The notes under the pieces: generated by a model
Database searches by the model: none
Told to the model about the DNA's origin: nothing
Seen by the model: only the letters and a program-made list of their open reading frames with translations
Shown here: positions 1 through 64,000 of the stretch, piece after piece
Layout of the letters: each line of letters opens with the position of its first letter
Numbering within the stretch: position 1 is the stretch's first letter
Translations under genes and position numbers: made by a program
Source: Prescottella defluvii
Lineage (GTDB): Bacteria > Actinomycetota > Actinomycetes > Mycobacteriales > Mycobacteriaceae
Direction: 5' to 3'
Length of the DNA: 64,000 bases
Assembly (NCBI GenBank): GCA_029690005.1
Contig: CP121458.1
Coordinates: 4,154,001 to 4,218,000 of the forward strand

Positions 1-1299
1 GCGTCGATACGGACCGACCACCGAAGCGGCGAACGGGCGCTGCAACAGCACCCGGGCGACTTCCCGGACCTCGTCGGTGGTGACCTCGTCGATTCGCGCG
101 AGCGTCTCCGAGACCGACTGGTGGTTGCCGTAGTTCAGCTCGCTCCGGCCGATCCGCGTCATCCGCGACCCGGAGTCCTCGAGCCCCAGGACCAGGGAAC
201 CGCGCAGCGATCCCTTCGCCCGGGCACACTCGGCATCGGTGATGCCTGTCGGAGGCGACGTTGGCGAGCACCTCGCGGATCAGGGTGGCGACCTCGCCGA
301 GGTTCTCGGGCTGACATCCCGCGTAGACGGAAAACGCGCCGGTGTCGGCGAACGTGTCCACCCCGGAATAGACCGAGTACGCCAGGCCCCGCTCCTCCCG
401 GATCTCCTGGAACAGACGGGAACTCAGACCGCCACCGACCGCGGCGTTGAGGACCGACAGCGGCCAGCGGTGTCCCTCGTGTCGGCCGAATGCCCGGACG
501 CCGAGCGCCAGATGCGCCTGCTCGCTGTCCCGCTTGGTCAGGCTCAACGTCGGCGCCGTCCGCAGCCGGATCGCGCCCTCGCGTCGCGGTGCGGGCTCGG
601 TGTCACGGTCGAGATGGCCCGCGAACGCCCGCCGGACCAGTTCCACCGTGTGCTCGTGCTCGACGTTGCCGGCGACCGCGACCACCATCCGGTCCGGGGT
701 ATAGCGGCGCACGTGGAAGGAGTGCAACTGGGTACGGGTCATCGACTCGATCGAATCGATGCTCCCGATCACCGGGCGGCCCACGGGATGGTCACCGAAC
801 AGCGCGGTGAGGAACGCGTCGCCCAGCAGGTCCTCCGGGTCGTCGTCGCGCATCGAGATCTCCTCGAGCACGACCTGGCGTTCGACGTCGACGTCGACGG
901 AACGGCAACGACCGCGCAGCACCACATCGCTGACGAGGTCCACCGCGAGTGGCAGGTCGTCGTCGAGGACGTGCGCGTAGAAGCACGTGTGTTCCTTCGA
1001 GGTGAAGGCGTTGAGTTCACCGCCGACGCCGTCCATCACCTGAGCGATGTCGAGCGCGGACCGGGTGGGGGTGGACTTGAACAGCAGGTGCTCGAGGAAG
1101 TGCGCGGCACCCGCGACGGTGGGCTGCTCGTCGCGCGAACCGACGCCCACCCAGACGCCGACCGAGGCCGAGCGCACACCGGGCACGCGTTCGGTCACCA
1201 CCCGGAGACCACCGGGAAGCGTGGTGCGCTGCACACCGGTGCGGGATGCGTATCGAGTGCGGAGCCGCGGTGGGGCTTCTCGCGGAGGGATTGAGCCAT
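1..1299 (-). CDS. pepR: M16 family zinc peptidase PepR, 3' end outside window
   Basis: Zinc metallopeptidase of the M16 (pitrilysin/processing-peptidase) family, closely matching mycobacterial PepR (Rv2782c). The inverted zinc motif HFLEH is present, followed by the family segment VLEEISMRDDDPED that carries the third zinc ligand region; later the conserved GGGLSSRLFQE stretch is seen. The gene runs off the left edge of the window. The ATG at 1299 has an AAGGA about 12 bases upstream, but the family frame starts only about 25 codons further in, so an indel lies between about 1220 and 1295. A second frame break is near 248, where SDGITDAECARAKGS-type sequence resumes one base out of frame. It lies downstream of pnp on the same strand, separated by a strong hairpin, as in mycobacteria. 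The physiological substrate is not established from sequence. Confidence 0.88.
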
Positions 1300-1356
1300 G
1301 TGGCGGTTCATTTTTCCTTGCGTTGAACGTCGACTCACGATACACCGGGACAAAGC

Positions 1357-1391
1357 CCCGGCCCCGCACGGACGAACCGTGCGGGGCCGGG
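1357..1391 (-). terminator. Perfect 15-bp hairpin after pnp
   Basis: CCCGGCCCCGCACGG (1357-1371) is exactly complementary to 1377-1391, with a 5-base loop ACGAA. It lies between the pnp stop (1415) and the pepR start (1299). No U-tract follows, which is usual for actinobacterial terminators. It may end pnp transcripts or protect their 3' end; pepR could still be reached by read-through. Confidence 0.75.
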
Positions 1392-1414
1392 AACGGGTGG
1401 TACCGAGCGGCGAA

Positions 1415-3673
1415 CTACTCCGCAGCGGGCTCCGAGCCCGACTCGGCGGAAGCGCCCGCCGCGTCGTCCTCGACCGGGATCAGCGAGATCTTGCCGCGGT
1501 TGTCGATGTCCGCGATCTCGACGCGGATCTTGCCGCCGACGTTGACGACGTCCTCGACCTTGGCGATGCGCTTGCCGTTGCCCAGCTTCGAGATGTGCAC
1601 CAGTCCGTCGCGGCCCGGGAGCAGCGAGACGAACGCACCGAAGGCCGTGGTCTTGACGACCGTGCCGAGGAAGCGCTCGCCCACCTTGGGCAGCTGGGGG
1701 TTGGCGATGGCGTTGATCTTGTCGATCGCGGCCTGCGCGGACGGGCCGTCCGCCGCACCGACGTACACCGTGCCGTCATCCTCGATGGAGATGTTGGCAC
1801 CGGTCTCCTCGGTGATCGAGTTGATCATCTTGCCCTTGGGGCCGATGACCTCGCCGATCTTGTCCACGGGGACCTTGATGGTGGTGATGCGCGGCGCGTA
1901 CGGGCTCATCTCGTCCGGGCTCTCGATCGCCTCGGCCATGACCTCGAGGATCGTGGTGCGGGCGTCGTGCGCCTGGCTCAGCGCGCCGGCCAGCACCTGC
2001 GACGGGATGCCGTCGAGCTTGGTGTCGAGCTGCAGGGCCGTCACGAAGTTCTTCGTGCCGGCGACCTTGAAGTCCATGTCACCGAAGGCATCCTCGGCGC
2101 CGAGGATGTCGGTCAGCGCGACGTAACGGGTCTCGCCGTCGACCTCGTCGGAGACCAGGCCCATGGCGATGCCGGCGACCGGAGCCTTCAGCGGCACACC
2201 GGCATTCAGCAGCGACAGGGTCGAGGCGCACACCGAGCCCATCGAGGTGGAACCGTTGGAGCCCAACGCCTCCGAGACCTGACGGATCGCGTACGGGAAC
2301 TCTTCCTGGCTCGGCAGCACCGGCACGAGGGCGCGCTCGGCGAGAGCGCCGTGGCCGATCTCGCGGCGCTTCGGCGAACCGACGCGGCCCGTCTCACCGG
2401 TGGAGTACGGCGGGAAGTTGTAGTGGTGCATGTAACGCTTGCTGGTCTCGGGGCCCAGCGAGTCGATCTGCTGCGCCATCTTGACCATGTCGAGGGTGGT
2501 GACGCCCATGATCTGGGTCTCGCCACGCTCGAACAGTGCCGAACCGTGTGCACGCGGGATCACGGCGACCTCGGCGGACAGCGACCGGATGTCGGTGATG
2601 CCACGGCCGTCGATGCGGAACTGGTCGCGCAGGATGCGCTGGCGCACAAGCTTCTTCGTCAGCGAGCGGAACGCTGCGCCGATCTCCTTCTCGCGACCCT
2701 CGAACTGCGGGGCGACCTGCTCGAGCACCTCGACCTTGACCTCGTCGGTCTTGTCGTCGCGCTCCTGCTTGCCGGCGATCGACAGCGCGGCCGACAGCTT
2801 CTCGGTGGCGGCGGCCTCGACCGCGGCGTACACGTCGTCCTGGTAGGCCGGGAAGACCGGGTACTCACCGGTGGGCTTGGCAGCCTTCTCGGCGAGCGAC
2901 TGCTGCGCGGCGCACAGGCTCGCGATGAACGGCTTGGCAGCCTCGAGGCCCTCGGCCACGATCGCCTCGGTCGGAGCCTGCGCGCCGCCGTCGATCAGGC
3001 TGATGACGTTCTCGGTGGCCTCGGCCTCGACCATCATGATGGCGACGTCACCGGACTCGACGACGCGACCCGCGACGACCATGTCGAAGACGGCACCCTC
3101 GAGCTGCTCGACGGTCGGGAACGCGACCCACTGGCCCTTCTTGTTCTCGTCCGACGTGATGAGCGCGACGCGCACGCCACCGACGGGGCCGGAGAACGGC
3201 AGACCGGCGATCTGGGTGGACGCGGACGCGGCGTTGATCGCGACGACGTCGTACAGATCCTTGGGATCGAGGCTCAGGACCGTGACGACGACCTGGATCT
3301 CGTTACGCAGACCGTCGACGAACGACGGACGCAGCGGCCGGTCGATCAGACGGCAGGTGAGGATCGCGTCGGTGGAGGGGCGGCCCTCACGACGGAAGAA
3401 CGAGCCGGGGATGCGGCCCGCGGCGTACATGCGCTCCTCGACGTCGACCGTCAGCGGGAAGAAGTCGAAGTGCTCCTTGGGCTGCTTGCTGGCCGTGGTG
3501 GCCGACAGCAGCATGGTCTCGTCGTCCAGGTAGGCGACGACGGAGCCGGCGGCCTGCTGCGCGAGGCGACCGGTCTCGAAACGAATGGTGCGGGTGCCGT
3601 AGCTCCCGTTGTCGATGACGGCGGAGGACTCGAACACGCCCTCTTCGACCTCGATCGCAGAATTGACTGTCAT
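1415..3673 (-). CDS. pnp: Polyribonucleotide nucleotidyltransferase (PNPase, GpsI)
   Basis: Phosphorolytic 3'-5' exoribonuclease that degrades RNA and makes tails, also called GpsI in actinobacteria. The 752-residue reading frame is intact and has the full family architecture: first RNase PH domain with the [14 protein letters not shown]-binding loop, helical linker, second RNase PH domain with [10 protein letters not shown], a KH domain at about residues 600-645 ([12 protein letters not shown]) and a C-terminal S1 domain from about 660 ([15 protein letters not shown]). I chose the ATG at 3673, which gives [12 protein letters not shown], instead of in-frame starts further upstream; it has a purine-rich leader. 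It follows rpsO on the same strand with a 272-base spacer that holds a conspicuous stem-loop, which suggests post-transcriptional control of the rpsO-pnp message. Confidence 0.97.
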
Positions 3674-3864
3674 TGCTTTTCTTCTCTTCCCTCTCGTCTT
3701 TTGCCGTACCCGCACGGGCGCCACGACCCTCCTGGTCGCGGCTGCGCTCCCCTCACAGGGCGGAGGCGGCCGTCGATCGAAGCCTGCCGGACTACATCCG
3801 GAGGGCCACTACCGAAGACCGACGCCACAACTGTCGGGGCGGGCGGCGGTGGTGTTGCAAACAC

Positions 3865-3910
3865 CGATAGCCAACGAGGCTCAGTCTAAGCATTGCCTCG
3901 CTGGCTATCG
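3865..3910 (-). promoter_or_regulatory. 16-bp stem-loop in rpsO-pnp spacer
   Basis: CGATAGCCAACGAGGC (3865-3880) pairs with GCCTCGCTGGCTATCG (3895-3910) around a 14-base loop. On the plus strand there is one A-C mismatch; in the minus-strand transcript, the direction of rpsO and pnp, the same position becomes a G-U wobble, so the RNA stem is continuous. In E. coli the equivalent spacer carries the RNase III site through which PNPase controls its own synthesis. A similar role, or attenuation before pnp, is inferred. Confidence 0.7.
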
Positions 3911-3945
3911 ATGAGGTCGGCGAAGTGACTCGCCGTGAGCGCGTC

Positions 3946-4215
3946 TTATCGGCGCAGGCCCAGACGCTCGATGAGCGAGCGGTAGCGGGCGATGTCGACC
4001 TTCTGCACGTACTTCAGCAGACGACGACGGCGTCCGACCAGCAGCAGCAGGCCACGACGCGAGTGGTGGTCGTGCTTGTGCTGCTTCAGGTGCTCGGTGA
4101 GATCGACGATGCGCTTGGTGAGCATGGCCACCTGCGCCTCCGGCGAACCGGTGTCGGTCTCGTGCAGTCCGTACTCGCCGAGGATCTGCTTCTTCTGCTC
4201 GGTGGTCAATGCCAC
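3946..4215 (-). CDS. rpsO: 30S ribosomal protein S15
   Basis: Primary 16S rRNA-binding protein of the small subunit, 89 residues, the usual length. Family signatures include [33 protein letters not shown] and the C-terminal [12 protein letters not shown]. The start is GTG at 4215 (VALTTEQKK), supported by AGGAG eight bases upstream; the same frame is open much further upstream but without S15 similarity. It lies between ribF (upstream) and pnp (downstream), the conserved actinobacterial order. Confidence 0.97.
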
Positions 4216-4255
4216 TTGGTGCACTCCTGTAACTGACGTCCGCGTGAATGGAAAT

Positions 4256-4285
4256 CGGAGGCTCCGGTCAGAACCGGACACTCCG
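4256..4285 (-). terminator. Possible hairpin between ribF and rpsO
   Basis: CGGAG (4256-4260) pairs with CTCCG (4281-4285) and TCCGGT (4263-4268) pairs with ACCGGA (4273-4278), giving an 11-bp stem with a 2x2 internal loop and a 4-base apical loop. It lies between the ribF stop and the rpsO start. It could be a weak terminator or a leader structure of rpsO; no U-run is visible. Confidence 0.4.
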
Positions 4286-4351
4286 ACGGGCGTGGCCGCC
4301 GCGAACCGCAGCACACACCAGCGGGAAATCGCACCAGGCGTCCCGCCGCGC

Positions 4352-5360
4352 TCAGTCTCCGGCGGCCTCGGCGGCCGGTGAGGTCTCCGAAGCCGCTGCG
4401 TCCTCGGCGAGGATCTTCCGCGCCTTCTCCGCGTCGCGTCCCATCTCCTCGATGAGTGCGTCGACCGAATCGAACTTCTCCATGCCGCGCACTCGCTCGA
4501 CGAAGTCCACCGCGACGTGCTGGCCGTAGAGGTCGGCTTCCCGGTCGAGCACGAACGCCTCGACGGTGCGGGTCCGGCCGGAGAACGTCGGGTTGGTTCC
4601 GACGGACACCGCCGCTTTGTAGCGCTGCCCCGGCTCCAACGACCCCTCCACCGGGCCCGGACCGAGCACCGTGAACCACGCCGCGTACACCCCGTCCGCG
4701 GGAATCGCCGAGTAGATCGGCGGCGCGATGTTCGCGGTCGGGAAGCCCAGGCCGCGGCCGCGTCCGTCGCCGTGGACGACGACGCCCTCGACGCGGTGCG
4801 GGCGCCCGAGCGCCTCCGCGGCCGCCGCGACATCGCCGGCGTCCACGCACGAACGGATGTACGTCGACGAGAACGTCACCGCGTGCTCGGCGAGCAGATC
4901 GACGCCGTCGACAGCGAATCCGAACCGAGCGCCCGTCTCCCGCAGCAGATCCACGTTGCCGGCCGCCTTACGACCGAACGTGAAGTTCTCGCCGACGACG
5001 ACCTCCGCGACGTGGAGACGCTCGACCAGGATCTCGTGCACGTAACGCTCCGGCGAGAGCTTCATGAACTCGGTCGTGAACGGCATGACGCAGAAGACGT
5101 CGATACCCAGCTCCTCGACCAGCTCGGCGCGCCGCGGCAACGTCGTCAGCTGAGCGGGGTGGCTGCCCGGGCGCACCACCTCGGCCGGGTGCGGATCGAA
5201 TGTCATGAGAACACTGGGGATTCCACGCTCGCGAGCGGCGTCGACCGCCCTTCGAGATCAGCTGCGCGTGCCCACGATGCACGCCGTCGAAAACGCCGAT
5301 CGTCAGGACGCAACGCCCCCAGTCCGCCGGCACATCGTCCAGACCTCGCCATCTCTGCAC
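4352..5360 (-). CDS. ribF: Bifunctional riboflavin kinase / FAD synthetase
   Basis: Makes FMN from riboflavin and FAD from FMN. The N-terminal adenylyltransferase part shows [16 protein letters not shown], the nucleotide-binding signature, and MTFDPHP; the flavokinase part shows [14 protein letters not shown] and VGTNPTF. The start GTG at 5360 gives [17 protein letters not shown], which matches mycobacterial RibF (Rv2786c). One frame break lies near 5251, where the frame shifts by one base between GHAQLIS and [15 protein letters not shown]. Downstream genes on the same strand are rpsO and pnp. About 117 bases separate it from the divergent mntR. Confidence 0.94.
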
Positions 5361-5477
5361 AGGTGGCAGCCTACGGCCACGACAGACACCGGTCACGCCC
5401 GGGACGGACAAGCAGGCACAGTCGCGGCGCCGGGAGTTGATGTGTGTCCTGAGTGACGGTTGCCTAAGCTCGTAAGC

Positions 5478-6194
5478 GTGGCCACTCAGAAGTCAGACGT
5501 GAATGCCCCGAGCGAGGTGCCCCGCCCGGAGACCCTGTCGTCGGTGGCGCAGGACTACCTCAAGGTCATCTGGACGGTCCAGGAGTGGTCCCGCGAACGC
5601 GTCTCCACCAAGCTGCTCTCCGAGCGGATCGGCGTGTCGGCGTCCACCGTCTCCGAGGCCATCCGCAAGCTCTCCGACCAGGGGCTCGTCGACCACGCCC
5701 GGTACGGGTCGATCGCGCTCACGGACGCCGGCCGATCCGCCGCGGTGTCGATGGTGCGCCGCCACCGACTGATCGAGACGTTCCTGGTGAACGAGCTCGG
5801 CTACGGGTGGGACGAGGTCCACGACGAGGCCGAGGTGCTCGAGCACGCCGTCTCCGATCGCATGATCGACCGTATGGACGCCAAGCTCGGGTTCCCCGAA
5901 CGCGACCCCCACGGCGATCCGATCCCCGCGGCGGACGGCTCGGTTCCGACGCCGCCGGCTCGGCAGCTCAGCGATTTCCAGGACGGCGATTCGGGGCGCG
6001 TCGCCCGCATCTCGGACGCCGATCCGGCGATGCTGCGGTACTTCGACTCGGTGGGCATCGCACTCGACACGGACATCACGGTCGTCGAACGGCGCGACTA
6101 TGCGGGCACCGTGTCGATCCGGCTCGGCGCCGATCCGGACGCCGGCACGGTCGACCTCGGCAACCCTGCCGCACAGGCGATCTGGCTCGTCTAG
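5478..6194 (+). CDS. mntR: DtxR-family manganese-type metalloregulator MntR
   Basis: Metal-dependent repressor with an N-terminal winged helix (LLSERIGVSASTVSEAIRKL), dimerisation/metal domain and C-terminal SH3-like domain; 238 residues from GTG 5478. Counting from that start, the predicted ligands are D26, H96, E100, H115, E119, E122 and H123. The DtxR iron-type residues equivalent to Met10 and Cys102 are Asp and Glu here, the combination seen in B. subtilis MntR (D8, E99), so Mn(II) rather than Fe(II) sensing is inferred. It is the positional equivalent of Rv2788 (sirR/mntR) next to ribF. An in-frame TTG at 5460 is an alternative start. The bases just upstream (TTGCCTAAGCTCGTAAGC) resemble a DtxR-type half site and may be self-regulatory. 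Confidence 0.93.
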   Translation: MATQKSDVNAPSEVPRPETLSSVAQDYLKVIWTVQEWSRERVSTKLLSERIGVSASTVSEAIRKLSDQGLVDHARYGSIALTDAGRSAAVSMVRRHRLIETFLVNELGYGWDEVHDEAEVLEHAVSDRMIDRMDAKLGFPERDPHGDPIPAADGSVPTPPARQLSDFQDGDSGRVARISDADPAMLRYFDSVGIALDTDITVVERRDYAGTVSIRLGADPDAGTVDLGNPAAQAIWLV

Positions 6195-6240
6195 GCTCGG
6201 GCGCACCCGGACTTCCGGGCCCGACGAATCGAGGCAGGCC

Positions 6241-6651
6241 ATGAGCGCAGCCGTTCGACGCATCGCAGGATTCACCGCCGCGGCGTGCGCCGCAGCCACA
6301 GTCGCGGTTGCCGGCGCCGGGGTCGCGACCGCCGACGAGTGGCCGCCGATGCCGGAGGGACCGAGCGCCGTCGGGCCGGCCGAATACTACGGCTTCCTCA
6401 CGCCGACGGACCTCGACTACTGGAACCCGTTCGTCAGCAGCAACCGCCTGACGTCGCCGTTCGGTACCAGCACCCGCATCGTGTGCACCGGTTTCCACGG
6501 CGTCCTGCTGAACTGCTGGCAGGCCGATCTGCAGGGCAATCCGCACAAGTTGGTCCAGCTGCCGCTCGACTTCCCGGGCTCGACGGGCTCGTACCAGCCC
6601 GGCGGCGGACCGGGGCATTTCGTCTACCCGGACCTGCTCCCCGGGAGCTGA
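6241..6651 (+). CDS. Small secreted protein of unknown function
   Basis: A 136-residue protein with a Sec-type signal peptide of about 31 residues (basic start, alanine-rich core, cleavage likely at ATA-DEW). The mature part is about 105 residues, with two cysteines (IVCTGFHGVLLNCWQ) that could form a disulfide, and is rich in aromatic residues and proline. I do not recognise a family. It starts 46 bases after mntR with GAGGCAGG as ribosome-binding site, so it may be co-transcribed with the regulator. It converges on truB, whose stop is 5 bases away. Confidence 0.8.
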   Translation: MSAAVRRIAGFTAAACAAATVAVAGAGVATADEWPPMPEGPSAVGPAEYYGFLTPTDLDYWNPFVSSNRLTSPFGTSTRIVCTGFHGVLLNCWQADLQGNPHKLVQLPLDFPGSTGSYQPGGGPGHFVYPDLLPGS

Positions 6652-6655
6652 CGCG

Positions 6656-7592
6656 CTAGCGCAGCGTCGCCGGCCGCACCACCATCACCGAGCTGGCACG
6701 CTTGCCGCGTTCCTGGATCAGCGCGATCGTGTGCCCGCTCGGGTCGATCGCCGCGTAGATCTCCTTGCGGCCGATCGGTTCGAGCCAGCGTCCCTGGCTG
6801 ATCGACTCGGCCTCGTCGGCGCTGATCTGCCGGTGCGGGAACGCGGTCTGGGCGGCCTGGTCGATGTCGAGGCTGACGTCGGGATTCTCGGCGAGCTGCT
6901 CGAGGGTGCGGGCGTGTTCGAGGGTGAACGGGCCGACGGCGGTGCGACGCAACGCCGTCAGGTGACCACCGACGCCGAGCACCGCACCGAGATCGCGTGC
7001 GAGGGCACGGATGTACGTGCCGGACGAGCAGTCCACCTCCACATCGAGGTCCACGAACGCCGGGGCATCCGCACCGTCGTCGCTCTGCACGTCACGGCGC
7101 GCCAGGACGTCGAAGCGGGAGACGGTGACCGGCCGCGCGGCCAGCTTCACTTCCTCCCGTCCCGGACCATCGCGTGCGCGCGTTTGCCGTCGACCTTGAT
7201 CGCGCTCACCGTCGCCGGCACCTGCTGGATGTCGCCGGTGAGCCGGGCGATCTCCGCCGCGATCTGCTCGTCGGTGATCCCGACGCGCCGGTCAATGCGA
7301 GGGTCTCCCCCTCGGCGTCGTCGGTGCTCGTGCTCTGTCCGAGGCGGATGGTGGCGCTGTACGACTTGGTGGTCAGCGCCAGCAGGCCCAACAGCTTGGT
7401 CGCCCGCTCGACACCGAGAATCAGCACCCCGGTCGCCATCGGGTCGAGGGTGCCGGCGTGCCCCACCTTCCGGGTGTTCAGCAGCTTCCGGCACCGGGAG
7501 ACGACGTCGTGGCTGGTCATCCCGGCGTCCTTGTCGACGATCAGCAGACCGGCGCCGACGAGACCGGAGGACGGTTTTTCAGACTTGGGCAC
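6656..7592 (-). CDS. truB: tRNA pseudouridine(55) synthase
   Basis: Isomerises U55 in the T-loop of tRNA. Seen: [16 protein letters not shown], the catalytic segment [16 protein letters not shown] with the catalytic Asp, [11 protein letters not shown] and [15 protein letters not shown]. Two single-base deletions break the frame, near 7293 (after EGETLALTG) and near 7149 (VRDG to [10 protein letters not shown]); corrected, the product is about 312 residues, close to mycobacterial TruB (Rv2793c). The ATG at 7592 gives [15 protein letters not shown]. It follows pptT on the same strand with a 25-base gap. Confidence 0.94.
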
Positions 7593-7617
7593 GTGATCCG
7601 ATTCTGCCAGCCGCCGG

Positions 7618-8289
7618 TCAGCTGACCGAAATTGCAGTGACGATGAGGCCGTCAGAGACCAGCCAGCGGCCGTCGAAGCTCGCCAGCGGGGCTCCGCCGT
7701 CGGTGGTGTCGCCGGGCACGAGCAGGCGCGAGTGGAAGGTGCCCGTCATCCCGTCGGCGGTCTCGGTGCCGTCGTCGAACGTGATGTGGGCGTCCTCGAA
7801 GCCGAGCCAGCGGCCGGTGAGCGGGAACCACGCCTTGTAGGTCGTCTCCTTGGCGCAGAACAGCAATCGGTCCCAGTGCACCGCAGCGGGTTCGACCGCG
7901 GCGAGCCACTCCCGCTCCTCGGGCAGGCTGACGGCGTCGAGCACACCGTTGGGCAGCGGGCCGTTCGGCTCGGCGTCGATGCCGACCGAGCGCACCTGCA
8001 TCGCGTAGCCGAGCACCGCGGCGCGGTAGCCGTCGCAGTGCGTCAGGCTCCCCACGACTCCACGGGGCCAGGCGGGAGATCCCTTGTCTCCCCGCAGGAT
8101 CGGGCCAGGCTCCACTCCGAGGTCCGCCATCGCCACCCTGGCGCAGTGTCGGGCACCGATGAACTCGCGGCGACGTTTCTCGACCGCGCGGGCGATCAGC
8201 GACTCCTCCTGCGGATGCGGCTGCAGTCCCGGCGGGTCCTCGAACAACTCGGCCGAAGCCACACCGGTGGGCAGAATGCTCTCGATCAA
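7618..8289 (-). CDS. pptT: 4'-phosphopantetheinyl transferase PptT
   Basis: Transfers the phosphopantetheine arm of CoA to carrier domains of type I FAS, polyketide and peptide synthases, including those for mycolic acids. The 223-residue frame is intact. Metal-binding residues D105 and E107 lie in [10 protein letters not shown] and the second motif is [11 protein letters not shown] (E148, K152), the Sfp/EntD-class signature. The sequence resembles PptT (Rv2794c) throughout. It is 13 bases downstream of pptH on the same strand; in mycobacteria these two act in opposition on carrier proteins. Confidence 0.95.
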
Positions 8290-8302
8290 TCCGACTCCCC
8301 TG

Positions 8303-9226
8303 TCATCGCTGCGCCCTCATGCGCTCGTACTCGGCTTCCTGCTCCGCGGTGATCCTGAAGCGTCCCCCGAACTTGTTGAGCGTGCCGGGCGCGTACTCGG
8401 GCACCGGCAGGATCTGCCGGAGCAGCTTGTCCGGAAGCCCGCGCCGCTGCCACTCCCGCGGGTAGCCGATCGACACTTCCTCGAACCGCACGCCGTCGTA
8501 GTAGGTGGTGCGTGGGATGTGGAGATGCCCGTAGACGCAGCACGCCGCGTTGTAGCGGGTGTGCCAGTCCGCGGTCTCCACGGTGCCGCACCACAGCGCG
8601 AACTCCGGGTAGTACAGGACCTCGGTGGGCTGACGGACCAGCGGAAAGTGGTTGATCAAGACGGTCGGGATCGACAGGTCGAGCGCGTCGAGTCGCTTCC
8701 GGGTCTCCTCGAGGCGCGCGCGGCACCAGGCGTCGCGGGTGGCGTACGGCTCCGACGACAGCAGGAACTCGTCGGTGGCGACGACGTTCTTGTCCCGCGC
8801 GATCCGCAACCCGTCGGCCTTGTCGATCGCCCCGTTGGGCAAGAACGTGTAGTCGTCGAGCAGGAACATCGGGACGATCGTGGCGGGGCCGCCTTCGCCC
8901 TCCCAGACCGGATACGGGTCCTCGGGAGTGAGCACGCCGATCTCACGGCACATGTCGACCAGGTAGTCGTACCGCGCCTTGCCGTGCATCTGGACGGGGT
9001 CCTTCGCGGTGGTCCACAGCTCGTGGTTGCCCGGCACCCAGATCACCTTCGCGAAGCGGCTCTTGAGCAGCGTCAGCGCCCACCGGATGTCGTCGGCCTT
9101 CTCCGACACGTCGCCCGCGACGATCAGCCAGTCGTCGGGCGAGTCCGGGAAGATCTCCTCGGTGATCGGCCGATTACCCCGGTGCCCGACGTGCGTGTCG
9201 CTCACCGCCATCAACTTGCCTGCCAC
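8303..9226 (-). CDS. pptH: Metallophosphoesterase, PptH-type phosphopantetheinyl hydrolase
   Basis: Calcineurin-like metallophosphoesterase of 307 residues with all core motifs: DTHVGH, GDVSEKAD, GNHELW, INHFPL and GHLHIPRT. Equivalent by sequence and position to M. tuberculosis Rv2795c, named PptH because it removes phosphopantetheine from carrier proteins, opposing PptT. That activity is inferred here from orthology and adjacency. It lies 13 bases upstream of pptT and 4 bases after the MATE transporter stop, so one transcription unit is likely. Confidence 0.9.
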   Translation of the reverse strand: MAGKLMAVSDTHVGHRGNRPITEEIFPDSPDDWLIVAGDVSEKADDIRWALTLLKSRFAKVIWVPGNHELWTTAKDPVQMHGKARYDYLVDMCREIGVLTPEDPYPVWEGEGGPATIVPMFLLDDYTFLPNGAIDKADGLRIARDKNVVATDEFLLSSEPYATRDAWCRARLEETRKRLDALDLSIPTVLINHFPLVRQPTEVLYYPEFALWCGTVETADWHTRYNAACCVYGHLHIPRTTYYDGVRFEEVSIGYPREWQRRGLPDKLLRQILPVPEYAPGTLNKFGGRFRITAEQEAEYERMRAQR

Positions 9227-9230
9227 ACCC

Positions 9231-10629
9231 CTACCCTTTCGTCCCCTGCGTCTGGAGATCGGCGCCGGCGATCGCCCACCGGCCCGACACCGTGCGCCAC
9301 AGCACGGCGAGCATCCGCAAAACCATGAACACGGTAAGCCCCGCCCAGATTCCTGCCAGCCCCCAGTCCCACACGAGCGACGACCAGATCAGCGGCAGGA
9401 ATCCGACCAGCGCGCAGGCCAGCGTCGCGGTCCGCAGGAACGCCGCGTCGCCGGCCCGAGCAGGACCCCGTCGAGCGCGAAGACCACCCCGGCGACCGGC
9501 ATGATGCCAACGAAGAACCACCACGCGATCAATGCCTGGTCGAGGACCGCCGCGTCGTCGGTGAACAATGTCGGCACCACCGCACTACCCGCCGCGAACG
9601 CGAGCGCCAGCACCGTCGCGAACACCGCCGACCACCGCGTCAGGCGCCACGCGAGCCGGTTGGCCCCCGCACCTGGCCGCGGCCGAGGGCGGCACCGACG
9701 AGTGTCTGCGCGGCGATGGCGAGGGAGTCGAGGGTCAGCGCGACGAAGTTCCACAGCTGGAGCACCACCTGATGCGCGGCGACCGCCGCCGCACCGAAGC
9801 GTGAGGCGACCGCAGCGGCGGACAGGAAGCACGCCTGGAACGCGAGACTGCGCAGAATCAGGTCGCGCCCGAGCACCAGCTGGGCGCGCATGACCGCAGG
9901 ACGCGGCCGAAGCGAGATCCCGTCACCCGGCACGGAGCCCGCGGAGCGGCGCTCACGCAGCAGGGCGGCGACGAACAGCACCGCCGACAGCGTCCGGCCC
10001 GCGACGTTCGCGACGGCCGATCCCGCGAGTTCCCAGCGGGGCGCACCGGCCACACCGTGCACCAGCAGCACGCACAGCACCGCCGAGAGCACCTGACCGG
10101 CGAGGACGAACCGCAGCGGGCGGAGGGTGTTCTGCACGCCCCGCATCCAGCCGTTGCCGGCCATCGCCACCAGGATCAGCGGTGCACCGAACACCGCGAT
10201 CCGCAGCCAACGTTCGGCTTCGACGGCGATGTCACCGGATCCGGCGATCAGACGCGTGATCGGGCCCGCGAGCATCTGGACGACCACCACCAGGGCGGCG
10301 CCGATGGCGAGCGCGAGCCACGTCGCCTGCACGCCCTCCCCGACCGCGTCGCGTTCTCGCCCGGCGCCGTACAGCCGCGACGCGCGTGCGGTGGTGCCGT
10401 AGGACAGGAACGTGAGCTGCGTGCTCACCTGCGCGAGGATCAGCCCGCCGACCGCGAGGCCGGCGAGCGCGAGGGCACCGAGATGGCCGACGACGGCGAT
10501 GTCGAGCAACAGGTAGAGGGGTTCGGCCGCGAGGACCCCGAGCGCCGGCAGCGCCAGCCCGAGGATCCGGCGCGGTCCGGCGTCGGCCTCTTCTGCACGG
10601 GACTCGTGGTCGGCGTCGGTGCCCGTCAA
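9231..10629 (-). CDS. dinF: MATE-family efflux transporter (DinF-like)
   Basis: Membrane transporter of the multidrug and toxin extrusion family, about 12 hydrophobic segments, matching Rv2836c. Conserved stretches include LPALGVLAAEPLYLLLDIAVVG near the start, AAHQVVLQLWNFVALTLDSLAIAAQ in the middle and VGFLPLIWSSLVWDWGLAGIW near the end. Frame breaks lie near 9665 and near 9457; the three pieces align end to end with the mycobacterial protein. A TTG at 10629, one base after the nrnA stop, is a plausible coupled start; an in-frame start at 10671 would overlap nrnA. The transported substrate cannot be told from sequence. Confidence 0.87.
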
Positions 10630-10630
10630 G

Positions 10631-11632
10631 TCAGCCGAGGACCTCGCGCAGCGCCGCGACGACGGCGTCACTCGAGCCGCACGCGGTGTAGCCCGCCGCG
10701 AAGCGGTGACCTCCGCCGCCCAGGCGCTCGGCGACCGTGGAGACGTCCACCGAGTCCTTCGACCGCAGCGACACCGACCACGAATCCGGCGTCGACTCCT
10801 TGAACACCGCGGCCACCTCCGCCTCGGCGGTGGTGCGGACGATGTCGATGACGCTCTCGATCTCCTCGGAACCGAGCCCGGCCGAGTCCGAGCACCGGAT
10901 CACCGCGTGGACCAGACCTCGACCGCCGACCGCGTCCGGGACGAGGACGGCGGAACTGAGCACCGACCCCAGCATCGGCAGCCAGCCGAACGGATGGGTG
11001 TCGAGCAGGCGACGGGTGATCGCGGCCCCGTCGATCCCGGTACCCAGGAGTCGCTCGGCGAGCGTGTGTGTGCCCGCCTGACCCCAACGGAACGATCCGG
11101 TGTCGGTGACCAACCCCGCGTACAGGCAATGCGCCAGATCGGTATCGATCGTCACACCCCACAGGTCGAACAGCTTGGCCAGCACGGCCGTCGTCGACTC
11201 GGCCGAGTCGTCGATCAGGTTGAGCATGCCGTACCGGGTGTTCGACCGATGATGGTCGATCACCAGTGATCGCCGCGCCCCGCCCAGCCGGGACGCGAGC
11301 GAGCCGAGACGCCCGGCGCTGCCGCAGTCCACGGTGACGAGCAGGTCGACCTCGTCAGCGACGTCGTCGACCCGGGTCAGCAGGTCGGTGCCCGGCAACC
11401 CGTCCATCGACACCGGCAGCTCACTCGGCGACGCGAACGCGACCTGCACCGGAATCCCCTTGCGTTCGAAGGCAATTCCGAGCGCAAGACCACTACCGAC
11501 AGTGTCGGCGTCGGGCTGGACGTGGCACAGGATGGTCACCGATGTCGCTGCGTCCAACACCTCGACCGCGTCCTGCATCTGCAGGTCCTGCGGTGCGAGC
11601 GTCGGCGGCGCGGTGTCCGGACAGTGAGTCAT
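10631..11632 (-). CDS. nrnA: Bifunctional oligoribonuclease / pAp phosphatase NrnA
   Basis: DHH/DHHA1-superfamily phosphoesterase that finishes RNA decay by cleaving nanoRNA and hydrolyses 3'-phosphoadenosine-5'-phosphate; equivalent to Rv2837c. The 333-residue frame is intact. Motifs are HVQPDADTVGS (metal site), VTVDCGS, IDHHRSN (the DHH triad) and the DHHA1 glycine loop GGGGHRFAAGY near the C terminus. It is 12 bases downstream of rbfA. Its presence beside pnp and nusA-infB genes fits an RNA-turnover and translation cluster. Confidence 0.93.
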   Translation of the reverse strand: MTHCPDTAPPTLAPQDLQMQDAVEVLDAATSVTILCHVQPDADTVGSGLALGIAFERKGIPVQVAFASPSELPVSMDGLPGTDLLTRVDDVADEVDLLVTVDCGSAGRLGSLASRLGGARRSLVIDHHRSNTRYGMLNLIDDSAESTTAVLAKLFDLWGVTIDTDLAHCLYAGLVTDTGSFRWGQAGTHTLAERLLGTGIDGAAITRRLLDTHPFGWLPMLGSVLSSAVLVPDAVGGRGLVHAVIRCSDSAGLGSEEIESVIDIVRTTAEAEVAAVFKESTPDSWSVSLRSKDSVDVSTVAERLGGGGHRFAAGYTACGSSDAVVAALREVLG

Positions 11633-11644
11633 GGGCGCCTCGGG

Positions 11645-12109
11645 TCAGTCGTCCTCGGACGAGGAATCGTCGTCCGCCGGACGCGGCTCCTTGTAGGGAT
11701 CCGCGTCGCCGGCCGGCGTCGCGTTCTCCCGCGCCCGTGCCACCGCGTCGTCCGCGGCCCGCGCGCGGGCGAGCAGTTCCTCCATGTGCCGCGCGGTGTC
11801 GGGCACCGTGTCGGCGACGAAGGTCAGCGTCGGGGTGAAACGCACCCCGGTTCCCGCTCCCACCTTCGAGCGCAGCACACCCTTGGCCTTTTCGAGGCCC
11901 GCTGCGGCACCGACCAGGTCGGGTGCGGAATCGATGTCCGTACCCATCACCGTGTAGTACACGGTGGCGTCGTGCAGGTCTGCCGTGACCTTGGCGTCGG
12001 TGATGGTCACGTAGGCCAGACGCGGGTCCTTGATCTCGTGGTCGATCGCCGTCGCGACGATCGTGCTGATGCGCTTCGCGAGCCTGCGTGCGCGTGCAGG
12101 ATCTGCCAT
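11645..12109 (-). CDS. rbfA: Ribosome-binding factor A
   Basis: Assists 16S rRNA 5'-end maturation and late 30S assembly. 154 residues, starting [19 protein letters not shown], with the KH-like fold segment [21 protein letters not shown]. The C-terminal 25 residues are acidic and serine-rich ([10 protein letters not shown]), a common actinobacterial tail. The frame is intact. Upstream neighbour is the DUF503 gene (5-base gap) and downstream is nrnA, the conserved order after infB. Confidence 0.96.
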
Positions 12110-12114
12110 GGCAA

Positions 12115-12441
12115 TCAGTCTCCTCTCCGGGATATCCCGCCGTCAGCCCGTTCAATCTTCGGGGCCGAAATTCTTCGTCGAACTGCAAGCAATTGCAGTT
12201 CCGGTCGCCCAGCGACGTGCCGCTCACACTGATCGAGCACCTCGTGGACATGATCGACCCCCGAACTCGCCACCGCGACCCCGAGCAGGGTCCGCCGGTA
12301 GCGGTCCTGCTCACCGGTCTCGGCAGCCGACACCCCGAATCGACGCAGCTCGGTCAGGATCGGCCGCACCAGCGACCGCTTCTCCTTCAGTGACCGCACG
12401 TCGCCGAACAGAATGTCCATCTCGAGCGCGCCGAGATACAC
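12115..12441 (-). CDS. DUF503 family protein (YlxP-like)
   Basis: Small protein of 108 residues starting at GTG 12441 ([28 protein letters not shown]). The segment [24 protein letters not shown] is the DUF503 hallmark. Members sit between infB and rbfA in many Gram-positive genomes, and B. subtilis YlxP has been linked to ribosome assembly; the molecular role is otherwise unknown. The last 15 residues look less conserved, so the true C terminus may be altered by an undetected indel. Confidence 0.88.
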
Positions 12442-12471
12442 CAGTCCTCCCTCCGGTGAACAGCATCGAAT

Positions 12472-12548
12472 CCCGGCACGGCCGGGTTGTCGATTCCCGG
12501 CACAGCCGGGGCGTCCCTCCCCGGCGGCCGGAGCCGCCAGGGAGGGAC
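12472..12548 (-). terminator. Three stacked hairpins after infB
   Basis: Two near-identical units, CCCGGCACGGCCGGG (12472-12486) and CCCGGCACAGCCGGG (12496-12510), each fold on themselves. They are followed by a 16-bp stem, 12513-12528 with 12533-12548, and a 4-base loop CGGA. The single mismatch of that stem is a G-U wobble in the minus-strand RNA. The array lies between the infB stop (12563) and the DUF503 start, so it probably terminates or attenuates infB transcripts. Confidence 0.7.
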
Positions 12549-12562
12549 GCAGTGCTGTGCGA

Positions 12563-15462
12563 CTAGTCGCGCGGCTTCTCGCGAAGCTCGTACGCCTCGA
12601 TCACGTCACCGACCTTGATGTCGTTGTACGTGACGGTCAGACCGCACTCGTAGCCTTCGCGGACCTCGGTCGCGTCGTCCTTCTCACGCTTGAGCGACGA
12701 GATCGTCATGGTCTCGGCGATCACCGCGTTGTCACGGATGAGACGTGCCTTCGCGTTGCGGCGCACGATGCCCGAGGTGACGAGGCAGCCGGCGATGTTA
12801 CCGATCTTCGAGGAACGGAACATTGCACGGATCTCGGCCTGGCCCAGAGTGACCTCTTCGTAGACCGGCTTGAGCATGCCCTTGAGGGCCTTTTCAACCT
12901 CGTCGATGGCCTGGTAGATCACCGAGTAGTACCGGATGTCGACGCCCTCGCGGTTCGCCAGCTCCGTCGCCTTGCCTTCGGCACGGACGTTGAAGCCGAT
13001 GATGATCGCGTTGGACGCGGACGCCAGGTTGACGTTGGTCTCGGTGATGCCACCGACACCGCGGTCGATGACCCGCAGCTGCACCTCGTCGTCGATCTCG
13101 ATCCCCATGAGGGCCTCTTCCAGCGCCTCGACGGTGCCGGAGTTGTCGCCCTTGAGGATGAGGTTGAGCTCGTTGTGCTCCTTGAGCGCGGCATCCAGAT
13201 CTTCCAGGCTGATGCGCTTGCGGCTGCGGGCAGCGAGCGCGTTGCGCTTGCGTGCATTACGCCGGTCCGCGATCTGGCGGGCGATCCGGTCCTCGTCGAC
13301 CACGAGCAGGTTGTCGCCTGCGCCGGGGACCGACGTGAAGCCGACGACCTGGACGGGACGCGAAGGCAGAGCCTCCTCGACGTCGTCTCCGTGCTCGTCG
13401 ATCATGCGACGGACGCGGCCATAGGCGTCGCCCGCGACGATCGAGTCGCCGACCCGCAGCGTGCCGCGCTGGATGAGCACGGTCGCGACGGGGCCACGGC
13501 CACGGTCGAGGTGGGCCTCGATCGCGACACCCTGGGCGTCCATGTCCGGGTTGGCGCGCAGATCCAGGGAGGCATCCGCGGTCAACAGCACTGCTTCCAG
13601 GAGGGCATCGATGTTGGTGCCCTGCTTGGCGGAGATGTCGACGAACATAGTGTCGCCGCCGTACTCCTCAGTGACCAGTCCGTACTCGGTCAGCTGCTGA
13701 CGGATCTTGTCCGGGTTCGCGCCTTCCTTGTCGATCTTGTTCACCGCGACCACGATCGGCACGTCGGCCGCCTGGGCGTGGTTGATCGCTTCCACCGTCT
13801 GCGGCATGACGCCGTCGTCGGCTGCGACCACGAGAATCGCAAGGTCGGTGGCCTTGGCACCACGCGCACGCATGGCCGTGAAGGCCTCGTGACCCGGGGT
13901 GTCGATGAACGTCACCAGGCGCTCGTTGCCGTCCAGCTCGGTCAGCACCTGGTAGGCGCCGATGTGCTGGGTGATGCCGCCGGCCTCGCCCTCGCGGACG
14001 TTTTCCTTGCGGATCGTGTCGAGCAGGCGGGTCTTGCCGTGGTCGACGCTGACCCATGACGGTGACCACCGGCGGACGCGACGCGAGATCGTCCTCGTCG
14101 CCCGCGTCCTCGCCGTAGGTGAGGTCGAACGACTCGAGCAGCTCGCGATCCTCGTCCTCCGGGCTGACGACCTGGACGACGTAGTTCATCTCGCCGCCGA
14201 GCAGCTCCAGCGTCTCGTCATTCACCGACTGAGTGGCCGTGACCATCTCGCCGAGGTTGAACAACGCCTGCACGAGTGCTGCGGGGTTCGCATCGATCTT
14301 GTCTGCAAAGTCCGACAGCGATGCGCCGCGGGCGAGACGGATGGTCTCGCCGTTGCCGCGGGGCAACCGCACGCCACCGACTGCAGGCGCCTGCATGCTC
14401 TCGTACTCGGCGCGCTTCGCCCGCTTCGACTTGCGACCACGACGGGGTGCACCACCGGGACGACCGAACGCACCCGCGGCACCGCCGCGACCACCCGGAC
14501 GTCCGCCGCCGCCACCGGGGCGACCGCGGAATCCACCGGGAGCACCGGCACCTGCACCTGCAGCAGGAGCGCCGGCACCGGGAGCGCCGCCACCACGGTA
14601 ACCGCCGCCGCCACCCGGACGACCGCCGCCGCCACCGGGACGACCGCCGGGGCGACCCGCACCGGGAGCCGGACGGGCTGCGCGCTGAGGCATCGCACCC
14701 GGGTTCGGGCGGGGAGGCATGGAGCCGGGGCTGGGACGGGACCGCCCTGGCCGGGCGCCGGACGCGGACCGCCGGGACCGGCAGCCGGACGCGGAGCGCC
14801 GGGAGCACCCGGACGCGGCGCGCCACCCTGCGGGCCCGGACGCGGAGCACCCGGACGGGTGCACCCGGACGGGTGCACCGGGAGCCGGACGCGGAGCCGG
14901 ACGGTCGGCCGGAGCCGACGAGTACGGGTTGTTACCGACACGCGGCGGCTTGGGGCCGGGGCGCGGACCACCGGGCTTGGGGCCCGGCGAGGTCGGGCTG
15001 CTGCCGCCGGGGCCGCGGGAGCGGCCGGAGCAGCAGGTGCCTGCGGAGCAGGCTTCGGTGCCGGCGTGGGCGCCGGACCCGGACGGGGACCGGGGACCTG
15101 AGCGGCCGGTGCGCTGGGCGCAGCCGGTTCCGCAGGAGCCGGGGTTGCTGCCGCCGGGGCTGCGGGAGCAGCCGGGGCGGGCTTGGGGCCGGGCGCGGGG
15201 CACCGGGCTTGGGTGCGGAAGCACCGGGCACGCCGGGCTTCGCAGCCGGACGCGGAGCGCTCTCCGCACCTTCCGGCTTGCCACCTTCGGACTTCGCCTT
15301 CGCCGACGGGAACGACTCCCGCAGACGACGTGCGACGGGCGCCTCGACCGTCGAGGACGCCGACTTCACGAACTCGCCCTGCTCCTTGAGCCGTGCGAGT
15401 AGTTCCTTGCTTGTGACACCGAGTTCTTTCGCCAACTCGTGCACGCGGGCTTTGCCTGCCAC
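12563..15462 (-). CDS. infB: Translation initiation factor IF-2
   Basis: GTPase that loads initiator tRNA on the 30S subunit. The N terminus ([20 protein letters not shown]) is the IF2_N domain. A long Pro/Ala/Gly/Arg-rich linker follows, including [14 protein letters not shown] stretches. Next come the second IF2_N-type segment ([23 protein letters not shown]), the G domain (VTVMG, then HGKT and [17 protein letters not shown]) and the C-terminal OB-fold domains ending [10 protein letters not shown]. Breaks lie near 15200, 14985, 14870, 14740 and 14053; four are in the GC-rich linker and the last is inside the P-loop, where one extra base follows VTVMG. A working cell cannot lack IF-2, so these are read as sequencing errors. 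Repaired length is about 965 residues. Confidence 0.95.
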
Positions 15463-15644
15463 TGCTCTCCTCTACTGAGAGGTCGAGCGAGCGACTGATG
15501 CCCGCACGACCTCGGTTATCTCCGATGGACGTTCATCGCTGGTGCTTCACGGTGTGCTCGATGAGTGCTTGTGCCTGTTCTCTGAGGTACTGCTCGTAAT
15601 TCCCGAGTGTTACTGCGACTCGAGAGGTCCCGAGTGGTACTGCG

Positions 15645-16013
15645 TCACGCGTGATCACTGTCCTGTTCACACAGGGCCGAGTGACCCGCCCTTGAAGTCT
15701 CGGACATTTCGACCGCTTCCATCAGCCGGTCGAGTTCCGAGGAATCCAGACTTCCGGACACCCGCAGTGCTCTGCCGAATGCTCGGCGCCGGCCCGCCTC
15801 GCTCAGACACTTCGGATCGAGGTGCAACCATGCACCACGCCCGGGGAGCCTTCGCTTCAGATCGGGCGCGAGGACGAACCCACCGGATTCGGCCTGGTGT
15901 GCCACGACCCTGAGCAGGTCGGCGGCCAGCCCTTTCTGCCTGCATCCGACGCACGTCCGCACCGGTTCACCGGCTCGGACACGCGTCAACACAGACAGTT
16001 CACGCTGAACCAT
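15645..16013 (-). CDS. ylxR: YlxR family RNA-binding protein (DUF448)
   Basis: 122 residues with the signature RTCVGCRQKGLAADLLRVV and CLSEAGRRRAFGRAL. This small basic protein is always found between nusA and infB in Gram-positive bacteria (Rv2840c in mycobacteria). It is thought to bind RNA, and YlxR/RnpM of other bacteria has been tied to RNase P modulation. ATG at 16013 is used; an internal GTG/TTG start is possible because the first 12 residues are poorly conserved. The frame is intact. Confidence 0.9.
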   Translation of the reverse strand: MVQRELSVLTRVRAGEPVRTCVGCRQKGLAADLLRVVAHQAESGGFVLAPDLKRRLPGRGAWLHLDPKCLSEAGRRRAFGRALRVSGSLDSSELDRLMEAVEMSETSRAGHSALCEQDSDHA

Positions 16014-16057
16014 CGACCACTCTACCGCTGTATCGCCGTGAACTCCGCATTCTGTTC

Positions 16058-17090
16058 CTAAGCACCTGTCGTTTCGCGACCGACCTGTGACTCGGGGCCC
16101 GGTGCGGCATCGCTGCGGATGTCGATACGCCATCCGGTCAACCGCGCAGCCAGACGCGCGTTTTGGCCTTCCTTGCCGATCGCCAGCGACAGCTGGAAGT
16201 CCGGGACGACGACGCGCGCGGCACGGGCGTCCGGGTCGACAACAGTGACGGACACCACTTTGGACGGCGACAGCGCGTTCCCGACGAACTTCGCGGGATC
16301 CTCGTCGTAGTCGATGATGTCGATCTTCTCGCCCGCCAGCTCGCTCATGACGTTGCGCACACGCTGGCCCATCGGGCCGATGCACGCGCCCTTGGCGTTC
16401 AGCCCCGGAACCCGGGAGTGGACGGCGATCTTGGAGCGGTGGCCGGCCTCGCGCGCCACCGCGACGATCTCGACCGATCCGTCGGCGATCTCGGGGAGCC
16501 TCGAGGGGCGAACAGCTTGCGCACGAGGTTCGGGTGCGTGCGCGAGAGCGTGATCTGCGGCCCGCGCTGGCCGCGGGACACGCCCACGACGTAGCACTTG
16601 ATCCGGTCGCCGTGCTCGTAGGTCTCCCCCGGCACCTGCTCGGCCGGCGGGATGAGTCCCTCGGCACCGTTCGCCTCGCTGCCGATGCGCACGACCACCA
16701 TGCCGCGCGCGTTGGCGCGGGTGTCGCGCTGGATGACGCCGCCGACGATCTCGCCCTCGTGGGTGGAGAACTCGCCGAAGCTGCGCTCGTGCTCCGCATC
16801 ACGCAGGCGCTGGAGGATCACCTGACGGGCGGTGGTTGCCGCGATCCGGCCGAAGCCCTCGGGGGTGTCGTCCCATTCCTCGCCGACGCGGTTGCCGTCG
16901 ATGTCGGCGTCGTGCGCCATGACCCGGACGACACCGGTCTTGGTGTCGACGTCGATCCGGGCGTGCGGCTGATGCCCCTCGGTGTGGCGGTAGGCCGTCA
17001 GCAGAGCGGTCTCGATCGCCGCGATGATCGTCCCGCGGAGATACCCTTGTCCGCTTCGATCGCGCGCAGCGCTGCGATGTCGATATTCAC
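16058..17090 (-). CDS. nusA: Transcription termination/antitermination factor NusA
   Basis: RNA polymerase-associated factor controlling pausing, termination and antitermination of rRNA. The start GTG at 17090 gives [18 protein letters not shown]. The N-terminal domain, S1 domain ([20 protein letters not shown]) and two KH regions ([40 protein letters not shown]) are seen. One base is missing near 17037 and one is extra near 16505. Repaired length is about 344 residues, the short actinobacterial form without the C-terminal acidic repeats. The start overlaps the rimP stop by three bases (GTGA). Confidence 0.95.
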
Positions 17091-17656
17091 TTGTCCGACC
17101 CCTCTACTTCTTCTTCGTTCGACGCGTCCGCGTCCGCAGGCGCCACACGGCCCTCGGGGATTCCTCCCGCGAGTTCGAGTTCCCGCGCGTCGGGGCGCGA
17201 GAACTCCACCTGCACAACAGCTTTCCTGACATCCTTCAGTTCCACCCGGCGCACCGCCGGACCACCCTTGGCCTTCACGACCACGTCGACCGCACCGTCG
17301 GAGAGCCGACCGATCCGGCCCGTGACCGACTCGGTCTCGAGTTCGATGAGCGCCTTGCGACCCTGGGCGCGCCGCCAGTGACGATCCTCGGTCAGCGGCC
17401 GGTCGATTCCTGGCGACGTCACCTCGAGGGTGTGCGGGGATTCACCGAAATCGGAGACCGCGTCGAAGACCTCGGAGATCACGTGACTCAGCCGAGCCAC
17501 TTCGTCCAGTTCGAGACCTGCGTCGCTGTCGACCATGACGCGAACGGAGCTGTGCCGACCTGCGAGCGTGATGGTCACGTCCTCGAGGTCGTAGCCCTCG
17601 CGCTCGACGGGTTCGGCGAGAAGCTCGATAACCCTCTCCCTCGACGGCACCGGCAT
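17087..17656 (-). CDS. rimP: Ribosome maturation factor RimP
   Basis: 30S assembly factor that binds before uS12 incorporation. 189 residues, intact, beginning [27 protein letters not shown], with [10 protein letters not shown]-type core ([22 protein letters not shown]) and an acidic C-terminal tail. First gene of the rimP-nusA-ylxR-infB unit; its stop overlaps the nusA GTG. The promoter should lie in the 235-base divergent spacer 17657-17891, where I see no clear operator. Confidence 0.95.
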
Positions 17657-17891
17657 CTGAGACGCTCCTCGCTTCAGTTGTGGTCAAGACTGACGTGTGG
17701 TCGCCTGCAGTCCCGTTCCGTCGACTTCATCGACGCAGGACTCGACGCACCACGAGGTGGACTGTGGAGTCTTCAGGGTATCGCGGATTTCGACCGACCG
17801 TGACCACGCGGGGCCCGTCCGACCGGACCCCGCGGTTCGTCCCGAGCTGCTCGGTGCCGAGAATCCGGTGCAGTCCTGGCACCATGATCAG

Positions 17892-18388
17892 GTGCGAACG
17901 CCCTTCCTCACCCAACCACTGTCCCGCCGCGCCGCGCTGCGGGTCGCGGGCAGCGCAGTACTCGGTGCCTCGGCACTTGCGCTGACGACCGGCTGCTCGG
18001 ATTCCGGATCGGCCGACTCCCCGCGGAGGTCGATGCGCTGACCACGCAGGCCGAGCGTGCACGACGCGACGCAGCGAACGCGACCGCAGCGATCGCGGTG
18101 CTCCCGGACCGTGCCGGGGCGCTCGGTGCGGTGGCGGCCGAACGGTCGGCGCACGCCGACGCGCTCGACGCGGAGATCGCGCGTGCCGCCACAGTGACGC
18201 CGTCGAGCACCGCACCGGCGGCGCCGCCGGTGACGGCGCCACCGACGCTCGAGCAGCTGCGGGCCGATCTCGCAGACTCGCAGAAGGAAGCCGCGCGACT
18301 GGCGCGCACCCAATCCGGATACCGCGCAGGTCTGCTCGGTTCGATCAGCGCGGCGTGCGCCGCGCAGCAGGCGGTGTTGCTGGCATGA
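17892..18388 (+). CDS. Tat-type lipoprotein, Rv2843-like
   Basis: The start GTG at 17892 gives a signal with twin arginines and a lipobox: SRRAALRVAG, then LTTGCSDSG, so export by Tat and lipid attachment at the cysteine are likely. The rest is alanine-rich and helical (LTTQAERARRDAANATAAIAVL). One base appears to be missing near 18018, after which the frame continues to a TGA at 18386-18388. It occupies the position of mycobacterial Rv2843 beside rimP. Its stop overlaps the start of the next gene (ATGA), implying translational coupling with the ferritin-like partner. Function unknown. Confidence 0.75.
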
Positions 18389-18831
18389 GCAATCAGAATC
18401 CCGGTCCCGAGCAGCAGGCGTTGATCGACGCGCTCCAGGCCGAGTACTCCGCGATCTTCGCGTACGGCCTGGTGGCGGCGTTCTCCAACCCGAACCGATC
18501 CGATCTCGTCGCCGTGAACACCGCGGCGCACCGGGCCCGACGCGACGCGACGATCGACGCACTCGTCGCCGCCAGCGTCCAGCCCCCGCAGCCCGAGGCC
18601 GGCTACTCGGTCCCCTTCCCGGTGAACGATCCGACGTCCGCGGCGCAGTTGGCGGCCCAGGTGGAGTCGGACACCGCGGTCGCGTGGCGGTCGGTGATCG
18701 AGCGCAGTCAGTCCGAGCACACGCGCGAAGTCGCCGTCACGGCTCTCACGGAAGCCGCTGTGCGAGAGGCGAACTGGCGTGCCATTCTCGGCGTCTCGCC
18801 GCCGACGACGGCGTTCCCGGGGCAGCCCTGA
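18385..18831 (+). CDS. Ferritin-like DUF4439 protein, Rv2844-like
   Basis: 148 residues with two long helical pairs: EQQALIDALQAEYSAIFAYGLVAAFS and later a segment with HRARRDATIDALVAA and AVAWRSVIERSQSEHTREVAV. Glu, Tyr and His spacing is that of the DUF4439 ferritin-like superfamily (E19, H52 region, E/H in SEHTRE), but a full diiron ligand set cannot be confirmed by eye. No signal peptide. It overlaps the upstream lipoprotein gene by four bases and is the equivalent of Rv2844. Metal binding is a family inference, not demonstrated. Confidence 0.8.
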   Translation: MSNQNPGPEQQALIDALQAEYSAIFAYGLVAAFSNPNRSDLVAVNTAAHRARRDATIDALVAASVQPPQPEAGYSVPFPVNDPTSAAQLAAQVESDTAVAWRSVIERSQSEHTREVAVTALTEAAVREANWRAILGVSPPTTAFPGQP

Positions 18832-18945
18832 TCGCCCCCGATCATCCATTGAATGGGAAAGCCTCTCGCGGAATGCGTTGCGGGACCTAAGTTCTTCGAC
18901 AACATTCGCGACATTCCGAGCACTCGGAGACCGAGAGGACGTCCC

Positions 18946-19434
18946 ATGACCGAACGCACCATCGAGCAGCGCATCGCCGACCTCGAGCGGATCGAGGCCA
19001 TCAAGGCGCTCAAGCACCGATACCTGCGCGCGTGCGACGCCAAGGACGCGGACACGTTCCGCGCATGCTTCATCGAGCGCGGCGCGCAGATCGACTACGG
19101 TCCGCTCGGCAAGTTCGACGATGCCGACCCCATCGCCGAGGTGTTCCGCAACATCGCCCTGCAGACGGTCGACGGCAAGCACGTCATCCTCGACATGCAC
19201 CACGCCTTCCATCCGGACATCACCCTGCACGGCGACGATCTGGCGTCCGGCAAGTGGACGCTCGCCTTCCGCCAGGTCAACCTGATCGACAACACCGAGA
19301 CCGTCCGTTCGATCGAGTACGTCGACGAGTACGTCGTCGAGAACGGCGCGTGGAAGATGTCGAAGTGCCAGTCGATCACGCTGTGGTCGATGACCCGACC
19401 GCTCGCGGAGGGCACCGTCGTCACCGAGGGCTGA
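18946..19434 (+). CDS. SnoaL-like / NTF2-fold protein
   Basis: 162 residues, alpha+beta barrel type, with the SnoaL_4-like opening TIEQRIADLERIEAIKALKHRYLRACDAKD and a C-terminal WKMSKCQSITLWS. Such proteins are dehydratases, isomerases or ring-hydroxylation small subunits that bind small hydrophobic ligands. It faces a carotenoid-cleavage-type oxygenase across a strong bidirectional terminator, which hints at a shared substrate pathway. Start ATG at 18946 is preceded by GAGAGGACG; upstream in-frame codons lack family similarity. The exact reaction is unknown. Confidence 0.8.
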   Translation: MTERTIEQRIADLERIEAIKALKHRYLRACDAKDADTFRACFIERGAQIDYGPLGKFDDADPIAEVFRNIALQTVDGKHVILDMHHAFHPDITLHGDDLASGKWTLAFRQVNLIDNTETVRSIEYVDEYVVENGAWKMSKCQSITLWSMTRPLAEGTVVTEG

Positions 19435-19446
19435 CGCGGACGGAAC

Positions 19447-19496
19447 CGGCCCGGGCACCGTGGGTGGATCGTCGGATCCCCCACGGCGCCGGGCCG
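19447..19496. terminator. Bidirectional terminator between convergent genes
   Basis: CGGCCCGG (19447-19454) pairs with CCGGGCCG (19489-19496) and CCGTGGG (19458-19464) with CCCACGG (19480-19486), giving a two-segment stem with a 15-base apical loop. It lies between the SnoaL-like gene stop (19434) and the oxygenase gene stop (19513), so it can serve both strands. Confidence 0.75.
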
Positions 19497-19512
19497 ATCG
19501 CGCTTCCGGCCG

Positions 19513-20996
19513 TCAGTCGGCCTGTGCCTCGGCGAGCTGATCGCTGCGGATCCAGCACGCGTGGAAACCGGACGGCACCCGCTGCGGCAGCAGCACGCGC
19601 GCAAGCGGTCCCGCGGCGACGTCCGCGGCGTCGAAGATGTCAATCTCGCCGCGATCCTCCGCCTCGTCGTTCACGAAGCAGACCAGGTAGCCGTCGGTCT
19701 CGCCGGTCGATCCGTCCCGCGGCGCGAACGGCGCTTCGGCACCCCATCGTCCCGGCCCGAACTTGTGCTCCTCCTTCGTTCCGGTCTGGGAGTCGAAGCG
19801 CACCAGGCCGTCGAAGAGCAGCGTCGGCTCGTTGCCGAGGCTCATGCTGTACGAGTACCGATGCGACTGCCCCATGATCCGCGAATCCACGCTCGGGAAC
19901 TCGATGTTCGCGTCGTCGAGCGGGGTTTCGGTCGTCGTCCCGGTCCGGAGATCGAACCGGTACCGGTACAACTGCGCGTCGAGGCGCATGTAGGCGAGCA
20001 TGCTCGCCAGCGGATGATCGAAGGTCGTCTGGTGCTGCGGGTTCTTGACGCGGCAGACGTCCATGATGATCTCGTCGCCCTGTTCCCAGGAGTTGACGAC
20101 GTGGTAGATGTAGCACGGCTTCGCTTCGAACCACCGCACCTGCGCGCCGGTGCCGTGCCGCGGGATGACGGCGAAGCGGGACGGCAGTTCCTGGTCGTAG
20201 AAGATGCGGTACTTCCCGGCCCTGCGCGCGTCCTGATCCTGGACCAACGGCAGATCCATGAGGATCGAGTAGTTCTTCGTGATCGCGATGTCGTGCGGCA
20301 GCCTCGGCGCCGGCAGGTCGACCTGGGTCAGATGGGTCTGCTGCCCGTTCGGCCCGATGATGCCGTAGCGCAGGAAGTTCTGGTCGGGGCCGTAGTCGAA
20401 CCAGATGAGCTCACCGGTCGACTCGTCGACCTTCGGGTGGGCCATCATGTCGCCGGCGAAGGTCCCAGGAAGTCCTGGGCGCCGAGCGTCTCCAGCGACA
20501 GGGGGTCGACCCCGTACGGGGTTCCGCACAGGTACCAGGTGGCGAGGACCTGGCCGCGGTGGAAGATGACGTCGGTGTTCGCGGCGTCCTTGATCCCCAG
20601 GCCGTGCCCGTTACCCCACGGGTTGTTCTGCGGGTTCTCCATCAGACCGGTCCACAGCGCGCGGCCGGCCTCGGACTCCTCCGCGAAGGCGCGGGTGCGC
20701 GCGTATCGGTTGCGGTAGCGGACCTTTCCGTTCTCGAAGTGGGCGGCGTGAATCATGCCGTCCCCGTCGAACATGTCGTACCGGCCGGGGGCCGCGAACT
20801 GGCGGTTCGGACCGTTGCGCAGGTACACGCCGTTGAGGTCCTTGGGGATCTCTCCGATCACGGGCAGTTCGTCGAGCGTCAACTCGTCCTGCACGGGCGC
20901 GAACACGCCGAGGAGGTCGGGATTCTCCTCGCCGCTGTTCACCGGGCGGGCGACGGCAATCGGAGCCTCGCCCGCCGATGACTTCGTATTCGTCAT
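19513..20996 (-). CDS. Carotenoid oxygenase family protein (CCO / lignostilbene dioxygenase type)
   Basis: Non-haem Fe(II) enzyme that cleaves carbon-carbon double bonds of carotenoids, stilbenes or phenylpropenes. All four iron-binding histidines are in family context: MMAHPKVD, PHDIAIT, YIYHVVNSWEQGD and SGFHACW; RNGPN near the N terminus is also conserved. Repaired length about 494 residues. One base is missing near 20464, inside QDFLGTFAGDMM. No signal peptide is seen. Placement next to CoA ligases, thiolases and a PaaN-type dehydrogenase suggests a role in opening an aromatic or isoprenoid side chain rather than pigment metabolism; substrate not determinable. Confidence 0.88.
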
Positions 20997-21044
20997 CGAG
21001 TGTTCCTTTCGTCGAAATGACGTGTGGCCCGGTTCACGGGCGGT

Positions 21045-21505
21045 TCAGGGGTGGAACACCAACTGGGTGCATCGGAACAGGGCGATCGTCCGGCCCTCGT
21101 CGTCGCATACAGTCGCGTCCCAGATTTGTGTGCGCCGGCCGCCGTGCACGCGGACCGCCGTCGCCGTGACGACCCCCGAGCGTGCGGTGCCCAGGTAGTT
21201 CGTCTTCAGTTCCACCGTGGTGAAACCCGACGCGCCGGCCGGCAACGCGAGTCGGGTACCGATCCCGCAGGCGGTGTCCGCCGAACGCGACGACGCTGGC
21301 CGCATGGAGGTACCCGTTGGGGGCGAGCACCTTTCCAGAACGGGCAGCTCCCCGACGACCTTCTCCGCGGAGGCCTGGAGGACCGCATGCCGATCGTGCC
21401 TGGCAAGCGACCCTCGAGCATGTCGGTCAACTCTTCCGCGAGGGGGCGATCCACGCCGGTCGGTGTCGCTCGCGGCGCGGCCACCGGGGTTGTTCTCTCG
21501 CCCAT
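21045..21505 (-). CDS. PaaI-type hotdog-fold thioesterase
   Basis: Acyl-CoA thioesterase of the PaaI/4HBT family. The core is spread over three frames: MGERTTPVAAPRATPTGVDR at the start, LAPNGYLHAASVVAF in the middle and DTACGIGTRLALPAGASGFTTVELKTNYLG to the end. The middle and third parts form the usual hotdog helix and strand. Indels lie near 21370 and 21300. Repaired length about 154 residues. It begins 3 bases after the CoA ligase stop, so it is co-translated with that operon; a scavenging role for stalled CoA esters is inferred. Confidence 0.75.
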
Positions 21506-21508
21506 GGT

Positions 21509-23246
21509 TCAGCCGTTCTGCGCGATCTCGACACGCAACTCGCGGCGTTGCAGCTTGCCGACCGGGTTGCGGGGCAGTTCGTCGACCGTCACGAGCTTCT
21601 CGGGCAGCTTGAACGACGCCACGTCCTTCGCGCGCAGGAAGCCGACGAGGTCGTCGAGTGAGACCTCCTCCCCGGCACGGGAACGACCACAGCGCAACAC
21701 TTCTCGCCGAGAACGACGTCGTCGTAGCCGACGATCGCGACGTCCGAGACCCCAGGGTGTTCGAGGAGTAGTCCCTCGATCTCGGCCGGCGCGATGTTCA
21801 TCCCGCCCCGGATGATGATCTCCTTGCTGCGGTCGACGAACTTCAGGTACTCGCCGGACTCACCGCACAGCTCGAATACGTCTCCGCTGCAGAGGTATCC
21901 GTCGTCATCGAACGGGCTGTTCGCCGCCGTGCCCGTGAGGTACCCGGCGAAGACGGTCGGCCCCTTCAGTCGCAGCTCACCGCGTCCGCCGATCTCCGTG
22001 ACCACCTCGCCCGTCGCCACGTCGACGAGGCGGACCGACGTCCGTTCCGCCACGGACGTGACCCACGTCCTGCTGGTCGCGCTGTAGTTCGGCAGGTACT
22101 CGGCGCGCACCATCGGATCCGGTGTGTCCGAAGGCGCACCGAGCAGGCAGACTCCCTCGTTCGATCCGAAGAAGTTGAGGACCTCGATGCCGAGATCGTT
22201 CTGCCAGTCGCGGACGACGCCGGGGGAAGCGGCGCGCCGCCCGAGCCGACCGTGCGCAGTGACGAGAGGTCGAACGTGGTGCGCAGGCTCGAATTCTGAA
22301 GCAGCATACTGAGAATCGCCGGCGGCATGCTCGTGTGGGTGGCGCGGTGCCGCTGGATCTGATCGAGGTACACCGCGAGATCGAGCGGGTGGTGCTGGAC
22401 GAGGTGCCCGCCGCCGAGCAGCCACGGCAACAGCGACGTCGCGAATCCGGCCATGTTGACCATCGGGAACGGCCCGACGATGACGGACTCCGCGTCCGTG
22501 TGCAGACCGTCCTGGACGGCCTGCCCGATGGCCAGCCAGTCGGCGTGGCACCGCGGAACGCCCTTCGGCGCCGCCTCCGTTCCGCTGGTCCAGCAGATCG
22601 TGATGCAGTCGTTGACGGTTCGTGCCAGCTGCCGATACGAACGACGCACCGCGTCGACCTCGTCCGCGGTCGCGGGATCGCGGTCCAGCGGCACACCGGC
22701 GCCGTCGGCTGGCGACCCGAAGGTGAAGACGTGCCGCAGGGAGGGCAGCTCACCGACCAGGGAGAGTGCCTCGACGTGGGGCGTCCGATCGTGCAGGCTC
22801 GTCGCGGTCACGACACCGACCGCGCCGGACGCCGCCACGATTCGACTCAGCTCGTGTCGCCGGTACGAGGCCGGCATCGGTGCCGCGATCGCCCCGAGGC
22901 GCCACAGCGCGAAGTACGTGGCGGTGAGCGCGACCGAGTTCGGGAGCAGAACCGCCACCGCGTCTCCCGGGCGCACCTGGCTCGCATGGAGTTTCGCGGC
23001 GATGTCGTCGACCTTCGCATCGAACTCGGCCCAGGTCAGGGATTCGGGCGCGATGCCCGCGAGCTCCGGCAGATTCCCGGGGTCGGTGGCCGCGGGCGCG
23101 CCGGGCCGGGCCCGGACGTGCCCGTCGAGAAGGTCGAGCACGGTGTCGGGGCGCCACCACCCACGAGCGAGGTAGTCGTCGACCCGGTCGTCGGGATGAC
23201 ACGCGCGTAACCGGCTGGAGGACAGGTTGTCCGCAGTGACGTTCAT
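21509..23246 (-). CDS. AMP-forming acyl-CoA ligase (first of two)
   Basis: ANL-superfamily enzyme activating a carboxylic acid to an acyl-AMP and CoA thioester. Motifs: ICWTSGTEAAPKGVPR (P-loop), LNFFGSNEG (A5-type), YLCSGDVF, KFVDRSKEIIIRGGMNIAPAE and the C-terminal PRNPVGKLQRREL with the catalytic Lys. ATG at 23246 gives MNVTADNLSSSR. Indels near 22228 and 21677. Repaired length about 579 residues. It lies between a thiolase and a thioesterase on the same strand; substrate unknown but consistent with aromatic or branched acids. Confidence 0.88.
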
Positions 23247-23283
23247 TGGTTCCACTTCCTTGGACGCTCGAAGGTGCGGGCGC

Positions 23284-24488
23284 TCATCCGAGCCGCCGGA
23301 CGACGACGGCTGCACCGAGTCCCAGTGCCGCCGGAATGGTGATCAACGCGTACTCGCCGTCGATGCGACGCAGCTGATCGAGTGCATTGACCAGCAGCAC
23401 GCCGCCGCCGGCGCCGAGGGGATGGCCGGTCGCCATCGATCCGCCGTTGGGGTTGACCCTGTCCGGGTCGAGCTTCAGTTCGCGGATCATCAGGAGCACC
23501 GAAGCGGCGAAGGATTCGTTCGCCTCGACGACATCGAGTCGGTCGGCGGAGATCCCGGCGTTGTCCAGTGCGCGTCGCGCCGCGACCGCCGAGGCGGTCA
23601 GCAACGGTGAGCGCACCGCCGCCTGCGCGACGCCGACCACCTCCGCCACGGGCTCGGCGCCGATCCGGGCCGACGCAGCTCGTGTGCCGAGCACAGCGAC
23701 CGCCGCACCGTCCGAGAGTTGCGGAGCGGTCGCCGCGGTGTGCAGCCCGCCCGCGGGACGCGGCGCGCCGGGTAGCCGTCGCGCCACCCGCTGCCAGAGC
23801 GGATCCTGACCGAACAACGGCGCCAGCTCAGCGAGACCGGCGAGGCTGATGTCGTCGCGGGGCCCCTCGTCCGAGGCGAGGATCGTCCCGGTTTCCGAGC
23901 GCACCGGCACGATCGAGTCCGACGTGAGTGCGGCGAGGGCCCGGCGGTGCGAGGTGACGGCGCACTCGTCGAGCTCGGCCCGCGTGAATCCGTACTGCGC
24001 GGCGGTGAGATCCGCCGATACACCGATCGTCACGTACCCGGTTCGTTCACCGAGATCCGCGTCGTCCGCGAAGGCGGGCCGGTCTGACGTCATCGGCACG
24101 CGCGACATCGATTCGACGCCGCCGGTCACGACGACGTCGGCGATCCCCGACGCGATCTTGGCGGACGCCGTCTCGATCGCGTCGAGTCCCGAACAGCACA
24201 GTCGCGACAGCACGCCGGCGCCCACGTCGTCCGGCCATCCGGCCCACAGGGCCGCCGAGCGTGCGACGTTGCCGCCCTGGTCCCGACGGCGGTGCTCGTC
24301 CCGATCAGGATGTCGTCCACTACTTCCGGCGGCAGGCCGCGCTCCTGAAGGGCCGAGAACAACTGGGCCAGAAGGTCGTAGGCGGGAACGTCGGCGAGGG
24401 TCCCGCCGTGACGGCGAACGCGGGCCTTGGGGGTTCGGACGGCGTCGTAGACGAAGACGCCGTTGGCGAACTGGGACACGGCCTTCAC
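23284..24488 (-). CDS. Thiolase-family protein lacking C-terminal catalytic Cys
   Basis: Acetyl-CoA acetyltransferase-like protein of about 401 residues after repair of one indel near 24283. The nucleophile region RLCCSGLDAIETA and the catalytic-His loop NGGSMATGHPLGAG are present, with GGVESMSRVPM in between. The usual C-terminal CxGxG loop reads IPAALGLG, so the second active-site Cys is absent although the frame there is unbroken. The start GTG at 24488 overlaps the paaN-like stop (GTGA). It may be a degenerate thiolase, or work on unusual acyl-CoA without the standard acid-base Cys. Confidence 0.85.
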
Positions 24489-26183
24489 CCCTCCACCTGA
24501 CGGCGATCCTGGACCATGCGGAATCGCCCGGCGACGAACGACTCGTCGGTGAGCGTGGCGTTGCCCGCCGGGTTCAGGCCGGTGACGTGGTAGTCGCTGT
24601 AGGCGGCCGCGTACTGCATCGGCATCGACGAGACCAGGTTCGCCGACAGCGACGCACCCGCATCCGCGTACGCATCGGCGATGGCGTCGACGGCCTCGTC
24701 GTCGGTGCAGTAGAGGTACGAGCTGATGGCGCCGTGCCGGCGGACGCTCGCGGTCGCGTGCTCGACGGCCGCGTCCCGATCGGCGCAGTCGATGATGAAC
24801 GCGACCGGGCCGAACTGCTCACCGTCGGGCAGCTGGTCCCGCGCCGCGGATCGACGCGGACGAGCAGCGGGGTCACCGCGCGCGCCTTCGGGTGCTCGGG
24901 GTGGGCGTAGGCCACGGGCCGACGGACGAGGGTGCCGTTCGCCTCGGCCCGGTCCGCGAGTGCGTCGAGCGCCTGCAGGGTCGCCTCCGACTGGAGGGCT
25001 CCGCAGACGGCGGCGGCGCGGCGCGGCGCCCGGCGAGGTCGTCGATCGCCGCGTGGAGGGCCGCGACGACGTCGTCGCGGGAGACGCGGCCGTCGTCCGT
25101 GAGAACACCGGCGTCCGGAATGTAGATGTTCTGGGGCGTCGTGCACATCTGGCCGCTGAACAGCGAGAGGCCGCCGGCCAGGGTGCGCATGGTGGCGGCC
25201 AGGTCCCGGACCGAGTCGAGGATGACGGTGTTCACGCCGGCGGTCTCGGTGAACACGAGAGAGTTCTCGACGTTGCGCTCGAGCCACGTGCCGAACGCCT
25301 GACTGCCGGTGAAGTCGACGATGCGCGTGGCCGGGTCCGTGGCCAGCTTCGCGGCGATCGGTTCGTCGACCGTGTCGACGACGAGCTGGACCGCGTCGGC
25401 GGGCAGGCCGGCCTCGGTCAGAACGTCCCGGATGATGCTCACGGCCAGTGCGGTCGCGAGCACCGACCGCGGATGCGGCTTGACCAGGACCGGGTTTCCG
25501 GTGGCCAGGTTGGCAAGGATCGCCGGGTAGGCGTTCCACGCCGGGAACGACGCGCAGGCGATGACGAGTGCCGTGCCGAGGGGGCGCGGACGGAACCGCT
25601 TGCGCAGCGTGACATCCGACTTGCCGAACGTCTGCTGCCACGTCACCTGGCTGGGCACCCGGCTCATCGCCGCCCACGCCATCGCGACGGCTTCGAGACC
25701 GCGGTCGAGCGCGTTGGTCCCGCTGCCACTGCACGCCATGTTGAGGCTCTGCCCGGTGGTGTGGGACGTGACTGCGGCGAATTCCTGGCCCCGTAGGTGA
25801 ATTCGGTTCAGGGCTTCAGACGCACACCCACCCGCTGCTCGACGCCCGCGTCGCGCAGAGCTGCCGCTGCCCGTGCGGCGCCGTCGAGTGCTTCGTCGGC
25901 GGAGGGAGCGCTGTACGTGACGTTCAGCGCCCGACCGGTGTACGGCGACACCTCGTCGGCGGTGATGAAGGTCTGCGTCTGCGCCGAAAGATGCAGCGCT
26001 GCACCGTCATCAGGAGCCGACGAAGGCTTCGGCCTGCCGGGAGTCGGGCGGGGTGACGGCGGTGTACCGGTCCACGCCGAGCGTGTCCGGTTGGCGTCCG
26101 CTGCAGACTGCAGCAGATCTGATGTGTTTCGAAGAACATGAAGGCTCGTTCCTGTCGACGGGGTGCGACTCGTCGAGCGACAT
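24485..26183 (-). CDS. paaN: PaaN-type aldehyde dehydrogenase
   Basis: Member of the actinobacterial PaaN branch of aldehyde dehydrogenases, linked to phenylacetate-type ring-cleavage aldehyde oxidation. Seen: HTTGQSLNMA, RPLGTALVIACASFPAWNAYP, NPVLVKPHP, VDFTGSQAFGTWLE, FTETAGVNTVILD, SGQMCTTPQNIYIP (catalytic Cys), EQFGPVAFI, and the C-terminal TGLNPAGNATLTDESFVAGRFR. It lacks the MaoC hydratase domain of E. coli PaaZ. At least six indels (near 26150, 26115, 26075, 26030, 25820, 25028 and 24850) fragment it. The start at ATG 26183 is the least certain point. It leads the run paaN-thiolase-ligase-thioesterase-oxygenase, and an ACTTCAATAA element lies just upstream. Confidence 0.8.
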
Positions 26184-26231
26184 CGGCGGGTCTGCTTCGG
26201 AGGTCTGGGCATCCGGTTCACGCATGCCGGT

Positions 26232-26250
26232 CACTACTGTTATTGAAGTG
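26232..26250 (-). promoter_or_regulatory. Candidate HxlR operator upstream of paaN-like gene
   Basis: The minus strand reads CACTTCAATAACAGTAGTG, with inverted ends CACT and AGTG. The 10-mer ACTTCAATAA (26240-26249 on the complement) recurs in the divergent promoter at 28587-28596 and I saw no further copy. The site lies about 50 bases upstream of the paaN-like start, in a locally AT-richer stretch. HxlR-family regulators commonly bind TACT...AGTA-like dyads. Confidence 0.5.
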
Positions 26251-26372
26251 AACCAAGCCACGCAACGGTTGTCAACGGTCAACTGCTCGGGAGAATCGGG
26301 GATCAGAGGATCTCAGAGGGATCGCGAACCAGCGGCCACCACGAGCACGGCGGCCGGGCGAACCGATCCGGG

Positions 26373-27296
26373 TCAGGATTCGAAGATGACGGTCGTGCGC
26401 TCGAGGTCGAGGTCGCAGCCGCGGCGGCGGAGAGCAGGCTGCAGCCAGTTGCCGCAGCTCTCGTGACGCAGCTTGGGCCCAGCTGCTCGGGCGATACGCC
26501 CGGGTGCGCGGTCAGCGTCCAGGCGAGGAGGAAGGCGAAGATCGGGAACAGCGCCCGCCCCCGGGGAGTCAGCACGTACTCGCGTCCGCCCTCGCTGCGG
26601 GTGAGTATCTGCACGTCGGAGAGTCGGGCCAGTCGCTCGGTCAGGGTCGTGGGCGAGATCTTCAGGATGGACTGGAATTCACCGAAGCGCCGGACACCCG
26701 ACAACGCGAGTCCCGTGACCAGGGCGCTCCACCGGTCCCCGATCGCCTCCATAACCTCGGTGAACTGGAGATCGGCCCGGCTCAGGGCCGGCGAGTTCCG
26801 GGTCGACCGCCGTCGGCTCCCCCGCGCCACCAGGACCAACGAGTCGCGGTCCATCTCCAGCCGGGCGTCCTGCGGCTTGACCGTCGCCCCGCAGTGCCTG
26901 CACACGAGTTCCGGTGGCCCCCGGTGCCCGCAGTCCACGTGCACCATCTCGGGCTGGAGCAGACCCTCGGCAGACCATTCCCGCTGCCACGACCACACGC
27001 TGACGAGGAATTCCCACGTCGCCAGGCCGAGGTCGGTGAGCATGTAGTCGTGCCGCTCGTGGCCTCCCGACTGCGGGCGCCGCTCCATCGACCCCGCGTC
27101 GACCAGCGCGTTCAAGCGCGACGACAGCGCCGCGGGCGGGGCCCCGGTGCCGGTCGATCCACTGGCTGAAACGACGCACGTGGTCGACGAACGCGTCGCG
27201 AATGACGGCGACGGTCAGGCGGTCGCCGAGCAGGTCGATGGTCTGCGCCACCGGACTCGGCGCCACGACGGCCCCCGCACCGTCGACCACGGCCAC
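26373..27296 (-). CDS. Tandem HxlR-type transcriptional regulator
   Basis: Two winged-helix HxlR domains in one chain. The first holds AQTIDLLGDRLTVAVIRDAF and RFSQWID; the second holds EVMEAIGDRWSALVTGLALSGVRRF, ISPTTLTERLARL and LTPRGRALFPI. Between them is a cysteine group, DCGHRGPPELVCRHCG, resembling a small metal or redox site. The C-terminal tail also has HESCGNW and GCDLDLERTTVIFES after repair of an indel near 26480; another lies near 27150. The start GTG at 27296 gives VAVVDGAGAVVAPSPVAQT. It is flanked by thiolase and paaN-like genes on the same strand and is the obvious regulator of this island. Confidence 0.82.
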
Positions 27297-27333
27297 CCGC
27301 CTTCCCGAACTGCCGCCCGCCACACCGATCGCG

Positions 27334-28528
27334 TCAGGCCTCCAACACAATAGCGATGCCCTGCCCCACCCCGATGCAGGCGGAGGCGACGCCGATCCCG
27401 CCGCCGAGACGCCGCAGGTGCCGCAGGCAGTCGATGACCACCCGGGCGGCCGACGCACCGAGCGGATGACCCATCGCGATCGCCCCGCCGAACGGGTTGA
27501 CCCGCTCGGCCGGGATGCCGGGAAGCTCGCGCGGAGCGCGAGAGGACCACCGCCGAGAACGCCTCGTTCAGTTCGAGCACGCGGACGTCCTCGGGCTGAA
27601 GCCCGGCCCGGTCCAACGCCTTCGCGATCGCCGCGACCGGAGCCAGCGCGAACAGTTCCGGCTCGATACCCACGACCGCCGACGACAGGACCCGGCCGAG
27701 CGGCTCGACGCCGAGATCGGCCGCGGCGGCCCCGCTCGCCACCAGCGCGGCGACCGCGCCATCGCTGACCGGCGAGGAGTTCCCGCCGTCACGCTCCCCT
27801 CCGGCGAGAACGCCGGCCGCAACGCGGCGAGCGCGGCCCGGTCGGCTGCGCGGATCGGTTCGTCACGTTCCAGACCGGCCTGCGCAGTCACGAATCCGTC
27901 GTGCACACCGTCGGCCCACGCCGGGCCGCGAGTTCGTGCGACCGCAGGGCCCACTCGTCCTGCTCGAGGCGACCGACGCCGTGGCGTTCGGCCACCAGTT
28001 CGGCCGACCGGCCAGCGATTCGACCCACGGTGCGGGAAACCGCGGGTTGGTCATGCGCCATCCGACGGTCGTGGGCACCAGGTCGAGCGCACGCGGAAAG
28101 GCGGTGTCGACCGGGGGCAGGACGTAGGGCGCCCGGCTCATGCTCTCCGAGCCCCCGGCGATCACGACGTCCGCGTCACCGACCGCGACCCGGCGCGTCG
28201 CGGACAGCACCGCCTCGGCGCCGGATCCGCACAACCGGTTGACCGAGACTCCCGGGATCGTGTGCGGCAGCCCCGCGAGCAGCAGGGCCATCCGGGCGAT
28301 GTTGCGGTTGTCCTCACCTGCGCCGTTCGCGTTTCCCCAGACGACGTCGTCGATGCGTGCGGGATCGAGTTCGGGGTGTCGGCCGACCAGGTCCGCGATC
28401 GGTAGCGCCGCGAGGTCGTCCGCGCGGATGCCCGACAGTGCACCCCGCGCGGAACCGAACGGCGTTCGGACCGCGTCGATCACCCGCGGTGTCCGCGCAT
28501 CCGCTGCCGAAGTAGCGAGTCGGGTCAT
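27334..28528 (-). CDS. Acetyl-CoA acetyltransferase (thiolase)
   Basis: Degradative-type thiolase with all catalytic elements: VNRLCGSGAEAV (nucleophile Cys), GGSESMSRAPYVLP, NPFGGAIAMGHPLGAS (His) and ACIGVGQGIA (second Cys). ATG at 28528 gives MTRLATSAADARTPRVIDAVRTPFG. Indels near 28010, 27780 and 27535 split it into pieces that align end to end; repaired length is about 400 residues, as in PcaF/PaaJ-like enzymes. It is divergent from the second CoA ligase across a 97-base promoter region. It probably releases acetyl-CoA or succinyl-CoA at the end of the pathway. Confidence 0.9.
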
Positions 28529-28584
28529 GACGCTCTCCTCTCCTGCCGGCGCCGAACTGTTGCGCAAACCGGGCCGGACGTTGT

Positions 28585-28602
28585 CTACTTCAATAAGTGT
28601 AG
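28585..28602. promoter_or_regulatory. Candidate operator in divergent thiolase/ligase promoter
   Basis: CTACTTCAATAAGTGTAG contains ACTT-CAAT-AAGT (perfect 4-base arms) nested in CTAC...GTAG ends, and carries the same ACTTCAATAA core as the site upstream of the paaN-like gene. It lies 57 bases before the thiolase ATG on the minus strand and 24 bases before the ligase ATG on the plus strand, so a bound repressor would cover both promoters. Confidence 0.55.
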
Positions 28603-28625
28603 CGAAATGGAGGAGTACAGCTCAC

Positions 28626-30196
28626 ATGTCTATCGCCAGTGTGGTGCGCGTCGCAGCCGAACGCTTCGGTCCCGACGTCGCCGTGGAGGACGGCACGACC
28701 TCGCTCACGTTCACGGAACTGTCCGACCGCGTCCACCGCCTCGCGGCCGGGCTCGCGCAGGTCGGGGTTGCGCCCGGGAGCACCGTCCTCGTACTGCTGC
28801 CCAACTCGACGGCGGCCGTCGAGGTCGACCTCGGCCTGACCATCGGCGGGTACGTTCGAGTTGCGCTCAACCCGCGGGTGGGCGAACGGGATTGGGCGCG
28901 AATCATGGAGGATTGCGCACCCGCGGCACTCGTCTACGATCCCGCGGTCGCCGGCGCACGCGAGTTCGCCTTGCGATCGACGGCTGAGATCGTCATCGCG
29001 GCCGGTGGTAAGGGTGACGATCTCACGCTCGACGACGTCGCCGCGCGGGCACCCGAGAGTCTCTCACTGCCCGACCCGGACCCCGAATCCCTCTGCGCCC
29101 TTCACTACTCCTCCGGGACGACGGGTGTACCGAAGGGTGCACAGCGGTCGCACGCCAACCGGCTAGCGTCGCTTCGCGCGATGCGTGAGCACGTCCTGGC
29201 CGGCACCCTCGACGGGCCCGAGCCCCGGTCTTCGTCCACGCCGGACCGATCATCCACACGAGCGGGCTGTTCGTCCTCCCGTTCCTCGAGGCCGGCGGGC
29301 GCCAAGTCCTCCTCGACCACGCCCGTCCTGCGGATGTGATCACCGCTGTCGACCGCCACGCCGCGACACACACCGCGCTCGTGCCCACCGTCGTCGCCCG
29401 GATGCTCGACTTCGACGACGCCCAGCTCGCACCGATGCGCCGGATGCGCATGCTGGCGTATGCCGGAGCACCGATGCCGGTCGAGCACATCCGTCAGGCC
29501 TACCACCGGATCACCCCCAATCTCGTTCAGTACTACGGGATGGTCGAGGCGATTCCGCCGCTGACCGTGCTCGATGCCGCCGACCACCACCGCGGTGTGA
29601 CCGACGATCCCGACCTGCTGAGCTCGGTCGGGCGACCCTGTACCGGAGTCGACATCGAGTTCCGGGACGGCGACCGTCCTGTCGCCGACGGCGAGCTCGG
29701 CGAGCTCGTGGTCAGTGGGCCCGCTGTCAGCCCCGGCTACCACAACGCGGGTGCGCGAACGGATCTCGGCAAGAGCCACGCAGACGGAGTCCTCTACTCC
29801 GGCGACCTCGGATTCCGGGCAGCCACCGGTTACCTTCACCTGACCGGTCGCAGCAAGGACATGATCATCACCGGCGGCTACAACGTGTACCCCCGCGAGG
29901 TCGAAGAGGCGATCTCCGCCGTGGCCGGCGTGAACGACGTCGTCGTGGTGGGGCTTCCCGATCCCCTTTGGGGACAGCGGATCGTCGCCGCGTACACGGT
30001 CGAGGTCGGCGCGGGTCTCGACGACGCGAGCGTCCTCGCCGAGAGCCGACACAGACTGCCGGACTACAAGCGCCCCAAATCGGTCCACCAGGTCGATGCG
30101 CTTCCCCTGACGCCCCTGGGGAAGGTCGACCGCGCGAGCGCGACACGCATGCTCGAGCACATCGCGCAGGAAGCCTCCATCCGATCCACCAACTGA
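28626..30196 (+). CDS. AMP-forming acyl-CoA ligase (second of two)
   Basis: ANL-superfamily ligase, about 523 residues after repair of one indel near 29225. Motifs: LHYSSGTTGVPKGAQRSH (P-loop), VQYYGMVEAIPP, YSGDLGFR, LTGRSKDMIITGGYNVYPREVEE and LTPLGKVDRA (catalytic Lys). The start ATG at 28626 has GGAGGAG 12 bases upstream. It is followed after 35 bases by the nitronate monooxygenase gene. It shares the operator region with the divergent thiolase gene. Substrate unknown; resembles medium-chain or aromatic acid ligases. Confidence 0.9.
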
Positions 30197-30231
30197 CCCC
30201 TTGTGTACCAACTACTTCTGAGCAGGACACC

Positions 30232-31186
30232 ATGACGAATCCCCTCCTCGACTCCCTCCGTCTCCCGTCGTCGCCGCACCGATGTTCCTGGTCTCCGGGC
30301 CGGACCTCGTGGTCGCGGCGTGCCGATCAGGCATCGTCGGCTCCTTCCCGACCCAGAACTGCCGAACTGTCGACGATCTCGACACGTGGATGGGCACGAT
30401 CACCGACAGCCTGCGCGGCAACGACACCGGGAACCCCACCGGCCCCTGGGCGGCGAACCTCGTAACCCACAGCAGCAATGCACGATTGGCCGACGACCTT
30501 CGCCTCATCGCCGAGTACAAGCCGCAGATCGTCATCACGGCCCTCGGCTCGCCCCGTCCCGTCATGGACGTCGTCAAGGGATATGGCGGCACCGTCATCG
30601 CGGACGTCGTGAACATGAAACTCGCCAAGAAGGCCGCGGAAGCAGGAGCCGACGGCATGGCATGCGTCTCGGCCGGAGCCGGCGGCCACACCGGCCACCT
30701 CTCCCCCTTCGCCTTCACCTCGGCGGTGCGCGAGTTCTTCGACGGGATGGTCATCATCGGCGGCGGAATCAGCGACGGGTACGGGTCGCGGGTGCGGTCG
30801 CCGCGGGAGCCGACCTGGTGTACATGGGCACCAGATTCCTTGCCGCCGAGGAAAGCACGGCCGAAGCCGCCTACAAGCAGATGGTCGTCGACCACGGACC
30901 GACGACCTCGTCGTCAGTCCCGCGATCACCGGAACCCCGGCGTCGTGGCTCAAGCCGAGCCTGCTCGCCTGCGGCCTGGACCCGACAATCTCGAGCCCCC
31001 ACCGGCGAGAAGAACTACACCGCCGGGACCGCCTCGCTCAAGAGGTGGAAGGACGTCTGGGCCGCCGGCCAGGGACTGCAGACCATCCGCGCAGTCGAAC
31101 CGGTGAGCACCATCGTCGACCGCATCGCGGACGAGTACGACTCCGCCCTCCGCCGGGTGTCGGACCGCGCGGCCGCGGTGCGATGA
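30232..31186 (+). CDS. Nitronate monooxygenase-like flavoprotein
   Basis: FMN-binding TIM-barrel protein of the 2-nitropropane dioxygenase family: AAPMFLVSG, SGIVGSFPTQN, ADVVNMKLAKKAAEAGADGMACVSAGAGGHTG (the conserved catalytic-His-bearing AGGHTG) and the phosphate-binding end VAGAVAAGADLVYMGTRFLA. Four indels near 30270, 30785, 30905 and 30995; repaired length about 319 residues. The C-terminal part GEKNYTAGTASLKRWKDVWAAGQG is typical of a subgroup seen beside acyl-CoA metabolism genes, where it may act on acyl-CoA or enoyl compounds rather than nitronates. Confidence 0.87.
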
Positions 31187-31216
31187 GGCGAGGGGACGGA
31201 AGTCGTCTCTGGACCG

Positions 31217-32694
31217 TCAGCGGGAACCGTGACCCGAAGATGACGCGGCTCGCCGCGGGTCACTCTGCGCGGCTCGCCGCGGTGGCATCAGTGCTGCCGC
31301 GGCGACCGCGACCGCCACGAACCCTGCCCCCACATACAACGCCGGCGCCAGCGCGTCTGTATACCCGGTCGGGGTGAGGCTGCCACCGGCACCCAGGAAC
31401 ACGGCCGTCAGCACGGCGATACCGAGCGCGACACCGATCTCACGCAGCGTCGCGTTGATCGAACTGGCCGTCGCGTGGTCGGCTTCCTTCATGTCTGCGA
31501 GCACGGCCGTCGCGTTGGGCGCGAACGTCAATCCCATTCCGACGCCGGCCATCACGAACGACGGAACCAGAGTCGAGTAGGCCACTCCCGGCTGGATCAG
31601 CGACGCCATCCACACCAGCGACAGGCCCTGCAGCAAAAGGCCGGTCACGAGCAGGGCCCGAACCCCGACCCGGGGAGCGAGCAGACCCGCGATGGGTGCG
31701 ACGATCATCGGCGCCGCCGTCCACGGCAGCGTCCGTAGGCCCGCCGCGAACGGGCTGTATCCGGAGACGATCTGCAGGTACTGCGACAGCAGGAACACCG
31801 CGCCCATCATGCCGAGAGTGAAGGTGAGCGCGATGACGTTCGCGAGCGTGAACTGCCGGGACCGGAACAGCCGCAGCGGCATCACCGGGAACTCGGCGCG
31901 CGACTCACGGATGAGGAACGCGACCAGCAGCGCCGCGGCCGCCACCAGCGCGCCGAGCACGGAGACGCTGGTCCATCCGTCGTCGTTGCCGTGGACGATG
32001 CCCCACACGCCGAGGAAGACGGCGCCACCGGAGAAGAGCACGCCGATCGGGTCGAGCGGCTGACGCCGTCCGGTGGATTCACGCAACGCGTACAGCGCCA
32101 ACGGCGCCGCCAGCGCGGCCACCGGGACGTTGATCCAGAAGACCGCCTGCCACGAGACACCGTCGACCACCGCGCCGCCCACGACCGGGCCGAGCGCGAT
32201 CCCGAGTCCGGACACTCCGCCCCAGACGCCGATGGCGATGGCACGCTTGGCCAGCGGGACTGCGCCCACGAGCAAGGTGAGCGACAGGGCATGATCGCCG
32301 CGGCGCCGACACCCTGCACGGCACGGGCGCCGATCAGCATCCCCGGGGTCGTGGACAGCGCGGATGCAATCGAGGCAGCGGCGAACACCGCTATGCCCCA
32401 GAGGAATACGCGACGTCGGCCGAGCCGGTCGCCGAGTGTGGACAGCGACAGCATGAGCGTCGCGAATGCGAGCGTGTAGGCGTTCATGAACCACTGCAAC
32501 TGCCCGACCGACGCATTCAAGTCGGCCCGGATGACCGGGAGGGCACTGGTCATCACCAGGTTGTCGAGCGTGGCCATGAACATCGGAATCGAGGCGGCCA
32601 CGATGGCCAGCCAGATGGGAACAGTGCGCCCGGGCGGCGCCCCGGCGTCAAGTTCGGAAGATCGCGGATCGAGTTGATCGGTGAGGGTCGTCAT
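31217..32694 (-). CDS. MFS transporter, DHA2-type (14 TM) exporter
   Basis: Drug:H+ antiporter-2 family protein, about 492 residues and 14 predicted hydrophobic spans. Motifs: MATLDNLVMTSALPVIRADL (motif D1-like), LGDRLGRRRVFLWG (motif A), GVGAAAIMP and VWGGVSGLGIALGPVVGG (motif C, antiporter). One indel near 32290 after AAAIMP. The start ATG at 32694 has GGAGCC upstream on its strand. It is divergent from a TetR gene whose putative operators lie between them, the classic efflux pump/repressor arrangement. Substrates unknown. Confidence 0.9.
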
Positions 32695-32746
32695 GTCGGC
32701 TCCTGTGGCCCGCGGACGGAATGTCGGGAACTACCCACTTGTAAGC

Positions 32747-32793
32747 ATCGAATGATTACTTATGAGTTCCGACGCTAGTTATCGAGTGATAAC
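32747..32793. promoter_or_regulatory. Paired TetR operator candidates
   Basis: GTTATCGAGTGATAAC (32778-32793) is a perfect palindrome with 6-base arms. A related half-matching copy, GTAAGCATCGAATGATTAC (32741-32759), shares the core ATCGAATGAT; the two cores start at 32747 and 32781, 34 bases apart. They fill the AT-rich spacer between the divergent MFS and TetR genes. Confidence 0.65.
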
Positions 32794-32801
32794 CTGTCAA
32801 C

Positions 32802-33411
32802 ATGTCGACGGCAGAAAAATTGGAGAAGCAGACACGGATGAGCGCCGAGGCTCGCCGCGAACTCGTCTCGCCGCCGCGACCAGGGCATTCGCGCGGGGCG
32901 GACTCCACGGCACCAGCACCGATGCTGTCGCCAAGGAAGCCGGGGTCTCCCAGCCGTACGTGGTGCGGATGTTCGGATCGAAGGCGAACCTGTTCCGCGA
33001 GGTATTCGCGCACGCGGTGGGCCGGATCATGCACGCATTCGAACCCGCGCTCGACAGGATCGCCGAGGATCCCGAGAACGAGGAACTCTGGGAGCAGATG
33101 GGTACGGCGTACGCGGAGCTGCTGGCCGACCGAGACCTGCTGCTGGTGATGATGCACGGCTTCGCCGCCGGTTCGATGCCCGAGATCGGCGCCCAGGCGC
33201 GCGACTGGATGTCGAAGATCTACACCCAGATCCGCACGCGGACCGGGTGCACGCCGGAACACGCACGCACCTTCATCGCCAACGGAATGCTCCTCAACAC
33301 CCTCCTCGCGATGGAGGCGCCCAGAACGCCGACAACGATCCCGCGCTCGCGGAACTCTCGGTCTGCGCCTTCGGGAACAGCCTGGACGCCGCCGCCTGCA
33401 ACGCAGACTGA
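32802..33411 (+). CDS. TetR family repressor
   Basis: Helix-turn-helix regulator with GLHGTSTDAVAKEAGVSQPYVVRMFGSKANLFREVF, a complete TetR_N domain, then a ligand-binding helical domain. Indels near 32868 (after SAEARREL) and 33322 (after LLAMEAP); repaired length about 202 residues, ending AACNAD. The start ATG at 32802 lies 9 bases after the perfect palindrome. It most likely represses itself and the divergent MFS exporter. Confidence 0.87.
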
Positions 33412-33431
33412 CCCACGAGCAACGTCCGGGG

Positions 33432-33767
33432 TCAGCCCATCTCGGCGTGGCGGTAGCACCAACGCCACGACTCGCCAGGCTCGTGCGATCGCATGACGGG
33501 GTGCCCAGTCTGGTCGAAATGCGCGGTCGCATGCCGATGGGGGCTCGAGTCGCAGCACCCGACGTGCCCGCAGGTGAGGCACATCCGCAGGTGCGCCCAG
33601 TTGTCCTCGCCGAGCGCTGCGCAGTCCTCACACTGGCCAGGCGTGCGCGGCTCGGGGTCCGGACCGGTGGCCGCCGCCAGTTCGACGCAGGGCTCGACGA
33701 CCGGATCCGGGATCCGGGTCGGATTGCGTCGGCCGCGCGCCGGAGCACTCTCTTCATCACCTCCCAT
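33432..33767 (-). CDS. UBP-type zinc finger protein
   Basis: 111 residues containing a single ubiquitin-hydrolase-type zinc finger: CEDCAALGEDNWAHLRMCLTCG, then HVGCCDSSPHRHATAHF and GHPVMRSHEPGESWRWCY, with all Cys/His ligands in place. Such domains are common in actinobacteria although ubiquitin is absent; they are often fused to, or next to, CPA1 Na+/H+ antiporters. Here the antiporter gene is divergent, 57 bases away. Role unknown; regulation of the antiporter is a guess from context. Confidence 0.88.
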   Translation of the reverse strand: MGGDEESAPARGRRNPTRIPDPVVEPCVELAAATGPDPEPRTPGQCEDCAALGEDNWAHLRMCLTCGHVGCCDSSPHRHATAHFDQTGHPVMRSHEPGESWRWCYRHAEMG

Positions 33768-33823
33768 CCTGCATGCTTCAGGGAGCGATATCCACACCCC
33801 GAAACGTCGGACGGAGAACCGCC

Positions 33824-35421
33824 GTGAACGTGGCACTGCTCGCTGTCGCGGTGGCGGCGCTGCTCACCGCCGCCCTCGCGCGGCGTTTGAACTGGTCGGC
33901 GCCGCTGCTGCTGGTCCTCGTCGGGCTGGTCGGGTCACAGATTCCGGGGCTCCCCGACACCGCACTCGATCCCGAGCTCGTGCTGTACGCGGTACTGCCG
34001 CCGCTGCTCTACTCGGCCGCACTCGACAGTTCCTCACTCGCGCTGCGCCGCAATGCGCGTCCGATCGCGCTGCTCGCGGTCGGGCTGCCGCTGGCCACCA
34101 CCGCCGTTGTCGGTTTGGTCGCGTACCTGACCATTCCCGACTTTCCCATTGCCGCCGCGCTGGTGCTGGGGGCAGTCGTGGCGCCGCCGGATGCGGTGGC
34201 CGCCAGCGCGATCGGACGACGCCTCGGCCTACCCCGGCGGATCATGACGTTGCTGGGCGGCGAGAGCCTGCTCAACGACGCGACCGCGCTCACCGTCTAC
34301 CGGGTGGCCCTCGCTGCAGCGGTCGGCACCGGCGTGACCCTGATGGAGGGGGTCCGCACCTTCTTCGGTGCCGCGATCGGCGGCACTCTGATCGGCATCG
34401 GCGTGGGGATCGTCGTCGCCGCGATCCGTTCTCGGCTCTCGGATCCGGTGATGGAGAGCGCGATCGGGCTGGTAGTCCCGTTCGTCGCATACCTGGCGGC
34501 CGAGGAGATGCACAGTTCCGGGGTGATCGCGGTCGTCGTCGCCGGCCTGTATCTCGGCCAGCGGTCGACGCGCGCCGGATACGCGACCCGCCTACAAGAC
34601 ACCGCGGTGTGGAAAGCCGTCGACGTGGTCCTCGAGTCGTTCGTGTTCCTGCTGATCGGACTGCAATTGCCGAGTGTCGTGCAGGGACTCCACGGCCGCA
34701 GCGTGGCCGAGGTCGTCGGCGCCTCCGTTGCCGTACTCGTCGCCGTGATCGCAGTCCGGCTGGCGTGGGTCTACCCCGCGACCTATCTGCCGCGGCTGTT
34801 GTCGGCGCGGATCCGTGAGCGCGAGCCGTCACCGCCGCCCCGAGGGGTGTTCGTGGTCGCGTGGTCCGGCATGCGCGGTGTGGTCTCGCTGGCCGCGGCC
34901 TTCGCGATCCCGCTGACCGTCAACTCGGGCGCCCGTTCCCCGGGCGCGACATGATCCTGTTCATCACCTTCGCCGTCGTGGTCGGCACCCTGCTCCTGCA
35001 CGGGCTGACGCTGCCGTGGGTGATCACCCGGCTCGGGGTCGGCGACGAGGAGGAACGCCGCAACGACGCGGTCACGCTGGCCGCCGCGCAGGACAAGGCC
35101 GCGCGGGCCGCGACCGAGCTGCTCGACAGCCTGGTCGCGAACGCCGACGAGGATTCCGCCGACGTCCGTGAGCGGGCCGCGGAAATCTTGCGCACGTGGA
35201 GCGAGCACCGCGCCCACGCGGCATGGGAGCGGCTCGGACGCAGCGAGGACGAGCTGGGCGAGAGCCCGTCCGCCGCGTTCCGCGCGCTGCGCCTGCAGAT
35301 GCTGGCCACGGAGCGAGGCGTCTTCATCGCGGAGCGCGACAACGGACGAATCGACGACGAGGTACTGCGACAGGTGCTGCGTGAACTCGACCTCGAGGAG
35401 GCCACGCTGAACCGGGAGTGA
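33824..35421 (+). CDS. CPA1-family Na+/H+ antiporter
   Basis: Cation:proton antiporter with about 12 membrane spans followed by a charged cytosolic C-terminal domain. Conserved: VVAPPDAVAASAIGRRLGLPRR, GGESLLNDATALTVYR (the ND transport motif) and WSGMRGVVSLAAAFAIPLT. The C-terminal tail is helical and acidic (DEDSADVRERAAEILRTWSEHR). One indel near 34935, after LTVNSGA. GTG at 33824 (VNVALLAVAV) has GGAG seven bases upstream; an in-frame start at 33773 is possible. Repaired length about 532 residues. Likely maintains cytosolic pH and Na+ balance. Confidence 0.9.
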
Positions 35422-35454
35422 GGCCGAGCCGTCTCGACCGCACGAGATCGGTCG

Positions 35455-36151
35455 TCAGGCGGCATCCCGCCGATCACTCGGCACCGTGAATGCCTTCGCG
35501 TACTCGTCGACGTACTGCTGCCCGCTACGGGATCCGATCACGAGCATCAAGGCATCAGTGGCTGCCCGAACGCCGGTCACGCCCTCGTTCCGGAACTGCG
35601 TCAGGTCCAGAGGCCCGAGGATCTCGACCACGACCCTGCGTCGCCACCACGGGACGGCACGGTCCGGCCGTGTCCCCGTGATCGCCACCGGCACCAGGGG
35701 GACCCCGGTGTCCATCGCGACGCGGACAGCGCCAGTCCGCCCGCGGTAGAGACGACCGTCGGGCGAGCGCGTCCCTTCCGGGTGGATACCCCACACCCCA
35801 CCCCGCTCCACGATCCCGGCCGCGGTCTCGAGCGCCGACACGGCTCTCGCACCTCCTCGTCGATCGACCGGTATCTGCCCCGACAGCCGAGAAGAACCAC
35901 CGTTGAAGTCGGCCGATCAACCCGCCGCGATCGAAGTACTCACGCTTCGCCAGGAACGTGACCTGCCGCCGGGCCGCCAGCGTCAGATAGAACGAATCGA
36001 GCACGGCGAGGTGATTGGCCGCCACGATGACCGGCCCGGTCCGCGGAATGTTGTTTCGGCCCAAGATCTTCGGACGCCCCCATAAGCGCAGGGCCGGCCC
36101 GATCAAGACGGATCGACACAGCCGGTGGAAGCAGCGACTCCAGAGAGACAT
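35455..36151 (-). CDS. 1-acyl-sn-glycerol-3-phosphate acyltransferase-like (PlsC)
   Basis: Phospholipid-synthesis acyltransferase of the PlsC family: ANHLAVLDSF (NHxxxxD catalytic pair), TFLAKREYFDRGG and HPEGTRSPDG (substrate-binding PEGTR). One indel near 35850; repaired length about 232 residues. ATG at 36151. The start codon abuts a palindrome, TAGACAGTGTCTA, shared with the divergent TetR gene, so TetR control of this lipid enzyme is likely. It converges on the antiporter gene. Confidence 0.88.
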
Positions 36152-36186
36152 AGACAGTGTCTACACGAGGATGGGAGACACTGTCT
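36151..36186. promoter_or_regulatory. Two TetR operator palindromes over divergent starts
   Basis: TAGACAGTGTCTA (36151-36163) is a perfect 13-base palindrome that touches the acyltransferase start codon. A second copy, AGACACTGTCT (36176-36186), has 5-base arms and lies just after the first possible TetR start codon. Centres are 24 bases apart. Together they would let one regulator shut both divergent genes. Confidence 0.65.
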
Positions 36187-36737
36187 ACGTGACAGGTCAA
36201 GATACGAGATCGGCACTGGTACGAGCCGGCGTCGAGCTGCTCGAGGAGAGCGACTCGGCAGACATCGGACTGCGGGAGATCGCGCGGAGAGCCGGCGTCT
36301 CCCACGGCGCGCCGCGGCGGTGGTTCCCCACACACCGATGCCTCCTCGCCGCGATCGCCGAGGTGGGGTTGCAGGACCTCTCCGCAGCTCTGGTCGCCGC
36401 GGCCGAACAATCCGCGAACCGACTCGTTTCGATGGCCACCGCCTACGTGGATTTCGCCTGTCGCCGTCCGGCAATGTTCACTCTGATCTTCCGTCACGAC
36501 CTGCTCGCAGGCTCCGGCACGGAGCTGCGAAACGTGTCCCGCCCGCTGTTCGAGTGGCTGGTGCAGTTGATCGAGCAGTCCACCGACGCGGGCGACCCCG
36601 AAGGGAGCGCAGCTGCCCTGTGGGTGGGAATCCACGGTATCGCCGTGCTCTCGTCCACCGGATCGCTCGGACTCGCCACCTCCGGTGTGGACGAGGTCGA
36701 CCTGATCGAGCGCGTCGTACGAAACAGCGTCGGCTGA
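36171..36737 (+). CDS. TetR family regulator
   Basis: 188 residues from ATG 36171, or 182 from the in-frame GTG at 36189, which has GGGAG 11 bases upstream and leaves the second palindrome outside the coding region. TetR_N domain: SALVRAGVELLEE...IGLREIARRAGVSHGAPRRWFPTHRCLLAAI. The remaining part matches TetR C-terminal ligand domains (FACRRPAMFTLIFRHDLL). Frame intact. Divergent from the acyltransferase and tail-to-tail with nuoN, only 3 bases apart. Ligand unknown; a lipid precursor is plausible. Confidence 0.88.
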   Translation: MGDTVYVTGQDTRSALVRAGVELLEESDSADIGLREIARRAGVSHGAPRRWFPTHRCLLAAIAEVGLQDLSAALVAAAEQSANRLVSMATAYVDFACRRPAMFTLIFRHDLLAGSGTELRNVSRPLFEWLVQLIEQSTDAGDPEGSAAALWVGIHGIAVLSSTGSLGLATSGVDEVDLIERVVRNSVG

Positions 36738-36740
36738 TCG

Positions 36741-38325
36741 TCAGGTGAGGAAGCTCGCGGCCCGGTCCGCGAGATCGAGCGCCGGCTGCGGGACGATGCC
36801 CAGAAGGACCGTCACTGCCGCGGCGACGGCGACGACCGCGACCGTCGGGGCGCTGGTGACCACCGTGGCGGGCGCTCCCTCCGGCGGGTCCGAGAAGAAC
36901 ATCAGCACGATCACCCGCACGTAGAAGAACGCGGCGATCGCGCTACTGATCACGCCGACGATCACGAGTGGCACCGCTCCCCCGGACGCGGCGGCCTGGA
37001 ACACCGCGAACTTGCTGACGAAGCCGCTGGTGAGCGGGATACCGGCGAACGACAGCAGGAACAACGCGAACGTCGCACCGAGAACCGGGGAGGTGCGGCC
37101 CAGGCCCGCCCACCGCGCCAGGTCCGTCACCTCGTGGCCCGACGGATCGCGCACGAGGCTCACCACCGCGAACGCCCCGAGCGTGCTGAAGCCGTACGCC
37201 AGCAGGTAGAACAGCGTCGACGAGATCCCGGCGTCGTTGCCCGCGATCACGCCGGTGAGGATGAACCCGGCGTGCGCCACCGACGAGTAGGCGAGCATGC
37301 GTTTGACGTCGGTCTGCGTGATCGCGAGGACCGCGCCGACCACCATCGTGAGGATCGCGACCGCCCACAGCACCGGCCGCCAGTCGACGCTGAGTCCGGG
37401 GACCGCGACGTAGAAGACCCGCAGCGCCGCACCGAAGGCTGCGATCTTGGTGGCCGACGCCATGAACGCGGTGATCGGCGTCGGCGCGCCCTGGTAGACG
37501 TCGGGGATCCAGGAGTGGAACGGCACCGCGCCGACCTTGAAGAGCAGTCCGACCGACAGCATCGCCAGGCCGATCTGCGCGAGAACGATGTCGCCGGAAC
37601 GCTGTTCGATCGCCTGCCGATTCCGGGCAACTGGACCGTGCCGGCGTAGCCGTGAGCATGGCCACCCCGAAGAGGAAGAACGCCGACGAGAACGCGCCCA
37701 GCAGAAAGTATTTGAGTGCTGCCTCCTGCGAGAGCAACCGCCGTCGTCGAGCCAGGCCGCACAGCAGGTACAGCGGCAGCGACAGGACCTCGAGCGCGAC
37801 GAACATCGTCAGCAGGTCGTTGGCCGCCGGAAAGAGCAGCATGCCGCCGACGGCGAACATCGCCAGCGGAAAGACCTCGGTCTGGGTCACGCCCGCCTTC
37901 GCGGCCTCCTTCTCGGCGGCGCTGCCCGGCACCGCCGACGCCCGGGGCGTGAACGCGTCCACCCCACCGGATCCGACCGCGACCGTCTCCGCACCGGCCC
38001 GCGCCCGGTCGAGTCCGCGGTCGGCGATCAGCAGCACCGCCAGGATCGACACCAGCAGGATCGTGCCCTGCAGGAACAGCGTCGGGCCGTCGATCGCGAC
38101 CGCCCCCACCGCTACGAGGGCACGGGTCCCGGCCAACGCCACGACGGCGACGAACGCCGCGACCAGTCCGCCGAGCGCGAGGCCGACGTGGGTGGCGTAG
38201 CGGGCCCGCCGGGGCGCGAACGCCTCGACCAGGACGCCGACGACCGCCACCGCGAACACGATGAGCATCGGTGCGAGCTGGCTGTACTCGATGCTCGGGG
38301 CCGGCAGAACCGTGTCGGTGTTCAT
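36741..38325 (-). CDS. nuoN: NADH-quinone oxidoreductase subunit N
   Basis: Antiporter-like membrane subunit of complex I, proton-pumping module. Features: long N-terminal membrane part ([23 protein letters not shown]), [32 protein letters not shown], the pumping-Lys segment [23 protein letters not shown] and [14 protein letters not shown]. One indel near 37640 between GVAMLTA and the YAGTVQLPG continuation. Repaired length about 528 residues. ATG at 38325 overlaps the nuoM stop (ATGA). Last gene of the operon; its stop is 3 bases from the TetR gene stop. Confidence 0.95.
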
Positions 38326-39899
38326 CGGGCACCTCCGTTCGGCTCGGCGACCGTCGGCGCGGGATCGGGCCGGTCGATGGTCGTCAGCGTCCCGGTCACC
38401 GCCGGGGTGATGACGTCGAGAATCGGCTTGGGGTACAGGCCGAGGATCAGCAGCAGCGCGATCAGCGGCGCCACGACCACCAGCTCACGGCGTCTGAGGT
38501 CGCGGATGCGTTCGTTGCCGTCCGTGACCGGGCCGGTCATCATCCGCTGGTAGAGCCACAGCACGTACAGCGCGGCGAGCACCAGCGCGATCGTCGCGAG
38601 CACCGCTGCGGCCGGGTAGCGGGTGTACGTGCCGATCAGGACCAGGAACTCGCTCACGAACGGCGCCAACCCGGGCAGCGACAGCGTCGCGAGGCCGGCG
38701 ACCAGGAAGGTGCCGGCCAGCAGCGGGGCCACCTTCTGCACGCCCCCGTAGTCGGCGATCGCGCGGGTCCCGCGCCGAGACACCAGGAATCCGGCGACGA
38801 GCATCAGCGCCGCGGTCGAGATCCCGTGGTTGACCATGTACAACACCCCGCCGCTCTGCCCCTGACTGGTCATCGCGAACACACCCAGCACGATGAACCC
38901 GAAGTGCGAGATCGAGGTGTACGCGATGAGCCGCATGACGTCGGTCTGGCCGATCGCGAGCAGCGCGCCGTAGACGATGCCGATCACCGACAGCGTGATC
39001 ACCAGGGGCGCGAAATACTCTGCGGCGTCAGGGAACAGCTGGAGGCAGTACCGCAGCATCGCGAAGGTGCCGACCTTGTCCACCACCGCCATCATCAGCA
39101 CCGCGCTCACCGGCGTCGCCTGCACCGCGGCGTCGGGCAGCCAACTGTGCAGCGGCCACAACGGGGCCTTGACCGCGAACGCGAACATGAAACCGAGGAA
39201 CAGGGCGTTCGCGACCGGGGCGCTGATCGCCAGGTCACCGGACGAGACCGCCGCGACGATCCGCGGAAATCGAACGTCCCGGAGGTGAAGGGGCTGTCCG
39301 CGCCGGCGGTGACGACGTACAGGCCGATGACCGCCGCGAGCATGATCAGTCCGCCGAAGAGGTTGTACAGCAGGAACTTCACCGCAGCCCGCGACCGATC
39401 GGGGCCGGGCTGGCCGAACCCGCCGATGAGGAAGTACATCGGGATCAGCATCGCCTCGAAGAACACGTAGAACAACAGGATGTCGAGCGCGAGGAACGAC
39501 ATCAGCACCATCGACTCGACCACCAGGATCAGCGCGACGTACGAGTGGGTCGCGCGTGGCCGCGGGTCGTCGGACGCGACGTCCCGCCATCCGGCGACCA
39601 GCAGTAGCGGCACCAGGACCGCTGTGAGCAGGACCAGCGCGAGCGCGATGCCGTCGAGTCCGAGTTCGTAACGGGTACCGAAAGCGGGTATCGACGAGTG
39701 TGATTCGACGAACTGGTACTGATCGCCGGCGGGATCGAAGCGGACCGCCAGGACCAACGCCACCGCAAGGGCCGCCACCGCCGCGCCGAGGGCGAGCGAC
39801 CGGGCGAGGACGCGCCGGTCGGACGGGGTGGCCACCGCCGCGACCGCACCGGCGAGCGGCAGCAGCCGAGAGCACCGTCAACCAGGGAAAGCCGTTCAT
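38322..39899 (-). CDS. nuoM: NADH-quinone oxidoreductase subunit M
   Basis: Antiporter-like proton-pumping subunit. Features: [39 protein letters not shown] (pumping Lys), [14 protein letters not shown] and [16 protein letters not shown]. Starts [11 protein letters not shown] at ATG 39899, overlapping the nuoL stop by one base (TGATG). Indels near 39865 and 39270. Repaired length about 526 residues. It lies between nuoL and nuoN in standard order. Confidence 0.95.
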
Positions 39900-41811
39900 C
39901 ACACCCTCCCCACCAGTACGGCCGCGACCACCACGACCGCGCCGACGAACATGTACAGCGCGTACGAGCGGACGAATCCGGTCTGCAGTCGCCGCAGGGC
40001 CACCGACGCGAAGCCGAGGATGTTGGGCACGGCCCGCACGACGCCGTCGATCCCCTTGTCCTCGAGCACTTTCAGTCCCGCGATCAACCGCTGTCCGGGA
40101 CGCATGAACATCGCCTCGTCGACGGCGTCGCCGTACAGGTCGCGGCGGGCGGCGACGGTGAGGCCGGATACCTCGGCCGGCGCGACGACCGGGACGGGTC
40201 GCGTGCCGTACTGCCGCCACGCGATCCCGATGCCGACGGCGACCACCGCGAGCGTCGCGACGGTGATCACCCACACCGGCACGGCGGGCTCGGCGTGTTC
40301 GGCCGCGGAACCGAATTCGGTCCAGACGGGTGCGAGCCAGTGCTCGAGGGTGCCGCCGATCGCGAGCAGTCCACCGGCGGTGACCGACCCCACCGCGAGC
40401 AGGATCATCGGCACCGTCATCACGCCCGGCGACTGCGTGCGGGTGCGCGTCCGGATTCCACCGGCGCTCGCCGAAGAACGTCATCAGCATCACGCGGGTC
40501 ATGTAGAACGCGGTGATGCCCGCGCCGAGCATCGCGACCGTGCCGATCACTGCGCCCCCGGCGCCGCCGGACGCGAACGCGGCCTCGATGATCTTGTCCT
40601 TGGAGAAGAAGCCGGAGAACGGTGGGACGCCGATGATCGCGAGGTAGCCGAGCCCGAACGTCGCGAACGTGATCGGCATGAGGGTGCGCAATCCGCCGTA
40701 CCGGCGCATGTCGGTCTCGTCGTCCATGCCATGCATCACCGAGCCGGCGCTGAGGAACAGTCCGGCCTTGAAGAAGCCGTGCGCGAGCAGCAGCATGATC
40801 GCGAACGCGTAGCCGACGGGGCCGAGCCCGGCCGCCATGACCATGTAGCCGATCTGGCTCATCGTGGACGCGGCGAGCGCCTTCTTGATGTCGTCCTTCG
40901 CGCAACCGATGATCGCGCCGAACAGCAGGGTCACCGCGCCGACGATCACGACCGCGACCTGAGCGCCGGGGCCGCCTCGAAGAGGGGCCCGGATCGGACG
41001 ATCAGGTAGACGCCCGCGGTGACCATCGTGGCGGCGTGGATGAGCGCCGACACCGGCGTCGGGCCCTCCATCGCGTCGCCGAGCCACGACTGGAGCGGAA
41101 CCTGGGCCGACTTGCCGCACGCGGCCAGCAGCAGCGCCAGCCCGATCGCGGTGCACGTGCCCTCGCCCGCCGCGGCCGCCCCACCCAAGACGTCCGGGAA
41201 CGAGACGGACCCGAACGTCGCGAACATGATCATGAGCGCGACGACCAGGCCCATGTCGCCGACGCGGTTGACGACGAACGCCTTCTTCGCGGCCGTCGCG
41301 GCGGTCGGCTTGTACTGCCAGAACCCGATCAGCAGGTACGACGCGAGACCCACGCCCTCCCAGCCGACGTACAGGCCGAGGTAGTTGTCGGCGAGCACCA
41401 GCAGCAGCATCGCGGCGAGGAACAGGTTGAGGTACGCGAAGAATCGCCGTCGACCGGGGTCATTCTGCATGTAGCCGACCGAATAGATGTGGATGAGCGA
41501 GCCGACGCCGGTGATGAGCAGCGCGAAGCACATCGACAGCGGATCGAGCCGGAAGCCGACGTCCACGTGGAGTCCGGCGACGGGCAGCCACGTGAACAGG
41601 TCCTGGGTCACGATCCTGTCGGCGGAATCGCGGCCGACCATGTCGACGAACAGCGCCGCCGCGAGCACGAACGACGCGAGGGCGGCGGCGCAGCCGAGGA
41701 GGTGTCCCCACGGGTCGCTGCGCCGACCCGCCAGCAGGAGGATCGCCGCGCCGGCGAGCGGGAAGTACCGGCAGGAGCCAGATGAGCGCGTGAATTCCCG
41801 TCCCCGTTCAT
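39899..41811 (-). CDS. nuoL: NADH-quinone oxidoreductase subunit L
   Basis: Largest antiporter-like subunit, with the lateral helix that spans the membrane arm. Features: [86 protein letters not shown] and [16 protein letters not shown]. Start MNGDG at ATG 41811, one base after the nuoK stop. Indels near 41795, 41760, 40970 and 40445. Repaired length about 637 residues. Confidence 0.94.
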
Positions 41812-41812
41812 G

Positions 41813-42111
41813 TCAGTACTTCAGGAGGTCTGCGTCGTCGACCGAGGCCGACCGACGGGTCCGGAAGATGGTCATGATGATCGCGAGGCCGACGACGACC
41901 TCCGCCGCGGCGACGACCATCGTGAAGAACGCGAACACCTGGCCGTCGAGGTTCCCGTGCATGCGGGCGAACGTGACGAACGCGAGATTGCCGGCGTTGA
42001 GCATCAGCTCGATGCACATGAACACGACGATCGCGTTGCGCCGCAACAGCACCCGGCGGCTCCGATCGTGAACAGCAGCGCGGCCAGGTACAGGTAGTTG
42101 TCGGGATTCAT
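41813..42111 (-). CDS. nuoK: NADH-quinone oxidoreductase subunit K
   Basis: Small membrane subunit with three spans and conserved glutamates: [21 protein letters not shown] (E36-type) and [13 protein letters not shown] (E72-type). Start [20 protein letters not shown] at ATG 42111 overlapping the nuoJ stop (ATGA). One base is missing near 42060 just before RRNAIVVF. Repaired length 99 residues. Confidence 0.95.
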
Positions 42112-42941
42112 CGCGTCTCCTCCCCGGTCGGTGCCGCGGCGGACGGCGGGATGTCGCGCGGATCGAGCACGCGGGCAACGGATTCGCGCGCGTAGGAACC
42201 GTCGGGCAGCCGGGCCGGCATGTCGACGGCGTTGCTGCGCGCGTAGACGCCCGGGCTCGGGAGCGGCGTGACGCGGGCGGTCGCGTCGGGCTCGCCCGCA
42301 CCCCAGTCCCGGAACCGCTTCTCCGACAGCTCCCGCTGGCTCAGGCGGCGCTCGAAGCGTTCGCGGTGGGCCAGCACCATCGCACCGATCGTCGCGGTGA
42401 TCAGCAGGGCGCCGGTGAGCTCGAACACCCACACGTAGTGGACGAAGACGGTCTCGGCGAGACCCTCGACGTTGCCGCCGGCGTTGGCCTGGTCGAGACC
42501 GACGAAACCGACCTGGCCGGAGCGGGTGACACCGATGGTGGCGTTGCCGAGCGCGCCGACCAGCAGCAACCCGAACCCGAGGCCGGCCACCACCGCCGCG
42601 ATGCGTTGTCCGCGCAGGGTTTCCACGAGGGAGTCCGACGAGTCGACGCCCACGAGCATCAGCACGAACAGGAACAGCATCATCACCGCACCGGTGTAGA
42701 CGACGACCTGCACGACGCCGAGGAACAGCGCGCCCTGGGCAATGTAGAGCACGGCGAGGACGATCATCGTCATCGCGAGGAAGATCGCCGAGTACACCGC
42801 CTTCGGTGCGCACACCACCCCGAGGGCACCCAGTACCGCGATGGTGCCGAGGATCCAGAACTGCACACCCTCGGCGGTGGACGTCCGGGCGAATGTCTCG
42901 GCGGCGAGCATCGTCGTCGCGTGCACGGTCACAGCGTCCAC
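42108..42941 (-). CDS. nuoJ: NADH-quinone oxidoreductase subunit J
   Basis: Membrane subunit of complex I, 277 residues, frame intact, five predicted spans. Conserved core: [61 protein letters not shown]. The C-terminal ~100 residues after the last span are a hydrophilic actinobacterial extension ([25 protein letters not shown]). GTG start at 42941; 13-base gap from nuoI. Confidence 0.96.
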
Positions 42942-42954
42942 CCCGATCGCCTCC

Positions 42955-43503
42955 TCAGCTCGCGGTCTCGTCGGTTCGGGCGGGCGTGGTGGCGATCGTG
43001 CCGATCACGTTGCCCCGGTAGTAGTCCTCGTCGGTGGTACCGGGCGCCATCGGGTGCGGCGGCGGCTCCATCCCGGGTTGCAGCGGGGCGAGCAGGCGGT
43101 CCTTCTCGTAGATCAGGTCGGTGCGGTTGTCGTCGGCCATCTCGTACTCGTTGGTCATCGTGAGCGCGCGGGTCGGGCACGCCTCGACGCACAGACCGCA
43201 GCCGATGCACCGCAGATAGTTGATCTGGTAGACGCGGCCGTACCGCTCCCCCGGCGAGTACCGCTCCTCGTCGGTGTTGTCGGCGCCCTCCACGTAGATC
43301 GCGTCGGCCGGGCACGCCCACGCGCACAGTTCGCAGCCGATGCACTTCTCCAGCCCGTCCGGGCGACGGTTGAGCTGGTGTCGACCGTGGTAGCGGGCGG
43401 CGGTGGGCGTCTTCTGCTCGGGATAGAACTCGGTCACCGGTTTCTTGAACATCGTCGAGAACGTCACGCCGAAACCTGCGACGGAGTCGAGGAAGTCAGG
43501 CAT
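42955..43503 (-). CDS. nuoI: NADH-quinone oxidoreductase subunit I (2x 4Fe-4S)
   Basis: Connecting-arm subunit carrying clusters N6a and N6b, seen as [20 protein letters not shown] and [18 protein letters not shown]. 182 residues, intact, beginning [30 protein letters not shown] at ATG 43503 with GGAGG (AAAGGAGGAATTCG) as a strong ribosome-binding site. The nuoH stop overlaps the first codons in another frame. Confidence 0.97.
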
Positions 43504-44806
43504 CGAATTCCTCCTTTCCGGGTGCCGGGACGCCGCGAGCGCCGGCTCGGTCCGCAGCGCGGACGCCGGGAGCGGCGGGACGGGGAAGCCTCCGGCCATC
43601 GGGTCGAACTCTTCGGCCGCGACGGGTTGCACCTCGCGCGGCGCGCCGCGCGCGGCCGTGAGGCGGCGCCACAGCAGGGCCAGCAGCACCAGGGCCACGA
43701 TCACGCCGCCGACGACCAGGACGATCCAGCGCACCTCGTGCCCTCGTCGCGGAGCACCCGGACCGTCGCGACCACCATGACCCACACGAGCGCGACCGGG
43801 ATCAGGACCTTCCAGCCGAGGTTCATGAACTGGTCGTAGCGCAGGCGTGGGAGCGTGCCGCGCAGCCAGATGAACACGAACAGGAACGCCCACACCTTCG
43901 CGACGAACCACAGCAGCGGCCACCAGCCCGAGTCGGCGCCGGACCACATGTTCAGCGGCCACGGCGCGTGCCAGCCGCCGAGGAACATCGTGGCCGCCAG
44001 CGCGGAGACGGTCACCATGTTCACGTACTCGGCGAGCATGAACATCGCGAACCGCAGCGACGAGTACTCGGTGTGGAAGCCGCCGACGAGTTCGCCCTCG
44101 GCCTCGGGCAGGTCGAACGGGGCCCGGTTGGTCTCGCCGACCATCGAGGTGACGTAGATGAGGAACGACGGCAGCAGCAGGAACGCGTACCAGGTGCCCT
44201 CCTGTGCGGCAACGATTCCCGACGTCGACATCGTGCCGGCGTCGAGGAACACGGCCGCGAACGTCAGCCCCATCGCGACCTCGTAGGAGATCACCTGCGC
44301 GGTCGACCGGAGTCCGCCGAGGAGCGGGTACGTCGAACCCGACGACCATCCCGCCAGCACGATCCCGTAGACGCCGACGGACGTGACCGCCAGGACATAC
44401 AGGATGGCGACGGGAAGATCGGTGAGCTGCAAGGGCGTCCACCGGCCGAGGATCGACACCTCCGGGCCGAACGGGATCACCGCGAAGGCCATGAAGGCCG
44501 GGACCGTCGCGATGACAGGCGTGAGGATGTAGACGGGTTTGTCGACGCCCGCGGGACGATGCCCTCCTTGAGCGCGAGCTCGATGCCGTCGGCGAAGTGT
44601 CTGCAGGATTCCCCGGGGGCCGACGCGGTCGGGCCGACCCGCATCCGCATCCACGCCAGCACCTTCCGTTCGGCGTAGATCGCGATCAGGACGGTCAGCA
44701 CCAGGAACACGAAGATGGCCAACGCCTTCGCGATCACGAGCCACCACGGGTCGTGGCCGAACATCGACAGGTCGGCGGCGGCCGTAATCATCCCGGTGTC
44801 GGTCAT
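43496..44806 (-). CDS. nuoH: NADH-quinone oxidoreductase subunit H
   Basis: Membrane subunit that forms the quinone chamber with NuoB and NuoD. Features: [49 protein letters not shown], and [26 protein letters not shown]. Indels near 44560 and 43740 and probably one more near 43530. After the last span there is a C-terminal tail with a further hydrophobic helix ([21 protein letters not shown]), a known actinobacterial extension. I place the stop at 43496-43498, eight bases into nuoI, because that frame ends KEEFDA; the tail frame is uncertain. ATG 44806 overlaps the nuoG stop. Confidence 0.9.
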
Positions 44807-47262
44807 CGCACGACCTCCCCTTCGAGACGCGGGTCCCACGACACCGTTCGTGCCGGGTTCCGCGAGGCGGATCCGCACGACGTCGCCGGGTCGGCCGAGT
44901 TGCCGGTGCACCGCCGAACCGGGCGAGTTCATCGGCAGCCACACCACCCGGTAGGGCAGATCGGTGATCGCGAGCGGCAGGGCGACCGCTCCCCGCTCGG
45001 TCTCGACGGTCACCGGATCACCGTCGCGCGCACCGATCTCCGCGGCGCAGTCGGCGGGCAGGCGGACGACGGGCGGGCGGGCCGTCCCGGCGAGGTAGGG
45101 TTCGCCGTCCTGCATCCGGCCGGCGTCGAGGAGCATCCGCCAGGTGGCCAGGACCGCCTCGCCGGGCCGCGGCTCGGGCACCGGGCGGGCGGGGATCTCC
45201 CAGGACTGCGGTCGTGCGCCGGTCCACGTGCCCAGCCGCGCGATCTCGATGCGGGCGGCGGCGACGTCGGGCAGCCCGAGCTGGACTCCCATCTCGGCGG
45301 ACAGGGCGTGCAGCACCCTCTGGCTCCGCCACTGCACCGGTGTCGCGCAGCGCGGCCTCGAACGGGCGCACCCGACCCTCCCAGTCGACGAATGCGCCGG
45401 ACTTCTCCGCCACCGGTGCGACCGGGAACACGACGTCGGCGCGCTCGGTGACGGCGCTGCGGCGCACCTCCAGGCTCACGACGAACCCGGTCGCGTCGAG
45501 GGCCTCCCTCGCTGCGGCGGGATCGGGCAGGTCGTCGAGTTCGACGCCCCCCACCAGCAACGCTCCCAGCGTGCCCGTGGCGGCCGCCGAGAGCATCAGC
45601 GACGTGTCCCGGCCCGTTCCCGCGGGCAGATTCTCCATTCCCCAGATCGTCTCGACGTCGCGCCGGGCCGTGGGATCGGTGACCGGCCGCCCGCCCGGCA
45701 GCACGGCGGAGACGCCCCGACCTCCAGCGCGCCACGTTCACCGGCCCGCCGCGGATCCACGCGATCCGCGCGCCGGTCGCGTCGGCCAGGCGCCCGACGG
45801 CCGACAGCGTGCCCGGTATCGCGGCCGCGCGCTCCCCGACCAGGATCACCGAGCCTGCGCACCGCAGGAAGTCCGACGCGGTCAGTTCGTCGAGGATCGC
45901 CGGTTCGTCGCCCGGGACCGCCCGCAGCAATCGGCCGGACATCTCTCGAGCCTGCGGGTCGCGTACGGCGCGATCGACATCACCACGGCCTTCCGGGTGC
46001 GCACGGCCTTGCGCAGCCGGAGGAACACCATCGGCGACTCCTCCTCGGGCTCGAACGCGACCAGCAGGACGGCGGGCGCGTGCTCGAGACCGTCGTAGGT
46101 GACCGCCGTGGGGTCGGCGCCGAGGACATGGCCGGCGACCCGCGCCGCGAGGAACCCGCTCTCCTCGACGGAGAGCTGCCGGGACCGGAAGTCGATGTCG
46201 TTGGTGCCGAGGGCCGTCCGCGCGAACTTCGCGTACGCGTACGCGTCCTCCACAGTGGACCGGCCACCGACCAGGACACCGGTGCCGCCGGGTGCCGACG
46301 CGAGCCCGTGTGCGGCGGCCGCGAGGGCCTCCGGCCACGACGCCGGCACGAGATCGCCGGAGGCGTCCCGGATCATCGGGGTCTCGAGCCGGTCCGGTTC
46401 GGTCGCGTACGTGAACGCCCACCGCCCCTTGTCGCAGTTCCATTCCTCGTCGACCTGCGGGTCGTCGCCGGCGAGCCGGCGCAGCACGGTGCCGCGGCGG
46501 TGGTCGGTGCGCTGTGCGCAACCGCTCGCGCAGTGCTCGCAGATACTCGGACTCGACACCAGGTCGAACGGCCGGGCCCGGAACCGGTACGCGGCGCCGG
46601 TCAGCGCTCCGACCGGGCAGATCTGCACCGTGTTGCCGGAGAAGTAGGAATCGAACGGCTCGTCCTCCCGGTTCCGACCTGTTGCAGCGCACCTCGTTCG
46701 AGCAGTTCGATCATGGGGTCGCCCGCGATCTGCTGCGAGAAGCGGGTGCAGCGCGCGCACAGCACGCAGCGTTCGCGGTCCAACAACACCTCGCAGGACA
46801 GCGGAATCGGTTTGGGAAAGGTGCGTTGACACCCCCGAACCGGGATTCGGAACGTCCACTCGACATCGCCTGGTTCTGCAGCGGGCACTCGCCGCCCTTG
46901 TCGCAGACGGGGCAGTCGAGCGGATGGTCGATGAGCAGCAGCTCCATCACGCCCTTCTGCGCGCGGTCCGCGACCTCCGACGTGACCTGCGTGTGCACCA
47001 CCATGCCGTCCGTCGCGACGGTCGTGCATGACGCCAGCGGCTTGCGTTGCCCCTCGACCTCGACGAGGCACTGCCGGCACGCGCCGACCGGGTCGAGGAG
47101 CGGGTGGTCGCAGAACCGCGGGATCTGGATGCCGATGCCCTCCGCCGCGCGGATCACGAGCGTTCCCTTGGGGACGGTCACCTCGACGCCGTCGATCGTG
47201 AGCGTCACCCGGTCCGACGGGACCGGCTGGCCCGACGCGTCGGCACCCACGTTGACGGTCAT
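44803..47262 (-). CDS. nuoG: NADH-quinone oxidoreductase subunit G
   Basis: Large peripheral-arm subunit with 2Fe-2S and 4Fe-4S clusters. N-terminal ferredoxin fold: [25 protein letters not shown]; then [28 protein letters not shown], and the molybdopterin-like domain ([31 protein letters not shown]). C terminus ends [10 protein letters not shown] just over the nuoH start. Seven or so indels (near 46850, 46670, 45955, 45735, 45340 and 44850 among them) make this the most broken gene in the window. Repaired length about 820 residues. Start ATG 47262 overlaps the nuoF stop. Confidence 0.92.
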
Positions 47263-48578
47263 GCGCTGCCCCCTTCCGGTCGGGCCGCCACCCTCGCGAC
47301 GAGCGCCGACTCGTCCGGGTCGAACGGGCAGGCGCCGTGCTCGAAGTGCGCGACGTACTCGTCGCGAAAGTACTTCAGCGAGGACATGATCGGGCTCGCT
47401 GCGCCGTCACCGAGCGCGCAGAACGACTTGCCCAGGATGGTGTCGGAGATGTCGAGCAGCTTGGCGAGGTCCTCCTCGGTCCCCTCCCCCCGCTCGAGCC
47501 GATCGAGGATCTGCACCAGCCAGTACGTGCCCTCCCGGCACGGGGTGCACTTGCCGCACGACTCGTGCGCGTAGCAACTCCGTCCACCGCAACACCACCC
47601 GCACGACGCACGTGGTCTCGTCGAAGATCTGGAGCGCTTTGGTGCCGAGCATGGACCCCGCGCCGGCGACCGCTTCGTAGTCGAGCGGCACGTCGAGGTG
47701 CGCGTCGGTGAAGATCGGCGTCGAGGAACCACCGGGGTCCAGAACTTGAGCCGATGGCCCGCGCGGACACCGCCGGCGTGATCGAGCAGCTGCCGCAACG
47801 TGATTCCGAGCGGGGCCTCGTACTGACCGGGGTTGGTGACGTGTCCCGAGAGCGAGTACAGGGTGAATCCGGGGACGCTTCGCTGCCCATGCTGCGGAAC
47901 CACTCCGGCCCCCGCAGGATGATCGGCGGGACGCTCGCGATCGACTCGACATTGTTGACCACGGTGGGACACGCGTAGAGCCCGGCGACCGCGGGGAACG
48001 GCGGCCGCAGCCGGGGCTGCCCGCGTCGACCCTCGAGCGAGTCCAGCAGCGCTGTCTCTTCGCCGCAGATGTAGGCGCCGGCCCCGGCATGGACCACGAT
48101 GTCGAGGTCGAAGCCGGACCCGAGGATGTCGCGCCCGAGATAGCCGGCGTCGTAGGCTTCGGCGACCGCGGCCTGCAATCGGCGCAGTACCGGCACCACC
48201 TCTCCGCGCAGGTAGATGAACGCCCGCGACGCCCGGATCGCGAAGGCCGCGATGACGACACCTTCGATCAGGGCGTGCGGGGTGGCGAGCATCAGCGGAA
48301 TGTCTTTGCAGGTGCCGGGTTCCGACTCGTCGGCGTTGACGACCAGGTAGTGCGGCTTCGCGCTACTGGCCGGATCCTGCGGGATGTACGACCACTTCAT
48401 GCCCGTCGGGAAGCCCGCTCCGCCGCGGCCACGCAACCCGGCGTCCTTGACGGTCTGGATCACCTCGTCGGGGTTCATCCGCAGCGCCTTGCGTAGCGCG
48501 GTGTAGCCGTCGTGGCTCTGGTAGGTGTCGAGGGTCCACGACCGGCGTCGTCCAGTGTCGGCTCAGCACGGGAGTCAA
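47259..48578 (-). CDS. nuoF: NADH-quinone oxidoreductase subunit F (FMN, NADH site)
   Basis: Flavin subunit that accepts hydride from NADH. Motifs: [16 protein letters not shown] (NADH/FMN loop), [34 protein letters not shown] and [12 protein letters not shown] (4Fe-4S N3). The likely start is TTG at 48578 (LTPVLSRHW), overlapping the nuoE stop (TTGA), which fits the operon's coupled pattern; a GTG three codons later is an alternative. Indels near 48545, 48515, 47880, 47725 and 47580. Repaired length about 440 residues. Confidence 0.93.
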
Positions 48579-49326
48579 CGTGGTCCGTCGGCGGCGTCTT
48601 CCCGGGACACGCGCAGGCCGGCGAGCGTGGCCGACCCGGCGCCGCCGCCCGCTTCGAGTGCGCCCGGTCGTCTGTCGGGGAATCCGGCGAGGATGCGGGC
48701 GGTGTCGCGGAACGAGCACAGCGGTGCACCGCGCGTCGGCGTCACGGTCTGCCCGGCCCGCAGCGCGTCGACCACCTCGGTGGCCGACGCGGGCGTCTGG
48801 TTGTCGAAGAACTCCCAGTTCACCATCATCACCGGCGCGAAGTCACAGGCCGCGTTGCACTCGATGTGCTCGAGCGTCACCGCCCCGTCCGCGGTGGTCT
48901 CGCCGTCGCCGATCCCGAGGTGCTCGCGCAGGGCCGCGTGGATCGCGTCGCCGCCCATCACCGCGCAGAGGCTGTTGGTGCACACGCCCACGTGGTAGGT
49001 GCCGGTCAGGTCGCGGCGGTACATGGTGTAGAACGTGGCCACCGCGGTGACCTCGGCCGCGGTCAGTCCGAGTTGCCGTGCGCAGAAATCGATTCCGGCG
49101 GGCGAGACGTATCCGTCCTGGGCCTGAACGAGGTGCAGCAGCGGCAGCAGCGCCGAGCGCGCGGTACCGGGGGCTCGGACTCGTCCACGCGGCCGTGGTA
49201 ACGGGCAATGATCTCCTCGGCATCGGCAGCCAGCCGGTCGGCGACATCCGCGGGATAGGACGGCCGCTCCCGGAGCCGCGGACCGAGGTCGACGAACACC
49301 GGTCCCGTGGTTCGTGGTTCGCTCAT
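48575..49326 (-). CDS. nuoE: NADH-quinone oxidoreductase subunit E (2Fe-2S)
   Basis: Thioredoxin-like 2Fe-2S subunit beside NuoF. Cluster N1a ligands are CTNSLC and CNAACD. N terminus [28 protein letters not shown]; core [48 protein letters not shown]. One indel near 49170. Repaired length about 250 residues. ATG at 49326 overlaps the nuoD stop (ATGA). The C-terminal 60 residues are an actinobacterial extension. Confidence 0.94.
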
Positions 49327-50655
49327 CGGTCCACTCCCCCATGACGGGGTCGATGCTGGCCACCGACGCGATCACGTCGGCCACCATCCCGCCCTCGCAC
49401 ATTGCCGACACAGCCTGGAGATTCGTGAAGGACGGATCCCGATAGTGCACGCGGAACGGCCGGGTCCCGCCGTCGCTCACCATGTGCACGCCCAGCTCAC
49501 CGCGCGGTGACTCGACCGCCACGTACACCTGACCGGGCGGGACGCGGAATCCCTCGGTGACGAGCTTGAAGTGATGGATCAGCTCCTCCATGGAGGTGCC
49601 CATGATCCGGCGAATGTGCTCGAGGGAATTGCCGAGCCCGTCCGGGCCCAGCGCGAGATCGGCGGGCCAGGCGATCTTCCGGTCCGCCAGCATGACCGGT
49701 CCGGGGCGCAGGCGATCGAGGCACTGCTCGACGATCTTCAGCGACTCCGCCATCTCGCGAACACGTACGAGATAGCGCCCGTAGCAGTCGGATCCGGTGT
49801 CGGTGACTACGTCGAACTCGTAGGTCTCGTAGCCGCAGTACGGGTCCGACCTGCGCACGTCCAACGGCAGTCCGGTGGCCCGGAGGATGGGGCCCGTGAT
49901 GCCCAGCGCCATGCAGCCGGTGAGGTCGAGGTAGCCGATGCCCTGCGTGCGGGCCTTCCAGATCGGGTTCTCGTTGAGGAGGTTCTCGAGGTCACGCAGC
50001 CGCCGGGGCATGAGGTCGAGCAGCTCACGCACCTTCTCCACAGCCCCGTCCGGGAGGTCCTGCGAAAGTCCGCCCGGGCGGATGTAGGCGTGGTTCATGC
50101 GCAGGCCGGTGATCATCTCGAAGATGTCGAGAACCAGTTCGCGCTCGCGGAATCCGAAGAGCATCGGCGTGATCGCGCCCAGTTCCATGCCACCGGTCGC
50201 GAGTGCCACGAGGTGCGAGGAGATCCGGTTGAGCTCCATGAGCAACACACGCACCACGGCGGCGCGTTCGGGGACTTCGTCGGTGACGTCGAGCAGCTTC
50301 TCGACGCCCAGGCAGTACGCCACCTCGTTGAAGAACGGTGCCAGGTAGTCCATGCGGGTCACGAACGTGACGCCCTGCGTCCAGTTGCGGTACTGCAGGT
50401 TCTCTCGATCCCGGTGTGTAGGTATCCGATTCCGCAGCGGGCCTCGGTGACCGTCTCGCCCTCGATCTCCAGGATCAGTCGCAGCACCCCGTGGGTGGAC
50501 GGGTGCTGCGGGCCCATGTTGACGACGATCCGCTCGGCACCGGACTCGTGCGCCGCGGTGGCCGCGTCGACGAGCTCGTCCCAGTCCTGGCCGGAGACGG
50601 TGAACTCCGCACCGCCGCTGCCGTTCCCGCCGAAGGAGTCACGAGAGTGATTCAC
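49323..50655 (-). CDS. nuoD: NADH-quinone oxidoreductase subunit D
   Basis: 49-kDa subunit of the quinone site. Features: [60 protein letters not shown], and the C-terminal SIDPVMG end. Start GTG 50655 ([10 protein letters not shown]) overlaps the nuoC stop (GTGA). Indels near 50403 (after GYLHTGIE) and 49336 (one G short in a G run just before the stop). Repaired length about 444 residues. Confidence 0.95.
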
Positions 50656-51408
50656 TGGTACGCCCTCCTCTCGTCGGGCGGCGGGATCTTCGCCCCCTTG
50701 TATTCGACGGGGACGCCGCCGAGGGGGTAGTCCTTCCGCTGCGGATGCCCCACCCAGTCGTCGGGCATCTCGATCCGGGTGAGCGCCGGGTGCCCGTCGA
50801 ACACGAGCCCGAAGAAGTCGTACGCCTCGCGCTCGTGCCAGTCGGTGGTCGGATACACCAGGTACAGCGACGGGATGTGCGGATCGCCATCGGGGACGGC
50901 TACCTCCAGCCGCAACCGACGGCCGTGGGTGATCGACATCAGCGGGTACACCGCGTGCAGCTCTCGCCCCGGGTCCTGCGGATAGTGCACGCCGCTCACC
51001 CCGAGGCACAGTTCGAACCGCAGTTCCGGGACGTCGCGCAGCAGCCGGGCCAGCAGCGGCAGGCACTCGCGGCGCACGTGGAGGGTGAGTTCGCCGCGGA
51101 AGACGACGACCTTCTCGACCGCGTCGTCGAACAGGACGCCCGCGTCGTCCGCGTCCAGGGCGTCGGCGAGGGTGTCGACGACCCCGTCGAACCAGCCCCG
51201 TACGGCCGCGGTGTGCCGCCCGGCAACGTGACCGGCCGCACCAGACGCCCGTAGCCCGAGGTGTCCCGGTGCCGCCGACCCCGAACATGCCCTGGCGCAG
51301 GCCGATCATCTCGCCGCCGGCGACGCGCTCCGGCGGGACGGTGCCCTCGGGGCCGGCGGTGACCTCGGGATCGGTGCCGCCCGGCACGTGGTCGTGGTCG
51401 TTCGTCAT
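50652..51408 (-). CDS. nuoC: NADH-quinone oxidoreductase subunit C
   Basis: 30-kDa peripheral subunit. C-terminal signature: [44 protein letters not shown]. The N-terminal 45 residues ([19 protein letters not shown] onward) are a low-complexity actinobacterial extension, then [17 protein letters not shown] leads into the fold. Indels near 51275 and 51200. Repaired length about 252 residues. ATG 51408 overlaps the nuoB stop (ATGA). Confidence 0.94.
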
Positions 51409-51979
51409 GGCGCCACCGCCCCGGCGCCACGGCCCGGCATCCCGAGGTCGACGGTCGGTCGCGCCGCGAGCGCCGCCGCCTCGGCCGCCCGGACGGCCTC
51501 CTCGCGGTTCACGCCGAGCGGCATCTGCTGAATCTTCGCGTGCAGCTCCAGGATTGCGTTGAGGAGCATCTCCGGCCGGGGCGGGCAGCCGGGAAGGTAG
51601 ATGTCCACCGGGACGACGTGGTCGACGCCCTGGACGATCGCGTAGTTGTTGAACATCCCGCCCGTCGACGCGCACACCCCCATCGCCAGCACCCACTTGG
51701 GTTCGACCATCTGGTCGTACACCTGACGCAGCACCGGTGCCATCTTCTGGCTCACCCGGCCCGCGACGATCATGAGGTCGGCCTGCCGGGGCGACGCGCG
51801 GAAGGCCTCCATGCCGAACCTGGCCAGGTCGAAGCGCCCCGACGTGGTCGCCATCATTTCGATCGCGCAGCACGCGAGGCCGAACGTGGCCGGCCACAGC
51901 GAACCCTTGCGGGCGTAGCCGGCGACGGTTTCCACGGTGCTCAGCAGGAAACCGCTCGGCACCTTCTCCTGAGACCCAT
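51405..51979 (-). CDS. nuoB: NADH-quinone oxidoreductase subunit B (4Fe-4S N2)
   Basis: Carries the terminal cluster N2 that reduces quinone: [16 protein letters not shown] and PGCPPRPE supply the cysteines. The true start is ATG 51979 (MGL), with one base missing near 51968 before [25 protein letters not shown]. Repaired length about 191 residues; the final 25 are Ala/Gly-rich. Stop overlaps nuoC start. Confidence 0.96.
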
Positions 51980-52010
51980 GCCTGGTTCACCTCCTTCTCG
52001 CGGGTACCGC

Positions 52011-52382
52011 CTAGTCCCAGCTCAATCCCCCGCGCCGCCACTCGTACACGTAGGCGACGGACACGTTGAAGACGAAAACCGCCATCGCGGCCAGACCGAA
52101 CAGTCCGAGGGCGTCGAAATGCACGGCCCACGGGTAGAGGAACACGATCTCGATGTCGAAGATGATGAACAGCATCGCTGTCAGGTAGTACTTCACCGGG
52201 ATCCGTTGCCCGCCGGCGCGGCCGGTGGCTGATTGCGGCGTGGGTTCGATGCCACACTCGTAGGCCTCGAGCTTCGCGCGGTTGCGCCGCTTGGGTCCGA
52301 CGACCGAGGCGACGGCCACGGAGAACACGGCGAAGGCCACCGCGATGGCCCCGAGCACGAGAATCGGCACGTACGCGTTCAT
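52011..52382 (-). CDS. nuoA: NADH-quinone oxidoreductase subunit A
   Basis: First gene of the nuo operon, 123 residues with three membrane spans and the loop [27 protein letters not shown], the NuoA/ND3 loop with its conserved Cys, followed by [16 protein letters not shown] 52382 ([11 protein letters not shown]) has AGGAGCTGGGGC upstream. Frame intact. A promoter is expected in the 205-base spacer 52383-52587; I see no palindromic operator there, only a locally AT-richer patch around 52450-52495. Confidence 0.96.
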
Positions 52383-52587
52383 TGCGCCCCAGCTCCTCTC
52401 GTCGCGAGCCCACAAAGTGACCACGCGCGGCGGGTAGCCACGGGAGACGCACAATCACGCAATCAGAAAAACCACCCGCCGAATGTGATCTACGACTCAG
52501 CGTACCGGGATAGGCCCCGTGCTTGGCTTCGGTTTTACCCGCGAGTCTTTCGGGTGCCGGCCGCGCATCGGCCCGGACCCGATTCCT

Positions 52588-53001
52588 TCACGCTCGCCGC
52601 AGCAGCGGAACGACGGCCTCTGCCAGGCGGAACGGCTCGATCGGGTGCTGCACCACCGCTTCCGCCCGCGACCAGTCCGCGAGCCACCGGTCGTCGGCGC
52701 GGCCGATGAGAACCACGATCGGCGGGGACACATCGAGCTCGTCCTTGAGCTGCTTGGCAATTCCGATGCCGCCCGCAGGGGTCGCCTCGCCGTCCAGGAT
52801 CGCCAGGTCGATACCGCCAGCATCCATCGTGCGGATCACCACCGGCTCCGTCGCGACCTCGACGTACTCGAGTTCCGGCAGATCGGGGTGCGGGCGGGTG
52901 CCGAGGGCGCGCATCACCTGTTCTCGCGTCGAGGCGTCGCTGCTGTAGACGAGCACGCGCAGTGGACCGGAAACATCGGAGCGGACGGTCGGATTGGCCA
53001 C
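52588..53001 (-). CDS. Receiver-domain response regulator, Rv3143-like
   Basis: About 137 residues from GTG 53001 (VANPTVRSDVSGPLRVLVYSSD). Stand-alone CheY-like receiver fold: phospho-acceptor Asp in GIDLAILDGEAT, the signalling Lys region replaced around ADWSRAEAVVQHPIEPFRLAEAV. No DNA-binding domain. In M. tuberculosis the equivalent Rv3143 lies next to nuoA, and the same linkage is kept here, on the same strand. It may modulate complex I through protein contacts. Start choice is uncertain because the frame is open to 53067. Confidence 0.82.
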   Translation of the reverse strand: MANPTVRSDVSGPLRVLVYSSDASTREQVMRALGTRPHPDLPELEYVEVATEPVVIRTMDAGGIDLAILDGEATPAGGIGIAKQLKDELDVSPPIVVLIGRADDRWLADWSRAEAVVQHPIEPFRLAEAVVPLLRRA

Positions 53002-53060
53002 GGTGCCGATGCTACGGCCGTGCGGGCTCCGGTGTCGGGAGGCGAGCCCTTCCCGCGATG

Positions 53061-53675
53061 TCACCAACCCGGCACGGACACCGGCACGTAGTGGAACCGC
53101 CCGGACGCGGACTGGAAGGTCGCGAGCGCCCGATCGATGTGCGACGCCGAGGTGACGAGGACGGCTCCGTCCGCGCCCGCGCCGGAGAGGATCTGGGTGG
53201 TGTTCCGGCGTTGTCGACCGTCGAGTACGAGTCGTTCTAGAATGATGTTGGCCGGATTGACACCCCGCAACGTGAGCCCGACGAGCATCGCCTGCGCCTC
53301 GGTGTACGGCAGCGGCTGCGTCGGCCCGCCCGACACGATCACCTTGTTCTGCGGATGGAGCCGGGCGATCGCCGCCGCGGCGTCGAGGCGTGCGTTGAGA
53401 ACGCCGGGCAGCAGACCGTCGGGATTCAGACGGGCACCGAGCACCACGATGTACCGGGAGGCCGGGTCGCCGGTGAGGTAGGCGTGTGCGGCGCCGTACT
53501 GCCCCAACGACGCGGCGGTGTCACCGATTCCGGAGGCCACGGTGTGCTCGACGGTGTCGATGCCCTGACCGATGATGCCCGGAATGTTGAGCGAGGCCGC
53601 CTCGGCGGGAGCCGCCACGAGAGCCGGGAGGAGGGCCACGCCGGCCACGACAAGTGTGGTTCTCAACTTCTGCAT
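53061..53675 (-). CDS. Secreted DUF218 (YdcF-like) protein
   Basis: 204 residues with a Sec signal peptide (MQKLRTTLVVAGVALLPALVAAPAEA-AS). DUF218 core: YIVVLGARLNPDGLLPGVLNARLDAA, VIVSGGPTQPLPYTEAQAM, LTLRGVNPANIILE and GAVLVTSASHIDRALATF. Family members bind nucleotides or act in envelope glycan processing; the function is not fixed. The usual ENRSxNT motif is altered to RLVLDGRQRRNT. Frame intact. Confidence 0.85.
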   Translation of the reverse strand: MQKLRTTLVVAGVALLPALVAAPAEAASLNIPGIIGQGIDTVEHTVASGIGDTAASLGQYGAAHAYLTGDPASRYIVVLGARLNPDGLLPGVLNARLDAAAAIARLHPQNKVIVSGGPTQPLPYTEAQAMLVGLTLRGVNPANIILERLVLDGRQRRNTTQILSGAGADGAVLVTSASHIDRALATFQSASGRFHYVPVSVPGW

Positions 53676-53842
53676 TCGCCTGTGTCTCTTCCGGGTTCGA
53701 CGGTCGGTGTCCAGTAGCGCGCGTCACACCCTACGTGAGGACCCCCACGCGTCAGCGCGTGCGGCGACCCAGGATGGGGACCGGTCACGGGACCGGACGG
53801 CGCACAGCCGCGATCACCAGGCACTTCGCGGCGACGTCGGCG

Positions 53843-54533
53843 TCAGTTCACGACCAACGCGAGCGCGAACCCGTCCCACCCTTTGGACCCGACGGTCTGT
53901 AGCGCGGTCGCATCGACGCGGGGTTCGTCGGCCAGCAGGCCCAGCACCTCGCGACTGGCCCGCACCGCCTCGTCGTCGAGGTCGGGATTGGACACCCCTC
54001 CCCGCGGACGACGTTGTCGACGACGATCACGGTGCCGGGCCGCGACAGTCGCAGCGCCCAGCGCACATAGTTGGAGTTGTTGACCTTGTCGGCGTCGATG
54101 AACACCAGGTCGAACGGCCCCATGCCGTCGGCCTCGACGCCCGGCAACGTGTCCAGCGCGGCACCGATCCGGATGTCGACCCGGCTCCCGACGCCGGCCC
54201 GATCGACGTTCCCCGCGCCACCGCGGCATGTTTCGGTTCGTACTCGAGCGTCACGACGCGACCTGACTCGCCCACCGCGCGGGCGAGCCAGATGGTGCTG
54301 TACCCGCCGAGCGTGCCGATCTCGAGCACCCGCGTCGCACCGACCATGCGCGCCAACAGGTTGAGGAACTTGCCCTGCGGCGGGGACACGTCGATCGGAG
54401 GTAGTTCGGCCGCGGCGTTCGCGCCCAGCGCCGCGCTGAGGTCGTCGTCCACGCCCACGACAGTCTCGACGAGGTAGTCGTCGACCTCGGCCCACTGTGT
54501 GCGTTCGGTGTGATCAGGATCAGCCATGGACAC
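53843..54533 (-). CDS. SAM-dependent O-methyltransferase, class I
   Basis: COMT-like small-molecule O-methyltransferase. Motif I: RVLEIGTLGGYSTIWLARAV; metal and catalytic segment FDLVFIDADKVNNSNYVRWAL; PGTVIVVDNVVR; ends GWDGFALALVVN. Indels near 54215 and 54000. Repaired length about 230 residues; start GTG 54533 or ATG 54527. It begins 3 bases after the acyl-CoA dehydrogenase stop, suggesting one operon. Substrates are often catechols or phenolic acids. Confidence 0.87.
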
Positions 54534-54536
54534 AGC

Positions 54537-56285
54537 CTAAGGCCGCATCTCGTAGGCGCCGTCGTAACCCGCGACCTGCTCCCACACACGCGCGAATCGT
54601 TCGGAGTCGACGACGGGCTTGCGGATCGCAGCGAGCGCCCACTGCTGCTGAGCATCGGTGGACGACGGCTTTCCGTGCAGCGCAACGGCATACCGCGAGA
54701 AGTCCCGGATCTGGATGTCGAAGATCTGCTCGATCAGGTCGCGACCGAGATCCACGACGTCGGCCTGCTCGAGGATCAACTGCCCGTACACGACCAGTTC
54801 GAACAGGTGCCCGACGGTGAGCAGGAAGTCGAGGTCCTCGCGCTGGGCGTCGTCGGGCCCGGCCGTGGCGAGCAGTTCCCGCAGCGCGAGCGCCTGCTCG
54901 AGGAAGCGCTCGACGTTGGGGATGTCCGAGTGCGCGGTGTAGATGCGCGTCCAGTCGTCGAACTGCACCTTCGCGGCGCCGCGCGCGGGACCCTGTTCCC
55001 AGAAGAACGTGTCGTCCGCGGCGTCGTCGCGGGTGCCGACGGCCGGGTAGTCGACGGGATTGAACAGGTAGTTCGGCATGAACTTGAGGATCAGCCCGAC
55101 GTTGACGTGCACCGTACCCTCGAGTTTCGGCAGGGTGCCGATCAGCTCGGCGGCCTCACGGAAGTAGGTGTCCTTCTCGTATCCCCTCGCGGCGATGACG
55201 TCGTGCAGCAGCGCCACCACCGCCTCGCCCTCGGAGGTGACCTTGGCCTTGGTCATCGGATTGAACAGCAGGTACCTGCGGTCCTCCGGACCGGCGCTGC
55301 GGAAGTAGTCGACGGCGCGGGCGCTGAAGAGCTTCATCGCGACCAGCCGGGTGTAGGCGTCGACGAAGTTCGAGCGCACGTGCGGGAAGTCGGTGACGCG
55401 CTTTCCGTACAGAATCCTGTTGTGCGCGTGCGTGATCGCCTCGAAGAACGCGTGCTCGCACATGCCGATCGACGCGGTGCACAAGTTGAACTTGCCGACA
55501 TTGACCGTGTTGAGCGCCGCCGAGAACGCGTCCGCACCGGTGTGCAGGATGTCCTCCTCACGCACCGGGTAGTCCCGCAGCGCGAACGTGCTCACGTACA
55601 TCTGCCCGTGCACGACGTTGTCGATCAGCCGGTAATGCAGGTTGTGGCTGTCGGCGACGAAGAAGACGTACCCGTCCGCGCCCTCGACGTCGGCCCGGCG
55701 ACCGAACACCGACACCATGCCGGCGACGTTGCCGTTGCCGATGTAGTACTTGGTGCCGTTCGCACGGAACACTGCGTCGTGGGTGCCGGCGGAGGTCTCC
55801 AAGGCCGGGGTGAGGAGCATGTCGGTGGAGTACACGTCGGCGCCGTGTTCACGCTCGGACAGCCCGAACGCCATGACGCCGCCCGCGTCGAGCTGTTCGG
55901 CGGCCCGTTCGCGGGCCGCGGCGTTGGCGCTCATCCAGATCGGCCCGAGCCCCAGCACCGTCACCTGCCACACGTACCAGTACGCGAGGCCGTAGAAGCC
56001 CAGGATCTCGCTGAGCGCCGCGTTTCGGGCCGCATCCCACCGCTTGTTGGGGTCACCCCCCGAGTCGGCGGCCGGCGTCAGGAACGTCGCGAACACCTTC
56101 TCGCGGCCGACGAAGTCCAGGAAGTCCCGCGTCCACACCGCGTGCAGGTCGTCCTGCAGGAGTCGCCGTTTGCCGCGGGCCTCGAACCAGTCGATCGTCG
56201 CCCGCAGCGACCGGCGCGTGTTCGGGTCGAACACCGTCGGGTCGTAGTCGTGCGGATTCAGCAGCAGTCGGTCCACCGTCCTCAC
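54537..56285 (-). CDS. Acyl-CoA dehydrogenase/oxidase family flavoprotein
   Basis: 582 residues from GTG 56285 (VRTVDRLLLNPHDYD), intact. Flavin and acyl-CoA dehydrogenase fold: GGVMAFGLSEREHGADVYSTDM, FRANGTKYYIGNGNVAGM, RILYGKRVTDFPHVRSNFVDAYTRLVAMKLFSARAVDYF. The long C-terminal part after about residue 450 suits an acyl-CoA oxidase-like subgroup. An upstream GTG at 56372 exists, but it falls in an inverted repeat. It is followed directly by the O-methyltransferase gene. Electron acceptor (oxygen or ETF) cannot be told by sequence alone. Confidence 0.87.
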   Translation of the reverse strand: MRTVDRLLLNPHDYDPTVFDPNTRRSLRATIDWFEARGKRRLLQDDLHAVWTRDFLDFVGREKVFATFLTPAADSGGDPNKRWDAARNAALSEILGFYGLAYWYVWQVTVLGLGPIWMSANAAARERAAEQLDAGGVMAFGLSEREHGADVYSTDMLLTPALETSAGTHDAVFRANGTKYYIGNGNVAGMVSVFGRRADVEGADGYVFFVADSHNLHYRLIDNVVHGQMYVSTFALRDYPVREEDILHTGADAFSAALNTVNVGKFNLCTASIGMCEHAFFEAITHAHNRILYGKRVTDFPHVRSNFVDAYTRLVAMKLFSARAVDYFRSAGPEDRRYLLFNPMTKAKVTSEGEAVVALLHDVIAARGYEKDTYFREAAELIGTLPKLEGTVHVNVGLILKFMPNYLFNPVDYPAVGTRDDAADDTFFWEQGPARGAAKVQFDDWTRIYTAHSDIPNVERFLEQALALRELLATAGPDDAQREDLDFLLTVGHLFELVVYGQLILEQADVVDLGRDLIEQIFDIQIRDFSRYAVALHGKPSSTDAQQQWALAAIRKPVVDSERFARVWEQVAGYDGAYEMRP

Positions 56286-56358
56286 CCTCCGCAGCGTGAG
56301 TCTGCGCCCCGGTCGGGGTCGCAGCCTCCACTGTCCTCCGGATCGGACGGCACCACCC

Positions 56359-56422
56359 CGCGTTTTGCGCACTAACCGGTGTCCCGGTCACCCGATCGGG
56401 ACCGAAACGTGCGCAAAACGCG
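56359..56422. repeat. 14-bp perfect inverted repeat with nested stem
   Basis: CGCGTTTTGCGCAC (56359-56372) is the exact reverse complement of 56409-56422. In between, GTCCCG (56381-56386) pairs with CGGGAC (56397-56402). It lies between the proS stop and the acyl-CoA dehydrogenase start. It could be a terminator for proS, an operator, or a dispersed palindrome. I found no further copy in the window. Confidence 0.65.
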
Positions 56423-56437
56423 GAGTCGGGAGCTGGT

Positions 56438-58184
56438 TCAGCCTCGGACGGCCGTCAGGATCTCGGCGAGCGCGCTGTCGGCGGCGATCTCACGAGCCTC
56501 GCCGCTGAAGCGGTCGCGCAGCTCCACCTTGCCGTCGGAGTAGCCGCGGCCCACGACCACGACGAGCGGGACGCCGATCAGCTCGGAGTCCTTGAACTTC
56601 ACGCCCGGCGACGCCTTGCGGTCGTCGAACAGGAGCCTCGATGCCGGCCTTGTCGAGCTCGGCGGCCAGCGCCTCGGCGCCCTCGCGGGCAGCCTCGTCC
56701 TTGTTCGCGATGACCAGGTGCACGTCGAACGGCGTGACCTCGGCGGGCCAGCGCAGGCCCTTGTCGTCGTGGTGCTGCTCGGCGATGACCGCGACCAGGC
56801 GGGAGACGCCGACACCGTACGAGCCCATGGTCGGGCGCACCGGCTTGCCGTTCTCGCCGAGCACGTCGACGGCGAACGCGTCGGTGTACTTGCGACCCAG
56901 CTGGAAGACGTGACCGATCTCGATGCCGCGGGCAGCGACCAGCGGGCCCGCACCGTCCGGCGACGGATCGCCGTCACGGACCTCGGCGGCCTCGATGGTG
57001 CCGTCCGGGGTGAAGTCGCGGCCGGCGACCAGGTCGACGTAGTGCTTGCCGACGACGTCGGCACCGGTGATCCACGACGTGCCGTCTACCACACGAGGAT
57101 CGACGAGGTAGCGAACCTCGTTGTCCAGCAGCGCCTTCGGACCGATGTAACCCTTGGCCAGGAACGGGTGCTTCGCGAAGTCCTCGTCGGTGAGCAGCGC
57201 GACCTCGGCGGGCTCGAGGGATGCCTCGAGGCGCTTGTCGTCCACCTCGCGGTCGCCCGGGATGCCGATGCCGAGCAGCTCCCACTCGCCGCCCGGCACG
57301 CGGGTCTTGACGATGATGTTCTTGAGGGTGTCGGCGCCGGTGATCGTGCGCCCCAGCCCCGCGGAGTTGGCCCACTCGACCAGCGCGTCGATCGTCGGGG
57401 TGTCCGGGGTGTCGTGGACCTTCGCCTCCGGCAGGCCGTCGAACGGGATCGCCGCCGGAGCGAGCGTCTTGACGGCCTCGACGTTGGCCGCGTAGCCGGA
57501 CTCGATGCAGCGGACGTAGGTGTCCTCGCCGATCTCACTCTCGGCGAGGAACTCCTCCGAGGCGCTGCCGCCCATCGCGCCCGACGTCGCGGACACGATC
57601 ACGTACTTGACGCCGAGGCGCTGGAAGATCTTCTCGTAGGCGTCGCGGTGCGCCTTGTACGACTCGGCGAGGCCATCGTCGGTGAGGTCGAAGCTGTACG
57701 AGTCCTTCATCACGAACTCGCGACCGCGCAGGATGCCGGCGCGCGGACGCTCCTCGTCGCGGTACTTGGTCTGCACCTGGTACAGGGTGACCGGGAAGTC
57801 CTTGTACGAGTTGTACTCGCCCTTGACGGTGAGGGCGAAGAGCTCCTCGTGCGTCGGGCCGAGCATCATGTCGTTGCCCTTGCGGTCCTTCAGCCGGAAC
57901 AGGCCGTCGCCGTACTCGGTCCACCGGTTCGACGTCTCGTACGGATCGCGCGGCAGCAGCGCCGGCAGGAGGATTTCCTGCGCGCCGATCCCGTTCATCT
58001 CCTCGCGGACCACGCGCTCCACCTCGCGCAGCACCTTCAGGCCGAGTGGCAGCCACGAGTAGACGCCTGGCGCGATGCGCCGCACGTAGCCGGCGCGAAC
58101 CAGCAGCTTGTGGCTGGCGACCTCGGCGTCGGCCGGGTCGTCGCGGAGCGTGCGGAGGAACAGGTGCGACATGCGGGTGATCAC
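56438..58184 (-). CDS. proS: Prolyl-tRNA synthetase
   Basis: Class II aminoacyl-tRNA synthetase, bacterial type with editing insertion. Motif 1 region [33 protein letters not shown], motif 2 [28 protein letters not shown] editing domain (about residues 220-400, with [16 protein letters not shown]), and class II motif 3 region [22 protein letters not shown]. Starts [16 protein letters not shown] at GTG 58184. One indel near 56637 before [21 protein letters not shown]. Repaired length about 582 residues. In M. tuberculosis it directly follows the Rv2844 gene; here about 38 kb intervenes. Confidence 0.96.
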
Positions 58185-58292
58185 GTTGTAGCAGCCTAGT
58201 CGGTCGAGCCGGCGAGACCGATCGAGGGCGCTGTCGGCGATCAGGAAGGAGGTTCACAGCGGGCTGCCAGGTTCTCGCACCACACTGGAGGC

Positions 58293-59705
58293 GTGGCTGC
58301 GATTACTTCGTCACTTGCCCCGCTCGCGGCGCCCGCGCCGCCGGCGGGCGGCTACCACAGCGGATCCTCCGGGATCTCGTTGCTGGCCGGGTGGCTGCCG
58401 TTGACGATCGAGATCATCACTGTCGTGGTGTTGATCGTCGTACTCGTGCGGAGCAGTCGACGCTGGTGGATGTTGTGGGTGCCGGTGGCCGCGGCGCTCG
58501 GCGTGGCGGCCGCGGCGATCGCGCACTGGTTCGTGAACCAGCAGGGCCTGGCGTCGGATCCGCACCCATGCAGTTGTGGCTGTGGTCTGCGGTGTTCGTC
58601 GGGTCGCTCGCCGTCACAGTCCTGGGCTGGCGGGGCACTCGCTGGTGGCGGCGCGCCCTGTCGATCGTGCTGGTCCCCCTGACGTTCACCTGTGTCGCGC
58701 TGACACTGAACCAGTGGGTCGGCTATTACCCCACCGTGCAGGTGGCGTGGGCGGCCGCGACGGCCGGACCGGTTCCGGACCAGGTGGATGCGTCGGACCT
58801 CCCCGGCCTGCGGGGCACGTCGATGTCGACCGGCAAGGTCGTGGCCGCCGACATCCCCGACAACGGGAGCGGCTTCAAGCACCGCACCGAGTACGTGTAC
58901 CTACCGCCGGCATGGTTCGCCGGGGACACGCCCCCGCAGCTGTCGGTCCTGATGATGGTCGGGGGCGAGTTCAACACGGCCGCGGACTGGCTGCGGACCG
59001 GGAATGCAATCCAGACCGTCGACGACTATGCGCAGGCGCATGGCGGGCAGGCCCCGATCCTGGTGTTCGTCGACGCCGGCGGCAGTTTCAACAACGACAC
59101 CGAGTGCGTCGACGGGCCCCGAGGCAACTCGGCGGCGCATCTTGTCGACGACGTCCGTCCGTACGTGCTCTCGACATTCGGGGCGTCCGCCGATCCGACG
59201 AACTGGGGGTGGTCGGGTGGTCCATGGGCGGCACGTGCGCGGCCGATCTGACGGTCATGCACCCGATCTGTTCACGACGTTCGAGGACATCGCCGGCGAC
59301 ATCGGGCCCACGGCGGGCACGGACGATCAGACGCTCGACCGGCTCTACGGCGGTGACACCGCGCTGCGCGACCGGTTCGACCCGACGAAGGTGATGATCG
59401 CGCACGGCCCATACCAGGGCGTGACGGGCTGGTTCCAGGACAGCGATGTCCCGCCCCGGTCCGGTCCGTCGCCGGCCGCCCCGCCGCCGAGTTCGGGACG
59501 CGACGGTCTCGGCGGACAGGACGGCACCCACGACACGGGCGAGACCGGTGCCGCGGAACAGTTGTGCGCGACCGCGCAGTCGGTCGGCATCACGTGCAGC
59601 GTGCACACATCGAACGGCCGTCACACCTGGCAGTTCGCCGCACAGGGTTTCGCCGACGCGTTGCCGTGGCTGGCGACACAGATCCACACACCCGGCGCCT
59701 CCTGA
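58293..59705 (+). CDS. Membrane-anchored esterase (mycolyltransferase-like alpha/beta hydrolase)
   Basis: N-terminal region with about four hydrophobic helices (LTIEIITVVVLIVVLV; MLWVPVAAALGVAAAAI; LWLWSAVFVGSLAVTVLG; ALSIVLVPLTFTCVALTL), then an extracytoplasmic esterase-D/antigen-85-like domain. Catalytic Ser in GWSMGGTCA, catalytic His in NGRHTWQF. Indels near 58566, 59205 and 59265. Repaired length about 470 residues; GTG 58293 start. Probably a cell-envelope acyl esterase or mycolyltransferase-related enzyme. It lies just upstream of the iron-box-regulated surface gene, on the same strand, about 175 bases away. Confidence 0.8.
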
Positions 59706-59782
59706 CGGCCGGTCGCACCGCCGGCGCCCCCTCGGCGAGGGTGCGAGTTCGAAACTTCCCAAAACAGACTGCAGATGATGTA

Positions 59783-59823
59783 GCTTAGGCTCGCCTGAGC
59801 AAACTTAGGCTCACCTTCATCGC
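59783..59823 (+). promoter_or_regulatory. IdeR/DtxR-like iron box(es) upstream of surface protein A
   Basis: TTAGGCTCGCCTGAGCAAA (59785-59803) matches the DtxR/IdeR 19-mer TTAGGTTAGGCTAACCTAA at about 14 positions and is centred in an imperfect dyad GCTTAGGCTCGCCTGAGC (59783-59800). A weaker second site, TTAGGCTCACCTT, begins at 59805. They end about 58 bases before the ATG at 59881. Iron repression is inferred. Confidence 0.65.
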
Positions 59824-59880
59824 TGGTCGCGGCACCGCCGGGTGCCGCGACCGCGGCTGTGACCAGGAAGAAGAAGGAAG

Positions 59881-61967
59881 ATGCGCGCGTTCACCAGGGC
59901 TGCCATCGCGACCGTGGCAGTCGCCGTGGCATTGACGACGCCGGTCGGCATCGCGATTGCCGACCCCGACACCTCGACCGTGGACGGAGGCAGCGCCCTC
60001 CAAGCCGTGTCCGCCACTCCGGTCACAACCGTCTCCAAGACGTCCGGCCTGAAGGCCGCCGGCGAGACCGTCACCGTCTCGGGCACCGGGTTCTCCAGCA
60101 GCGGCCCCGGGATCTACGTCGGCCTCGTTCAGGACGACAAGTTCTCGACCACCAACGCCGACGCCTGGATCTCGACGACATTCATCCGGCCGAACCAGAT
60201 CACCGGCGGCGCCTGGTCGACCACGCTCGACGTCATGGCCGTCGCGGGCACCTCGGACTGCACCGTGAACGCCTGCTCGATCTACACCGTCGCCGCCCAC
60301 GGCTCGTCGGACCGCAGCCAGGACACCCGGACGCCGGTGACGTTCGCGGCCACGACCCCGACGACCACTACGACCGCACCTCCGACGACAACCACACCGC
60401 CCACGACGACCACGACGCAACCGCCGACGACAACCACCACCACCACACCGCCGACGACCACGAAGACCAAGCCGCCGACGACCACGAAGCCGACCACGAA
60501 CCCGCCGACCACAACTACGACGACGACGCCCGCAACGAGTAACGGCCCCAAGGTCAACGCGAGCAAGACCAGTGGGCTGAAGGCCGCCGGCGACCGGATC
60601 ACCGTGCGCGGCAGCGGTTTCTCCACCTCGGGTCCGGGCATCTACATCGGCGTCGCGCAGATGAATCGCTACTCGCACACCGACGCATCGGTCTTCCACA
60701 ATGCGATGTTCATCAAGCCGAGCGACATGCCCGGTGGCTCCTTCTCGACCACGCTCGAGGTCATCGGCGCCTTCCCCGGCGGCGACTGCGTCGCGAACAC
60801 CTGCGCTATCTACACGCTCGCGGCCCACGGCTCGTCCGACCGGAGCCAGGACACCGTCACCCCCATCAGCTTCGTCGGCACGGCTCCCCCGGTCACACAG
60901 CAGCCTGGCGGCGGAACCGGCACCGGCACCGGCGGCGGGGCTGCGACCGACGGCGGCGTGGCCGGTGCGGCGCCCGGCACCACGTACACCGCGAACGGCA
61001 GCCTGTCGGTGTCGCTTTCGAAGGCGAGCGAGATCAACCCGTCGGGTGAGTCGGTCACGATCTCGGGCTCCGGCTTCTCCGGCGCCGCGCCCGGCCTGTA
61101 CGTCGGCCTGGTGCAGGACAACGTCTTCTCCTCCTCCGACGCATCGGTGTGGATGACCTCCGCATTCGTCAAGCCGGAGCAGATTTCCGGCGGCAACTGG
61201 TCCATCCCGATGGAACTCGTCGCCACGTCGGGCGCCTTCGACTGCGTCAAGAACGCCTGCTCGATCTACACCGTCATGGCACACGGCTCCTCGGACCGCA
61301 GCCAGGACACCAAGACCCCGTGAGCTTCGTCGGTGGTGTCGCACCGGGCACGGTCACGGCCCCGCCCGCACTGACCGGCGCCGGCGCTCCCGGCGCCGCG
61401 AAGACCGTCGCCGTGACCCTGTCGAAGGCGAAGGGACTGAAGGTCGACGGCGAGGAGATCACCATCTCGGGCACCGGATTCTCGGGTGCGCAGCCCGGCA
61501 TCTACGTCGGCCTCATCCAGGAGAGCAAGTTCTCCACCACCGACGCCGGCGCCTGGATGACCACGGCGTTCATCACGCCGGGCAGGATCAAGGACGGCGC
61601 GTGGTCGACCACGATGAAGGTCCAAGCAGTCAAGGGCGACTCGGACTGCACCAAGAACGCCTGCTCGATCTACACGATCGCCGCACACGGCTCGAGTGAC
61701 CGCAGTCAGGACACCCAGACTCCCGTCAGCTTCGGCGACGACCGCAATGCGCCCAACGCCGACAAGGCCGAGGACGTGGCGCTGGCGGCGACCGACGGAT
61801 CGAACGGCGACGGAGGGTCGTCGTCGAATTCGGTTGCCTCCGCGTTCCGCAACCTGGCCGACGCCATCGCCGACGGCACGGCGTGGATCATCCCGCTGCT
61901 GATCGGCGGCGTGCTCGGAGCAGGGCTCGCGGCCGGCACCACCTTCGCGCTGCGGCGCCGCAGCTAG
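59881..61967 (+). CDS. Iron-box surface protein A with four ~105-aa repeats
   Basis: Signal peptide of about 27 residues (cleavage near GIAIA-DP), then four copies of one domain at about residues 50-155, 225-331, 374-484 and 510-620, and a C-terminal membrane helix with a basic end (ALRRRS), without an LPXTG motif. Each repeat has SGLKAAGETVTVSGTGF-type start, GIYVGL, two Cys five apart (DCTVNACSIYT) and the end motif HGSSDRSQDTxTPVxF. A 65-residue Thr/Pro linker separates repeats 1 and 2. One base is missing near 61319; repaired length 695. The fold resembles neocarzinostatin-type Ig domains, but I do not recognise a family. Ribosome-binding AAGGAAG precedes the ATG. Role in iron or haem capture is inferred from the promoter. 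Confidence 0.8.
60352..60540 (+). repeat. Low-complexity Thr/Pro linker coding repeat
   Basis: About 190 bases of near-repetitive CCGACGACCAC units encode a Thr/Pro-rich linker (over two thirds Thr) between repeats 1 and 2 of surface protein A. Such linkers are typical of stalks that span the cell wall and are often O-mannosylated in actinobacteria. The DNA is prone to slippage and copy-number change. Confidence 0.8.
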
Positions 61968-61980
61968 CACGATCCCACCC

Positions 61981-62017
61981 TCGGTGAGGGGCATCCGAGT
62001 CGGATGCCCCTCACCGA
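61981..62017 (+). terminator. Perfect 16-bp hairpin after surface protein A
   Basis: TCGGTGAGGGGCATCC (61981-61996) is perfectly complementary to 62002-62017 with loop GAGTC. It lies 13 bases after the stop at 61967 and so separates surface protein A from B as independent units. Confidence 0.85.
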
Positions 62018-62096
62018 AGCATGCCGTGAATCGCTGTCGTACAACGTTATTCGTCCACGTGCCGACGCAGCTCCACCCCTTTACTTCACATTGAAC

Positions 62097-62115
62097 TAAG
62101 GCTAGCTTTACCTAA
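62097..62115 (+). promoter_or_regulatory. IdeR/DtxR-like iron box upstream of surface protein B
   Basis: TAAGGCTAGCTTTACCTAA matches the 19-base IdeR/DtxR consensus at 14 positions and ends 42 bases before the ATG at 62158. It is in the same relative place as the box before surface protein A, which supports joint iron control. Confidence 0.7.
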
Positions 62116-62157
62116 GCATTCGCCTCGTGACGGCGACCCACACCAGAAAGTAGGAAG

Positions 62158-63523
62158 ATGCGCGCGTTCACCAAGTCCGCGGTCGTGGCAGTTGCCGCCA
62201 CGATCGCCTGCACGCTCCCGATGGGCGTCGCGGCTGCCCAGGCCAGCCCGTTCGGCTCGCTGGGCAGCCTCGGTTCGAGCGACCCCGGCACCGAGAACCC
62301 GGGAACGGAGAACCCCGTACCCCAGGTCACGGTGCCGAAGTCGACCGACATCGCCGCCGCCGGTGAGAACATCACCATCTCGGGCACCGGCTTCGACGGC
62401 GCCGCGGCCGGCACCGGCCTGTACGTCGGCGTCATCCAGGACGACAAGTGGTCCCCACCGACGCGAGCGCCTGGGGCGCACAGACCTTCGTCCGCCCGAC
62501 CCAGATCGTCGGCGGCGCGTGGAGCACCACGCTGAACATCAAGGCGATCCAGGGCGGTGCCGACTGCCTCGCCAACGCCTGCTCGATCTACACAGTCATG
62601 GCCCATGGGTCCACCGACCGCAGCCAGGACACCAAGACCCCGATCACCTTCGCACCCCCGGTCGTCGTGCCGGCCGGGCCGGCGGTGACCGTATCGAAGA
62701 CCGCCGGTCTGACGGACGGTGAGACGCTCACCATCACCGGTACCGGGTTCGGGCGCGGTGGCCAGGGCATCTACGTCGGCCTCGCCCAGGCCGACAAGTA
62801 CTCCCCGAGCAGCAGCAGCGCCTTCAACTCCTCCGCGTGGATCAAGGCCGCCCAGATCGTCGACGGCGGCTTCACCACCACGCTGAAGGCCACCGCGATC
62901 AAGGGCGACGCGAACTGCTTCGAGAACGCGTGCTCGATCTACACCCTCGCCGACCACTACTCGCTCAGCGACCGCACCCAGGACACCCAGACGCCGGTCA
63001 CCTTCGTACCGCCGGTCGTCGTGCCCACCGGGCCCGCGGTGACCGCTTCGAAGACCCAGAACATCGCAGCCGCGGGTGAGGACATCACCATCTCCGGCAC
63101 CGGCTTCGAAGGCGCCGCGACCGGCACGGGCCTCTATGTCGGCGTCATCCAGGACGGCAAGTGGTCCCCACCGACGCGAGCGCCTGGGGCGCACAGACGT
63201 TCGTCCGCCCGACCCAGATCGTCGGCGGCGCGTGGAGCACCACGCTGAACATCAAGGCGATCCAGGGCGGTGCGGACTGCGTGGCAAACGCCTGCTCGAT
63301 CTACACCGTCATGGCCCACGGCTCAGCCGACCGCAGCCAGGACACCAAGACCCCGATCACCTTTGCGCCGGCCGCCGCGAACGCGGTCGTCGATGCTCCG
63401 GAGATCCAGAACGTCGCCAGCGTCGAGTCGGACGCCGGTAAGGGCCTGCCGATCGCTCCGCTTGCCGTCGGTGGCGCCATCGCCGTCGGCCTGACCGCGC
63501 TGGCACTGCGTCGTCGCGCCTGA
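62158..63523 (+). CDS. Iron-box surface protein B with three ~105-aa repeats
   Basis: Paralogue of surface protein A: same N-terminal MRAFT(K/R), signal peptide (cleavage near AAAQA-SP), three repeats with DCLANACSIYTVMAHGSTDRSQDTKTPITF-like ends, and C-terminal membrane helix ending ALRRRA. Repeat 2 differs (DHYSLSDRTQDTQTP). No Thr/Pro stalk. Two single-base deletions, near 62455 and 63170, occur in the same CCCC context of repeats 1 and 3. Repaired length 455. AGGAAG directly precedes the ATG. Localisation is the outer face of the membrane; ligand is unknown. Confidence 0.8.
62446..63280 (+). repeat. 122-base near-identical direct repeat inside surface protein B
   Basis: 62446-62567 and 63159-63280 are identical at 120 of 122 positions and lie 713 bases apart, covering the middle of repeats 1 and 3. 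Repeat 2 between them is much more diverged at this stretch. This pattern suggests recent gene conversion or intragenic duplication, and could allow repeat-number change. Confidence 0.85.
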
Positions 63524-63546
63524 TCCGAAACCACTGACGCAACCCT

Positions 63547-63580
63547 GTCCGGCCTCCGTTCCTCGGAACGGAGGCCGGAC
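63547..63580 (+). terminator. Perfect 16-bp hairpin after surface protein B
   Basis: GTCCGGCCTCCGTTCC (63547-63562) is complementary to 63565-63580 with only TC between, so the apical pairs open to form a small loop. It follows the stop at 63523 by 23 bases and precedes yaaA. Confidence 0.85.
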
Positions 63581-63617
63581 CCGTTTCCGGGCGAGGCACC
63601 CGGTACGGTGGTCTACC

Positions 63618-64000
63618 GTGCTGGTGCTGCTTCCCCTTCCGAGACGAAGTCCGACGGCGGCAAGGGGGCGCCGCTCGATCTGGGTGAACTGTCGATGCCG
63701 CAGCTGACCGCGACCCGCGAGATGCTCGCGCAGGCCCTCGTCGATCTGTCGACGGACACCGACGCGTCGAACCTGGCGCTCGGCCTCGGCCCCGAGCAGG
63801 CCGACGAGATCGAACGCAACGCCAAGCTGTGGGTCTCCGCCACACGTCCCGCCCTCGAGCGGTACACCGGCGTGCTGTTCGACGCGCTCGACGCCAAGTC
63901 GTTCACGAAGGTGCAGCGGGAGAAGGCTTTTCGCCGACTCGCGATGGGCTCGGCGCTGTTCGGCGCGGTTCGGCCGGTGATCCGATCCCGGCGTACCGGC
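63618..64000 (+). CDS. yaaA: Peroxide stress protein YaaA (UPF0246), 3' end outside window
   Basis: Starts at GTG 63618. With one C restored near 63634 the N terminus reads VLVLLPPSETKSDGGKGAPLDL, the YaaA hallmark; later ERYTGVLFDALDA and SALFGAVRP (then DPIPAYR after another base near 63982). E. coli YaaA limits unincorporated iron and DNA damage during H2O2 stress. About 128 residues are in the window. It follows two iron-box genes, though a strong hairpin separates it from them. Confidence 0.9.

Follow-up and report, generated by a model that had tools for sequence, protein, structure and literature searches.

Genes A and B of Prescottella defluvii lie in a stretch of 64,000 nucleotides of DNA (the window) and contain in total seven copies of a repeated domain, four in gene A and three in gene B, spanning positions 60010–63370. 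The question raised by this locus is what the domain does. A preliminary description, made from the sequence letters, had noted a cysteine pair placed as in neocarzinostatin and a Tyr and a His that could be metal or heme ligands. The explanation favoured here, with somewhat more for it than against it, is that both genes encode IdeR-controlled, membrane-anchored heme-acquisition proteins built on the neocarzinostatin fold, whose domains would bind heme.

Organization of Genes A and B

The features of the two genes are listed in Table 1. The gene A counterpart is one open frame of 664–734 aa in the Prescottella/Rhodococcus loci L062–L070. Linkers separate the repeats in the proteins of the nearest relative.

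Table 1. Positions of the genes, repeats and iron boxes within the window.
Feature	Position	Strand	Remarks
IdeR/DtxR-like boxes upstream of gene A	59780..59818	+	three overlapping 19-mers at 59780, 59785, 59800
Gene A	59881..61967	+	signal peptide, four repeats, Thr/Pro-rich and Gly-rich linkers, C-terminal hydrophobic segment, RRR tail
Repeat A1 (P0001)	60010..60351	+	
Thr/Pro-rich linker A1–A2	60352..60546	+	
Repeat A2 (P0002)	60547..60885	+	
Repeat A3 (P0003)	60997..61320	+	end cut by frame break
Gene A frame break	near 61320	+	
Repeat A4 (P0004)	61407..61739	+	domain modelled with AlphaFold2
Repeat A4 codons	Tyr33 61503–61505; Cys81 61647–61649; His94 61686–61688	+	
Gene A C-terminal hydrophobic segment and RRR tail	61884..61967	+	presumed membrane anchor
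IdeR/DtxR-like box upstream of gene B	62097..62115	+	3 mismatches
Gene B	62158..63523	+	signal peptide, three repeats, C-terminal hydrophobic segment, RRR tail
Repeat B1	about 62329..62656	+	cut by frame break near 62454
Repeat B2 (P0005)	62676..63008	+	variant tail DHYSLSDRTQDT
Repeat B3	about 63030..63370	+	cut by frame break near 63167
Gene B frame breaks	near 62454 and 63167	+	
Gene B C-terminal hydrophobic segment and RRR tail	63443..63523	+	presumed membrane anchor

Frame breaks affect three of the seven repeats: A3 at its end, B1 and B3. Both genes are uninterrupted in the nearest relative (694 and 450 aa), one-base length differences from that relative also affect other genes of the region, and four of the six FecCD genes elsewhere in the genome look split. 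The breaks in genes A and B look like sequence errors. Their number, three, would fit two decayed pseudogenes in this strain, but this is very improbable and is rejected because one-base length differences are common in the region and the genome completeness is 79; the intact proteins of the nearest relative and the split FecCD genes also speak against it. The B1 and B3 breaks are similarly placed, with the same sequence at both. Programmed frameshifting at these two breaks was considered and dropped; relatives have single open frames and other genes are broken too.

The core DCxxNxCxIYT had been described as present in all seven repeats. CxxNxCxIYT is indeed found in 7 of 7, but the leading D is found in 6 of 7, B2 displaying N-C-x-x-N-x-C. 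The tail HGSxDRSQDT is present, as described, in all repeats except B2 (6 of 7). Five repeats are readable in one frame; the other four have 42%–55% identity to B2, and 29 columns are invariant over the five. Therefore the resemblance between repeats is not a matter of chance. Besides the Cys pair, a second Tyr (Tyr33, in GIYVG) is also invariant in the window repeats and persists in distant relatives.

Fold of the Domain

The AlphaFold2 model of the A4 domain has a pLDDT of 95.8 and a pTM of 0.89. In the VIA structure comparison, ranks 1–10 are all enediyne apoproteins, engineered variants included, with Z 10.4–12.2; the best is 2cbo (Z 12.2, rmsd 1.9, 97 aligned residues), and the next unrelated row has Z 8.2. 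A model of a class II domain, from the more divergent of the two classes (the window repeats belong to class I), gives Z 9.6–12.6 for enediyne apoproteins and 7.0 for the next row. In the plain Foldseek ranking, SKICH and antibody domains come first and the neocarzinostatin family is not among the best 50 rows. The fold assignment rests on the VIA re-comparison; the class II model provides a second case. The modelled domain is thus predicted to have the seven-stranded, neocarzinostatin-type Ig-like fold that was originally proposed, and in the sequence alignment the Cys pair is at the position of the neocarzinostatin DCTTAAC, as had also been stated.

Profile searches covered five window pieces and ten relatives. 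The Pfam family Neocarzinostat (PF00960, cut-off 25) scores 22.7 and 25.1 bits on the B2 region in two scans and is not listed for the other 4 of the 5 pieces scanned. Its cut-off is passed by 4 of 10 relatives (L071, 67 bits; L081, 49.6; L084, 40.4; gene B of L062, 34.4). All ten relatives are below the cut-off of 86 bits for the NCBIfam enediyne-chromoprotein family NF040680, the best at 62.7. Pfam TIG (PF01833, cut-off 20.9) is listed for 3 of the 5 window pieces: the first open piece of gene A (25.5 bits, best stretch in A2), and the second (22.9 bits) and first (16.5 bits) open pieces of gene B. Pfam HtaA (PF04213) has no match in any of the five window pieces, and Pfam NEAT is not among the families listed for the five pieces and the ten relatives.

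Conservation of Tyr, His and the Tip Loop

Related domains were collected by a genome-contig scan with two peptide patterns, one N-x-C-x-I-Y/F-T and one holding D-R-S/T-Q-D-T. The conservation set consists of 172 distinct domains of 173 hits that score at least 25 bits and span most of the profile. It is drawn from loci L034–L058 and L062–L104, with L033, L060 and L061 left out; clade labels are by name for L062–L104 and guessed for L034–L040. The relatives' alignment contains 68 of 90 non-redundant relatives and the five window repeats.

At the presumed tip, Tyr33 is found in 165 of the 172 domains and His94 in 149, and both are absent from the two search patterns. Asp98 (167), Arg99 (168), Gln101 (167) and Asp102 (166) are also frequent, but the conservation of D-R-x-Q-D, like that of CxIYT, is inflated because these letters were partly built into the search patterns. 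The earlier proposal that the His is conserved is borne out, also outside Rhodococcus (65 of 82) and in the divergent class II (15 of 15). Arg takes its place in two B2-type repeats of Rhodococcus and in three Micromonospora-type genomes whose domain shares a frame with HtaA; Phe or Leu is at this position in 11 N-terminal domains. Removal of these 11 and of 9 rows classed as "other" leaves a subset of 152 domains, whose His count of 146 is circular.

The Tyr of CxIYT, the other residue put forward in the preliminary description, varies freely among distant relatives, which is what that description had named as refuting it, and its proposed ligand role is not supported. It is present in 105 of 172 domains, in 25 of 82 outside Rhodococcus, and in 3 of the 34 Actinomadura/Thermomonospora, Micromonospora-type, Leifsonia and Chloroflexi domains, most of which have I, M, L or V instead. 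If some Tyr acts together with the His, Tyr33 of GIYVG is the candidate. In printed sequence alignments a Tyr of the neocarzinostatin chains is within about two columns of Tyr33; Tyr33 may be shared with the antibiotic carriers and hence be structural.

The cysteines distinguish the two classes. Class I, including the window repeats, keeps only the later Cys pair and so does not have the two disulfides of the neocarzinostatin family, while class II displays both neocarzinostatin Cys spacings, the earlier pair being C43...C55.

Iron Boxes

Scans for IdeR/DtxR boxes used TWAGGTTAGSCTAACCTWA, which we take to be the consensus. Each of the three gene A boxes has 5 mismatches; sites with five mismatches are expected 0.2 times per 64 kb on average (10 first-order Markov sequences). 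The gene B box is the sole site in the window with 3 mismatches or fewer, and none was found in 100 shuffles. Similarly spaced box sites are present upstream in several relatives. Counted up to 300 nt upstream of an open reading frame or within its first 60 nt, boxes accompany 51 of 91 family open reading frames (these include some overlapping frames and several close species) and 6 of 353 control genes from these loci, an enrichment whose p-value overstates the case because the genomes are related and so not independent. In Corynebacterium and Gordonia (best 5–10 mismatches), Chloroflexi (6) and Nocardioides (8), boxes are weak or missing. An IdeR-like repressor gene is present in the window genome. 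On this sequence evidence, genes A and B look iron-regulated.

Linkage and Fusion with Heme Genes

Gene neighbourhood, fusions and iron boxes give the suspected connection with heme independent support. The genome-contig scan gave 43 related loci, of which 19 contain an hmuT-like gene, 18 an hmuU-like gene and 10 heme oxygenase. The hmuT- and hmuU-like genes are both missing from 24 of the 43, some on short contigs: all 14 Rhodococcus/Prescottella loci, Tomitella, 4 Gordonia, 3 Corynebacterium and 2 Embleya. The 14 Rhodococcus-group loci show none of these linkages to heme genes. No hmu or heme oxygenase gene was found in the window itself; in the window genome heme oxygenase and HmuT-, HmuU- and HmuV-like genes lie together about 456 kb from genes A and B. 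HtaA was not found in this genome. Some other genomes of the genus (G001, G006) display weak HtaA matches (E-values 1e-9 to 1e-11).

In Micromonospora radicis (L096) the gene order is heme oxygenase, ABC ATPase, FecCD, Peripla_BP_2, a class II domain protein and a fusion of HtaA with the domain. HtaA fusions are found in L095, L096, L099 and L090 (Micromonospora and Leifsonia). The L090 protein, from Leifsonia, combines the domain with Ig repeats of the Big_3_5 family and has a single HtaA at its C-terminus. A fusion with Peripla_BP_2 (HmuT-like) is found in L089, a Chloroflexi MAG, and one-domain proteins adjoin HmuT-like genes in relatives.

Of 298 genomes of the order, 27 have the domain. 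HtaA is present in 13 of these 27 and in 25 of the 271 without the domain. Within 10 kb of the domain, heme oxygenase is found in 10 of 27 genomes and HtaA in 10 of 27; neither is found within that distance in 15 of 27. Genome-wide, heme oxygenase is weakly commoner with the domain (17/27 versus 99/271, p = 0.012, a value that overstates the case for the same reason as the box enrichment). All 14 same-genus genomes searched have heme oxygenase, with or without the repeat family; since three have it without the family, its presence does not depend on genes A and B.

Comparison with Known Systems

Neocarzinostatin has the disulfides Cys37–Cys47 and Cys88–Cys93, and the first of these pairs is resembled by C43...C55 of class II. 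The enediyne apoproteins (PF00960; neocarzinostatin, macromomycin, C-1027, actinoxanthin) share the predicted fold and the place of the Cys pair with the window domains. In contrast to neocarzinostatin, the window proteins are repeated, presumably membrane-anchored and preceded by iron boxes, and the loop A-H-G-x-x-D-R-x-Q-D is outside the stretch aligned to neocarzinostatin.

In the NEAT (Isd) hemophores of Bacillota, several Ig-like domains per surface protein relay heme, and the window proteins would work alike if the heme reading is right. Unlike NEAT, the window domains carry a conserved Cys pair and lack a Pfam NEAT match. A second comparison is with the HtaA family (PF04213), which is fused to the present domain in Micromonospora and Leifsonia. 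The CR domains of HtaA/ChtA in Corynebacterium are described as secreted or surface beta-sandwiches in which hemin is bound by an axial Tyr, located in a helix and assisted by a His or Tyr (PMC12494546); Tyr33 of the window domain is in a strand in the AlphaFold2 model.

The best sequence match among solved entries is ThiX of the C. glutamicum bcc-aa3 supercomplex (7qhm_M), with E-values of 2.8e-5 to class I and 6.2e-9 to class II. As aligned with class II, ThiX retains the Tyr, the His and the later Cys pair; its D-R-x-Q-D loop is partly lost, and a Cys pair is also at the earlier place, with the second Cys one column off. In the available part of its description, ThiX is a lipoprotein subunit of the respiratory complex whose soluble domain is unresolved, and it is connected genetically with thiamine synthesis; its enzymatic activity is called unknown and that part states no heme role (PMC8795186). 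Because ThiX keeps both residues, yet no heme role is stated there, the Tyr/His pair is possibly structural.

Proposed Function and Alternatives

The favoured explanation can be put as follows. A and B would be secreted, membrane-anchored proteins displayed on the surface of Prescottella (Rhodococcus equi clade). In each domain, seven strands would form an Ig-like sandwich, one end of which carries a structural disulfide, Cys81–Cys86; at the opposite end, Tyr33, where strand C begins, would make up a tip together with the FG loop A-H94-G-x-x-D-R-x-Q-D, and this tip may bind heme through Tyr33 and His94. With plentiful iron, IdeR would repress both genes in this strain. With scarce iron, the domains displayed on linkers most likely collect heme or else present a source of it; heme would then be handed to HmuT-HmuUV, and heme oxygenase would free the iron. 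By analogy, the system may work like the multi-domain surface hemophores HtaA/ChtA or NEAT, with another fold as the binding module. Such a function would explain a route of heme capture in Prescottella and in relatives without a strong HtaA, and would offer a testable role for proteins whose only label in profile libraries is TIG or neocarzinostatin-like.

A wider reading is tentative, and we think it rather less probable than not that all its parts hold together: a third Gram-positive hemophore fold, a heme site of Tyr33/His94 at the loop tip, a shared ancestor that held flat aromatic ligands, and ThiX in the same lineage. In that reading the fold known for enediynes would serve as an iron-regulated heme module in Actinobacteria and one Chloroflexi genome, the enediyne apoproteins and these domains would descend from the one ancestor, and ThiX may handle heme for cytochrome bcc-aa3. 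If true, this would tie an antibiotic-carrier fold to iron nutrition and draw in ThiX. Among the literature matches listed (titles and abstract openings), none links neocarzinostatin-type domains with heme uptake, and among those on Rhodococcus equi and iron or heme none concerns these proteins.

Ig/TIG folds often serve as spacers, and the Pfam TIG scores above cut-off, the linkers between repeats and the mixed Leifsonia protein with its one C-terminal HtaA would all suit iron-regulated Ig-like stalks that hold the true heme module off the membrane. That module would be HtaA in Micromonospora and Leifsonia; in Rhodococcus the domains would form a ligand-free, adhesin-like layer. We regard this as unlikely, since a plain spacer needs neither Tyr33 nor His94, unless for folding, and both are conserved without having been selected for; one-domain proteins beside HmuT-like genes and the lack of an HtaA partner in the window genome also argue against it. 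A mere stalk for an HtaA partner was rejected for the window genome, where HtaA is absent.

An equally small probability is given to the loop being a protein-protein contact, for a heme carrier (hemoglobin or another hemoprotein) or for another cell-envelope protein. The conserved loops would be at one end of the sandwich, as in antibodies, if the predicted strand pairing is right, and the class II relative ThiX is described, in the part of the report available, as a subunit of a membrane protein complex; however, a loop in contact with a variable partner should itself be variable, and many of the genera live in soil or water with little hemoglobin around. Less probable again is a reading in which the cleft that holds the chromophore in enediyne apoproteins is used here for some other small molecule related to iron, for example a siderophore or a tetrapyrrole precursor. 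The iron boxes and the fold of aromatic-ligand carriers, which include the engineered steroid binders 2cbo and 2cbq, would suit such a ligand, but no siderophore synthesis gene is among the Pfam-scanned neighbours (part of all neighbours), and those linked genes that could be identified (heme oxygenase, HtaA) are specific to heme.

Genes A and B and their reading frames

Genes A and B encode repeat proteins. Both open with a signal peptide of one kind (MRAFT...) and carry a hydrophobic segment plus RRR tail at the C-terminus. The preliminary description reported a DCxxNxCxIYT core in every repeat. CxxNxCxIYT is indeed present in all seven, but the leading Asp is found in six and is missing from one. 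The HGSxDRSQDT tail is in six of the seven repeats, the all-but-one pattern that had been stated.

Features of the window (positions along the whole stretch)
Feature	Position	Strand	Remark
Gene A	59881-61967	+	four repeats
Gene B	62158-63523	+	three repeats
B1, first repeat of B	62329-62656
B3, third repeat of B	63030-63370
Best iron box	62097-62115		42 nt before gene B
YaaA gene, first part	63608-64000		PF03883, peroxide stress; starts directly after gene B
Second DtxR-family repressor gene	5460-6194		72 bits to PF01325; ~54 kb from A and B

Frame breaks occur near 61320, 62454 and 63167. The counterparts of A and B in the closest relative (locus L022) are unbroken and have chain lengths of 694 and 450 aa. 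One-base length differences from L022 also strike the upstream methyltransferase, prolyl-tRNA synthetase and hydrolase genes (identified by eye) and several genes downstream. As other genes of the region also differ in length by one base, and genome completeness is 79, the breaks in A and B are treated as sequence errors. The assembly seems error-rich: positions 53634-64000 of the window and the next 10 kb (L119) show many one-base differences in length inside genes when compared with the nearest relative, and elsewhere in the genome four of the six FecCD genes seem to be split as well. The second halves of B1 and B3 are nearly identical, and their frame breaks have the same place and the same sequence. 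This likeness suggests a single systematic error combined with gene conversion or a duplication of recent date.

YaaA protein-cluster members are present in 19 of 54 clustered sequences, all Prescottella/Rhodococcus, some being the same genome twice.

Distribution and fold of the domain

The window groups with Prescottella, the Rhodococcus equi clade. Among 30 relatives searched, the family is present in 10 of 13 same-genus genomes and absent from three; none of the 17 relatives outside the genus matched the same query. A scan of genome contigs, with an alignment of 17 repeats, yielded 43 loci from Prescottella/Rhodococcus, Tomitella, Gordonia, Corynebacterium, Embleya, Actinomadura, Thermomonospora, Micromonospora, Leifsonia, Nocardioides and a Chloroflexi MAG.

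The fourth repeat of gene A (A4) was modeled from an alignment of 73 domains (pLDDT 95.8, pTM 0.89). The neocarzinostatin-type fold proposed earlier was borne out by VIA-align, where ten enediyne-apoprotein entries head the ranking, e.g. neocarzinostatin (12.2, rmsd 1.9, 97 aligned), macromomycin (12.1), C-1027 (11.5) and actinoxanthin (10.8); the next row scores 8.2. Enediyne apoproteins are not among the first 50 Foldseek matches listed for this model.

Divergent relatives (class II) adjoin hmuT-like genes in Actinomadura, Thermomonospora and Micromonospora. Profile comparison ties them to the window-type domains (class I) with probability 99.7 and E = 1.9e-25. When the class II model is compared in VIA-align, the ten best entries again come from the enediyne-apoprotein family (Z 9.6-12.6), and the next entry scores 7.0. 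Two Cys pairs are present in class II, and only the later of these in class I.

A further Rhodococcus paralog (L071 312-2165, L073 10283-12103, L075 6624-8513, L077 6675-8501) has Phe in place of the conserved His in its N-terminal domain; the L071 copy gave the top Neocarzinostat score among the proteins scanned (67 bits).

Conserved residues

Among 172 class I-type domains (A4 numbering), Tyr33 of the GIYVG motif is kept in 165, Cys81 and Cys86 in 167 each, Asp98 in 167, Arg99 in 168, Gln101 in 167 and Asp102 in 166. The conserved His of the preliminary description is His94, found in 149 of the domains and in 65 of 82 outside Rhodococcus; in 11 N-terminal domains Phe or Leu takes its place. 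The Tyr singled out at that time, Tyr89 of CxIYT, is not strictly conserved (105/172, and 25/82 outside Rhodococcus). It is Tyr in only three of 34 Actinomadura/Thermomonospora, Micromonospora-type, Leifsonia and Chloroflexi domains. Counts for the CxIYT-like and D-R-x-Q-D letters are inflated, because the locus scan used two peptide patterns that contain them; Tyr33 and His94 are in neither pattern. In class II the first Tyr and the His are both kept in 15 of 15 domains.

Given the order of strands in the model and the topology usual for Ig domains, Tyr33 at the beginning of strand C and the His94-bearing FG loop would be expected at one end of the domain, with the disulfide opposite.

Iron boxes

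Sites were scored against a 19-mer which we take to be the DtxR/IdeR consensus; for the 43 loci they were counted within 300 nt upstream of an open reading frame or in its first 60 nt. The box before gene B is the sole 19-mer in the window with three or fewer mismatches; 100 shuffles gave none. Before gene A, three sites with five mismatches each overlap one another. Across the 43 loci, boxes with up to three mismatches accompany 51 of 91 family open reading frames versus 6 of 353 other genes (up to five mismatches: 69/91 versus 6/353). Corynebacterium, Gordonia, Chloroflexi and Nocardioides loci are without good boxes (best, 5-10 mismatches). The window's genome has an IdeR-like repressor gene, and its heme oxygenase gene is preceded by a four-mismatch box. 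The second DtxR-family gene is in the window itself; its product may sense manganese or iron.

Association with heme-uptake genes

Searches of the 43 loci with Micromonospora radicis proteins showed an hmuT-like gene in 19, an hmuU-like permease in 18 and heme oxygenase in 10. The linked loci are from Corynebacterium (a kroppenstedtii-like pair), Actinomadura, Thermomonospora, Micromonospora, Leifsonia, Nocardioides and the Chloroflexi MAG. There were no such matches in the 14 Prescottella/Rhodococcus loci (L062-L073, L075, L077), nor in Tomitella, Gordonia and three Corynebacterium loci; the two Embleya loci gave nothing beyond a weak ABC-ATPase match (L086) and a WxLIP-like protein.

Fusions are also found. 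The M. radicis locus L096 encodes HtaA (43-205) and the domain (217-345) in one protein, and the Micromonospora loci L099 and L095 are alike. A Leifsonia protein has four domain matches followed by HtaA (990-1145), and in the Chloroflexi MAG the domain is joined to a Peripla_BP_2 (HmuT-like) domain.

In a sample of 298 genomes of the order, HtaA is present in 13 of 27 genomes with the domain versus 25 of 271 without it, and heme oxygenase in 17/27 versus 99/271. If only genes within 10 kb of the domain are counted, 10 of the 27 genomes have heme oxygenase, 10 have HtaA, 12 have at least one of the two and 15 have neither. In the window's own genome, heme oxygenase and HmuT-, HmuU- and HmuV-like genes are clustered away from A and B, and HtaA was not found. 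Heme oxygenase is present in all 14 same-genus genomes, including three that lack the A/B family; thus A and B look accessory.

Proposed role

The simplest account is that A and B would serve the heme-uptake pathway as surface receptors under IdeR control, anchored in the membrane and built of several domains with the enediyne-apoprotein fold. Their role would be the counterpart of that of HtaA/ChtA in Corynebacterium and of NEAT proteins in Bacillota. PMC12494546 describes hemin in CR domains as held through Tyr, with His or Tyr as a helper; by analogy, the Tyr33/His94 pair is a natural suspect for a heme site.

The pair may, however, be structural. ThiX of the C. glutamicum supercomplex (7qhm_M), which is related to class II (E = 6.2e-9), retains both the Tyr and the His. 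According to PMC8795186, ThiX is part of the respiratory supercomplex, genetics tie it to thiamine synthesis, and its enzymatic activity is called unknown.

Proteins resembling the WxLIP-like protein of L096 are found in 14 of the 43 loci (L086-L088, L091-L101), Embleya included, and some domain proteins show weak WxL matches, below the cut-off. These sequence matches hint at a cell-wall scaffold for the putative heme receptors.
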